Source: Daphnia carinata (taxonomy: Eukaryota; Arthropoda; Branchiopoda; Diplostraca; Daphniidae). Taken from it: a stretch of 64,000 nt of DNA. A model generated the notes under the pieces. The model searched no databases. It saw nothing but the letters and a program-made list of their open reading frames with translations, and was not told the origin of the DNA. Shown piece by piece: positions 1 through 64,000 of the stretch (its first letter is position 1; each line of letters begins with the position of its first letter). Both the position numbers and the translations under genes were made by a program. The stretch is taken from assembly GCF_022539665.2 (NCBI RefSeq), contig NC_081331.1:9455534-9519533 (forward strand), given 5' to 3'.

Positions 1-1405
1 TGCTAAGGCCTCAGGTGTTACGAAAAATGTCTCACAGGATGAACATGAGGAAAAGCACACAGGATAATATAAGTATTCGCGAGAAACAATTCTAGTTACA
101 CCTATTAAGCGATTAAACCGAAACAAATTGTGTGGACCACTTAAAAACACCTAAGCATGCGACATCGTACAGGCTAGGAACTTTGTAATTGCTTGTGTCT
201 GAGAGTAGCCTACTAGGTAGCAAATTGGGCTGGTAGATGGACGTTCGAGCTGATCGGAATGATGGTCACACAATCAAGTTGACTAAAACAAAGCTTACCG
301 TGACTAGTGGAGTGCTTAAGAAATGATCCGGATGGATCAGTGGTTTTTTGGGGAAATGCAACCTTGTTTCCAATCACTATTGCTTTTTTCAAAATAATTA
401 GTTGTTCAGATAATACCAAGAAGAAAGGCGTAATGCAAATCGGCTTTAGCGACGGAGGACATTTCGACAACAGATTCAGAAAGGAATAAAATAAGTCGTA
501 GCAATTCCAGGAAAGGGAAACAAACATTCGACAACAGGAGTCCCCATCACCTCCTCCACCTTCTTTGTCTCTTCCATCGTCTGGTATAGGTTATTACTAA
601 GTAAAATTCACATAATATACAAAACAAAACAATCTTTTCTATCAGTACTCCCAGTTCCGCTTTTTTAACAGATTGCCTGCTTCTTCCTTTACCTCCACGA
701 TTTTTTTTTCAGATTATTAGAAGAAATTGTGTACCGTCTACAGATTTTTAAAGTTTTGAAAAATTGAGGGAGGAGCCTGTGGTGTTGGGTGAATTTGGAC
801 ACCAGGGTGAGTGATGATATACAGGGGGGATAATCTATACAGTAACAATGAATTACCCGTGTATCATGGTGGCAATCGATAGAGTAACCACAGCTCCAAC
901 ATCCGCTTCTCACCTCTTTCTAGCCTATTTATCCTGATATTTACTCCAAAATATAATATAATTTAATTTTTTCGAATTTAAAGTATTATTTATTTATGTG
1001 CAAATTCTATGAAAATTTTAAACCGCTGATGTCGTAGTTGAAAAAAAAGCGCAGAATCGACATGATAATGGTAAAATCATGGTGGTAAAATCAGCATATT
1101 AAAACGGCTGCGGCAACGTTGTAAAAGGCGGCAAAAATAGTTCTTTTATTTGTTTTCGCTATCCTGCCCTGTAGAAGCACGAAGGAGGAAAGGAGGAGAC
1201 TCTGCTCCCATAAGGCCATTTCGAAAATTTTGTGCCGACAGTGCCTCGGCAGAGAACTAGTTCTTTTATCTGCCACCAGATGCGAAGAGTATCCAGTTAT
1301 TAAAAGTTTTGGCTTTTTGTTGCCATCGTTATGGTTTTCGTTTGTTACGCGTTTATCAGCGAAAAGTTTTATTGTTCCATCGTAGCTGACAAGGAAAATA
1401 TCTTG
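1..1405. other. Intergenic AT-rich DNA, no gene recognised
   Basis: Both strands were read; only short open frames without recognisable motifs are present. The stretch has homopolymer runs and no clear splice-site pairs. It could hold the 3' end of a gene lying outside the window or decayed transposon sequence next to the THAP remnant. Confidence 0.4.
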
Positions 1406-1665
1406 ATGCAGTGTCCTGGTTGCAGAACTGTATAAAAACCAACCAAAAAATATCGAATCCTATAAATCCTAGTATGTTTCGTATCTGCAAAGACTGTGGA
1501 CTAAGGAAGAAATTGATTGCTGCAATTGGCATAGAAAATTGGATGCCCAATTTAAATAGCAGAATATGCTCTCGTGACTGGCGATTGTCGCTTTAATCCC
1601 AGATATATTGAAAACGAAATCATATACGTTGGCCGGCATGCGAGGCTGTTTTACCAATTACCATA
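1406..1665 (+). pseudogene. Decayed THAP zinc-finger domain
   Basis: Three pieces in alternating frames line up with one THAP (C2CH) DNA-binding domain. Frame A at 1406 gives the opening MQCPGC (C-x2-C) and then hits a stop. Frame B from about 1470 gives FRICKDCGLRKKLIAAIG, then ENWMPNLNSRICSR, which matches the THAP core ending in the C-x2-H zinc ligand pair. Frame A resumes at 1574 with VTGDCRFNPRYIEN, then VGRHARLFYQLP, equivalent to the conserved F-x-TGDC and terminal LP region. The ligand His-Phe expected after C-S-x is missing at the second frame change, so a small deletion removed it. At least two frame changes and one stop make this non-functional. THAP domains occur in P-element-type transposases and in host regulators, so the source may be either. 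The assignment rests on recalled domain consensus, not a search. Confidence 0.72.
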
Positions 1666-1720
1666 AGCAATACCGCTGTAACAGATAAAGATCGTAACGA
1701 CGGCAACAAAAAAACCAGGT

Positions 1721-2196
1721 TTTAAACGGGACAGAGTCTTTTGGGCGAGTTACAAAAAGGACTCCAGGGTTTCCGACTTTTGGTTGCAGGTTTCCGACAC
1801 TTGGACATCTGGTACCCGACGAAAGGACATCTGTTCACCGACGTTTGGACTAGTGGTCCCCGACATTTGGGCGCAACAATATATTGTTGCTGAACCCAAC
1901 GAGCGCTACACTTTCCGACAAGAGGACTCCCGTGCCATCGACATTAGGACTTTTTTTTTTATTGATGATTAGTATTGTATACGTCAAACGGACTCCCGAT
2001 CTAGCGACAAATGGACTCTCCATACAGTTACACGTTGATTGTTTTATTTCTATTACCTTATATTTTATACATACTTTTGCCAAGTAGGTAGGATATTTAA
2101 TTAATGTTATTATTATAGAGATGTTTTTCTATGCTGTATCTGTTTATAAATTGTACTATTTGTATTACAGAAAAAAGTATTAATAAAACTATTAGT
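1721..2196 (+). repeat. Left terminal inverted repeat with ~21-bp subrepeats
   Basis: The reverse complement of 5128-5605 matches this arm closely, from CTTTTGGGCGAGTTACAAAA near 1738 through GCCAAGTAGGTAGGATATTT near 2080 to TGTATTACAGAAAAAAG near 2165-2185. Within 1760-1870 a unit beginning CCGAC, followed by TTGGAC or a close variant, recurs about every 21 bp. A short palindrome (CAACAATATATTGTTG) lies near 1876. Confidence 0.88.
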
Positions 2197-2234
2197 TTAG
2201 CCCCATTTGCAATTGTATTGTTTACTTTTTGGCC

Positions 2235-2441
2235 ATGGCGTTTGACCGAAACCAAGGTGTTATTTACGAATTAGTGCAAAATTACGTGAAATCGAAAGCA
2301 TGTCTCGCGCACCTGAAGTCCTATGTAGAACAAGACAGTGTTGTAATGAGAGCTGCAACTGGACACGATTGGGGAAAGTTAAAAGCTAATGCCACATATG
2401 GCATTATTGCATCTCCTGATAATCCACAGAGGATAAATGCT
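2235..2441 (+). pseudogene. Orphan first-exon-like fragment inside the TIR element
   Basis: An open frame begins MAFDRNQGVIYELVQNY and runs 69 codons to an in-phase consensus donor (GTAAGT at 2442). It looks like the first coding exon of a cellular gene, with even codon use and a conserved-looking stretch around HDWGKLKANATYG. No downstream exon in the element continues it, and the next 500 bp are stop-rich. I do not recognise the family. The best reading is a captured 5' gene piece transcribed towards the element interior. Less likely, it is an exon of the element's own gene. Confidence 0.5.
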
Positions 2442-2947
2442 GTAAGTTTCAGGTATTGTTTTTATTCATATTGAATTGTAATCGTAAGCCATGTCACAAA
2501 CCCAGAATAATCAATTGATCGTTCATTATTGTATATTTAACTATTGTAACAAAGAATTACATTGTTTAGGAAAACTAACTTCGTCTATTTGTTTTGTTGT
2601 TGTTAACTTTTTTTCCAAAAAACTGTATGCCGAAGTGCCATAGAGACCGAAGAGACTTTCATTCAGACGCAAATGTATTGATTTTTCGTAATATTTATAA
2701 TGAATGCAAGAAAAATCCAATCAAGGAGAAAAAAGAAAAGCGCGTCAAGGCAGAGTAGAGATTATTCTTCCCGTAGTTGATTTTAGGTGTGTTTTCAATA
2801 AAAATGAGATGATTTTCAATTGGAAACCCTGCTAACTTTTCATGCTAAGAGAGATTAAAATATTAAGTTATCGCTTAACTCAAGAACTTGGATTTCACGA
2901 TAGAAGTTTACTTACGCAATAAAGAGGTCCATATATTTTACAGTCAA

Positions 2948-4616
2948 TTACACAGGAGGCCAAAGGGTATTGATTTCTTCATGAAGTGATTCAGGTACCC
3001 AGGCTTTATAGGCCCCCAGGAGATAGAATTTATCTTTTTGCCAAGCGGCAAGAAGCGAATCTAAGCTATCGAGATTACCAATTGTCAGTTGTTGAAGTAA
3101 CACTTGTGTCTTGGGCTGGAGTTTCACCCATGTCTTGACCATTGTTGATGGAGTTGACAGCAGAGCTGCCGTGTATCTACATAACAAAATTACTTATTTA
3201 GTACGGCTGGAAAATATGAACAAAACTAGAGCCAATACGTACTTTGCTAGAGGACGACAAACCTCTCCATTAAGGAAAAACTGGGCTAAAAACTTGAACC
3301 GGTCGATACCAGCTGGATATTCAAGCTCCATTACAGGCAGAGGCCAACCACTTCTCCCAAATGTAACATTCATGTGACACATTACACGGCCCTGGTCTGA
3401 ATCATAACCAGGGGCAGAAAGCTCCAAGGGGGCAGAGAAGGTGCACTGTGTAGGACTGAATATAGGCAGCCATTCGGGTTTGATGGCCCTAATACCACGC
3501 AAATAGATTTTGTTGGCATGTTCATAAATGTCCTGATAAATGATCCATTCAGGGTGCGAATAGCGCAAGATACTCGATGAGTTCAAGAAGACAGGATCTT
3601 CCATTTCTGGGCAGCGATAAGCGTATTTGTACTTTCTACAGTCTTCGGTTTCCTTGATTTCATTTGGAGGTATTCGCTTAGCCACGTGATCGGGAAGTCC
3701 AGCCATCAGAATCTGACGCAAAAGTTTGGCTTGCAATTCAGTAGGGGGGCGCCATGCGAGGGTCAACCACAATCGATGCAGTGCCCGATGGTAAATTCAA
3801 GTTCGTTTCGTTTGTCAGCTAGACCCGCAGTTTTCGGACTTCACGAAGAGCTTTGCTACGTATCCCGTTCGTGGAACAAAACGCTTCAATATCACCCGAG
3901 TACTCGGCGGCGCCAACAGCACGCAGGAGTACCATGGGGTCTCCTAAAAGTAGGGACTGTCCCGTTCCAGCCCAGGATAGACGTTGACCAAGCCACCTTC
4001 TGTGAGTATCGCCTGCTACAGAATCGGCTGGCTGATCCAGCACAAGTTCTTGTACTAATAGGGCAGCCACCAGAGTAATGCTCAGCTGACGTAGGTCATT
4101 TTGTTGGCTTAATAATAACATCTTTGCAAAGCGCGGTGCTAATGGATAAGCTGCCATGGCTCTGCCAAGTGGAGTGATTTTTGACATCCATTCTTGGCTT
4201 TCTGTAAATGCTAAAATGAATTTTCAATATTTTAAAATGTAATTGAAAAACAGTACGAATCTTATGTTTGAGTCCTACGCTGCGTGGCGGCGGTTCCAGT
4301 GCATTTAGCAACAACAACCGTCGCTCAGCTGCGAATAGTTGCTGAATATCAGGTGGTGTGGGGAAAGGAAAGTGAATAACTTTTTCAATGTCCATTGATT
4401 TCATTTGCAGAACTAAGTCGTCGATGGGTCTGGAATAAAACTTTGTTATACTTCCCTTGACAGTAGCCAAATCTATAATAATAATACCTTCGCGCGATAT
4501 CTGGCAAGGAAAATTTTTCAAACTCGTCATTAAAGACGTCAAAAGAATAGAGTCGGTAACAATGTCCCGGGCCGGTACGACCAGCTCGACCAGCACGTTG
4601 ATTAATATCCCCTTCG
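2948..4616 (-). pseudogene. C-terminal half of a DHX37-like DEAH RNA helicase, broken and captured
   Basis: Minus-strand exons, still separated by introns, encode the second half of DHX37 (Dhr1/kurz), the nucleolar DEAH helicase of small-subunit ribosome biogenesis. Helicase motif [21 protein letters not shown] lies near 4600-4540. [20 protein letters not shown] follows from 4429. The winged-helix/ratchet region with ITPLGRAMAAYPLAPRFAK runs from about 4185, then the OB-fold part (about 3750-3245), and the family's C-terminus with YLLGAYKAWVP ends in a stop at 2948. Motifs I and II (Walker A, DEAH) are absent. Two lesions are visible. A TAG at 3821-3819 interrupts KLRV-LTN, where a glutamine codon is expected. 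A single-base gain in the C run near 3755 shifts frame between DPRMAPP and TELQAKLL. Retained introns show capture as DNA rather than through mRNA. Confidence 0.92.
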
Positions 4617-5127
4617 CTAAAAAAAAAAAGGAATTACAAACTCTTAGACAATTAATACTACCAGACGGTTTTTAAGTATGTACTGTATAACATGCTATTA
4701 ATAGAAATATTATATATTCATTAATTTCATAACATTATTTGAAAGATTGCTGTTAGCATTACCTTTCCCTGGATATGCACATTGGGACCTCGAGACAAGT
4801 GGGGCTGTTGGCTTTGAGTCAACAATGGAATCATGAGTTTGTGCTGCGAGTGACAAAAGGTTATGTACATTAATTATTTAATATGCTTAACAGGAATTCT
4901 TCCTTGGTCTTACCTTATCCTCCATTTCCACATTTCTTAATAACAGAGACTAAGTGTTGATGTATACTCTACAATGTCTTGGATGACGTATGGCAGCAAC
5001 ATTATAAGGAATGGTTTCGATTGCTACATCATACCTTAGTGCCTTGAATAACTAAAAGATTAGTAAATTTAAGTAAATAAAAACTTGATAGATTTACCTC
5101 TGGCATCAGCACATAAACTCTTATAAT

Positions 5128-5605
5128 TTTATTCATCCTTTTTTCTGTAATACAAATAGTAAAATTAATAAACCGATACATCATAGGAAAACACATCTAT
5201 AGTAACGAAATTAATTAAATATCCTACCTACTTGGCAAAAGTATGTATAAAATATAAGGTAATAGAAATAAAACAATTAACGTGTACCTGTATTGAGAAT
5301 CCTTTTGTCGCTAGATCGGGAGTCCGTTTGACGTATACAACACTTATCATCAATAAAAAAAAAGTCCTAATGTCGATGGCACGGGAGTCATCTTGTCGGA
5401 AAGTGTAGCGCTCGTTGGTTTCAGCAACAATTTACTGTTGCGCCCAAACGTCGGGGACCAGTAGTCCAAACGTCGGTGGACAGATGTCCTAACGTCGGGT
5501 TCCAGAGTCCAAGTGTCGGAAACCTGCAACCAAAAGTCGGAAACCCTGGAGTCCTTTTTGTAACTCGCCCAAAAGAGTACATGCCTTTTAAACACACCTA
5601 GTTAT
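5128..5605 (-). repeat. Right terminal inverted repeat
   Basis: This is the inverted partner of 1721-2196. Similarity runs from ACTCGCCCAAAAGAG at about 5565-5578 inward to CTGTAATACAAATAG near 5145. The arms differ by scattered substitutions and small indels, so the copy is not freshly inserted. The same CCGAC-type subrepeats occur on the complementary strand. Confidence 0.88.
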
Positions 5606-5739
5606 TTTTTACATCTAGTGGCGTAAAAAAGAACTTGTCTGCCTGAGGCTAAATCGACATCGGCACACAATTTTCCCAAAGCAGATCCTCCTCTATTCCT
5701 CCTTCTTGATGATAGCGGGAAACAACGAAACAGTGTAAC

Positions 5740-8700
5740 ATGGAAGCCGAAGATATTGAACCGGATGGAATGATTTTTCCATCAAAATCAAAGAAACAGA
5801 GAAACCTTGTTTTATTGGATTCGGACGATGAATTATCAGAAGAGCAAACAAATAAACTGTGTGATCAAAACTCCGTCAGAAGTACATCATCTTCACATGA
5901 ACAAGAATTTGACAACGTTAATTCATCAGGTAATAGTTATGGAATCAGGAATTTTGGATTTAGCCCCTTTTCATTTCTGACTCATTTAAGACAAACATTA
6001 TTGGCAAAATATTTTTATGAAGCTGTAAAAAAATTTTTAAAGTGCTAGCTACTAGACAATTGTGTACTGATTGATCATATTTTTGAATCTTCCAGGTGAA
6101 AAAAATTCAAAAAAAAAAATTAAGACGTTCAAGGATTAAGCCATTGTGGCTTTCAGAAGAAAGTGACAGTAGTAGTAATGACAACAGTTCATCTTGTTTG
6201 TCAAAGAAAGATAACACTCAGAATAGAGTTTCAAAGAAAAAGTTAACTAGTGACTCGGATGGCGATAGCACAAGTCAGTACAAGTTTTATGTTAATCCTA
6301 CCAACCAATATCTTCACATTTTAAAAATTAAAAAAATTCCTATAATAGCTTAAATGAATTGTATGTCTTTTAGGATTGTGCAAACTAAAAAACTAAGTTG
6401 TGTTTGTTTTGGTATATATTGATGACAAAAATTTCTTAATTGCTTAGATTACCACGAAAATTTGAAGAAAAAAAGTTCTCAACTAAGCTCAGAATGGTGT
6501 TCCGGAAACGAAAGTGATGCTAGTTGTGAAGGTAAACTGAGTGTTCATGTTTGTTATTACATTGATCAAATTGTTTCAGTTACCATATTATTTTTGAAGA
6601 AAACTGCAGTGTGATTAAATGCTCATAAATTCATTTTGATTCAGGAGAGGATTCGGGAAAGAATCTAAACAACATTTCCAAATCATTTATTAACAAGAAT
6701 GTGGTATGCTTTTCCATTTTCTAAATATAAATTTAACTAGTAATTATTAAGTGATTGTTTGAATGCCTCAGACATTCTGTTCAAGTGCATTTATGATTGC
6801 AAGTTACTTAGTCAGTAATGTCTAATACCTTAAATAGTTTGAGGTTGATTTTGTAAGCATTTACAAATAATAGTAGAACAATTTTATTATGCTACTTGGA
6901 GCTAGGATCGTATTTAGTGTACCACTCGACAAATAAGTAGTTTTGTGATTTATTTTCATTTAGAAAAAGAAACCCAATGAGGAAATGCAGGAAATACAAA
7001 GGGAGTCTCAGCGGATGGTACGGGAATCGTCTGTTTGTCTGCCCTACCACAAAGTAAATTTTCCACTACCCTTCGTCATTGTTTTCTGGTGAAAGTCTCA
7101 AGTATTTTTGTCTTATTTTGCAGCCAAAACAAAGAAGTCTTATCGAATTCCTCAATCGCAAAAGACTAAGCGTGGTTGGCACGGTTACACCGAGGCCTAA
7201 GGATGTGGATTCTGTTGTGTAAGCCCAGATTTACTATAGTTTATATAATGAACGAGATACTATTTTATTTCGACTTCTCAGACAAGTACTAGAAGATCGT
7301 GTTAAAGAAATTGAAGAGTTTTTCAAATCTGAATCAGAGGAATCTCAGTCCGATAATGAAATTGGGGACAAATTTGCGAGCCTTCCTCGTCAAAGAGATC
7401 AAATGCATCAACACGAACAACATGAATGTACACCAGCCGATCCTATTCAGGCTCCCGCTTGCTCCAGCGAGATTTCCGACTCTACAGATCAAATTCCTTT
7501 TGAAACTGAAAAAGTCAAAATTGCAGCTGTGCAAGGTACTGCAGATTCCGAAGCAGTCTTGCCAGAGGAGGAAACAGAAACAGTTAGAAACACCATCCTT
7601 CAACAGGATAACTCTTGTTTAAAAAATTCCATAGAAAAAACTCTTGTCCCATTAAAAGACGATGGTCTCAAGAGCTTACATGGATGTATGTTGGATGTAC
7701 GTGCTGATCCCTGTCACGACGATCCCATGTCTTACAAAGAGAAGGTGGAAAACGTTAAGCGGCTGTCAATAGCCAAAATAAGCAAACCTACGTTGCTTGG
7801 TCGACCCGGTCAAGTACTCGATTTCGATCTCGATACAACCTGTACGCCAGATCTAAAAGCCAATGTGAATGATCTGATAAAGCGGTTTGTCCAGCAAGTC
7901 ACAAGTACTAAGAAATCACCGCAGAAGAAAGACCGCCAGATCAGGTATGGTCGAGCGTTAATACTTTTGTAAACTCTTCTATATGTTCTGTATTCCCTTA
8001 GCATCGTTCACAAAGTTATGAATGCGGATGGCCAAATTGAATTAAAAAGGGATGTACTAAACGTTCCTGTCGATAGTAATTCGTCGGAGCGCGCATCTGT
8101 AGTTCGTCGTCAATTTCTGAAAGACTCTTTGCGTCAATCTATATCAGCAAAACGGGCTGTTGATCGTATAAAAAAAATAGAAAATCAACAAGTTCAGGAT
8201 GAAGATTTCCCGTTAGGTATCCGTAATTACCAATTTCAAACAATTCCTCTTTCTATCTTCTTCTTTTAACCGTATTTTTAATCGACCAATTATTCCTTTA
8301 CAGATGATAAGCTTGACAGTGAACCAGAAGAAGAAATATTATCAGATCATTCAGATACGGAATCAGAAGAAGAAGACGGATATAACTTTGAGCGCACTAA
8401 AAAAAGAAAGAAAAAGAAAAGTACATTTGTTGAGGAGGAGGCTGAAGACAGTGACCAAGACGAAGAAGATTCCATTGGCTACGAGGAAAACGACGAAACC
8501 AAAGATACATCAACAGTACCAACGTCTAACCAGTCTAACGATCAAAATAATGGCTTTGAACGTCCGCTCAACTTCGAAGTGGAGGCAAAAAAGCTCGACT
8601 CGTGTTTAGAGCAGAGTACAGCTATCCTAAGATCGGATATGAATCCTGGCTTGAAAGTAAATATCTTAATTTACACCATGATTTCATTTTGCAACACAGT

Positions 8701-10352
8701 TTCGATTTTTCAGGGAATCGGGTGTTCTAGTTCATTTGAGGATCTTACTCCAAACCTGGACATGAGTGATAGTTCTGAAGAAGAAGATATTATTCCGAAG
8801 TTAAAGTGTTCACAAAACAATGAAACTTCAAACGTCGAAGAACTATTGGCCCTCTGCTCGGGAAAATTCCCTGGTAAGTGTTGTCAGAGATTTATTTTTT
8901 CCTTGTATGGTTAGCTAACGTATTTTACCATGTAGATTCATTTTCTGGAAGAGACACGCAAATAAGCAGTTTGACCGAAAATGCTGATGACGATTCTGAT
9001 GAAGAAGTCAAGCCTTTCGCAAGAATAATTCCAATTGCAGACGATGATGATGAAGATGGCTCTATTAGCGCTCACCCAAAGTTCGTTTCTGAAAATGACG
9101 CCGATGAACCTGGAACTGTGCCTTCTTTTTTGGAGGATGATGAAAAATCGATGTCAAAGGTGAAGAAAAGGGCCCGCGTTTGTCTGTCAGATGACGAAGA
9201 TGAAAATATCGATGAAGACCATTCGCTTGTCGAAGAAGAGGAAATGCATGAAGAGGAACGAGAATTTAGAGGTTTGACTGAGTTCTTTGAAGACGAGGCC
9301 GAACTGTCCGGTTCCGAAATTGGGAGTGGTGACGAACGAGAAGACGAAATGGATGACTGGGAGGAGGAGGAAGGCGATAAGGAGGATATTGATGAAAACG
9401 AAGTTCGTGAGCAAGTTGGAAGAGCTCATATGAAGACAATGCTTGATCAAGATCAACGTGATGTACGACTTTTTCAAGAGCTTTTTCTCGAAGACGGTGA
9501 TTTGCATTCTGATGGCGGTGGAAGGCAAAGACAATTTCGGTGGAAACAGGCCGATGGTGAAGACACCGAGGGAGACAATGCCCGTCCAAAAAGTCAAGAA
9601 GATGAAGAAGATGAAGCCGCCGACGAACAGGATGATCTCACGTGGAGAAAAATTCGCAGTGATAGAGAAAAATGGCTCCAGCAACAAAAGTCGCAACAGG
9701 TAGGTCGGTTTTCCAACGTCGTAAAAGGTCTTCAGTTTACTGATTAACCATTTTTGCTGCCAAATATTTGGTATACAGGAAACGAATAAAGAAGTGCCAT
9801 TGCTTATGAGCCGGAAGGCTAAAATGGTAAAAATCAACACTGCTTCCAAAACCATTAATCAAGTTGCAGAAGGCGAACCCTCCACAGCGACTGCCAACGC
9901 CAAGCAATCAACATATTCTAAGTCGAACATTGTGTCCACTGTAGGTTACTTTTAAGAAGTGCCTAGTACACTGTAGGGGGAGATCAGTCTTTACATAGTT
10001 TCGTACTTTAAATTTGCTAGGTGAGACGCGGGTCTTTTTTACGCAGAAGTGAAAAGGATTTATCAGAACTGGCATCGTTAACAAAATCCGTGTTGCCGGT
10101 TCAGGCACCAAGAGTGGGTTCCAATTTTGTATTTGCATCGATTACTCCGGAGAGGCCAGTCGCCGAGCCAAAAAGGAAACTCAAACAAGATGTAATACCG
10201 AAGTTAATTTGTGGTATGCTTTTGCTTTCGATTGTAATACTTCTTTTTCTTTCTTACAGGATTCTAAATGCGATTCGTCCAAGCAAAATCCAGTACCAGC
10301 TAAGAAAGCTAAAATGTCTCTGAGTGCAAAGAGTATTTTCTCCTACTTTTAA
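5740..10352 (+). CDS. CLSPN: Claspin, replication-checkpoint adaptor (about 14 exons)
   Basis: Claspin is the fork-associated mediator that lets ATR activate Chk1. Proposed coding exons: 5740-5929, 6096-6292, 6448-6531, 6645-6703, 6964-7053, 7124-7218, 7282-7944, 8002-8216, 8304-8656, 8714-8873, 8936-9699, 9779-9940, 10021-10191 and 10260-10352. From exon 2 onward the splice phases agree. Family identity comes from the acidic C-terminal half, with EAELSGSEIGSG, then HMKTMLDQDQRDVRLFQE and DGDLHSDGGGRQRQFRWK, the hallmark claspin block. The rest is rich in Ser, Asp and Glu, as in claspins. The protein ends in KSIFSYF, a degenerate PCNA-binding-like tail. I did not see clear vertebrate-type Chk1-binding repeats. 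The joint of exons 1 and 2 is uncertain: the consensus sites leave the frame one base off across an 11-A run at 6109-6119. Confidence 0.9.
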
Positions 10353-11216
10353 ACGCTATTTTTTATGTATATGTTTGATTCAATTTTCAACCCAAGTGCG
10401 TGTACACGAATTTCGAGAATTTTATCTCAATTTTCACTCTATGAATACAATCTAGATTTCATATCATTTAAATTCCGAAAGGACAATTCGGACTCAATGG
10501 GTACTCAGATAACAACCTGAACTACGTGGAACGGGGCAACCAAAATATCTATAGTTTTTGAACAAAATGGAGCTTTAACTTTTTTTTTCCGTTGGAAAAA
10601 ACCTGAGAAAAAAATTTAATTAAATAAAAAAATCATTAGTTAAATTTAAGTGAAATTATTAGAAATTACTCTAACTAGCGAATAAGGTTCAATATTTTAA
10701 ACCAGGTGGTCAATTTACCGATCAAAGAGGCTAGCCGAGATATATATTGGTAAATTAAATATAACTAGTGTTCTATTATTGTTGATCGAGAGAACATGAA
10801 TTTCGTTAAGTACACTTGAACTTAAATATACAGCCCTAAAACTCACAGCACGTTGTACGGAATGCTTGTAAAATATGTTACAGAAAATCCTTGTATTGTT
10901 AATTTTATTTACTTGTGTTTTTTTTTTCTTTTGCCTATAGAGCCTGTCATAAAAACAACGTTGGTACACTTCAGAAATAAGGTATAACAATTTCCTACCC
11001 ATCATCTAAATAAAGAGAGTATCAAAGACGTCGCTTTAGTATGATTCTTGGTTTATTAGTAATCATATCAACGAGGTCGAGACAAGTGTACACATGTCTG
11101 CTTGACTCATTGCAGTGTGATCGACAGTGGAGTCGGCAAGCAGCCGCTTCCAGGTTATTCCGACAATAGCAAACGTGGTTAGGGCAAAACGCAGGAAAAT
11201 CACAACCAAACTCACG
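10353..11216. other. Intergenic, claspin 3' region and upstream of next gene
   Basis: This is AT-rich DNA after the claspin stop. An AATAAA lies near 10623 in a run of A-rich sequence, possibly a distal polyadenylation signal. No coding signal was found on either strand. Confidence 0.4.
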
Positions 11217-12275
11217 ATGGATGACATTGATACCTACCTTGACTCAGTTCTAAAAAAGGACATCAAACTCCGCGTAAAAGACCATTGTTTTGCTGCTAGA
11301 ACAAGTGAACAAACGTTTATTGGTTGTTTCTTTCTCAGAAATTCATTCAAGGTACTCTGGAAAATGGGCCTACTAGTGATAGTGATGAGCAAGATGGTGA
11401 AAACAGAAAAGAGAGTTTATCGTTTATGCCTTCCACGAGTTCTGACCTACCTGCAACCGAAACTGATTATGGATCGTCATCAGTGGAACGTGCACCTGCC
11501 GAGATGAATCAGAGCTGTGATCCCGTTGACACGTCGTCGTTTGAAGTGAGCGTCACTGATGATGATCTGCCAGACTTGATCCTTCATTTCGCTGAACCTA
11601 ACGATTTTGAAAGGTTAGTCATTCCTTATTTATTTGGTTTTCTAGATTGCTTGCTCTTAACTACAAAAAAATATTTGGTCGACATTGGCTAAAAGAATAT
11701 CGGCTCGAGAACTTGTTTCGTTTGCTATCGATGGAAGTCTGGCATAGCACATTGTTGGCCGACTAGAGAATGTTGAAAACAGATTGAATTTGTAGTATTT
11801 GTGCGCATAAAATTCTCTGGGCATTATTATGAGGTTTTGAGTTTTATACAAAAAACAAAAATAAGAAAACTAACTAAACAAAACGAAAAACCTCGAACGA
11901 AACTAGAGATATTTCTACCACCAATATTGGTGCATTTCTGATCGAAGCTGCAAATCAACTGAAAAGCTTCCGTTTTCCAGTAGAACTTAGTGGTCCGTTC
12001 GTTGGCATTTCTCAAATGCTAGTTACAATAGTAGATATAACGGTGTTCGTCTATTTTCAAGAGACTGCGTGTCAGCCCATGTCAAGCGCCTGAAACGAGA
12101 GATAGAAGAGTCTGCCAAACGCAAAGAGAAGCGGCATGAGCAACCAAAGCAACGCCAATTTACGGGGAAACCCGTCGACGCCGGCAACAACGTCCGAAGG
12201 GCAATGAAACCGAAACCTCGTCGACGTCAATGTAAAAAGCCATATGGTTTGGTAAAAAAATCCAACGACGCCTAA
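11217..12275 (+). CDS. Unrecognised small acidic-to-basic protein, three exons
   Basis: Three exons join in phase: 11217-11273, 11339-11613 and 12062-12275, giving about 181 residues. The introns are 65 bp and 448 bp with GT-AG ends. The protein opens with MDDIDTYLDSVLKKDIKLR. It then has an acidic, Ser/Thr-rich middle containing FEVSVTDDDLPDLILHF, and ends in a very basic tail (residues about 110-181) with a short helix around HVKRLKREIEESAKRKEKR. The charge split suggests a nuclear, nucleic-acid- or chromatin-bound protein, but I do not recognise the family and propose no function. The acidic middle with LPDLILHF could be a protein-binding segment. An upstream non-coding exon is possible. 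The 448-bp intron could hide another exon, since only phase agreement supports the model. Confidence 0.6.
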
Positions 12276-12739
12276 AATATTCCTATGTTACTATGTTTAT
12301 TAAATCTGCCGCTAGATGGCGTTTTGTTTTTTCTCTGAGCTCTGTTCGTTAAAATTTTGTTGAAGTTGCGCTAAATTTAAAGAAATTATTCAAGTTGGAA
12401 TATATAATTTCGTTGAACGAAATTTGCAGTCTTTCAGCATTTATTTAGCTAGTTACCCTATGAAATAAACTTTTCCCTATACTTCTACGAGGGTATCAAA
12501 CTAAATTTATTTTTGTGTCTTGCTGTATTGGTTAGTCAGACTATGGCGATCAGCGAAAGTTCAGTATTATTTTATCATGATGTAAAAGAGTAACTTTTTT
12601 GGATTTGGCGCGCGCCGTGCGATGAGATTTGTGTTATGGCGCCAAAAGTCCGTGCGAGCAGCGTGTCCTATCATGCAGACTCGCGAGCGGCGCGTAATGT
12701 GCATCGCGAGCACACAAAGTACGTATTTTCTTCGTTTGA

Positions 12740-12806
12740 GAGAGAAAGAGAGACCCAAATGGTTCAGAGCAATGGTCGCTCTCTCTCTCTCTCTCTCTCT
12801 TCTGAC
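12740..12806. repeat. GA/CT microsatellite cluster
   Basis: A GAGAGAAAGAGAGA tract near 12739 is followed within 40 bp by an uninterrupted CT run of about 11 units. On opposite strands these form GAGA-factor-like motifs. Confidence 0.8.
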
Positions 12807-15800
12807 AAAAAGGAATGAGAGAGGTGGAGGAAGGGGAAGGAGGGGGGATGGGGGACTGACGCAGGCGGAGTGTGGTGAAATATACTCGCTTCAATAGCGA
12901 TGGTAACGCGGGTAGGACCTCGTTCAATAAAGAGAGAACTAGCTGCACGCAGTTGTTGGCCACGAATGAGGATTCAGCTGCCATTCGTTCCAAAGAGTGG
13001 AAAAAAGGGTCAGGGCATTGCGTTTAGTCAAGCGAGTATATCGACCGTGTTTTCAGACGCGCACAGCTATGGCGACGGGGAGAGGGGAAAAATATAAAAA
13101 AGAACGATGCTGAGTCAGACGGCAAAGCAGCAAGCAACGAGTATCTCTTTCTCCTAGATTTTACTCGAACAAAAAAAAAAGTCGGTTCCAACGTTGCCAT
13201 TCTTTTCCGTTACATTTTCATTCCTGTTCTTTTTCATTCTTTTTTTCCGTTGGTCTCTGTTACAAAATTTCTATCGTTGTTGAATGTTTCATTTTAGTTC
13301 TTCTACCGCCTTCTTTGAAAATTAATTTTAATGCGGTATGATCTCGAATTTTAAATGAAATGACCTAACTAAACAAAAATGTCGTAAGAATGAATCACAT
13401 CAAGGAATTTTTGGGTGGGATGCGAGTTGGGAAAGCGAATCGATAGAGTACATTTTTCTTTAAAGAAAAAGATATTAAAGAACTCGTCTGCTAAAGTCTC
13501 CATGAAATCAACCTAGCGGAGAATAAATTACATTTAATAGAACTAGATGTCTCATGTGTTCATATGTTTATGTGTACGATGAGCGCGCTAGAAAAGTACG
13601 TTGCAACTACACGTTTGCATTTTGAAGAAAACGTTACACGAAACATTTCTAGTGGCAACGTTGCGGAGATGGGTGGGCGAATGGTGGGGTTGATGGGCCA
13701 GTCGACATTGGCGCGTACGAAACCAGACGAAAGGCACGAGGATGGGAAGGCCTTGATAAGGGGAGAGCAACAACACACGACTGAGGGAAAAAAAGGACGG
13801 CCAGAGAGAGACTGATGAAAACAAGTAGACGGAGAAAAATAAAAAAAAAGGAAAAAGAAAAAGAGAGAGCCGCGCGCCAGCTTCGTTCGCAGCCGTGCCA
13901 GAGCTGGTTTATTCTAAGCCAAAGCCACACGAACTGAGACTAGCGCCACTAGTGGCAGACTTTCTTGTCTCAAGAAACTCTACGACTTCTTGTGCGTTAC
14001 AAAACTATTCTTTGTTTTGTTTTTTTGAATTTCCCTCATTGGAGTTCAAATCGTCGGCCAAGAAAACAAGAGTTTTTGTCATAATAGCTACGGTTATATT
14101 AGGGAATCCTAAACGAATGTAAACGACTGACTATTTCTGATGCAAATAAGAGGACAAGACACTGGACTCTTTTCAATGGGATATTATCATAAAGATGATG
14201 TTGAAATGGTGACAATAGTCAAAGTTATGCGGCTACTTGCTCATTCAGTACCGAATGCGTTCACAACGCGCATGTTGGAACTTGTGTTTAAAAAAAATCA
14301 AAAGTCAACACGTGATTCCGGGTTCGACGACAAGTGGAGCTATCCGATGAGTTGCCATGTATATTAGCCAAACTGTCCAATGGAGACATCAAAATCCCCA
14401 TTGTTTTGTTATCATTTGAATGGTCATGAACAAGACATTACAGGGTTGTCATAAATCAGTAACTTTATTAGTGTGCATCTTTAAACGGAAGGGCTTCACA
14501 CCTTTGTTTTCAATAACTTTATTGTTTCAAGCAGAAAAAGCAGGTTTTTAAATTGAAAGACTGATTTACGGCGGGTGGGACAAAAGATTTTGGACATTGA
14601 TGTCGGTGTGGTCAATGCGATCAAGATCTCGTGGGGTCCCACGTTTACAAGAAATGAATAGCAGGGGGTCTAACGAGTTAATTGTATATTGGCTCAATGT
14701 ATGGGGAAGGTACGACGTGCGTATATATTATTGTGTAGATTTAGACGGATACCTTCCTATATGCTCGATTGACACCAATGAAGGCGTGGGGCTCTTTTGT
14801 GTATTTAGTGCCTTTAAGGTTTGATGTGTTTGTAAAAAAAAAGGGCACGTGCCTCTATCGAAAGAAAATGCCTGTCAGTATGTTGCCATTTAGAGAAGCT
14901 AGTTGAAAAATGGAGCCCTTCATTTTCAGTGGCGGTGCTGTTTTGAAAAAGAGACTCACGGTAAGAAACAGACAAAAAACACGAGGGGGGTTAGATTGAT
15001 TGTTTGATACTCGTCCTCCTATTTGTCGCCATAAATAAATTGAAAAAAGGAGAATACGTGGACACGATATCCACCAATCCGGTATTTATTTTTATTTTGT
15101 ACATGCTTGTTTTATACGACCTATTACAACAACAACAACAAACGAATGAAAACACGAGGTGTGACACTAATGAGTGTCTCCTCTTTAAAACTGCCGCTCG
15201 TATTCATCGCACACGGCCAATGGAAGGGGGGATTCCCATTCATTATCACTAGGGCTTTTCAACAAGTACAAATGTCTATGCTAGATTTCTAAGCGATAGG
15301 TGTCGTGTGGGTGTAATGGACATTTGCCACTTTTTGTTTTTCGGTCTTTTGTTTAGAAATGTACGCTACGAGTTCAATGTTTTATGGCTAGTGTTAAAAG
15401 TGGATTCGTAACCTATGATGAGAACTTCATCAGTCTGATGCATACATCGAAAGAAAGAAGAACAAGAACTTGTTCTTCATTTTTTTTTTCTTTTCTTCTT
15501 TGGGCGCTTGAGGCAGTGTGGAACCAACCGGTCGAAACAGAAACCTTCCTCTGTGCATACCTGCGTGCAAGAAGAAGAAGTTCGTTCCGCCCTGTGTGCT
15601 GCTTTATTTCGCTGCTGGCTGTTTGGCTTAAGTCAAAAACTTATGTCGTCTGCTTTTCTTTACGTTGTATCATTTAAATTGTACCAGACTGTCGTCTAAA
15701 ATAAAATAATTTTTTTTGATCATTTTTGTTAGTATGTCGTGAGGTTTGATGAAATTGATGTCTTTGTATGTTAAAGAAATAATAGTTTAGAATTGTTTTA

Positions 15801-16175
15801 ATGATGCACTAAGAATTTCCGATAGATGACGTCAGATGAAAGCGACTAAAAATTGTTCGAGGGACTTTTTGAACTGGCCGCTATTTTACGTTTACCGTCC
15901 TCCCTTTTCCCGCCCTTTCCGAGCGGGGTTTTTCGACCGATTCGATGTTGTCGAGTCTCGTCATTTCCTCTCTCTCTCTCTCTCTTTTTTTCTTTCTTTA
16001 CGTCTTTTGCGCCGCTCTTTGCTGTGTCTCTCTATCTCCTTTGGTATTCCTTAAGTCGCGAGTTGTGCAGGCGAATGGGGAGAGACAAGAAAGAACCAAA
16101 TAAAAAATAATATAAAAAAAAAAGAAAAGAAAATAATATCTATCTATCTATTCCCTTGCTACTGCTGCTCCGGAA

Positions 16176-16275
16176 AGAGAAGAGAGAGAGAGAGCTCGGG
16201 TAAAGGCAAGCCCAAAACCCCGGTCGAACAAAAGGGGGACGAAGCAAAGGAAAAAAAGAGAGAGAGAGAACGAAG
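16176..16275. repeat. GAGA tracts upstream of taranis first exon
   Basis: Two blocks of repeated GA dinucleotides lie about 80 bp apart, roughly 720-820 bp upstream of the proposed taranis start codon. Arthropod GAGA-factor (Trl) sites are short runs of this kind. Binding is inferred only. Confidence 0.6.
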
Positions 16276-16996
16276 AAGATGGAATGGAGAGAAACGAAAT
16301 AACGGGCTTTTTTCCGATTGGTGCATGCGACTTCTTCTACGAAATTCCACCCCATATCCCCCCTCCCTTGCAATAGCGCCCCCAGGCTCTGCCTGCCCCT
16401 CTCGTTTGGAAGCAAGTCCCCCCTTCTCAATAGAGGGCGACGGACGGTGGAAATAGACAGAAGGGGAGAGAAGAAGAAGTGGGAGGACGGGGGGAGCTCT
16501 TTCTCTCTTCATATCGTCACCCAGCAAACGAGGAGGCGGGCTGGGAATAGCTAGCACAGCCAGCACTATACCAAAGCTAGCTATCCCTATTGAGTAGCGC
16601 CACCGTTCTGTATACACACAGTATAGCCCTATAGTCTGACTGGGTAGGACGTGTGCTTCTGCAGTTGCTTGAAAATATAATCATTTTTCATACACATACA
16701 CATACGCACACGAAGCCGGGAAAGACGGAACAACAACAACAAACGTCGGCTTTTTCATACGCTATCGACGGCAACGTTATCTTTGCCGTATTCATCGTTA
16801 CAAAGAAAAAGCCACTGATTGACAAAACCAAAACTGACTGTGGCATCGTTTCGTGCATTCGTTTCTTCGTTTGCCATCCAGCAAACTTGATTTTTGAAAA
16901 TTGGTGATTGAAAGCAGCTTTGTCGGCAAAACCAACGGGTGATCTTCAAACACATTCAGACGCAATTGTCTAACTGGAAACTATTCATTATGCCTA

Positions 16997-19900
16997 ATGA
17001 AAGGGTTTGCAGATAAGATGACGGATCATCAGGTAAGAAAAAAAATACTTTACACATTTTTTGGTTTTTTGCTTTAGTAAAATTAAGATAAATAGTCTGT
17101 TTATGCTGCAAAGACGATGATAAATGTACGGATGTAAAACATGGGTTGAACGTGGAAATTTACCACTTATAAGGATTTTGAAAAATCCATGGCACAACAG
17201 CTTGGAAGGACAATTGTGAAACACCAGTAGTTAAAAACTCCAACAGCCGAATTTTTGTTATGTTATTTTTTATCATTATTATATTTTTGTATTTTGGCGC
17301 GGTCGTTGTCGTCGTCTGCAACGTAGCCGTCAAAACACGCGGGCTCGTCTCATTGATGGTTGCTGACAGTTGCGAGCCCGTGCAAGTCGGAAGATGGGGG
17401 CAGAACGGCGGGTTTAGTTGTTATGGAAACGGTGCTGCCCATTTTTTTTTTCTCGTGTGTGAAAACCGGTTCTGATGTGGCGACGGTGGAGGTCGCTGCG
17501 GCGGTTGCGCACATTAAACTGGTTCGTTCGATTTTGGAACTGCCACATTGCTCTGTCTATGCTATCTAGTATTATGTGTGTGTATGTGTGTGCATATATA
17601 CATTTACTTTCCGTTTGTCGCCATGCGTGTTAGTGTTTTTCAAAAAGACGTTTAATCTGACCAGCACTGGATGGCGCTGATTCACCTCATACCAATAACG
17701 TATAGATATTTCTTCAGTTGAGCCAACCCGCCGAAGATAAAATAAAACTCGACCTTTTCTTTTGAAAAAAAATATACAGTCCGATTCATAGGTGATGGAA
17801 CTTGCCAAAGACACACACGAGGAAGGCCCTTTTTTTTATGGTCAGGACGTACTATACACAACTCGTAGGGAAGGAAAGAAAAAAAGGATCGAGTCTCAGG
17901 TAGAAAAAAAAACGTGCAGGTAGAAAAGGTTCTGTGTTCGTGGAAGGAGACAGACATTGCAAGGGGGTGGGCTGTTTTCCTTCTTTTCCCTTAGCAGCCG
18001 GTCAAGAAAGACACTGCGGATGGCCGCAGGACATTTTACCGGAGCTTGGAAAGAGAGAAGGAGAGAGAGAGAGAGAAAAAGGTAGATATTCTCTTGCGTT
18101 GCGTCGAGGAAGACAACTACGAAGAAAAACTTGTATCTACCTCGCTCAGGTGTTTTCTCAACTGAAACTCGAAACGTCTTTTTTTTTCGGAACCAGATGC
18201 TTGACGCGTCCTCCTTTAGAGAAACTTGGTCCAAAAAAAAAAATCTGCTGTATTATTTTTTTAATGATTTAAAATAAAAATATTCATTCAAAAAAGTGAA
18301 GAAAATTTCTTATGGCAGAAAAATAAAGATTTGAAAAACTGAATGATGGCGCCAAAAATGTTTGAAATGTATATTTATGAGAGGTTGTTCGACGCGCGCA
18401 CTGATCCCAATTTGCTTGGAAATTGGGTTTCTTTATTCATCGTCGGTACGCATTGGCAACGCTGGAATAGTGGCTTCATCGCGATGGCTGCCGCTTCAAG
18501 CGAACAGAGAACGACGACGAGGGTTTCGATCGAGAGCTCTCTCTCCTTTGTCCTGTCTTTTTATTCCTCCTCTCCTTCTTTCCCCCCCCCCCCCCGTTTC
18601 TCTTGTGGCGCCCACGCCTGGCAACCGAACCACGGATCCCTTCTCTCGAATTTCTCGGCTCCTTTTGGCCTCTCCCTCTCCCCAATGATCTATCTTTCCT
18701 CTCCTCCATCCTGTCTCCCCACCCACCCCCTTTTTTTCCAACCCACACACAGGCGCAGCTGCACCGCCAGAGGGTCGGGGACGACGATGGTGCGCATGTG
18801 CTGCCAGCTCTTGGGTTTTTTCGTTTTTTCCTCCTTTTTTTTCCTTTTTAATTCTTTCCTTTAAGTCTTTATTCTTTTCTTTCTTCTACCATTCTTACTG
18901 GCCGTCGACGTCTTGTCTGGCCACAGCGTTGCGCGATTGCTGATAATAAAAGATTATAGCTTACCTTGTTTTAAAAAAAAAATGATTGCACGATCGTTCA
19001 CCAATTTTTTCGTACCTAACTGATAGCAGAGTAGTGTGCTTGGTAATCGTGATTTAACTTTACGAGTCCCGTATGGCAATGCAGCGCATTTAGGGCAACA
19101 AGAAATCATTTTTCCTGTGTCATACATCAACGTTTCTGAAATAGGTTTTTTGTAAATTTTCTTCCGTTCGTTCTCCATTTTTTTCGTTTGTTTCGCTGTC
19201 CTTGGTATGTTTTTTATTTTGGTAAAACCGGATTGGCTCCGTCTCTAGCCATAAGAGAAGGGAAGGGTAAGAACTGGTTCCATTGGCGCTAGAAGAAGCA
19301 AACGTTTATGAAAATTCTCAACTAGAATATCCGATTGTATTTTTAAAAAAAACGGTGTTGGTTCAAAACAAAATCCTTGGAAAGGCCATTGCGTCCTTGT
19401 TACGGCGTTTGCAACCTCTCGCCGCCTCATGACGGATGGAAAGTCGAGCAGAAGGATCCCAAAATCGTGCGGGCACGTAGGCCATAGAGATTTTTTGAAG
19501 CTTGGCGCGGATGATGGGCGCCTCTAGCGGCCGCTACTTTATGAATTTTCGTCTTCTAAAAAAGAAAAGAAAATGGAGGTTGAGAAACGGGGGCTGGGTT
19601 GCGAGGGCTGGCCTTGGGTTTGTTGCCTTCTGCTGCGCAAGGCAAGAGAACCTTCGCCCACATCCCCACCACTCCATGGCCACCCCACCCGACCAGCTGA
19701 CAACAAGAAAAAGAAAAAAGGAGGGAGGCAACGTGCCAGGGAGAGAGAAAACAAGAAGGGAGGGGAGGATCAATCCGCTTGCTATTGCTGTTGTGTTCAA
19801 AAAAGAAAAAGAGAGGGGGAGAGGAAAAAGCCTGTTTCCCGTTTTTGCTGGCGGGGGGATAGTAAAAGAAGAAACTCTCTCTCCCGTCTTCCGCCCCTGT

Positions 19901-21986
19901 GTGACAAGAGAGCCCTCAGGACAGGCTGCTTTGCTGTAGTATATGTTGCTCAAAAACAATTCCACAACAGAGAGAACATCCAGCATGTCTCATCCGCGCC
20001 GTTTGAATTTCTTGCAGCAGCGGTCGGAGCAATGACTTTTTTTGTGTGTTATATAAGCCGAGTGATTGATGCAATGAAATAAGGTTCAGCATTTATTAAA
20101 AGATTTCTCGTTTTCCAATGAAGGTATTGCCAAACACAACGAGCACCACTTCTCCAACCATGGGTCTACAAGCGCATCCTTGCAGCAACAAGCGGACAAT
20201 TGAGGGATTAGAAGAGCCGGCCGGCCGGACTCAACAGAATCATCATTATAATAATAATAATCAGCAAGTCTACCAAGTGCACGGCGGTCCGCGTGCTGCC
20301 AAACAGCAATGTACTATCCGAGTCGGAGTAGAAGCTCCCGACCATTTAACCACGTTGGTGTCGAGCACTTGCAACTCTGGCACGGAATCGGTAACCAACA
20401 ACAACAACAGTTGGTATCGAGATGTCCAGCAACAACATGCTCCCGATTATGAAACGTACGTCAACGGATTCAATGCTGCTGAAGTTCGAGCATCGACGCC
20501 TTACTCTGCGTCGTCGACGTATTATTCGAGTACATCGACACATAGCACAGAAAATGTGGCCGTCCCTGCCGTCGAATACTCTTCCTACGCTAACAATGGT
20601 TCCAGCAACGTCCAGTACTCCAGCCAAAATGTCTATCAGAACCTGACGTCCATGCTGCCCGTCGCCAATGGAGGCGGAGAGTCGCTGGCGGATCGATTCG
20701 AACGCGTGTGCAGCAGCCCTCGCCCGTACGTCCAGTACAGCGGCGGTCGCGAAGATCCCACTGGATATCATTACGGAGGAAACAACGAGTCCAGGTCGGA
20801 TGAACGCTATTGGACGTTTGGCTACACGGCAGCTTGTCCTAGAAAGACGGGCCCTGCTGGGTACGCAAAATGCAATAGTAGTTACAACGGCTACAATGGT
20901 GAGAATGGATTCAGTCATCATAAAGCGACGTCAAATGGCTACCAACAGCAGCAGCAGCAGCAGTTGGGCGGACAGACGATCCAGCGTGATGAAAACGGCA
21001 AGTCCTATTTGGAACTTGGTGCCAAAGCGGCTGTCCAGCCAGAATGGACTCGCCCCCAAATGTGGCCTGCTAGTAATAATGGCCAACAACAACAGCAACA
21101 TTACGCTGTTGCTCCTCCTACGCCATTGGTCAAATCTTGCTCGAAATGCGGGCATGTCCTTTTAAATCCAGCTCGATCTCTACCGCAACCTTGCTATCGA
21201 CATCAACGGCTCTCTGTCCTGTCACTTTCCATGCTCAAACTCAACAGATATCGGCAGTGTTCCGATCCCAGTCTTCATCGTTCTGTTCTCATATGCAACA
21301 CTTTGCGTCATATCGAGGATGAGATGGAAAGAGAAGGACCAACTGAAACGTCGTCTGCTCCGACGTCTTCAGCAGCCAACAGTTGTGATACTTGTTGTTG
21401 TTCTCATTGCGGTACAGTTTTCAACAAGACCGACAACTACGGCAACGACAACAGTGCCAGCAATGGTACCAACAACAGTGTCGGTGTCTATGATACAACG
21501 CCGGAAACGAACTTCATTAATGCTGGCGAGTACGGTGGTAGTCAGAGTAGCACAGCAACAACAACAGCAGCGACGACCACTACTACAATTGCAGCTAGCT
21601 CTAAATCAAATTCGGTGGTGCATGCAGATGAAGACGATTCCGGTTTTGGCGACGAAGATAGTCGAGATATCGACTGGAGTTCAGTTTTTAGCATGTCGAC
21701 AACATCGGGGTTTGACGTGGCTAGTGGCAATTCGAACGCCGGCTCATCAGATTCGTATCTGTGCGATTCAAACTCTTCGGATCCGTCTTTATTTGCTGGT
21801 GCGGAGCTCGTCAGCGAGTTGGGCCTTTCCAATTGGAAGACTAGCCATTGCGGATCGGCTACGAATGGTCATAGTGGTGGCCCTACATCCTGGACCAGTG
21901 ACGCTTCCGACTTTTCCGGTGTTAGATGGAAAAGTGAATTGGGCGATGAACTGGAGGGTTTCGTCCACATCCTCGTTGGTTCCTAG
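16997..21986 (+). CDS. tara: Taranis-like SERTA-domain transcriptional regulator
   Basis: The main coding exon spans 20124-21986. A proposed 12-codon first coding exon (16997-17032, MKGFADKMTDHQ) ends in a consensus GTAAGA donor and joins in phase to the TTCCAATGAAG acceptor at 20123, giving about 632 residues. If the gene instead starts at the ATG at 20118, the protein has 622. The family is set by the SERTA domain near residues 357-402 of the shorter form: VLSLSMLKLNRYRQ, then SLHRSVLICNTLRHIEDEM. Drosophila Taranis is a trithorax-group and cell-cycle/sleep regulator that interacts with cyclin A and Cdk1; SERTA proteins bind PHD-bromo co-regulators and E2F partners. The N-terminus is rich in Asn, Gln, Ser and Tyr with poly-Gln. 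Cysteine clusters flank the SERTA domain (CSKCGH and CDTCCCSHC). An acidic segment DDSGFGDEDSRDIDWSSVF lies near residue 507 and may be the activation or partner-binding tail. Nuclear action is expected. Confidence 0.85.
17033..20123 (+). other. Taranis intron 1 with GA and homopolymer tracts
   Basis: This 3.1-kb non-coding interval lies between the proposed first coding exon and the main exon. It contains a GA tract at about 18049-18080, a pure C run near 18584-18595 and pyrimidine-rich blocks at 18530-18890. Long open frames in it are artefacts of low complexity. Size and composition suit a regulatory intron. Confidence 0.5.
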
Positions 21987-22357
21987 TATTTCCGCTCTCT
22001 TATCCCCCAAACGTTGCTCTCTCGAGATTGTCAATGAAAACTTCCAATTGCTCAAGTGAAACACAGAGAGATTTGTTAAAAGAAACAAAAATTATTGTTC
22101 TGACACCAATGAATCAGTGATGCTTTTTACAGCGTATCCTAATTTCAGCCCTGGACAAATCACGGACAGCTCCTCCTACAAAGATATCCTCCCATCTGTT
22201 GTTGTGTACATACTGTGTACAAAATGTATTGTGTCGAATTCAATGTTCAATCATATGTAATCACAATCTTGCGGCAAGCCATATCCAATACAAAAAAAAA
22301 AAAGAATTTCAAATGAAACAAGGTGTTTATTTCTGTTTGTTCTTACCATCTGTTTTG
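21987..22357. other. Convergent 3' region between taranis and Enoph1
   Basis: Only 371 bp separate the two stop codons. On the minus strand an AATAAA (22331-22326) lies about 27 bp after the Enoph1 stop. No AATAAA was seen for taranis, whose 3' end is probably near the A-rich run at 22291-22303. The two 3' UTRs therefore probably abut or overlap. Confidence 0.55.
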
Positions 22358-23620
22358 TTATTCAATTAACTTGATTTCTCGAAAATCATGGCAAATGCTA
22401 AAACGCTGAACTATTTCTTCACTCAGTGGAGCATTACCAGGTCGAACCAGCAATTTGACCTGGACACCAGCTTCGTTGGCAGCTATGGCTTCTACGTAGA
22501 CACAATAAATGAGGTTCTCAGTATGTCAATCGAAAACAGATTTTCAGCTACCTGTTGGAAGGTCAGTAAGAAACAATATCTCATCCGGTGCAAATCCAGT
22601 CGATTTACATATTTCCCGATAGCTAGCTGTTTCAATTTTCAAGCCAATTTGCGTATCAAAGTGACCAGAAAAATACTGAACATTAAAGATTAGCTTTTAG
22701 ATATCATGTCCAACACATTAAAATGTATCGCGATAACCTGAAGCAGGTTTCCTACTACCGAATGGCCAAATAAAAGTTTTTGCGCTTCGATGCTCCCAGA
22801 AGAGTAAATGTACACTTTTTTGCCGCTAGATGTCCATAGCTTCAATGCCTCTTCCACATCTTCGTATAAACTGTTATCCATTTTTTAAAACAAATTCAAA
22901 CAAAAAAATTATAATATTAATACATGTAAACGCGAGATGTTGAAGTTATAGGAAAATATAAAAATGAGGAGGTGGGACACGATACAAGATCATCCATCTG
23001 GCCCACCAGAAGCGACCCAATAAATTTACTATCAATATAAATGTCTTTACTGGCCATGAATTTCTCCAGATGCATATCCTTCTCTCCACATGTGGCCCTG
23101 CAATTGCTTTAAAGCTGTGATCTTTCTATCTTGATCCATTTGCCAATTGATATTTGCAATAACAGAGCTCATGATAGAGGCAGGTGTTTGATCAGAACTA
23201 GCAATTTCAGGTACTCCAACCATAGTGAGGGTATCCTCTATGGCCTGTCATAAAGCAAGGTTATTCATCATGTGTAATTGTATCTTGTCTGTAAACAATC
23301 ACACTTGTTTCCTCAATAATTCAATATCATTTTGGAGTTCCAAGGAGTCCCAATTTGCCTCCAAATAGGTTTGAAGTTCTTTTCTTATGTATGGAAATAG
23401 TTCATCCTGTAGACATTTGACCAGATTTATAATGCATGACACTCTTAACTCTTTAGGTATGCACTGCAGAACCTTACTTTTACAAAACTGATGCTTGTTG
23501 TGGTTCCCTGTCATATAGAAAAGTAAGAGAATGTAAATCTTCATTCCAGATATGTAATCAACATGATTAAATTTACAACACTAGTACCTCAATATCTAAC
23601 AGCAAACAGTTGATAGTCAT
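22358..23620 (-). CDS. Enoph1: Enolase-phosphatase E1 (acireductone synthase, MASA)
   Basis: This is a HAD-superfamily enzyme of the methionine salvage pathway. It enolises and then dephosphorylates 2,3-diketo-5-methylthiopentyl-1-phosphate to acireductone, in cytoplasm and nucleus. Seven exons join in perfect phase: 23620-23588, 23507-23478, 23406-23305, 23244-23051, 22870-22738, 22675-22552 and 22491-22358, for 249 residues against about 260 in vertebrates. The catalytic HAD motif I is visible only after splicing: LLLDIE joins GTTTSISFVK, giving DIEGTTT. Further family blocks are ITALKQLQGHMWREGYASGE, then VYIYSSGSIEAQKLLFGH (motif II serine), SGHFDTQIGLKIE, DEILFLTDLPTEA (motif IV aspartate) and VRPGNAPLSEEI. 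All introns are 60-180 bp. No lesion was seen. Confidence 0.97.
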
Positions 23621-25033
23621 TTCTGCTATTGCACGAAAAAAAATGTTACAAAAAATATATATCTTTAACTCGGTATGTCCGTTTTCACAGTGTATTAAAG
23701 TCCGGTCTACTATCTATCGCAATGCACTGAATTCCACGAATGAATTATTACAAAAATATTCTCACTTCCGGCTTAGAGTTGAAACGAGGCTCCCACGCTT
23801 GCGAAAGCCGACAGAAGCAGACAAACTTGAGAAAACTGGGAAATCCCATTAAGTTATGAACTGATGGACGGAACGAATTTAAGCAGGAACCTGCACGAAT
23901 CGTAAAAATTATAACCTCCCGCGCGCCATCTAGGTGGGCATTAGTTAAACGACAAGCAGAAACACCCGGTAAAATCAAAGAAATCATATAATAATATACT
24001 TGGCTGATGTACTCGGTAGTTAGCTTAAGTATGTTCTTGTTGAGCTATCGTGAATTCACTTCTATGAACGTGGTTGATGTATTTGTGATTGTGATGTGCC
24101 TATCTAACTGGCTTATTTTGGAAAAAGCGAACGTAACCGAGGAAGAGAATGTTCAAAATTGGAAGTGTTATGCAGAATATCAGTAGAAAACTCATAGTGA
24201 TAACAATCAGCGTACAACCCTACCCAGCTTATTTCAGAACATTTAGTTACTCGTCAATTTGCCTGTTCTAGCTAATGTCAACGTTTGCCTCTCGCAATGT
24301 CAAGTTCCTATTGTGTATCAATTCTTATCGACAGATGTCATTGACCGTCAGTCAACAAAAACCCGCCATGCAGCCGATTATATAAACCAATTGAACACAG
24401 TCCAACAAATGCTCTTTCCCCTAGTGATTCAACGTTTTCACAGTTAAGAAACGTATGTGTCCTCTGAATTTCTTTTAAAGTATCTCAGTGACCATGATAC
24501 AAAAATGTGACAAATTAAAATCCACTTCTATGTTCTTTAATTGAATTAAAGGTAGGTTTATTAGGATAGAGAGCATTCATCGTTTCAAATAAATAGTTAA
24601 ATATGAAAACAAATACTTGTTAATGCTTAAGGAACGTATTAAGAGATTAAAGATAATTTCTTCAAACTCGGGTTGAAAAAGCGTTCATCTTCAGAGCGCT
24701 ATAATTACTAATAAAATAATATAATGTACATAGATGTCGAAAGAGGCACCGTGGGCGTCAGAATTGCACTTTTCGGTTGATTTTCATTAATGAATACTTT
24801 GATGTCAGCCGTCCCGGTCGGAAGGAAATGAACTCATCATTTGTGCTAATAGTAAAAGATTAATCAGAAGAGCACATAAATTCTGAACACTGCTGGCTTC
24901 GTATCTGACGAAACAATTTGTCCGCTCCAATTAGGCTGGATATGCGTTCTGGAACACTGTTTAGTTATACACACACAAAAAAAATTAAAAACTGTAAAAA
25001 AAATTTATGAAAAATATGATTGGAATCGTCGTA
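23621..25033. other. Intergenic between Enoph1 and the Gly-rich gene
   Basis: This holds the Enoph1 5' flank and, towards 24700, the 3' flank of the Gly-rich gene. The few open frames are under 80 codons and lack recognisable motifs. Confidence 0.4.
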
Positions 25034-27140
25034 CTAGTTAGCAGTGAACCACAGAGCTCGTTGAACAACGTTAGCTTCGGGTAGACCTCCCATCCGACCA
25101 ATCTCGCAAACGATTTTCGATTGGCAGGTGGGTTCCTGAAGAGAACGCACACCGAAAGAGCTGATCATGTCTAGAATGGGAAATGTTGCTTCGTCTCGGG
25201 CGGCATTTGCTTCCTCAGTTTCCGAACGTTTACGACGTCTATGGGGTAATCATGATATAATAGAAAAATTTTAAACTTTCATTAATCCCTGTTTGTGATT
25301 AAAAATACCATAAACACAAAAATTACCCAGAACTAACGGTAACAATGTTCGGTACAATGGCGGCCAAAAAGAGACCGATTGGCAGGAAAGCAGTAAGAGC
25401 ACTTACGAAGCTGCTGTGTTTGTCATCTCTGTGGAAAGAAAATAATAAAAACAATTATTTCAAGTCGTTACAAGTTTTTAGTGGCAAATCTTTCAAGTCA
25501 GTTGCAACAACCCTACGTTTCGTTTGTTTATTCGGTGCTGACCTACAATAGTCTAAGTGGTTTGCAGCAACTTGTACATCGAGTGGCTACCGATAACAGT
25601 TTAGCGCTAAGCAGTTATCTTGACGAAACGGTTAGTTGACACGATACGAATTTTGATTAGTGAACAATGTGCAAATACAGTGAAATCGGTGATGTACAGT
25701 AGGAGTGAGTGGTTTGGCTGTGAAGTAATCTCCATCACGCTTTCTAACCCCCTTACAAATTGTTTTAAATGTTGCTCACGATCGATCAGTTCTCGCGTAG
25801 AAGAATGGGGAGCAGAATGGAAGCCATTTGAAGATAGGCTTAAACATCGATTTGAAGATGCTTTTCATGGCAAATTTGCTCAGATGCCAAAGGCCGGGAG
25901 GATCGTAATAGTAATCGTAAGGAATGGCAGCGTAATTGGATCCGTAACCATAACCAGATCCGTAGCCGTAAGGGACAACATCTTTACCATACTTCCACCA
26001 ATCGTGGAAAGCTTTTTTTGGCTTTTTGAAAAAAGCGGGCTGTAACCCATAGAAACCGCTTCCGTAGTTGGCCCCGTAACCCCCTCCATAAGATCCGTAG
26101 CCACCTCCATACCCTCCTCCGTAACCACTTCCAGCACCGTAGCCGGATGCTCCGTACGCTCCCGATCCGTAGCCTCCATATCCTCCTGATCCATAAGTTC
26201 CATATCCACCTGATCCATAATTTCCATATCCTCCCACTCCATAATTCCCCGAATACAACGGAGACCCGTATCCACCAGAGACCGAACTTCCGTAGCTTGA
26301 GTAGCCTCCGTAAGGATTGCGGTAGTTACTCGAGTAGCCAGGCGAGGCATAAGAGCCTCCGTAAGCTCCGCCATACCCATAGCCCGTAGCTGGCGGAATA
26401 GAACTGTACCCGCCATTAACAGTTCCGTAGCTAAAATCGTCTTGCCTAGATATCGGATTACGCATCGTTGTGCCTGACAACATTGACCCGCCTGATGAAG
26501 ACGACGAAATTCCGCCAAGCGGTGCATCTTCATCATATCCAGCTCGATTAACAATTTGATCAACATTACTATTGTTATTATTGTTGTTAAATCCACCTGC
26601 TTGCTGGTATTGGTAGTATGGCATCCTACCACTTTGCATACTAGATAATGATGAAACAGGATGATCCTGTTGCTCACGGGGCATTCCACGCAAAAAGGAA
26701 TTAGGAACAGTTGAAGAAGGATTGCTTATGCTGTAAAACGGACCAGATGGGGTTGGAGGGAATTTGCGAATATCGTACCCGTAGCCAACGGCATTGCCGT
26801 AAGATGTATCAGGCGCAGCTTCATAGCCGTAATCGCTGCCCGATCCGTAACTGGAGGGTGCTGAATAGCTTCCATCGCGGTTAATGTCTTGACCGTCCAG
26901 TGATTGGGATACTATGCCTTGATAGTTAAGAGATGATTTGCTAGCAGGGCCATTCATTATGGAGCCAGATCGGTTGGGATCTTCACTTCCACGGCTGGAA
27001 GAATAGCTTGAAGAATAGTCTGGCTTATTCGCGTAGCTGGGACTATTCCAGTTCATCTGACGACCTTCTGCTTGTTGCTCTTCGGCAGTAACGAGAGCAG
27101 CGCAGATGAAGGTTAGCACCAACAGTACAATCTTGGCCAT
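25034..27140 (-). CDS. Secreted/membrane Gly-Tyr-rich protein with furin-type site and conserved Cys tail
   Basis: Three exons join in phase (27140-25780, 25428-25327, 25238-25034) for about 555 residues. Residues 1-19 ([19 protein letters not shown]) are a signal peptide. A Ser/Tyr/Pro-rich part and an Asn run follow. Then comes a roughly 130-residue Gly-Tyr repeat with [19 protein letters not shown]-like units (about 245-375), as in cuticle, silk or glue proteins. After it lie a basic amphipathic stretch ([19 protein letters not shown]), a hydrophobic helix in exon 2 ([18 protein letters not shown]), a tetrabasic RRKR at 489-492, and a compact tail with [14 protein letters not shown] and [11 protein letters not shown]. 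The RRKR would suit furin-type cleavage, releasing or separating the Cys-bearing tail. I do not know a named ortholog. A structural or extracellular-matrix role is inferred from composition. The upstream promoter and non-coding exon are listed separately. Confidence 0.82.
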
Positions 27141-28407
27141 CTTGATTTTTTCGAGTATTTCCTAACAAAGGTAAAGTGATGAATTAAACAGTTGTTATCG
27201 TAGAGTTTGTATAACGGGTCATGATTAAGATATAATAAGAAGTGAAATAATTATTTTGGATTAGGAATGAGCCCACAGTTTCCCAAGCCTATCATTACAC
27301 TACAAATTTATTTCTTTTTTGTTTGATGATTGGGCATCAACCAGTATCTGGAGGGAAGAGAAGGAAAGCTGCGTTTTGCTTCCAGCTAACGCAGTTCCTC
27401 CAACACGGTCGTGACTTTGCCACTAGAGACGTAAGCCTAGTCCCGTTAAGAAAAAGAAATCTTTTCCTTCATCTGACTTGTACAGCACCTGTTGTTGGAC
27501 AACAGGACAATCACCCTGAATAGCGTTCAAACTGGGCAAAGGGTAATTTTAAGCGCAACACGGAAGTTGTTAATCACTATGTCAGATGGACAGCCGAAAC
27601 GTTGAGAATTCGCTTCAGAAAGAACCCCATTTGATTTAATTTGTACATTTGGTTTCGCTACTGAAGAAGACATGCAAGTCTTGTTGACTTTCTTGCCAAA
27701 TATCGCGGTTTTAAATCTACATATGGAAAAGCTTTCAATACTAGTTTATGGTTGAATGAGATTCGTTTTTGTCGTGAAAAAGTAATGGTAATACACGTTC
27801 AGTTTGCAACTAAAGGTAAATGTTAAAGACTCAAAAAGAATCAAAGCGAAACGAATGGAAGCAAGAAGTGCCAAATGATCGGAATAGCGGACGATGTTAT
27901 ATCCTCTAGCGATTTCGGGAGACGGATCAGTAGTTCCATGTCTCAAAAATGGGTTTTTTAACCTTTCGTCTAAGTCCAGAAGCGAAACTGATGTGTTTCG
28001 AGATCGTACGCCTCAACAAAGGCTATAACGGTTTAAGAAAAATGGTCTTCTCTTATCGTACCTTTTAGTTGTAGCAAGTTTTCTAGATAGATCAACGATG
28101 GACAAGACAGTATCTTTCATTTCATTTAATCTTAAGAAATCGGACAAGAAAGGCTAAAAAAAGACATGTTTTCTGATGACTTCAACATTGACACATGTCC
28201 ATGTAAAGTAATGGAGTAACACTTGAAGAAACTGAATTTAACAACAACTTGAACTACAAATTTTTCTTTTTGTTCAAGTTAATGCTTCACATTTAATTAT
28301 GGTTAATGTCTACAGTGATGCAAGTGTTACATTTGATCTCGGATAAACGAATTCGCTACACATTACAACGTGATGAACATTGAAGTATAATTATTTTGGG
28401 ATGGTAC

Positions 28408-28533
28408 CTGTGATAGCCTCTTGAACACCTTAGTTTGGCTGTAGAAGTGACGAGACGGAAGATGCACTAGTTAAGCGACTCGCTAGTCGACACAGAGTGA
28501 GACGAATAGGATAGTGTTTGAATTGCTTTTATA
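28408..28533 (-). promoter_or_regulatory. TATA promoter and non-coding exon 1 of the Gly-rich gene
   Basis: On the minus strand a TATAAAA box occupies 28533-28527. About 30 bp downstream lies a TCACTC initiator-like sequence (about 28498-28493), then an untranslated exon ending at 28408 with donor GTACCA. The matching acceptor (TTTGTTAG at 27170-27163) opens the exon that carries the start codon 22 bp later. The spacing fits a focused, tissue-regulated promoter. The 1.2-kb intron between has no gene. Confidence 0.68.
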
Positions 28534-28539
28534 CCTGCG

Positions 28540-31018
28540 GCCCTGTTCAAAATAAGTATCCTTGTTCAAAACACACGCGCATAGCATGGGTTTTCGGCCA
28601 GTCACTACGTCGTTCGTTAGTTTTGTTCAGATAGCCTCCGGTTGCTCTGCTTGGATACGTTTCCTAAAGTTGTTGAGCTCTAGACCCGTACTAAATAATA
28701 TGGTGACAAGTTGCGTACTTCCTCCTTACAAATAAACCTGATTAAACACATATTTCACATTAGTTTGTAATGATTTATGAATGCAATTGATACCAGAGGA
28801 ACACTCTATGCTACCCATTTAACAAAAACGTATTTCTTTCAAGGGAGAGGTTTAAGTTACATTTTGTTAAAAGTCATTGTTCTCTTCATAATTTCTTTCA
28901 TCCGAATAACTATGGTGAAGTTTGATATTCTATAACAGTGCAAGACGGACTAATATTTTTTTATTTATTCAAACTTAATTTTGATTGCATAGATGTAATA
29001 ATGGAAATGAACGTGAAAAATTTTAAGTTTGTTTTATGCCATTACGACTGAACTGCACAGCAGATTTCAGTTCTTTTTTACCTGGCAATAAAAATGCAAG
29101 AATTTTGGTAAGGAATACACGTTGAAGAGAGTTGTACTTGTTTTGTTTTTTTACAGTCACGGACAAGAAGCTTTAAATTTGTACAAGGAAACATCAGTCC
29201 CTATTTACTGTCTGAGGAAGATAGCGCGCACGGATTCTTGATATTGACATTGTTTTCCTCTAGTGTAATTTTGAATAGCGGTAGTGTATACGTGCGTGAA
29301 TGCATTTATTCTAAGGAAATGACCAGTATCTTTTCCAGCTTGTGTTCTTTTTCTTCTGCTCTGTCTGCCTTCATTTCCGTCCCCGGTTTTCCTCTTCGGT
29401 TTCATGATACGGAATAGAAAAAGGGTTATTGGTGGCCCCGTTAACATTTGTATACATCACAAAGATTTTTGTGATAACGTAAGAATATCAGAAGGTAGTA
29501 TGTCTAAGGTCCTTATCTAAAGATGTCTGCGATGTAACGTGCAATATTTACGCTTATTTCACTTCTTTCAGAGTGCCTATTATTTAATCATTTATTTTTT
29601 TCTGGGGTTTGTAAAACTCGAAAGAACCTCGTACACTTGCCAAAGAATCATATTTTTCTTTCAAGAAAAAATCGTAGTTTGCAATAGAATTGCAAAGAGT
29701 TTTACACCCCCTTTTCTTTCCTTTCGCATTAGCAAACGGAATTTCATTAGGTTATACGATTTCCGCCCGGCATGTCCTGATGACCTTTAATCTTTAGACC
29801 AATACGGACGTGTCCCGTTGTATATTAAATTAGTCATTTCCGGACCTGATCGCCTTAATCGAGTGACCCAATCTTCGGCTACAATGCATGAGCATGTAAA
29901 GGTAGGTATGCAGGCAACCTGCTACCTCTAAGGTCATCGGCAGTTCACAGTGGCAATCATAACGGATCATTAGGCTACTATGGTCTATGGAAATGTATTC
30001 CGGCATTTAAACGAAGATTAAAACGTAAAATTAGGACAGTTGTTTATTTTTCCTTTTCATCAAACCTACGTATATTTGTGAACCTGTTTTTGGTGCTTTT
30101 CCCACTTCGTCTATGACTGATATATAATGTTAACGGTTCTCTGTTTCCGATCTTTATCTGTTTTGCTTGTCTCTACGACAAATTAAAAAATGCGTTCCTC
30201 GTGCAAAACGGTTTGAAAGAATGACAGAAACACCAAACTTTAAATTGTATAATGTTTTTGTTTTAAGTTTGTCCAGTTTTCCCTTTTAACAGATCAATAT
30301 TGCTTGCAAGAGCCGTTTTGTGGTTATTAAGATATGACAAACTTTAGCGATCCAACTAGTCATTTGGAGAGGTAAGTAATATCGCGTGGTTTCAATAGAG
30401 CATGACAGGTATTGTTGTAGGATTACTATAAGAAGTTCGATAATTAGGTACGTCATACCCACTAAGAGGATTAAATTTCCGCGGATGTTTGTATCCTTTC
30501 CTGCAGTCACCATCGTCGAAATAACGTTGTTTGCGCAGTTAGTAAGTCAGGTAACCGGAGTAGCATTTATTTTAGTCGTTGTTATTTTACCTGACTCAAG
30601 ATTCTTTACTTCGATATTGTGCTCCCTTTTCGGCATCTTGCACGCAACTCAGGGAGAGATGTTTCGTTATTCCAATTTTCATTTTTCGAAGTTGCCTTGG
30701 TGACGATTCGTACCCAAGATGCATTGTTTGCGCGCAACAAGAAATTTGCCACAGTACGCTATAAGATCGACAACTGGATGCTGCCAAAAAAGACTTTAGT
30801 TGGTAACTGTTGGTAAGCACACACAAGCTCTTGCGCGTCTGTCAGCGAACGTGAGGGTTCTTGGGAAAAATCGGATACAGTTGATCCAGAAGTTTTTTGA
30901 GGCTACCACCGACATCGAACAAAAAACAAATTCAATTTTGTTGTTGGATTTGACCGTGTAACAGAAAATAGGACATTAGCATATTGATTTTACTCCTATT
31001 ATTTTCTGTTTGGTTACA
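28540..31018. other. Intergenic between Gly-rich gene and receptor gene
   Basis: This is AT-rich DNA upstream of two divergent genes. A hydrophobic open frame at 30386-30703 was considered but has no family motif or splice context. No RNA gene was recognised. Confidence 0.4.
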
Positions 31019-32599
31019 ATGGCCAGCTACAACTGGACGGCAGAGTGGCTAGTCCCCAGTCATCATTTGTCTTCACTAAGGAAGTGTTTGATCTGGTTAG
31101 AAATGTCTGCGGGTGCTATTGCTGTAGCGGCTTTTGCAATCAACAGTTTTGTGATGGCTTCATCCAAAGTATGCAACGCATCCTGTCGTGGTTATTTTTT
31201 CGGACTTTTGAATTTGGCATTTGCTCAGTGTCTCCTTTCATTGATCAGCCTTGCTGGAGTGATTTATTCCCTGTGGTTGTTGGACTACAATGAGTCATTA
31301 TCGACGCACAAAGATGGACGGTGGTGCTCTGTTTTGCACAACATTATTCATGCAATCCACTTATTGTCTATGCCCGGAACGGCAGCCCTCTCACTCTCGC
31401 ATTGGTGGACGTTAAACATCTCGGCTAATCATGCAGAAATGGCAACGGATTTTCGGATAGTTAAAATGTTGTTTTGTGCATTTTGGTTTCTGACTTTTCT
31501 GTTTGCTATGTGGCTGAATTTTCTTATTGTATTTTGGGGGGCAGGGTTAACCACAACGATGGCTGAAAACGACAAAAGGACAATTCAACCATGTCTACGA
31601 ATATATTCCTTGACGCTCGTTACATCTACTTGTCTGCTCTTTTTTTCTAACCTTAGTTCTGTCCCACCTGTAACTGGCCATCTTACTACCAGAGCAATTC
31701 AAAATAATCATCAAAAAGATTGTCAGGATGCCGATTGTTTTTGTTCGGACAGTAGCGATTATGGCACACCCTCCAAAACGTTTCCCAGTATTAGTTTACA
31801 ACCAGTTTCGCAACCACCAAAAACATTACATGAACGCTGTATAAAAGCCATTATGATTCCGACAATTGTCACCATTGACGATAACGATCATGTAGCTGAA
31901 AGTGAGACAAAATCATCGATCAACAGCAACGAATTGATTCACCCCGATCACGAGAACAATCTACAGCCCTGCATATCCGAACAGAATCAAGATTTTTTAT
32001 CTAGTCAGTTTACCAAAGTGATCCTATCTTCACCAGCATCATCTGCTTGTTGCGTAAGCATTTACTCTGCTGATGTTTCCACCAATTCAGTCAAGGGCTC
32101 AACAGCTGACAACAAATTGTCCGCTGAAAAGTTGCATCATCGGTTACAGCAGCTAAACAATGCTCGCATGGCGTTTTTGCCTGATCCAGATTCAAGATCG
32201 CAGTCACAGTCTTCACATGCTCATTCGAGACGTGAATCCAACTCCAAAAGGCGTCCAAAGAAAAAACGGAAACAAGTAAAAAATTACAAGGGACTAAAAC
32301 AAATTCAATGGGAAAATCCGACAAGTGTACAAATTACAATAATGCTGTCTTTTGTGATTTTCTACTTTCCTCCGTGGTTCCTACTCGTGGCTGGCATTTA
32401 TATACCTCAATATGCGACTATGTTCTTGTCAATTTTTCGACTACTCGTTAATGTGGGAAGCAGCCTCAACCCAGTTTTACAAGGTTTTCGACATCCTCGC
32501 TTTGCACTCAAAATGGTGCGAACTTGGCGCAAAATCTATCCTTCGAGCGTAAATATTTCGAATGATTCCCCATTTGATACTGAACTGGCGACCAAGTAG
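31019..32599 (+). CDS. Orphan rhodopsin-like 7TM receptor with long third intracellular loop
   Basis: A single uninterrupted frame of 526 codons starts at the first ATG (31019). Residue N5 sits in an N-glycosylation sequon (NWT), as in receptor N-termini. Hydrophobic helices lie at about 24-47, 57-88, 103-130, 147-176, 194-215, 436-460 and 466-488. C103, just before helix 3, is placed for the usual disulfide. Helix 7 ends SSLNPVLQGFRHP, keeping the class-A NP but not the Tyr. Helix 6 has FYFPPWF, close to the class-A F-x-x-x-W-x-P region. The end of helix 3 reads LSLSHWW, without a DRY triplet. The third intracellular loop is about 220 residues, polar and Ser-rich, ending in a basic cluster (RRPKKKRKQVK). 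AATAAA signals lie at 32771 and 32781. The ligand is unknown. The intronless state could reflect retroposition or simple intron loss. Confidence 0.8.
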   Translation: MASYNWTAEWLVPSHHLSSLRKCLIWLEMSAGAIAVAAFAINSFVMASSKVCNASCRGYFFGLLNLAFAQCLLSLISLAGVIYSLWLLDYNESLSTHKDGRWCSVLHNIIHAIHLLSMPGTAALSLSHWWTLNISANHAEMATDFRIVKMLFCAFWFLTFLFAMWLNFLIVFWGAGLTTTMAENDKRTIQPCLRIYSLTLVTSTCLLFFSNLSSVPPVTGHLTTRAIQNNHQKDCQDADCFCSDSSDYGTPSKTFPSISLQPVSQPPKTLHERCIKAIMIPTIVTIDDNDHVAESETKSSINSNELIHPDHENNLQPCISEQNQDFLSSQFTKVILSSPASSACCVSIYSADVSTNSVKGSTADNKLSAEKLHHRLQQLNNARMAFLPDPDSRSQSQSSHAHSRRESNSKRRPKKKRKQVKNYKGLKQIQWENPTSVQITIMLSFVIFYFPPWFLLVAGIYIPQYATMFLSIFRLLVNVGSSLNPVLQGFRHPRFALKMVRTWRKIYPSSVNISNDSPFDTELATK

Positions 32600-33052
32600 A
32601 GCACCAAACTTGGAGTTAACATGGGAATGCTTTCTTGTTATAGGATAGGTTGTATATATAGGAAACCTATAACAAAACTTGAATTTTTCTATAGAGTACC
32701 TAAACTCATGAAACATGAGTCATTTCCTTGCTAAAGGAATCATGGAAACTATTAACAAACATTAAGAAATAATAAAAATTAATAAATAAAGAAGTCAGAA
32801 ACTCATTTTGGTAACTGCTACTTGAATATACCAAATACACTTATGTTGAAAAAAGCCTGGATTTCATTGACCTCACCAAGAAAATATTGGCTGGGCTCGA
32901 CTCTTCTTTGCATCACTGTTAATGCTTGATGTTCATAAACAAATGTTTTCATAACTTAGTTCACCATAACGTAGCTCGATTGAGTAACCCATTTTTCACT
33001 TTTTGACTTGTATTGAAAGGATTCACGATGTTACTCGGTTTCGTAGCGTGCC
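32600..33052. other. Shared 3' region of receptor and NAC-alpha
   Basis: This 453-bp convergent interval contains the receptor's AATAAA signals (about 32771-32790) and the NAC-alpha 3' UTR on the opposite strand. No further gene is visible. Confidence 0.5.
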
Positions 33053-33948
<896 letters not shown>

Positions 33949-34069
33949 CTTGTAGTCTAGATCAAATGATAAAAACAATATATTGAAACGATATTTGCAT
34001 CAATTTTTCATTATAATGCAATTATTATCTGGATGTTGGACGATAAATTCCAATAAAAACGACTTACTT

Positions 34070-34130
34070 GATGTTTCACGTGACGCGTAGAACTTGCTAG
34101 GACGGCAGACGAAAACGACGAAAAGAAAGC
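34070..34130 (-). promoter_or_regulatory. NAC-alpha non-coding first exon with pyrimidine-rich start
   Basis: Minus-strand CTTTCTTTTCGTCG resembles the TCT initiator used by ribosomal and translation-factor genes. About 55 bp downstream a consensus donor (GTAAGT) follows CATCAA. It pairs with the acceptor TTTGATCTAG just before the NAC-alpha start codon. Confidence 0.5.
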
Positions 34131-35060
34131 TATTTGGGGAGGGAGGAGTCTAAAAGAAAAATTCTGTCGCTACGAAACGAAATAGAACGTAGCCCTCTCC
34201 GACACTTGAACATGTGGCTCCACAGTAAAGCAGTGGCACTTGAACACACCTTGATATTCAAATAACCGTACTGAGATGTCACGGAGATCGAAGTTTCTTT
34301 GTGTTTCGTATAACCTCCAAATACTTTGTGTTGAAATTCCTCTAATTTTCACCCAACCGGAGCTATTCTATAAACGAATTTCATCTACACGTTCTGGTAG
34401 TTTACTAAAAAGCTTTGTTTAAAGTTTGGCGAACATCGGCTAAGGCTAAGGCTTGCCTTAAATGAAATGATCTGCATGTGTGTGCAGTTGCTGTTCCAAT
34501 CATTTCCATATGTAGCTTCGGTGTTGTTAGATGTATTATAAAATTCAATAATATCTTGAGATGTCTACTGACATGTAACAACAAAGTGGAAGTAATTTGT
34601 GTTTACCAATGTTATTGATAAGGATTGTGCCAGAGCTTATGGGAGATTTGAGGTCTATTCTGAAGTCTGTTAAAGGCTATCATTAAAAAAAGTAGAAATC
34701 AGTTGCAATTTTCCTCTTGGTAGTAAAAGCTACTGTGCAACAGACAAGCATTTAAACAAAAAAAAATAATGTAAAGTAGTCGAAGACGTTTAAAAAAAAT
34801 GAAGAGTTTCCTGGACGAAGTAGACTGCTGCTTTACCTTTGGCGTTCCTCTTCAACGAGACCATCTGCACGTACTCGATTCGTTTGGGCTTCGCTTTGAC
34901 TAGAGATTGTATTTTTGCTAGATTGCAAATCACCTGAAAAAGGGACTGTAAGAGCATTAAAACGGTTGTGGTTTTTCATACTGACTAACAAACTGCGCGA
35001 GATGAAACAAACAACGGGGGTACTGTGGCACCGTCTAGCGCGCCTTCCTTAAATCACCAA
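34131..35060. other. Intergenic upstream of the foldback element
   Basis: AT-rich DNA with no coding signal on either strand. Confidence 0.4.
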
Positions 35061-36591
35061 TCAGTACGTGATTGTTCAATCAAATGGTAGATTGCAATAT
35101 TGGCACGTCCATTGAGTCAGAAATTGCCTTCGTAGCTTGAAATTTAAAATTAGGGGATTCTGGGTAGGGAGTTACCTTTACAGTTTACAATATGAAGTGC
35201 TCTCATCCAGGCATTTTGTTAGTTTAATAATTCTTTTCAATTACTGTGTAGTTTTTTAGTAAAAGTATCGACCAATAAGTAAATGTATTGATGTCAAGTA
35301 TAATTCAAGAATACAGCAGAAGATATCGTTTTGAAGAGCTTTAAGGCTTTAACCCTTAATAGGTTCATTTACTCATCAACATATGAAGATCGTCAAACTG
35401 CTAAAGTTGTTTTTTAATCCAGCCAACAAAATACGAGATTCTAGTGTAAACTCCGGGGAAATCGGGTTCTGCGCATTCTGTTGTATAGGGCAACATTTTA
35501 TAAAAGCTAAAGTGAAAACGATTTTCTCTCGAGATTTACCTATTCCGCAGCTTACTATGCCAATTGAAATCCATATGACACCTGTCTTGTCTTGAACTAG
35601 GAATGATCTCCGCTGTCAACATGCATTGCATGTCAATGGAAAGCTAAAGCATATAACTTGGTAAGTCTGCGTATTGTTTCCGGTTTTATGAGGGCGTTTT
35701 CCTACCGTGCAAGTGCCTTTTCTTGGGTAAAAGGCACAGATCATATGGTCGGCAATTCCACTGGCTACCACGCCATCGAATCCGCTTCTGCACTCGACAT
35801 TAGTAAATGTTTAGTAATTGTTCGAGTTCCACCTCAAAAACGATTTGTCGTGTAAATTCTGCCTCACGCTCGACATCACATTGTTGAGTTAAACTAGATT
35901 ATCCCCAACGTCGGGTCGATGTCCGAATGTGTGTTGGTCAAAGGAGCTAATTGGCGGCAGGCAAATCGGAGAAATAGTGTGCGTAGCCTAAACACCACAG
36001 ATGAATCCAGTGTCAAAAGAGCAATGTCGTTGTACTAAACGATTGCAACGTTCACGAGAAAGAAGTCAAACAAAAAGAAAAATCTACCATTTCCAAGTAC
36101 AGGAAAACAGTAATGCTGTTATTTAAATTTAAAGTCTATACATTCTTGCATAATTTTACGTATGTTACCGTCTACTACAGGATGCGCAAAACCGATTTCC
36201 CCGGAGTTTACACCAGAATCTCGTTTTTTGTTGACTGGATTAAAAAAACAAATTCAGCAGTTTGACGATCTTCATATGTTGATGAGTAAATGAACCTATA
36301 AAGGGTTAAAGCCCTCTTCAAAACGATATCTTCTGCTGTATTCTTGAATTATACTTGACATCCATGCATTTACTTATTAAATGATACTTTTAACAGAAAA
36401 CTACATGGTAATTAAAAAGATTTATTAAACTAACACCATGGCTGGATGAGCGCACTTCATATTGTAAACTGTAAAGGTAACTCTCTACCCACAATCCCCT
36501 TATTTGAAATTTCAAGCTACGACAGCAATTCCTGATTCAAATGACGTGTCAATATCGCAATCTAACATTTGATTGGACTATCACGTACTGA
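35061..36591. mobile_element. Foldback-type element with ~425-bp inverted arms
   Basis: The left arm (35061-35490) and right arm (about 36172-36591) are inverted copies, from the shared outer CAGTACGTGAT/ATCACGTACTG to the inner block around AAACTCCGGGGAAATCGG. They enclose about 680 bp with no transposase-like frame, so the element would be non-autonomous. Arm divergence is low (scattered substitutions), which suggests moderate age. No target-site duplication could be called, partly because the right end is duplicated. Confidence 0.82.
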
Positions 36592-36954
36592 CATATCATG
36601 TTGCGCCCAACGCCATGGTAGTTATAATTAGCTTAATTGTGTCGTCCTGGCCCATTTCCATGTTTTTAAACCAGTGCTCTTATGATATTGAAATATGCAT
36701 AGCTATCATATTGTAAACTGTAATGGTAACTCTCTACCCACAATCCCCTGATTTGAAATTTCAAGCTACGACAGCACTTTCTGACTCAATTGACGTGTCA
36801 ATATCGCAATCCCTCATTTGATTAAACTTTCACGTACTGACATATAATGTTGCGGCCAGCGTAATGGTACTTACAATCAGCTTAGTTGTTCCGTCCTGGC
36901 CCATTTCCCAGTTTTTAAACAAGTGATTTTATTTATTGAAATATGCAGGATTTT
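36457..36954 (+). repeat. Tandem duplication, period 249 bp, of the foldback right end plus flank
   Basis: 36457-36705 and 36706-36954 are head-to-tail copies. Both start TCATATTGTAAACTGTAA, pass through TTTGAAATTTCAAGCTACGA and reach GTCCTGGCCCATTTCC. The unit includes the outer ~135 bp of the foldback right arm and ~114 bp of adjacent DNA, so the duplication happened after insertion or captured an insertion junction. Confidence 0.88.
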
Positions 36955-37910
36955 CATAAGGTTAGGAAGTGGGAATGAAAGTATTTACTAACTTATTAGA
37001 GATACAGTAGCCTATATGCAGTTAACAATTGCAACGTATTCCACAATGCAATTTTAGCCACACTGCCTGAAATAGGGTTTTCCAAAATTCCATGCTCTCG
37101 TTTTATGCGGTGTCGATAGCAGAATCTTTTATGGGGCTGTTTTTCATTAAGAGCAAAGAGATATGAAAAATACCATCTTATTATTAGATCACGTTTTCGA
37201 CGTTTACGTGTTAGCCCATACAATTACACTAAACTATCTTTACTTGTTTAATAAAGGCAACCTTTCACCGCATGCTTTTGCATTGGTAGATAGTTTATAC
37301 TTATAGGGAGAAATTAGTGAAGTACACTGCCTAATTAGTACGTGTTGCTGCGCCAGCATAGCTTAGGGTCGCTAGCTGAGAATAGGTTGGATGTTAGGGA
37401 GAAAAATTGATGGAAACCAGGTTATAGAACCGGGTTTCGATTTTTCGTTAGCCACGTAAAATCGGATACTGTAGGTAGAGGGCAGAACACAAAATAAAGG
37501 TTACCCCCGGATCCTAGTCGTAAGACGAGAGCTACTCGTGCGCCCCAAATACCTACCTATTGGACATGGGAACGAGACCTACTTCGAATCGATGTACGAA
37601 AATTCTCCGTTTGTTGATATCTTTTGGTATATTTTTTAAAACGTGCAAGTGTGAACCATAATTTCTACAGGCGTGTAGACAACTAGGCAGGCACTACATA
37701 ACAGTTAGCTTGTTTGGCATGAAAACGAAATTGGAAAAGAGGGAAAAAAAGAGAAAAAAAATGGAATTGTTTCATCCGACTGGCAACGTAGCCTCGGACA
37801 ACGAGGATAATCGTAGGCATTCGTTTTTCGTCGGCTTTTTACGTGTTCACAGTCGTTTGTTGTGGTGTAGTTTTTGTAAATGATTTGATGGTAAACCGCT
37901 AAACATTACC
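36955..37910. other. Intergenic, DHX8 upstream region
   Basis: AT-rich DNA becoming more balanced towards 37400-37900, where the DHX8 promoter and 5' UTR must lie. No TATA box is obvious. The start is probably near TTCACAGTCG (about 37845-37855). Confidence 0.45.
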
Positions 37911-40900
37911 ATGGATGAACTAGAGAAACTCGAGCATCTATCCCTGGTTTCAAAGGTTTGTACGGAATTAGAAAACCATTTGGGGCTCAATGATAAGGAT
38001 CTAGCCGAATTCATTATCGCCTTGGCCGAAAAACATAAAACGTTTGATGAATTCAAAGCTGTGATGATTGAGAATGGTGCAGAATTCTCCGATTCACTTA
38101 TTGCAAATCTCCTTCGGCTCATCAAGCACATGAAATCAGCAAATTCCAAAACAACTGATGTGAATTTAGCTGAAGTAAAAAAAACAGTCTTTAGTGCAGA
38201 GGTGGAGAAAAAACGTGGACTTTTTCCAGGTCTCGCCCTGGCAGATAATCCTAAAGCAAGAACCATGCTGGAAGAAGATATTAAACCAACCATAAAAGAT
38301 GTTGAAGAAGCAGATGATTTAATGGCTGAACTGGAAGCTATGGCTCCAAAGGAAGAAAAGGTTTCTTCTGAGACACTCAAGCCAAGCCATGACATCGGAA
38401 GAAGGTCTCTCAGCAGAGACAGAAAAGAAAGAAGTAAGCGCTCTAGGAGCAAAGATCGCAGCAGGAAATCAAGAAGTAGGGATCGTAGCAGAAGATCTAA
38501 AAGCAGAGATCACAGCAGAAGATCCAGAAGCAGAGATCGAAGCAGGAGATCTAGAAGCAGGGACCGTAGCAGAAGGTCTAGAAGTAGAAATCGAAGCCAC
38601 AGATCCAGGAGCAAAGATGGAGGAGACAGGCACAGGCGAAGCGATCGTTTTGAGGATAAAAGAGGCAAAGATGACCGAAGAGAAAAGAAACCTCAAAAAG
38701 ATTTCCCGGAGAACGCAGAAGTGGGAAAAGTCTACACAGGAAAAGTCATGAATCTTGCAGCGTTTGGATGCTTTGTGCAGCTGGAAGGAATCAGGAAAAA
38801 ATGTGAAGGTCTTGTGCATATCTCCCAGTTACGGCGAGAGGGTCGTGTAAATAGTGTGGCGGAAGTTGTCAATCGAGGAGATAAAGTTTATGTCAAAGTT
38901 ATGAGCATTGCTGGCCAAAAAATTTCTCTTTCAATGAAAGATGTGGACCAAGATTCGGGTGAAGATTTGAACCCAGCCCCTTCGACATCAAGCCGTCCTG
39001 GGCTGACAAGCCACGAAAGTGAAACAGCTCTGAGAAATCCAGATCGGCCTTTATCTTTATTGGATTTGAAAACTAACGTGGAGGAGGATGAGTTGACGAA
39101 TCGTAAGCGTGTGCAGCGGATCTCGTCGCCCGAGCGATGGGAACTGAAACAAATGATGGCGGCCAATTGTATTGACAAGATGGATTTGCCCGAATTCGAC
39201 GAGGAGACGGGTCTACTACCCAAACTGGCCGAGGATGAGGAGGATATCGAAATCGAGTTAGTGGAAGAAGAAGCACCCTTCCTACGTGGTCACGGTCGAG
39301 TGCTTAACGAGCTTAGTCCAGTTCGGATTGTCAAGAATCCGGACGGCTCTTTGGCACAAGCCGCTATGATGCAAGGCGCCCTCAGCAAAGAGCGTCGCGA
39401 ACAGAAGATGCTACTTAGGGAAGAGCAAGAGGCAGCAGACGCACCAGCTCAGGGCGCCAATAAGAGCTGGATCGATCCCATGCCCGATGCCGGATCTCAG
39501 CCTTCGACATCGTTGGGTCGCGGAACGGGTGCCCCCACGTATGATATGCCCGAGTGGAAGAAACATATCACAGGTGGTCCGAAAGGAGCATCGTTCGGCA
39601 AGAAAACAAGCCTTTCAATTGTGGAGCAACGCCAGTCGCTACCTATCTACAAACTGAGAGACGAGCTAATCAAAGCCGTCAGTGACAACCAAATTCTGAT
39701 TGTTATCGGAGAGACGGGGTCTGGCAAAACTACCCAAATCACTCAGTATCTATCCGAATCTGGTTTCACTGCCCGTGGAAAGATCGGCTGTACGCAACCA
39801 CGTCGTGTGGCCGCCATGTCTGTCGCCAAAAGAGTAGCTGAAGAGTTTGGTTGCCGCCTGGGGCAGGAAGTCGGATACACTATCCGTTTCGAAGATTGCA
39901 CCAGCCCCGAGACATTAATTAAGTACATGACGGACGGTATGTTGCTGCGTGAATGCTTGATCGATCCCGATCTTCAGACCTATTCGTGCATTATGTTGGA
40001 TGAAGCCCACGAGCGCACCATTCACACCGACGTCCTCTTTGGTCTACTGAAACAAGCCGTACAAAAGAGAGCCGAACTGAAACTAATTGTCACTTCAGCC
40101 ACATTGGATGCCGTCAAATTTTCTCAGTACTTTTTCGAGGCGCCCATCTTCACTATTCCCGGTCGAACCTTTCCGGTCGAGATCCTGTATACTCGAGAAC
40201 CCGAGACTGATTACTTGGACGCATCACTCATTACTGTCATGCAGATTCACCTTAATGAGCCACCAGGCGATATTCTGCTTTTCTTGACGGGTCAAGAAGA
40301 GATCGACACTGCTTGCGAGATTCTCTACGAGCGCATGAAGTCCATGGGTCCTGACGTACCGGAGCTCATTATTCTTCCAGTCTATTCAGCCCTCCCGTCC
40401 GAAATGCAAACTCGAATTTTCGAGCCCGCTCCACCCGGTTCAAGAAAAGTCGTCATCGCCACCAACATTGCCGAGACCAGCCTTACTATCGACGGCATCT
40501 ACTACGTCGTCGATCCAGGTTTCGTCAAGCAAAAGGTCTACAATTCCAAGACGGGCATGGACTCTTTGGTAGTGACACCCATCTCACAAGCGCAAGCCAA
40601 ACAGCGAGCTGGACGAGCCGGACGTACTGGGCCTGGAAAGACCTACCGCTTGTATACAGAGAGAGCTTACCGTGATGAAATGCTCGCCACCCCTGTTCCT
40701 GAAATTCAGCGTACTAATCTTGCCTCCACCGTCTTGCAACTCAAAGCCATGGGCATCAACGACCTGCTCAATTTCGATTTCATGGACGCTCCCCCGGTAG
40801 AATCGCTAATCATGGCTCTTGAACAGCTCCATTCTCTCTCTGCCTTGGATGACGAAGGATTACTCACCCGTCTGGGTCGACGTATGGCTGAGTTTCCTCT

Positions 40901-41766
40901 CGAACCTTCACTTTCCAAGATGCTCATCATGTCTGTTCACCTGGTAAGGACATTTAAACAAGAGTAACCATGACTATTATAGTTGACTGTTTTTATTATT
41001 ATTCATTTCTGTGTTTTTAGATGTGTTCTGATGAAATTTTGACAGTGGTGTCAATGTTGTCAGTTCAGAATGTTTTCTACCGACCCAAAGATAAGCAGCA
41101 ATTAGCAGACCAGAAAAAAGCCAAGTTCAATCAAGCTGAAGGAGATCACATCACCTTACTGGCTGTGTACAATTCTTGGAAAAATAATAAGTTCAGCAGT
41201 GCTTGGTGTTACGAGAATTTCGTGCAGATGCGTACCCTTAAACGAGCGCAGGATGTACGTAAACAGCTTTTGGGTATCATGGATCGGTATGTATAACCTT
41301 ATAAATAAATAATATTGCGATATAATCTTAAAAGTGTTTCATGTTTATCATTTAAAACAGGCACAAATTGGATGTAGTATCTGCAGGCAAAAATACGGCT
41401 AGAGTTCAAAAAGCCATATGTTCCGGCTTCTTCCGTAACGCAGCAAAGAAAGACCCACAGGAAGGCTATCGGACGCTGGTGGACGGCCAAGTAGTCTACA
41501 TTCACCCGAGCAGCGCAATCTTTAACCGACAACCCGAGTGGGTCGTCTACCACGAGTTGGTTCAGACTACGAAAGAGTACATGCGCGAAGTGACCGTCAT
41601 CGATGCCAAATGGTTGGTGGAATTTGCGCCGGCCTTTTTCAAATTCTCCGACCCGACCAAGCTCAGCAAAGTCAAGAGGAATCAACGTCTCGAGCCGCTC
41701 TACAACAAATACGAAGAGCCCAATTCTTGGCGTATTTCCAGGCAGCGGCGTCTTCGACGAAACTAA
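37911..41766 (+). CDS. DHX8: DHX8/Prp22 DEAH-box splicing helicase
   Basis: DHX8 releases spliced mRNA from the post-catalytic spliceosome in the nucleus, using ATP. Three exons (37911-40943, 41021-41286, 41361-41766) join in phase for 1,234 residues, close to the human length. The start is the ATG followed by [16 protein letters not shown], the conserved N-terminus. An arginine-serine block with [18 protein letters not shown]-type repeats lies at about 170-245. An S1 RNA-binding domain ([20 protein letters not shown] to [10 protein letters not shown]) covers about 268-345. Helicase motifs follow: GETGSGKT (about 600), DEAH (about 694), [16 protein letters not shown], and [20 protein letters not shown] (about 898). 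The conserved C-terminal HA2/OB-fold region ends [12 protein letters not shown]. The very large first exon, against short later introns, is the only structural oddity. Confidence 0.98.
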
Positions 41767-42030
41767 CATTTTTAACAATTTACAAATGTCGACTGTCATT
41801 CGGGGGGAATTATTCCTCGTTTTGTATGCATTACGATTCGTTCCATACACAACTGATTTAATGATAAACTGGCAACGCAGTACTTTGTTATTTATTTGTA
41901 GCCCCGGCAACGACAAACTTGCCGAATCAATGTCAGTTATATCCCAGTCCTGTTTGTAGTGCTTTTGTCAAAAAGCACAGTGGTAGAAACGTGACGTTGT
42001 AAAAACTCGTTTAAAAGTAGAAAGAAAGCA

Positions 42031-43723
42031 ATGCCTCCGAAGAAATCAGACAAGTGGAAATCTGGTGGTGGCAAGAAAGGGAAAGGTGCAAAAGGAGACG
42101 GATCAAAGGGTAAAAAGAAAGGTGGCAAAAAGAAGGTGAAAGCCAAGTTGAGCGAAGATGCTAAAAACAGGCAACAGGAGCAACGAGCTGCCGTCGAGGA
42201 AGAAAGGAGAAGGATGAGGGAAGAATTGATCAATTCTTTTCTCCGGGTAAGCTATACTCCCTGTTGATATAGCACAGCCATATTAATCAGCTGATCATTT
42301 GTGTAAAAAAACTAGCATAAACTCATAAAAGAGCAGAATTTGACCCGACTTAATCAAAGTAAACTGATTGAAAAATGGAGGCATGTCCTTCGCGACGCGA
42401 AAAGCCAAGAGCTTTCCAGGGAACTAGAAGTAAAGAACATTTTGATTTTCTACAAAATGTTGACTCACGTTTTTAATGCAACACCCGTTAATGTTGTAGT
42501 TAATGAAATTAGATTTTGATAAACGCTACACGGAGAACGTAACTGAAATCAACCGTTTGATGGAATCTTTGCTCCAGAGCGGATTGGATTTCGTTCAGAT
42601 ATGCGATCGCCAAAAAATGGAAAGTGACAGAACTTACGGTTGGTTTCTCTTCTTCAATACCGATTTAATGTAGTGACTAATTAAAATTTTGCGTGATGAT
42701 ATATTTCGTTCTTCATCAGAGGAACACGTGGCCAGACTAAAGGCTTTCGGGAACGTTTATGAACAGGAAAGTAAATCATTTAAAGCCACCATAGCCAAGG
42801 ATTATCAAAAAGCTATGGCATGTCACCAAGAAGAAAAGCGTTCGCTGCTGTGTACTATTAACACTCTGCAATCGCATTATCGCGACAGCTATACAGCCCA
42901 GAAAGCCAACTTTCAAGTCCGTAAAGACGATATCATTAATCAGGTACTGCATTGCTGGAGTTAGAGCAAGTATTTATACAAAGAGGTAACGTGTTGTTTT
43001 AACCCTGTGCATATTTACCGTTTCTGTTTGCAGGGTCTGGAAGACGAGCAGACAATCCGTCAGAATCTGGAGCGACGGTTAGAGAACAGCTGGCAGCAAT
43101 TACATGAGAATTGCGTCGATAGCGGCGAGTTAGACGACCAACGTTGGGCCTTGTACTCTCTTTTACGTAGGAGGGATCAAATCGCATGCGAGCAGCAGCA
43201 TAGCGCTGAAAATCGTTTAGAAAAGCTCTCCAAGGCTGTCAACAAAATCCATGAAAAACACAACTGTCACGAGCACAGCACGCAAGAATTGATAGAGCGC
43301 CGCAACGAACTGCATGACAGGAGAGAACGTTGGCGACTCAGGTTACTAAAACAACAGCATCAACATGCCGAAAGACTGAAAGCAGTGGCAGCAAGTTCGA
43401 GTGATGCGGCCGAATATCTCGAACAATTGGTTAGGCAAGGTGTGCTCATTTTGCGATCGGCTCAACGTTGTCGTCTTTTAAAACCGCAGCCGAGTTCCGG
43501 TTCGTCGTCAAATTCGTCCGTCGCGTCGCCGTCCTCGGAGCCCTTTCAATATTTTTGGACAAGGTTCAACCATTCTTACCTTGAGACAGTCCTTTTACAA
43601 CGACATCGGGCTGCTATTGTACGCGGACGCACGGCTGAGGCCGCTCGACTTCAAAAGGAGGTCGGCATCCCCACGCGCTGGAGTTTGAATGGCACAAGTT
43701 TGGCTATTCATCCGGAGAAATAA
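42031..43723 (+). CDS. DRC2: Dynein regulatory complex subunit 2 / CCDC65-like
   Basis: DRC2 (CCDC65) is a coiled-coil core subunit of the nexin-dynein regulatory complex that links doublet microtubules in motile axonemes. Five exons join in phase (42031-42246, 42334-42429, 42500-42638, 42720-42943, 43034-43723) for about 454 residues, near family length. The start is MPPKKSDKWK and a Lys/Gly-rich head, then the long coiled coil opening with AAVEEERRRMREELINSFL and LTRLNQSKLIEKWRHVLRDA, which matches the CCDC65 NINTQWRTVLRE block. Near the C-terminus FQYFWTRFNHSYLETVLLQ matches the family's [20 protein letters not shown] region. A Ser-rich insert lies just before it. It starts only 264 bp after DHX8 on the same strand. 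The call rests on these two blocks; the middle is generic coiled coil. Confidence 0.83.
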
Positions 43724-46453
43724 TAACGCTGGTTCTCGTAAAAAGGCCTTTTTCTTTCCCTCGCCAGGTTCCCTCTCCTTCCGGCCTTCACTAAACTGTT
43801 TGCTTCGTCGCTTTTATCGTTCAAATGGCAATCATTGAAATATTTCATATCAAGCAATGGAAATGAGAGCTGAGTTAATCAGAAGATCGTGGGATGGCAC
43901 ACGTGCCCCATATCTCATGTTTCTTCGTCTGATCAGAGTCAGAGTACCATTGAAAAGCAGCCATATTGACAAGATTTGTGAATAGCGTTTACACAGAGTT
44001 TGCCTTTTCATTTTATCTCCTTCCATTCAAACGTGGCTCGTGATCATCGATCTAAAAATAAATAGCATTGCGTTCACAAAAGGAATAAGGATGGATTTTG
44101 AATTTCCTGCCACGCGGTGGGATAGTAATCTCTCGCATAGCGTTTGATGTGTGTCCGAAGATTCCGGCATAGCATGAACGCTTTTGTATTTTTCAAACAT
44201 TATATATAGAAGACAACTAAAAACAATATCGATCCCTTAATGCGAAATATGGCTGGCTCTTGCAACTTCTTTTTTTTTATTCAACGGCCAAAGCATTTGA
44301 AGAGAGAAAACAAAAATTTACGCGACCATAGGAACCGCGGATCTATCCCATACATTTCTTTTTTCTTTCCCCGGAAGAAAACAGACGTGTTTATTTGGTC
44401 GATCTTTCTGTTTGTTTAAAGATTAGTTGAACATGCAAAAGGACTTTTCGAAGGTGTAGCCAAGAAGCCAAGTTATATAATTCAAGAAAATGTATTTCCC
44501 CTTTTTCTTTGGCAATCGCGCTGAGCTCTGGACGTCATGGCAAATCGATAGCTGTCTTCCCAGGCGGGGAGAGATCGTGAACCCGTTATGACTAGTCGAT
44601 TGAAAAGACAAGCATTCCAGCGTAGAAATAGAAAAGCACCCTTCACCATTGACCGATTTGCGTGAACCTCTTCTAGTTCTGGATGAACGCCCGCGCTTGA
44701 AACAAAAAAAAAAGAGGCACTTGATTATGTCAGGTCCTTGTATCGCAGATTTTCTGCTTCTCTCATCAGCGTTGTCTTTCTTCTTCTAGAGTCTGTTCCC
44801 TCTCAATTAATGAACCTGTCGAGTGGAAGGCAGCAGAGAAGGCCTACACAAGCCGTAGGGGTTAGAGTGGGAGGAAGTGAGAATTTTACTTGACGACTCG
44901 GCAGCGCAGGCACTCGCCGAATAAAAGGGTCCTCCTTCCGTTGCGTTTCTCTCTTCGTATGTCTCCTGTAATGGGATTGGGTTGCGCTTGCGAGTCTTCG
45001 ACACCACGACCGCCGTATAAGAAATCGATGGCTTGTGCGTGAGAACTTCCCCATAGCCGGCGCATATTCGCCCGTAATGGTCGGAGGAGAAGAAATGTCG
45101 CGATGATATGGCATCCTGATTGTGTGTGTTTTTTATTCTACGTTTTCATTTATTCCCTCCGCTTGGCGTTTCTACGCCATAATAGTATAGATTGGGAACG
45201 GAATGTTGCCCAATCACTTTGAAAAATCGCATCTTTCGGATCTCCCTATATCGGAACTGAGCAGTTGAGTGCCCCGTCTATCAAAATAATTAGACCATCA
45301 AAGCTGTCCTTCTTTATACATTTGCCTGTCGATCGTAAATCCTCTGTCTCAATTTCGACCGCTCACCCTTTTTCGCTCTTCTTAGGTAACAAATGACTAC
45401 TTAACTATATTTCTAGAATTGATTACGTATCGGTCTGCCCCTTTTCTCGCTGGCAAATCGCTTTCATATACAGTGGAAGCTTACGTTATAGTTTCGTAAC
45501 CAAACCACAGGATAAAATAAGGTCCCTGGAAACTAGGTAATATCGACATTTCTCTCTTGGTATCGCATTTGTTTGCGTGTTACGATCTCCGTGATTCCCG
45601 CACAGCCATTAGTTTTGCGTGTACCAATAATCCCCATTCACTAAATACAGTTTGGAGGCAACCCATAACTACGTACACAATTATTCTCGATGCTGCGACA
45701 AATGTCAATATGTACCTTTGTGTGGTGGAATAAATATCGCGCAGCAAAAGTGATCCTGAGTGTTTACAACTAGTGACGGAGATTGTCTCTCAAAACATAC
45801 GTTTAATCCAGACAACACACAAAATCGATTCTGCTCGACTAGACTTGAAAGTAAAATTTGCTCGTGATATTCTTCTCTGGAATTGTCTTGTGTTTTTAGA
45901 CAAAAATCGATACGTTTTCAGTGCACTGCGTTATCACCTGAGTGAAAGAATTCAAAGAAACATTGCCACAATCATGGTTGTCTCATTTCAGTTTGATGTT
46001 GGAAAATGTGTACATTTTCTATTGCAACGCAGTCATTGTACATCCTTTACACGATTCTTTCTCGCTGCTTTTTTTTAATCTAGCACCTCCCATCACTACC
46101 TGAAAATTGAACTTCTGTGCGTCGTTTGTCAATAGTAGATCCTCCTCTTTTTTTTTTCTCCATGATATCGTGCTATCATCCAGTTATCTTTTTTCTTTCC
46201 GTTGCCGTGACTTTGTTCGCCCATTCCCGCGATCCTCCTGGTGCATACCTATCGCTTGTTACTTCTGCTACCGCATTCGGAGGGATCGTCGCAGTAGCGG
46301 TGAGTCTTTCGAGCAGATCGGACGCGGTGTTCGGCGCCCTCCAGGTCTCATCCTGACGCCTTTCGTTTTTAATGTTGTGTCTCGGCGTGTGCATGTGTGA
46401 TCGTTGTAAGAGTGTGGCTTTGTGTCCCTGTGATTGCGTAGTTACCGACCGTG
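43724..46453. other. Intergenic, upstream of the CNG-channel gene
   Basis: 2.7 kb with no convincing gene. A few minus-strand open frames around 44800-45110 are compositionally odd and lack motifs. Long-range regulatory DNA of the channel gene is possible. Confidence 0.4.
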
Positions 46454-46616
46454 TATAAAGATCGCTAGTACCCGAGACTGTTGTGTCTGTACGTACACCG
46501 GCACGGTTTTTTTCGACGTGAAGTTTCGTTAAGAGCGCATTCCATCGAATAATCGATTGCTGTTGTGTTGTTATTTATACAGTACTATTTTTACGTGTAT
46601 TGTCGTTTACGTCATG
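46454..46616 (+). promoter_or_regulatory. Channel-gene promoter and first exon ending in the start codon
   Basis: TATAAAG at 46454-46460 precedes a likely start about 30 bp downstream. The exon runs to 46616, where ATG is followed directly by the donor GTAAGT. The next exon (49881) continues in phase with GAA ACG ACC GAG ATG, adding four codons after this ATG to the protein that otherwise starts at 49893. Confidence 0.62.
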
Positions 46617-49600
46617 GTAAGTCGGATGCTGTTGCTTTTCATTCTATTTTTTATTTCTATACTGTATAAGTTCATCCGTTTTACCAGTGACTGTTGTTTC
46701 TCTTCAAAATACCAGTCTCGACATAATTTAACGAAACTTTTAAGTCTTCCGTGGATGACGAATAAAGTTGACATGTTTATTTATTTCTTTTTTTTTTCTC
46801 AACTCCAGTTTTACCTTGAAGTTAGCTTCGCAAACTAAAGTCTTCTCTTTTATTTTTTTCATTTGAATGTCAAAGTTTTGTCTAGTTTTTTTTTCTCTAT
46901 AATGATGTGCTTGTTTTTACGTGCCATTTCTACTACCTTAAGACGTATGTTAAAATAGAATCCCTCTTCTTAGAGGTATCGATCAAAATAAGATCTAAAG
47001 CTAAAGCTTCGAACGATTCATTCAGACGTGTTGCTTTACGAAAGAGCTGTAATACTAACTATTTAGCTGAGAACAAAGCAAATAATATCTGGTTCTTTAT
47101 GTAGTACACAGAGAGTTATATAGACTGCTTTGGCTTAACAAGAAGAAATGAGTCTCACCGATCTTATGTCCAGTTAATGATCCCAATCAATGGTGGATAT
47201 CTAGATAGATGCTGGATGTCCTTTTTTTTTTAAAATCCCGTGCTGGCCGTGTTCCGGTTCGGCTCACGTTCTCGTGACTAGCGTATGGGTATGGATTAGC
47301 GTTGTCATAAGCAACCAAGTAGTGTTGTTGGTCAAGATTTCAGGCGATACGCATCGCCGTTCGGTCTTATAAAAATGGCATCGGTGGGCAAGGAAGTCAC
47401 GATCCCTACCGTCACGATCACCATCCTTTTCGTTAGATGTGACATGTCTCGTTGCTTGCCTCTGCATCCACCTTAATAATGATCTGTCAACTAATTCCTT
47501 CCCCTCAAGCATTTATTTTCTCCTAATTTTTTAGTGTGAATACAGTTCGCGCAGCCAAAGGCTGTCAAGTTATGTTCTCTCATTCATTTTCGTTTGTGGG
47601 ATTTTTTTTGTTCAATGAAAATAACGAAAATGATGATCAAATTAATGCGAACATGCTAATCATTTTTCTGTATATCATCCTACGACCAACTCGGAATTCC
47701 ATACATTCACGGTTGTATTTGGCGCAATTCTTTGAACGAAGAACGTATCTCTGTGATAAATTTTACGATTCTAAAATTTGAAAATACCGGCAGTTATTCA
47801 CGCTGCTATTATGGGCCGAATGCCAATAAGCTCTTTCATGTTCTCACGCCGATTGAGCAGTGCTTCGTAGTTTCCCTTTTTAAAATGCTTCTGGAACATT
47901 TTCCGTAGTTACCTTTTTTTTGTTTTCGAGGGATGGGCTAGGAGGTCTATGGTAGTTGATGAAAATTTGCTTTAACTAATATGCAAACACAATTGAAAGA
48001 TCATTATCTTTACTTAGGCAAAATAGACTGTGGTGTTCTACAGTCCGAACAGGTGATTGGTCTGGAAATAGTTAACGTCTTCGAGCTCACGTTGTTTCAA
48101 AATCGATTCGTGGCAAGACGGGATTGCAAAAGCCTTTCATTTATTTACAGTAGTTTTATGTTCAACTTCCTCATGAAGAAACGACGTAAATTTTTTATCT
48201 TGACGGAAAGCAACTCATGGCTTACGCATCTGAACGATTCATAAGGTAGCAACTTTGTAATAGCTATTGCCTCGCCGATCGTTATACTAGAGACGAAATG
48301 GACCGTCCAAAAATGTCATTTTTGGTCCAATTTTAAATTGGTCGAAAAGAAATTGAATTTGAACAATAAATGAGCATACGAAGGAGAACATTTATGGAAC
48401 AGGGAAGACGCATCACGTCGTCCCCATCATTACAAAATCATTGCTTTTCCCGGTGGGTTTCATCTGAATTTAGTATTTCCGTATTTCAGGCGTGGGCAGT
48501 TCAAAGTTGCGTTTCAGCTTAACGTTAAAAAAAACTTCTAGCATTATGGATCCTTACGGTATCGACGTATTCCGTAGACCTTGTGGTAAAAATTCTTATT
48601 TGTCGCACTTTCCTTTTGATACACAGCCATTAGTAAAAATGAGTTTTCATTTGGTAGGCGAGGGAACGCCAGCTGGGATAAGAGAGTACACTTTTGTTGC
48701 CATGGTAACTATTTTCTTGTTTCGCTTCGTTAATTCCCAAATGAATCGCGTACTTTTCTACAAAGTTGGCCTTAATTCTACAAAATGATAAACGATGCAC
48801 CGAGCAATTAGTTGAAAAGAAGACCAATGTCAGGCATGAAACCTGTTAGCACTAACTTTAAGTTAAATCGTATATCTATATATATATCACACAAAATCCA
48901 ACGAAAAGTGTCTGAAATGCAACAGGGTATCTCTACGTTCGATAAAACGAGGAAATGGCTTCGCTTTATTTTTTAACGATGTTTGATTTTATCCATACAA
49001 AAAAGTAGGACACCCGAAGCAGATTTAATATCGGCAGGATAACGCCGTTGCCGTGGTGAAATCGTAACAGCCAGCTCGTAAAGTTTATGTATTCATTGAC
49101 TCAAAAGAGAGGTTCATCAATTCAGGTTAGCGGCATCCTACCTCCATAGTCTATGGCCCCTCTAAGCTGATCCCCGTATGCCAAAAGTCACTTTCGCTGC
49201 AAACCCCGTAAGGAAACGACGACGATTGAATTGAGAGTCATGCATCCAGTATCCATCGTTTTTTTTTTCTAAAAACTTCCATCCATAATCCAAACACAGG
49301 ACTCTCTTTCCCCAAGCTAATGCCCCAAACTGCACAGTCAGCTCAATCGGGACTGTGCGTACAACATGCAGTCGACCACCCCTTTTATAGATCCATTAAC
49401 CAATTTGATCATACGTTCGTGATCAAAGCTTTCGTCGGTCTCGGCTATAATAAACGAGGTCAACTAAACGTGGAACGATATGACAAATCAAATAAGCAAA
49501 ATATGTTTACGGAAAAAAACGAATTTTCGTAGCGGATATGCAAACAACATCGGTAGGCTCGAGACTGGGAAAATAAAAACGTAAGAAAAGAATAAGAAAA

Positions 49601-52600
49601 ACGTATGCCATCCCATAGAACTCCGATATTGAGATTTGAATGCGAGCTAGAGGTCGTGGCTTGAGTGCGCTGGCAACAAAAGGCCACTGCAATCAAAAAG
49701 ATGATCAGTTTGAGCTGTGCCAGACCTTGTACGTGTATTACACATATTTTTTTTTTCTCTCTCTCTCCCTCGCTCCTTGAAATGGCGCATTGGATCGAAT
49801 GGAAACGTAGCGTGTATAGTATATAAGGAAACCTATTTGTTATTGATTCCATATTGATCGTGTGGTGTTCAATGAAATAGGAAACGACCGAGATGACGTC
49901 GCCGATGATTGCTGTCTCTGTCGCCATGGTTGACAACCCACCAGACGGAGAATTAATGAAGGGCCAGCCTAAAGATCAGGGAGATCAACAAGCCTTCTCG
50001 TCATCTCCGACGGCTGCCGCATCTGCCGCTAGCCCGACTCGCCAGAACGATGACGATGGCATCCACCTGGCACCGGAAGGATCTAAATTAACACCAGTAG
50101 GAAGTGGAGGACTTCAAGTCGCTTCGGAAAGGAGATTATCCTTCGTCCAGCAGGAAGGTCGTGCCCGTTCGCGTAGCGTCGGCGAGAAGCAATGGACTCG
50201 GTGCGTGTAAAAATTGGTGACTTTCCCTTGGAAGAAACTCAATCGACACAAGGGTTACATAAAAAACTTGTTTTTTTGTTGTTGTTTTTACAAATGTAGT
50301 GTCCGTGCCGTTATGGCCTGGTACACCCGACTGCGCCGCATCAAAAAGTCAGTAGTATACTATTACCCACTTTTTTTTCTTGTCGTGTACGCCGTGCCCT
50401 TTTGCATATAAGAAGTTTTTTTAGACGAACGAAAAAAAAAAAAAAATTGTGTTATTGATATTTTTACCTTGACGTAACGGGATACTGGGATGGGGAAGGG
50501 GGGGGGGGGCGGACAAACTCAATCTCTTCTTTTGTCAGAGAAAATATCTTGAGTAGAGCTTCGGTTGAACCAAGACACTTTTAGCTTCTTCTGTGTTCTG
50601 TCCTTTGTTTGGCTCTTTTTCAGCGATGAAACATACATTGAACTATTTTGCGTTTTCACCGCTGGTTTCAGACTTTGTAGACGTGTATTAGTATAACTTT
50701 GATGGGGATTCGTCACAGGCCTACCTGCACATACAACACACACAAAAAAGGAGACAGTGAATTTTCAAAAAAATGTCTTACCAAAAGAACACTTTGAATA
50801 AGACACACAATGTCTCTGAGTTAACCAAATCTTGAGGCGATTTTGGTTTGTCATTACGTGTGCTAACGTGTTAATACTTCAAATATCCGTTGGCAGTGTT
50901 GCTTGTGGCTGATCCGTTTTCTCTCTCTCTCTCTCTCTTTTCTTTCTATCTTTTTATGTAATGTGTGCCTTCCTCTTGAACACCCACCGCCTTCCGTCTG
51001 CTCTTGCAAAAAACCCATGTCTGATCTTTCCTGCTCGACATCCTGTAACCACCGGTGTTTCCCATCGCCTGTTGTCGGTGGACGATCTCCTTAAACCGGA
51101 CCACTACTTAAAAAAAAAAAAAAAACGAACTACTCCGAATCTACCGCTTCTACCCCTCAAAAAAATAATGGTGCATGACCGATGGTGCAACGACCAACCT
51201 ATTGTTTAAAAAAAAAAAAAACCTACGCACGGTTGGGGTTTAAAAAAACAAACTAAGAAGCATTCCCGGGATCGGTTCTAACGCCGATGGTGCCGTTCTG
51301 GCACCCGACACGGCGCCGGTCACTTCGGCCCCACATGATCCGTCTTCGATTGGTGAGGGCAGGTCAAGGAGCGCTCAACGCTGGATGAAATTACGGACGA
51401 CCGTCCAGTTAACAAGCGCCATAACCAGCACGGTGGCCCAGTCGAAGAAGACGTCGCTCAAACGAGAGGATTCGTTCATCGCCCGATTCTCCACACGCCA
51501 AATCCCCGAAGCTCAGGTAAAGTTTATTTTGTTCTTATTTTTTAAATTAGGCGATGGAAGAGATTAGGAATTGAAGAACGAGAAACCCGCAAAACGTCGT
51601 CGTATTTATATGCTTTTATAAGCACCGTAAGTCTTGTCACAGTTCAGTCGGTGCTGAAACAATAACTTGGAGGGGGGGGGCGCTTGCAAGGATTCCATTG
51701 AGATGATTACAAAAAGTAGAAACGAACAGTCGATCGACATCAAAGCGTCAATGCTAGCAAATAGTTCGTTGATTTTTGTTTGCTCTTCGATGACAAAGCA
51801 AACTCCCCCCCCCCCCTTTTTTTTCTTTTTTTTTATTCCACGTGTCTTACAACGAATTTTACACTGCAATAAAAGTCGTTTGGAGCCCGTCCTCAAAATC
51901 AGTTGCCATAATGACCGTGCTTGGTAGAAAACGATCGATCTTTCCCATGATTGCATTTCATTTTATTATCTTCCCTTTTTTTTTTTCTTTTTGCTTCAAA
52001 AAGAAAAGAAAAAAAAAAGGCCCAAGCCAATAAATTCTATGACGGGGGGTTTTATTACACTTCAATGTGCATACACGGCAGCAGAGAGAAAAAGGAGCAG
52101 CAGGCCTTTGGCGTTTATCTCGTACACGGCTTCCCTGTCGAATGTAGGCAGGTCTAAGAGTGCACTCTTATTCCATTTTGGATAATGCGATGATAAAAGT
52201 CTGTATAGTCGGAGCAAATTGTCAATCGATATGAGACTTTTCTTTTGCCTTTATGTTTACGCACCTCATAAGGAACTGTGCAATGCTCGATTAGAAATCT
52301 TTTTCATTTTCGTTCAGGAGGGTAAGAACACTGTTGTATTGTAAACGAGCATGACGCCATCGGCCTTGTTGCGCGCACTGGGCTTAAACAAACACATACC
52401 AAAATAAGCAAATCGATTGTTTCTCAAGAACCGTTGTCACCCTCGCTTACTTGCGTTGGGCTCAAAGACATTTTTTTGGAAGTTGCAGTTGCTCACGTAC
52501 GCAATAAGAAGACTCAAAAGCCAAGGCTTTTGTATATTTGATGGGAACATGCCACGATGCGTTCCTTGGATCATGCATGATGTTCGTGACTTTTTTTCTT

Positions 52601-55600
52601 TCTTTTTACCTTCCAACAGACGTGATCGCACGTGAAGAGCTATATTTGTCTCACGAACGCAGGCAATCAGTCATCTTGAATTTCATTTGTTAAGTCAATG
52701 TAAAGGTTTTTGTTTTGTTTTTTTCCATAATGACTTCCGTGAAACACCCCTCAGGAATATGAATGGATCTTTTAAATAATCAACTGATTAATTATGCACA
52801 GGATTAATCACTCGGACGAGTTCATAGGGGCCAGCGATATGATGTCAATATTTTGATAGCGAAAATTGAAATGGGATTCAAAGTTGTACTCATTTTCATT
52901 AGGTTCTTTAAAAAAAAATGTACGAATTATTTTCGGTAGGAGACGTTCGACGCGACGGATGAAGGTGGGAGTAGTTCCGGTGGCAACGGTGGGAGCGGAA
53001 CGTGCGGAGGAGCTTTACCTCCGTTGGGCGACAACAGCAAAACAGCTGGCGGAGCCAGCCATTCTGTCGGCGAGAAAGTGAAGCGTCGCCGACGACACCA
53101 GAAACCGCCTCGTTCCGTCCTCAACCCGGACGAGAACGGCCTGTTCTATTGGCTGGCCTTTTTGGCCCTGTGGGTCCTTTACAATTTGTGGACGGTCGTC
53201 GTCCGTCTGGCCTTCCCCGAACTGCACCAGGACGAGAATCTGTTCGCCTGGAACGTCTGCGACGCCCTGGGAGATGCCGCCTACGCCCTGGACATCGCCG
53301 TCCAGTTCCGGACCGGCTACCTGGAGCAAGGAATCATGGTCCACGACAGCCGCAAACTGGCCATCCACTACGTTCGCTCAAAGGCCTTCTTGATCGACAT
53401 GTTCAGTCTCCTTCCCTTGGATTGGATGCTGCTCTCGCACCAGGTGGCCGACCCGATTCTGGCCAGATGGAGGCCGGCTTGCCGCTTCTTACGCTTGGTC
53501 AAGCTCTACCGCGTCTTCGCCTTTTACTACGTGTAACATTTTCTCTTCTCTCTTTTTTTTTTTTTTTAATTCGTTTTAAGTTTTCGCTCAATTTGGATGA
53601 AAAAATTTGCATTTTTGGAATACCGTGCAGACTAATCCGGGTGGAACTAATATGAATTCCGATGCCATGGCATGGCATTTAAAAGGGCAAAAGATGGAAT
53701 TGATCAATGACTTATTTATTCCTGTCAGAGAATCGATTGACAAACAAGCTGCATTTGTTTGTTTGTTTTTTTCCTTCGGTTTTTTGGGTATCTTTTTTTT
53801 TTAATTGGAAGTAGAATGATAACAAAAACCCATGAATGTTTTCAATGCTGTAAAGCAGAGTCGTTGATTAGACCACCGACTTATTGTGAATCACGAGAAC
53901 TGCGTCTATTGATTTGAGCAGAAAGTGTCCCAGAACGTGCCCTCTTTTGATAAAAAAAAAAGGGAGCCATTCTTTTCATGAATTCACAGATCGATATTTT
54001 CCAAAATTCTTCAATTGAAATTCTCACAATCTTATCATGCGTTTTCTTTTTCTTTTTTGTTTTCGCTATCGACGTCGAACAGGGTGGAATCGAGAACGGT
54101 GTATCCGAACGCGTGGCGAGTGGTCAATTTGGTGCACATCCTGCTGATGCTGGCCCATTGGTTCGGCTGCTTTTACTTCCTACTATCCGAGTCGGAAGGC
54201 TTTCAGTCCGATTGGTCCTATCCGTATCCGGAAGGCGATTTCGGCACGCTGACTCGAAAGTATCTCGGCTCGCTCTACTGGTCCACGCTCACCCTGACCA
54301 CCATCGGTGACCTGCCAACTCCCGAGACCAACGCAGAGTGAGTGCTATTTATATCTCTTTCAATCGTGTTCCTATATTTTTACGTTTATTCATCCGGCGG
54401 TACCGTCTGTTTACCATTTTATTAATAACCGATGGTGGAACCTATCACAAACCGTGCCTGATCAATTCTAGACGACACAAAGCAAAAAATAGTTTGGGTT
54501 TCTTGTTACTCGTCCTCTGTAAGGAAATACCGGTTAGGATTTAATAAAAAAATAATAATAATAATAAGGTTAAATGAAAAAAAGAAAAAAGAAAAGGAAG
54601 TGTATCAAAGTGAAATAAGAGATCAAATGGCTGATTCTTTTCGGGGTCAATGGCGCATACGTTTTGTTGCTGTCGACCGGTTCGGCTTCTGCGTTCGTTA
54701 CAGCCGGCCGAGAAAACCTCATCGGCCTCAGCGGTCGGCTTCCATGTCTCCGGTGGCACCTCATTCGTCAGCTGCCCCAGGATGGGTCGGCCAATGTTCA
54801 AACACGTCACGATGGAATGTCGCTTCTGGCAGCGTGTCCAGCCAAGGATACAGTCACGGAGGCAACGACGATGGATTACAAGCGTTGCCAAGACGCGGGC
54901 TCAAGTCTCGCATTCTCCACCATTCCACCAATCAAGGGTCCGAACGCACAATAATCACTTGATTGCTAAATTCTTTTTCTTTTTTTTTTCGGTTTGCATT
55001 TATTTTTTTGCATCTAGATTTTTCGTTTTTTTTTTTTTTTTTTTTTTTTTCGTTTTAGTTGTTGTTTGTGAATGATCCCTTCTCATTTAGTCGGATATCG
55101 TACACTTGGAATTCAATTTCAGGGTTGTATTACATGTAAAAGAGGAGAATGATATTCGATAAGTATTGATGAGCCATTATAATGTAATAGATCAAATAGC
55201 TTCGTTTATTATTTGCCAGGTTTCTTTTAAAAAAATGAAGTAATAAAAAACATAACTCAGACAAATTCCCGAGTTGAGTACGAGGCTATTCAACAGACTC
55301 GTATAGATGATGACTTTTACCCTTTTATATGGCCTCTTTTCTTTTTCTTTTTTTTTTTTTTCTTTTCGTTTGTTGAAAGGCTTGAAGTTTCCTGTTCTTG
55401 TTTCTTTCTGATTTCTTCTCCTTCCCGTTGGATACGTAGCCTAGCAAAGTGCAAGAAAGCGTGTAAACAAGTGTTCATCCCTCCAGGCCCGATCCCTTCT
55501 CACCTCCTTCTTTAGAGTGTTTGCTAAAATTGTTCTTGAGTAGATTGCTTTTTGGTTGGTTTCAATCAATTCGGTCATTTCTGATTTCCTTTTCAAATTT

Positions 55601-58600
55601 TTGTTGGCTTCCTTTTCTTTTTATTGTTAATTGTATCCGTGTATTAATCATCATCCTAAGTTTTCCTTAGACTATGTGCGATCACAATGAAAACTGACGA
55701 TAAGAACAGGGAAGGTCGACAGCAGCAAATTTCACGTACGCTCCGACCCCGAGAGATAATTAGTCAAATTTGAAACTGTTTCTCTCGCCCTTTGTTTTTG
55801 TTTTTTTAATTATCAAAGGCAAGGAAATTGCATTAATATTATTGTCGAGACCACTCTCTACATGTTCGCCCTTTTTGTTTCATCAGTTTTTTTTTTTAAT
55901 GAACAAATCCGATTTTCAGGCTCGTTTGAAGGCTTGCTTGTTGTTGTCTATACAGACTGATCGACCTTCCCTGCACACGTAGTCATGTTTGTCCTTTTGT
56001 TCACTGGTTGACCGATCTATAACATCTAAACATATTCAAATTTTTTTTTTTTTTTTCATTTCAATGTATGCGGATTTCCCATCTCGTCTGCAGATATATT
56101 TTTACCATCGCCAGTTACTTGATCGGCGTCTTTATCTTCGCCACTATCGTCGGTAAATCGTGAATTTCATTCAAATGATCCATAAAAAAAAAAAAATATT
56201 CATCTTCTTCATTATCAATAGGTCAGGTGGGCAACGTCATCACCAATCGCAATGCCAGCCGATTAGAATTCGAAAGACTTTTGGTATACGACGTCAACGT
56301 TTTTTATTTGATTGTTTGTTTTTTTTTTAACACTTTCGTTTCATTATCAAATTACAGGATACGGCTAAATTGTATATGAGACATCACAAAGTACCTCGCA
56401 GCATGCAGAGACGAGTTCAGCGTTGGTACGACTACTCGTGGAGCCGGTAATGTACAATTAAAGATGAAACACCTTTCTCTTTTGCTTTTGCACGCACATC
56501 GGAACAGAGAGAGAATCACTAGCCGTTAAATAGTTTTCTAGTGGAGTTGCTAGCATAACGAGATCGTGTCAGTCCTCATTAACTGACCAAGTTTGAATCG
56601 GAAACTGGAGAGTTTCTTAATCAGGCTAGATCTGTCAGATACAAGGGGAGAGCATTGAATGATATTACGATACCATCGACCGCTTTGCAAAAAAAAAAAA
56701 AAAGGACCTCTTGGATGGCTGTTCTGGACTAGTCCTAATTTAATTTAGTGATGGATGGATATCATGCCGACCAGATGCGGCAATTGCCTTCTTTCATTTC
56801 TAGTTTTTTTTTCTCCAGCCATTTCCATTTTTTTCTTTTTGCTGTCTACTGCACGAGACGTGATTATCTTCCATTGTTATGCTCGTTGAAGATATACCGT
56901 TCATGGATGATCGAATCAATTTCACCATTTTTACACGCCACTATTTACACTCAGACGAAGAGGAGTTTAGTTAGCAGATGTTAGTCCATTAGGCGAAGTA
57001 AACACCGCAGTTTAAAACGATGCAAAAATTCCTTAAAGTAATCTTCTTAAAAGTGTTCCAGATTCTTTTTTTTTAATTTGTTCCGAGAGTCGCGACATGA
57101 CATAAGCTTTTTTTTAAAAAAAAAAATTCCCTTTTCCTTCGGCTTTGTTTGATTGGCAAATGGCACGCTAGGCTACTCCTATTCAATAATGAAATTGAAT
57201 TATGGAAAGGGAAAGAAATCCAGGGATTTAGTCTTCGGTCTTCACGCTGGGTTCTGTTCAATTTAGATCGTTTACATTCCTTAGCCTTTTCAAGAAGAAG
57301 TGGTGTGGAAGAGCGATGTTCCTAATACTGTCGTGCCTCTCAGCCAACAAAAGGGATGTGAATTCTTGTTGCTACTTGTACAAAAGCTTAATCATGTTCT
57401 CCTATCCACTCCCGAAAGACGTGAATTCCTATATTTGTGTGTGTGGCACGATGGGGGCAAAAAAGAAAAAAAAGGAAATCTCCATCTGTGGTGTTTTTTT
57501 CTTGCTTTCAAATATTTACCTTCCGACGTCATCACTTTCTGTGGTGGTAAATGCGAAGGGGACACAGCTTAAGGTGTTCTCACGCTGTTAGACCGCTTAT
57601 TTGTCCCTGCTTCTGTCCAACGTGCGATCGTTATACCCATACCAGAATAGGTCTACTCCAATCAATAAAACGTCTATACTTGATCAGATTGAATCCCTTT
57701 TTTTTAAATTATCATATAGCTCTCTGTTTTGATGGGATTTCCTAGTCAAATTGTGAGTGCACTTTTCTGTTGGTTGCGATGATCGTATTGAGACGATCCG
57801 CGCTCGTAACCGTGAGTGAGTTAGCAGAGCTTTGCCGGTTGATTGATCGCTTGATCCACTCGGGCAAACTTCAAAAAGAACTAGAAGATGTGGTCGTCTT
57901 TTTTTTTTCTCCCCTCAACCTTAACTATCAATATGATGTTAAAAAAAAAAGGGTAATCTTTTGTTTGGTTTTTTTCATAGGGGGAGAATCCAAGGTGGAG
58001 GCGATACGAGTTCTGCATTGCGTATCTTACCGGACAAGTTGAAAACCGAATTGGCACTTCACGTCAACTTGGCTACACTGAAGAAGGTAATATAAAGTAA
58101 ACTTTTGTGTTCTCAACATTAATACGGTCGTAGTAACTGGTTGGCATGCGACGTACAGCACATAGTATCCATCCGTCAGCAGTTGAACGGTTTGCAATGC
58201 AAGGATAACTTCAGTAAGCAGCAGCAGAGAGGCTAATGGGGGCGCACAGTAACATATTTTTTTCAAATGACAACTTCAACTTGTAAGACAACTGACAAAG
58301 GGGGATGACATTGTTCAAAAACTTCCGGCCAAGTGTCTTCATTTCCGTAATGGTCCCTCCTACGTTTCGCTACGTCGACAGTTCTTATGGTCGACATCGT
58401 CGGGTTGAAACAAGTGAAGAGCCATTCCTCTGTCTCTCACCGTTCGCTATTCTCCTGCTAATTTTGGTAAACGTGCATACACCGGGTGACAGCGGAAGGA
58501 AGGATCGATACGGCACAGACAGTTCTATTTAAATCTCTGTAACAGTCTGGGTTTTGGATCGTTCCCTCAAAAAGAAGAGGAATCCAATACAAAAAAAGAA

Positions 58601-61600
58601 AAAAACAACGCGAACGTGAGTGTGTTGAATAGCTGATTGCTGTCCTTTTCATATGAAGTCTAGCATACAAACGATGGCTGCGTTGTTGCCGAGCCAAAAA
58701 TGAGAATGACATAAATATCGATTTTCTTCGTCTCTGTTATTCGCTTGCCAATGTGCAGGATCTGTTTTTAAAAAAATTTACGATCGTGGCTTTATCGAAT
58801 TTATATTCTTGGTTTTATTTTTTTTTAAATTTTAGGTGAGTATATTCAAAGAATGCCAACCGGAATTCTTGCACGATCTTGTGCTGAAAATGCGAGCCTC
58901 TATTTTCACGCCGGGTGACATGATCTGCCGACGCGGTGAAGTAGCCCGTGAAATGTTCATCATCGCCGATGGAATTCTTGAAGTCATCAGGTAAAGTGCC
59001 AGCCCTGTGTCGTTGTTTTTTCTACATCACACGCTCCGTTTGCGAATGGATTTCACGAAACCAATGGCTTCCCTGTTTGATTGTGTTAGCATTTTAATTC
59101 ACATTCAATGCAAACAAGCTGCATTTCATAGTTTGTGACTGGGCTTTTCCAGAAGAGCTTTTTAAAGCAGACTTTAAACATAAGAGTATCTAACGGAAAT
59201 GCAAATAACAACACCAATAAAACGAATAAAACAATAAAAACAAGGAGGAAATAAAAGAAACGCTATAACGTTATACCCTACAAGCGCATTTACATTATTT
59301 TTGTGGCTATCTTATTTTCGGAGTAGTGAGACGGGAAAGGTATTGACCAGCATGAAGGCCGGCGATTTTTTCGGCGAGATTGGCATCCTCAATTTAGACG
59401 GACTAAACAAGTAAGAAAAGCTGCACGACATTATTGTCCTGTCCCGCTCACGCGATTTTGCTTCAAGTTCTCTTCTATGTTTACGACGGATCGTTTTCTT
59501 TTGTTACGTAGGCGAACGGCAGATGTCCGATCCGTTGGCTATGCCGAACTCTTCAGTTTGTCCAGGGAGGATGTCCTGTCCGCCATGAAAGATTATCCGG
59601 AAGCCGAAGTAATCGATCTATGAATTCAGCAATTGTTCCATCCGACGTATCTCGAGGCATTAAACGTTAACATTTCGAAAATGATTTCATTTCAATTGCA
59701 GGAAATTCTGTTGAGTTTGGGACGAAAACGGCTGATAGAGGCGCGCAAGATGGCCAGCCAACATCGGGCTCAAATGGCGCGTAAAGGTCTGCTGGCTTTG
59801 GAACGGGCGGCCCAGCTGAGAGCCCAACAGCAGGAGGCAACGGTGGATGCAGTGACGTCCAGCGCGGCTGAAGGATCGACCCAGTCCGCAGCTGCCAAAT
59901 TCACCGAACGGATTCGCAGTGACGTCTTTGGATTGAAAAAGGCCATCAGTAAAAGCTTCAAAGAATCAAGAAGGTGAGCTGTCCACATATCCAATTTCCA
60001 AGCATCAGCCGGAATACTTTTTTTTTAATGTTAGAAAACACATCCGTTTGTAAGCTCGTCCGCTAGATGCCAGTTGGTGCTGCGAGCCGGAAGCAAAAAA
60101 ATATTCGATCCCAACATTTTTTTTCTTTTTTAAAAAATGCCTTTCACATCGGGAACGTACATAAAGATGAAAACAATTTTTTCTATTGACATTGCTGTTA
60201 GTTGAACCTGAACGTTTACAGCTATGAAAATCGCAATGTTAGGATTAGCGTGTTTTCAAACGATCGGCCCAACGGTTGCCTACTGTTGCGAGACCGAAGG
60301 GGAATCATAAAATCTGATCTCACAAGCAACGCCTTTGTTTGGCGGTTGGAAAAAAAAAATAGGCAATCAAGCGCTTCCGCTTACATCATAGTTCCCATTT
60401 TTTTCCGTTTTCTCTTCGTTGTTGAGGTTAGTCCCCCCCCCCCTCCCCTCTGGCATGTTCTCACGCCAACACCAAAATGATAATTACCGGACGAAGAGCG
60501 GATTTTGAAACTATTGTTCCAACGTCAAACTTAACCATGTATGAAAATGTGTGTTGGGTTTTGTTCCGGCAGGCCAAAGAGTGATAGCCCGACCATCGAA
60601 ATGGGCACTTACGGCGGCGTGGGTTCCACGTTAGGCGGATTGTCCAAAGCCAGTTCGGTACCGCTAGGAAATTCGACGTTGATGTCGATGTCTCCTTCCG
60701 GTTCCAAGTCTCACCTACTACGACGGATGCCACGCGTCGCTAGCGATGAAGCCCAAGCTACACACAACAGCTCCAATGAAGACTGCCGTTTGACCCAGCC
60801 TTTGCTTCAGAAGCCGGAATCGCCCGTAAAATTTGATTTTAAAATGGTGGACGCATTTCTTTTTTTTTTTTTCCTGATTTTCTCTTTCGCAAAAAAACAA
60901 GGTGGAAGTCATCGGTGCCGGATTGCCTCTGTTCCAGCGATTGAAGCTACTACGGCAAAGAGAACTTGAAAGAGAGAAACAACAACAACAAGAACAAGAG
61001 GCTTCACTAGCCAAAGCGGAAGAAGCGGAAACAGTGCGAGCACTGCAACAAGTTTCAGTCGCTCTGGAAGCGACGACAGATGGCGTTAGTGGCAAATCTA
61101 CTCCGCCACCCGCTTCAACCCCTCCATCGCAAATGCGGGACGATAAACAAGCCCGGCACATTAGTTTCCTCGATGAAACTTTGCCTGAGAAGAAACGCGA
61201 TTACGTTCCAGTTGATCCGCCGAAAGTTCGAGGAAAATCTGCTCGCTGGACGCTGCCCGGCATGGTGAGTAAGACGAGCGAAGCCGCAAAATTGGGCAAG
61301 ACGAGGCTGTCCCGTTTGAACACCATCAAACAAGCGTCGTCGTCGTCTTCGGCAATTGATTCCCTGGAACAAGCCGAACCACCGCCGCCTCTAATACCTT
61401 CACTTCCGCCCACTCCGCCATTCTGGCAATCCAGCAAGCCGTGTCCATCGCCACCTCCGCGACCACAGGCTCCTCCTCGGCCGCCAGCTCCTCATTTTCC
61501 TGGTCTCGGCATGCGCCGCAAGAAGCCGCCAAGGAGGGCGCAGACGATGCGGCCGGAAGATTCTCCGTGTTCCGTTCCAGAAGCGGACGTACCGTATCAA

Positions 61601-63983
61601 TCGGATCAGTCGTTCCGTTCGATGATGAAACAGCCGTGGCACTGGAGCAGCGACTTGGTCCAGCAGTCGACAACGCCGCCATTATCGTCCAAGTCGAGAC
61701 CATCAGGTCCGGCTGTAGGGCCACATGCTGGTAGGCGATTTTCACGCCAAAACACAATTCAAGTTGTCTCGGATGTTCAGGGAGTCTTGAGTGATATCCT
61801 GCGCGATATCGTGCCCAATTCAAAAACATCCAACCGTCCCGCCTCAGCCAAACCTTTGAAGGCCAACCCATCCGTTCAGTCACCCGCATCTGTGGATTAC
61901 GGTACGTCATCCATCATCCACCATTCATTTTTTTTTTTTTTTAAATTCTAAAATTTTCACGTGTTGTTTTTTATGTTTTATTTACGTGTGTAAATTAGGA
62001 GCCACGAGACAACCGACAACCAACTGGGAATCGGTTAGGCACGAGACGATTGTTGGTGATCGACCGCCGCAACGGCCGCATCGGTTAAATCTGCGTCAGT
62101 GCAAGAACCGCAGCTCGCGGGACTATAATTCCATCGACGATTTGTCGCCGGAATACACCGTTTTGCCGTTCGTGAAGCGGCTAAAAATCCTCAACGAGCG
62201 GCAGAAGATTGTCGAACTGCAGAAAGCGCTGACGACGACGGCCACGTCGATGGCGAGCGGAACGAGCGGAGACAGAAGTTCGACGTCGATCGCGCCAACT
62301 CAGAACGCGAGTTCGAGTCAAATGGCGGCCACAGAGGGCGACGATAAGTCGGCGCTGGTGAGTGCCGAGTGCAACGAGACGCCCGAACGCGTTTGTTTGA
62401 AGAAGATGCTCAAATCAGCGTCTCGCAAAGAGATGCTCCTGCCGCAGGACAAGAGTCATCGCATGAAATTGCTGCGTTCGCAAACGGTCGAAGGCTACGC
62501 CATCCGTCATTCGAATTTCACCAAACTCAATCATCAACGCGTCAAGAACAATCACAGAATCGCTCAAACTATGCCGTCTCCTCCGCCGATGCCGTTGTAT
62601 CAACCGGCGGATCCTGCTGTTAGGCCGCCAACACCTTTACCCGCTGACCAGGATCTTCGTGAATTTAATTCGATAGGAGTCGAACAGAAGCAGCTGTCTT
62701 TCTTCAAAACCAGCGGACAAGATGGCGTTAAAGAGGAATGTGTAGCCGAATTGCTGACGGCTATCAAAACTGTCTTGCAAGACCGCCTGGTAAAAATTGG
62801 ACATTCCCGTTCTTTCCCTTTTCTTTTTTTTTTCTTGATATTTCCTGTAGCAATAAAAGTATTTTGACTGAAAATGAATGACTCTTTTCCGGTTGCGGAT
62901 AGGACGAAATTCAGGCCCGCTTCCAAGCTCAAATTCTTCGCTTGCAGAGCGAAGTGGAGAAGAAGGACCAACTTATTTGCCAATTAGAAATTCAATTGGA
63001 ATCGCTCGGACTCCAACCGGTTGTACCTGTTCACCAGGTCAGCTCAGAAACGCATTCGGAGCGAGAAGAGCAAACGAGTTCCATCGAGAGTGACGAAGAG
63101 GATGACGACGACAGTAGAACTTTGCGCTATTTTGCGGTCAGTCTCGTTCGAAAGAAACCGGATTGTTTGATATATATAAAAAAACAAAAAAAAAAAAAAA
63201 CAAACAAGAGCAATAATCATTTTCTAATTATGTATGCAGAGATCTGTCTCGAAAGGTTCATTTATTCACCTGGCACCGGCAAGCCCTGCAGCCTCCCAGC
63301 TGCCATCGCCTGATAGTCATCCGAAAAGTCCGTGCCTATCGGTGGATGACATGCTCGACTCGGCGGCTGAAGAACTACCTTCGACGGCCGTTCTCAATCC
63401 GGAGCCCCTGTGGCAGTTGGAATTCGGTTCGTGCTGGCAGCGGATGCAATCTTCGACGACACCCGTCACCAGCAATCCGAGGGACATCATCCTAGATATT
63501 GAGGAAAGCAGTTTGAGTAGCGTGAGTAGCAGTAGCGGAACCGAAACCGGCTCTTCAGCCAGACGGAAAAAATTGAGAGCCACAATGAGCTTGGATGTGG
63601 CGGGTTCCAGACGGCAGCCAGCCGCAACGGCTGGAGTGTTGAAAACACTATCGGCGCGGAGCGAGTCCCGCTCCCCGTCGGTCCCCTATAATCCAAATTG
63701 GGAGATCTTGATGTTAGCCGAATCGCTGGATAAAGACGAAGAAAACGAAGATGATTTCGATGGACAATCTCTGCCAGGGCGACTGCGTCCGGAAGAACTT
63801 CCGGCGGCCCTCCCGGCGGTTGTTCGCCGGCGCCGATCCTTGCGATCGTCAGCATCGGTCGATCCGCAAACGATGGGCAGTGCCAAATCGAAAAAGATGA
63901 TAGAGAAATGGTACTGGAGTTATCCGCCTCCGAATCAGGACGAGCCGGCCGACTTTCCCGCAAAGTCCGACGGTGGGAAATGA
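46614..63983 (+). CDS. CngL: CngL-like cyclic-nucleotide-gated cation channel
   Basis: A chain of 19 exons keeps perfect phase and gives about 1,806 residues. The exons are 46614-46616, 49881-50200, 50300-50347, 51261-51516, 52940-53532, 54083-54337, 56094-56152, 56222-56283, 56358-56446, 57981-58086, 58836-58990, 59327-59410, 59512-59608, 59702-59973, 60573-60825, 60902-61901, 61999-62789, 62903-63136 and 63240-63983. Six transmembrane helices start at about residue 275. S4 holds spaced Arg/Lys (RFLRLVKLYR). The pore reads STLTLTTIGDLPTP (about 471-484). S6 (FTIASYLIGVFIFATIVGQV), a C-linker and a cyclic-nucleotide-binding domain follow, with FGEIGILN and the phosphate-binding RTADV. A long tail holds Gln-rich, proline-rich and Ser-rich parts and a heptad helix (IQARFQAQILRLQSEVEKKD) like the CLZ trimerisation helix. 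A plasma-membrane role in sensory or neuronal signalling is expected. The start is uncertain; the ATG at 49893 is the fallback. Confidence 0.9.
46617..49880 (+). other. Channel gene intron 1 (proposed)
   Basis: This 3.26-kb interval contains no supported coding exon. It is AT-rich, has a TA-rich microsatellite near 48880 and scattered open frames under 100 codons, and ends in the acceptor AATGAAATAG. Confidence 0.5.
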
Positions 63984-64000
63984 CGTCAGACAACAACCGA

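Follow-up and report, generated by a model that had tools for sequence, protein, structure and literature searches.

A Pack-MULE in Daphnia carinata carrying the convergent 3' ends of DHX37 and TMX2

The DNA analysed here (hereafter the window) is a stretch of 64,000 nucleotides of the Daphnia carinata genome, and all positions refer to it unless a contig is named. A MULE-like element of 3,858 bp lies at 1728-5585, with terminal inverted repeats (TIRs) of ~465 bp and an 8-bp target-site duplication (TSD). Comparison of one arm with the other places the left TIR at 1728-2195 (plus strand) and the right TIR at 5120-5585 (minus strand), and the same 8 bp, TTTTAAAC, stand outside both ends, at 1720-1727 and 5586-5593. 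The arms are complementary in three ungapped blocks, 1721-1806 with 5507-5592 (93%), 1808-1959 with 5355-5506 (93%) and 1952-2195 with 5120-5363 (91%), and the left arm has matches of ~100% at seven further places. The long inverted arms reported in the first-pass annotation are therefore real. The left arm had been given there as starting at 1721 and as ~475 bp long, which took in 7 bp of the TSD; the true termini are 1728 (GGGACAG) and 5585 (CATGCC). Arms of Foldback (FB) elements are built of tandem short repeats; checked for this, the right arm contained one pair of adjacent 22-bp units, 77% alike. In a related element (L018), both ends match the window element for ~580-600 bp inwards, past the 465-bp arm, and arm length seems to vary within the family.

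Inside the element, a block of captured genomic DNA at 2690-4603 comprises the tail of TMX2, an intergenic gap and the 3' part of DHX37 with its introns. It aligns collinearly, over 1,918 columns and at 92.3% identity, with positions 3415-1501 of the resident locus (L038). The TMX2 tail (2690-2758, plus strand) consists of the last 22 codons and the stop, and its translation, NIYNECKKNPIKEKKEKRVKAE, equals the end of the resident TMX2. The DHX37 piece (2948-4603, minus strand) has three introns and the natural stop codon. Comparison with the resident gene gives a last exon with this stop at 2948-3176, exon III at 3243-4201, exon II at 4266-4429 and a first captured exon at 4488-4603, which begins, within the parental exon, at helicase motif VI. 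As the capture starts in an exon at this motif, the earlier helicase motifs are absent: everything N-terminal to NQRAGRAGR is missing, and the first-pass annotation was right that motifs I-II are missing. One break of the capture lies inside a DHX37 exon and the other inside the last TMX2 exon, so that of the suggested break in an intron or exon only the exon holds. Both natural stop codons and the three DHX37 introns were kept, and the collinear alignment bears out the earlier description of a Pack-type TIR element that took up about half of DHX37 at the DNA level.

The parent of the cargo is intact and lies elsewhere, on another contig (C3:3893648-3895562), an outcome in favour of the first-pass annotation, which a parent at the site of the element itself would have refuted. 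This resident locus encodes a DEAH helicase with 907 residues in the joined exons of the fetched part. It matches the DHX37_C family (PF23362, E 5.2e-30), and the best PDB match of its 488 C-terminal residues is DHX37 (entry 6o16, E 3.8e-160). DHX37 is an essential gene. The resident TMX2 is convergent to it and 96% identical to a cluster named for Daphnia magna.

The rest of the interior belongs largely to the transposon family. On the plus strand, 2232-2448 is a 5' exon (beginning MAFDRNQG) of the gene that the family itself carries, and a donor-like site, GTAAGT, comes after it; the exon was found at no fewer than 19 scored places. A host-gene origin of this stretch is ruled out, since it is present in cargo-free MULE relatives and upstream of transposase remnants. 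Thus the "two cellular genes" first seen in the element are DHX37 and the TMX2 tail, and the gene-like stretch at 2232-2448 drops out of that count. The right-side interior (4604-5119) is matched by two cargo-free relatives, L024 and L056, which have a left arm with the 5' exon and a right interior with right-arm sequence. L024 is 1,715 bp long and has its own 9-bp duplication; L056 is broken at its right end. The two represent the form that accepted the cargo before the capture, or its close siblings. Apart from 2616-2689, and with only a 74% match for 2523-2615, the interior is accounted for by the parent or by family relatives. Pfam gave no match for the two interior frames compared (the 2232 frame and the frame running into the TMX2 tail), and the view that the element has no transposase of its own is upheld.

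We found at least nine dispersed copies of the element in the genome (108,149,354 bases in 106 contigs), 98.6-99.95% identical, at C1, C2 (two), C3 (two), C4 (two), C8 and C9. The expectation that other copies exist was thus confirmed, by eight further copies. A search with 2940-4640 gave 11 matches among 11 scored candidates: nine full-length at 98-100%, the parent at 93% and one of 88 bp. With the left arm, the best 40 of 94 candidates were scored and all 40 were matches; as the genome searches score the best candidates only, counts of TIR relatives are lower bounds. Eight of the nine copies are full-length or nearly so, and seven of the further copies are collinear, full-length matches to the window element. 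For the ninth, C2b (L037, C2:6757211-6761918), the fetched piece aligns with 2014-5288 only. There ~0.7 kb separate the outer 305 bp of the left arm from the remainder of the copy, which is probably interrupted by a nested insertion, and the outer right arm is absent from the fetched piece. Exact TSDs flank six of the eight copies tested (C2b left out), of 8 bp at the window copy, C3b, C9 and C4b and of 9 bp at C3a and C8; no duplication was found at C4a, and the right end is altered at C2a. The six duplications all differ in sequence from one another. Collinear full-length copies with six different duplications show that the element transposed as a unit. In pairwise comparison the nine copies differ from one another by 0.05-1.44%, and the window copy from C3b by 0.05%. 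Copies and duplications are the ordinary marks of transposition, and its last step was recent. A 28-base TIR pattern had no exact match in viral contigs.

MULE-like transposase pieces were found at four places (seven matches among 12 scored), split over different frames. At C7:11449872, C4:8397837 and C4:8522089 the 2232-2448 exon stands upstream of them, in the same orientation, whereas at the fourth place, C4:9025609, it is found on their downstream side. At the last of these, a PF10551 match of 28.9 bits (cut-off 27.6) adjoins, and does not overlap, the piece of the family protein. The joined transposase piece at C4:8397837 reached 16.6 bits for PF10551, under the cut-off of 27.6, the piece on C7 had no Pfam match, and nine open reading frames of related loci gave one Pfam match, far under its cut-off. 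A database search with joined pieces returned seven proteins of 845 candidates, all named for Daphnia (five magna, one galeata, one sinensis). Together with the TMX2 match, these point to a host in Daphnia that is close to D. magna but probably a different species. PF10551 is present in two of these seven homologues; a re-scan of two gave one match at 39.3 bits and one protein without a match.

The 8- or 9-bp duplications and the long TIRs (~465 bp, 91-93%) are traits of the MULE superfamily, for which the passages of PMC6446971 used here give a duplication length of 8-11 bp. Since it belongs to this superfamily, carries a host-gene fragment whose parent lies elsewhere and has no transposase inside, the window element is a Pack-MULE. 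It is probably of the Phantom/Muta type. Phantom MULEs, as tabulated in the same paper (PMC6446971 Table 1), have crustacean hosts, duplications of 8-10 bp and TIRs of 18-613 bp, all of which fit, although that group is defined by a transposase, which the window element lacks; the Mutators of D. pulex are described as Phantom-like in the excerpt of PMC2884549.

Gene-carrying elements of the Pack-MULE kind are well known in plants and rarely described in animals, and we met few published animal cases. The window element indeed adds an animal case, as had been claimed, but precedents exist in Aedes (PMC5225508) and Drosophila (PMC8277862), as far as the excerpts of these papers go. According to the text drawn on from PMC8277862, a survey of 100 animal reference genomes by Tan et al. 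(2021) identified no Pack-MULE. Like the plant Pack-MULEs described there, the Daphnia element is a non-autonomous MULE with host gene fragments and distinct duplications, and some of the plant elements are also multicopy; unlike them it has an animal host, and its cargo is 1.9 kb against the 305 bp quoted for Pack-MULEs. About 20% of the Muta1 derivatives of Aedes aegypti carry host-gene sequence (PMC5225508, in part), and these resemble our element as animal MULEs with duplications of 8 or 9 bp. Among them, Muta1NA3 has 276 bp of a kinase gene, whereas the Daphnia cargo is about seven times as long, covers two gene ends with introns and occurs nine times in the genome. Ssk-FB4 of Drosophila is likewise a multicopy, gene-bearing element with long TIRs, duplications of 9-10 bp and a parent elsewhere, but in it Ssk was captured almost completely, whereas the DHX37 piece of the Daphnia element is truncated and interrupted by stops (PMC8277862, in part). 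Turmoil-1 of C. elegans is another animal transposon that has incorporated protein-coding sequences, which in that element, unlike ours, sit in the inverted repeats (PMC2572040, in part). Judged by these partial sources, animal Pack-MULEs have precedents in Aedes and Drosophila, and the Daphnia case exceeds the single cited examples in cargo length and in copy number. No paper on Pack-MULEs in Daphnia was found among the matches listed for the literature searched.

How could such an element have arisen? We start from what is seen directly in the genome, namely the structure, the copies, the duplications, the parent and the cargo-free siblings. A non-autonomous Daphnia MULE of ~1.7 kb, consisting of TIR, 5' exon of the family gene, right interior and TIR, would have taken in 1.9 kb of genomic DNA from the convergent 3' ends of DHX37 and TMX2 in a single event. 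Because the introns are intact and the breaks lie inside exons, the capture would have proceeded by template switching or gap filling at the DNA level. The enlarged element would then have been mobilised in trans by a MULE transposase, as the common TIRs and the absence of a transposase inside suggest, and would have spread to at least nine places with duplications of 8-9 bp. Thereafter, the cargo would have decayed as non-coding DNA, while copies of the element swapped patches with functional DHX37. We give this explanation of capture and spread, taken as a whole, a probability of about 0.93.

The state of the cargo fits such a decay. A TAG stands in frame at 3821 of exon III in all nine copies, a +1 insertion at 3744 is found in six of the nine, a 2-bp insertion at 3979 in three and a 2-bp deletion in one. 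The GT-AG ends of the three DHX37 introns are intact in seven of the nine copies, and one donor site is lost in the window copy and C3b. When the 4308-4428 patch and a small inversion are left out, 13 coding changes among the copies are nonsynonymous and 3 synonymous, where a nonsynonymous share of 70-77% is expected without coding constraint; 7 of these 16 changes are sites at which C2b alone keeps the resident base. Given the 13:3 ratio together with the stop and the frameshifts, the cargo appears to evolve as non-coding DNA. At 3977-3984, a tiny inversion with 2 extra bases distinguishes C4a, C9 and C4b from the other six copies and the parent, which suggests template switching.

The differences between cargo and resident gene have a different character. 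Those fixed in all copies, whose direction of change is unpolarised, comprise 59 synonymous and 19 nonsynonymous changes, against 3:13 among the copies (Fisher p 3e-5). Outside hot patches, which were delimited after the data had been looked at, the fixed differences are 25 synonymous and 12 nonsynonymous (p 0.002). Tested against a model in which the resident gene was the source and the captured copy then decayed neutrally, the fixed differences gave p 4e-11 to 2e-4 for the whole set and p 4e-4 to 0.10 for the part outside the patches, as the neutral nonsynonymous share is lowered from 0.75 to 0.60. One patch (3389-3541, minus strand) contains 24 synonymous and 5 nonsynonymous fixed differences; its 24 synonymous changes fall within one 51-codon window (permutation p 5e-5), and clustering of nonsynonymous changes is not clear (p 0.11). 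The synonymous excess in the patches does not fit a simple capture from the resident gene. A process acting on exons only was dropped as its cause, for intron 2 is divergent too (10 of 64 sites). So was a uniformly diverged donor: the non-coding parts of cargo and resident are too alike for it, with 30-34 differences over 443-444 sites (6.8-7.7%). A second DHX37 in the genome is likewise out as the source of the patches, since a protein search of the genome with exon III turned up, apart from the resident gene and the Pack copies, no more than two weak matches to helicases. Overall, dN/dS between cargo and resident is 0.08-0.13, with dN of 0.019-0.030. The right cargo junction is also preserved in an older relic (L039). 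Compared with eight of the copies, the relic has 29-31 differences over 772-774 sites; compared with C2b, it has 30 over 730. This divergence (~4%), the non-coding divergence and dN roughly fit a capture inside the present lineage.

A second patch (4312-4426, minus strand) is a mosaic. The copies other than C2b form two subfamilies, A with five members and B with three, between which 20 differences are fixed, 16 of them within these 115 bp. There the three B copies carry the resident state at 13 sites and the A copies at 3; C2b has the resident state at all seven sites in 4312-4339 and is mostly A-like from 4357 onward. Variation inside the patch comprises 20 synonymous and 4 nonsynonymous changes, an excess which shows functional genes, rather than decay, to be its main source. 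The simplest reading of these sequence patterns is that copies of the element have exchanged sequence with functional DHX37, possibly of a diverged lineage, presumably by gene conversion, to which the mosaic of resident-type and cargo-type states points. It is conceivable, and we propose it tentatively, that the cargo is a mosaic in which some patches came from the DHX37 of a diverged Daphnia lineage, through hybridisation or carried in by the element itself, while ectopic gene conversion by the single-copy resident gene supplied other patches. If so, Pack-MULEs would carry sequence in both directions between a parasite and an essential gene, and might even select for synonymous change in the host gene.

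Could the whole cargo have come from outside? A Pack-MULE with DHX37 from a related Daphnia lineage could have entered by hybridisation or horizontal transfer, some copies being converted in part by the resident gene later. The fixed 59:19 against 3:13 among copies, the 25:12 outside the patches and the low dN/dS all speak for such an origin. The protein comparison cuts both ways: at the 16 residues where the resident differs from P0001, a DHX37 97% identical to it, the cargo agrees with P0001 at four (279, 322, 340 and 456) and sides with the resident at nine, while the other three match neither protein. Against such an origin, the divergence is patchy, the non-coding 6.8-7.7% is not far from the same-lineage expectation set by L039, p outside the patches rises to 0.10 at a neutral nonsynonymous share of 0.60 (the computed share is 0.70-0.77), and the relic itself indicates that the element family is no recent arrival. 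As the synonymous excess does not agree with capture inside the lineage and the cargo has P0001-type residues, we keep the foreign donor as a rival, though an unlikely one.

The remaining alternatives concern function, or deny the transposon. Convergent or antisense transcription from the element might, in line with the suggestion of the first-pass annotation, yield putative small RNAs against DHX37, through which the cargo would regulate its parent. On both sides the inner sequence is similar to the start of the MULE gene, which may mean that promoters face inward, and the 1.9 kb of cargo share 92.3% identity with the resident sequence. We regard such regulation as doubtful. Expression of the cargo under selection, as a shortened DHX37 or a chimeric protein, would account for the low dN/dS and for the three introns with GT-AG ends in most copies. 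It is very improbable in view of the TAG common to all copies, the +1 insertion and the 2-bp insertions and deletion, the donor site lost in the window copy and C3b, the unconstrained changes among copies and the missing helicase part before NQRAGRAGR. A one-off inverted duplication or assembly artefact, with no transposon at all, is scarcely credible for a structure with nine dispersed copies, six different TSDs and cargo-free siblings, and nothing was found in its favour.

We would like to stress that a single genome contains the parent of the captured DNA, siblings without cargo, relatives with broken transposases, nine copies of the Pack-MULE and an older relic. The mechanism and timing of the capture are therefore directly testable in Daphnia, and clonal lines would make it possible to count transposition events. 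Patchy exchange with the resident gene, if confirmed, has a bearing on how captured fragments can affect an essential gene at the level of DNA.

MULEs tend to insert near gene starts. An acidic, serine-rich frame starts with an ATG at 5740, 155 bp beyond the end of the element. A frame on the same strand at 8878-9747 matches Claspin (PDB 7pfo chain Q, E 2.3e-26) and no Pfam family. By sequence, the two frames probably belong to one Claspin gene (5740-9747), and the insertion would lie in its putative 5' region. Farther along the window, 41467-41667 shows weak similarity to a helicase (36% over 68 residues) and is probably another helicase gene.
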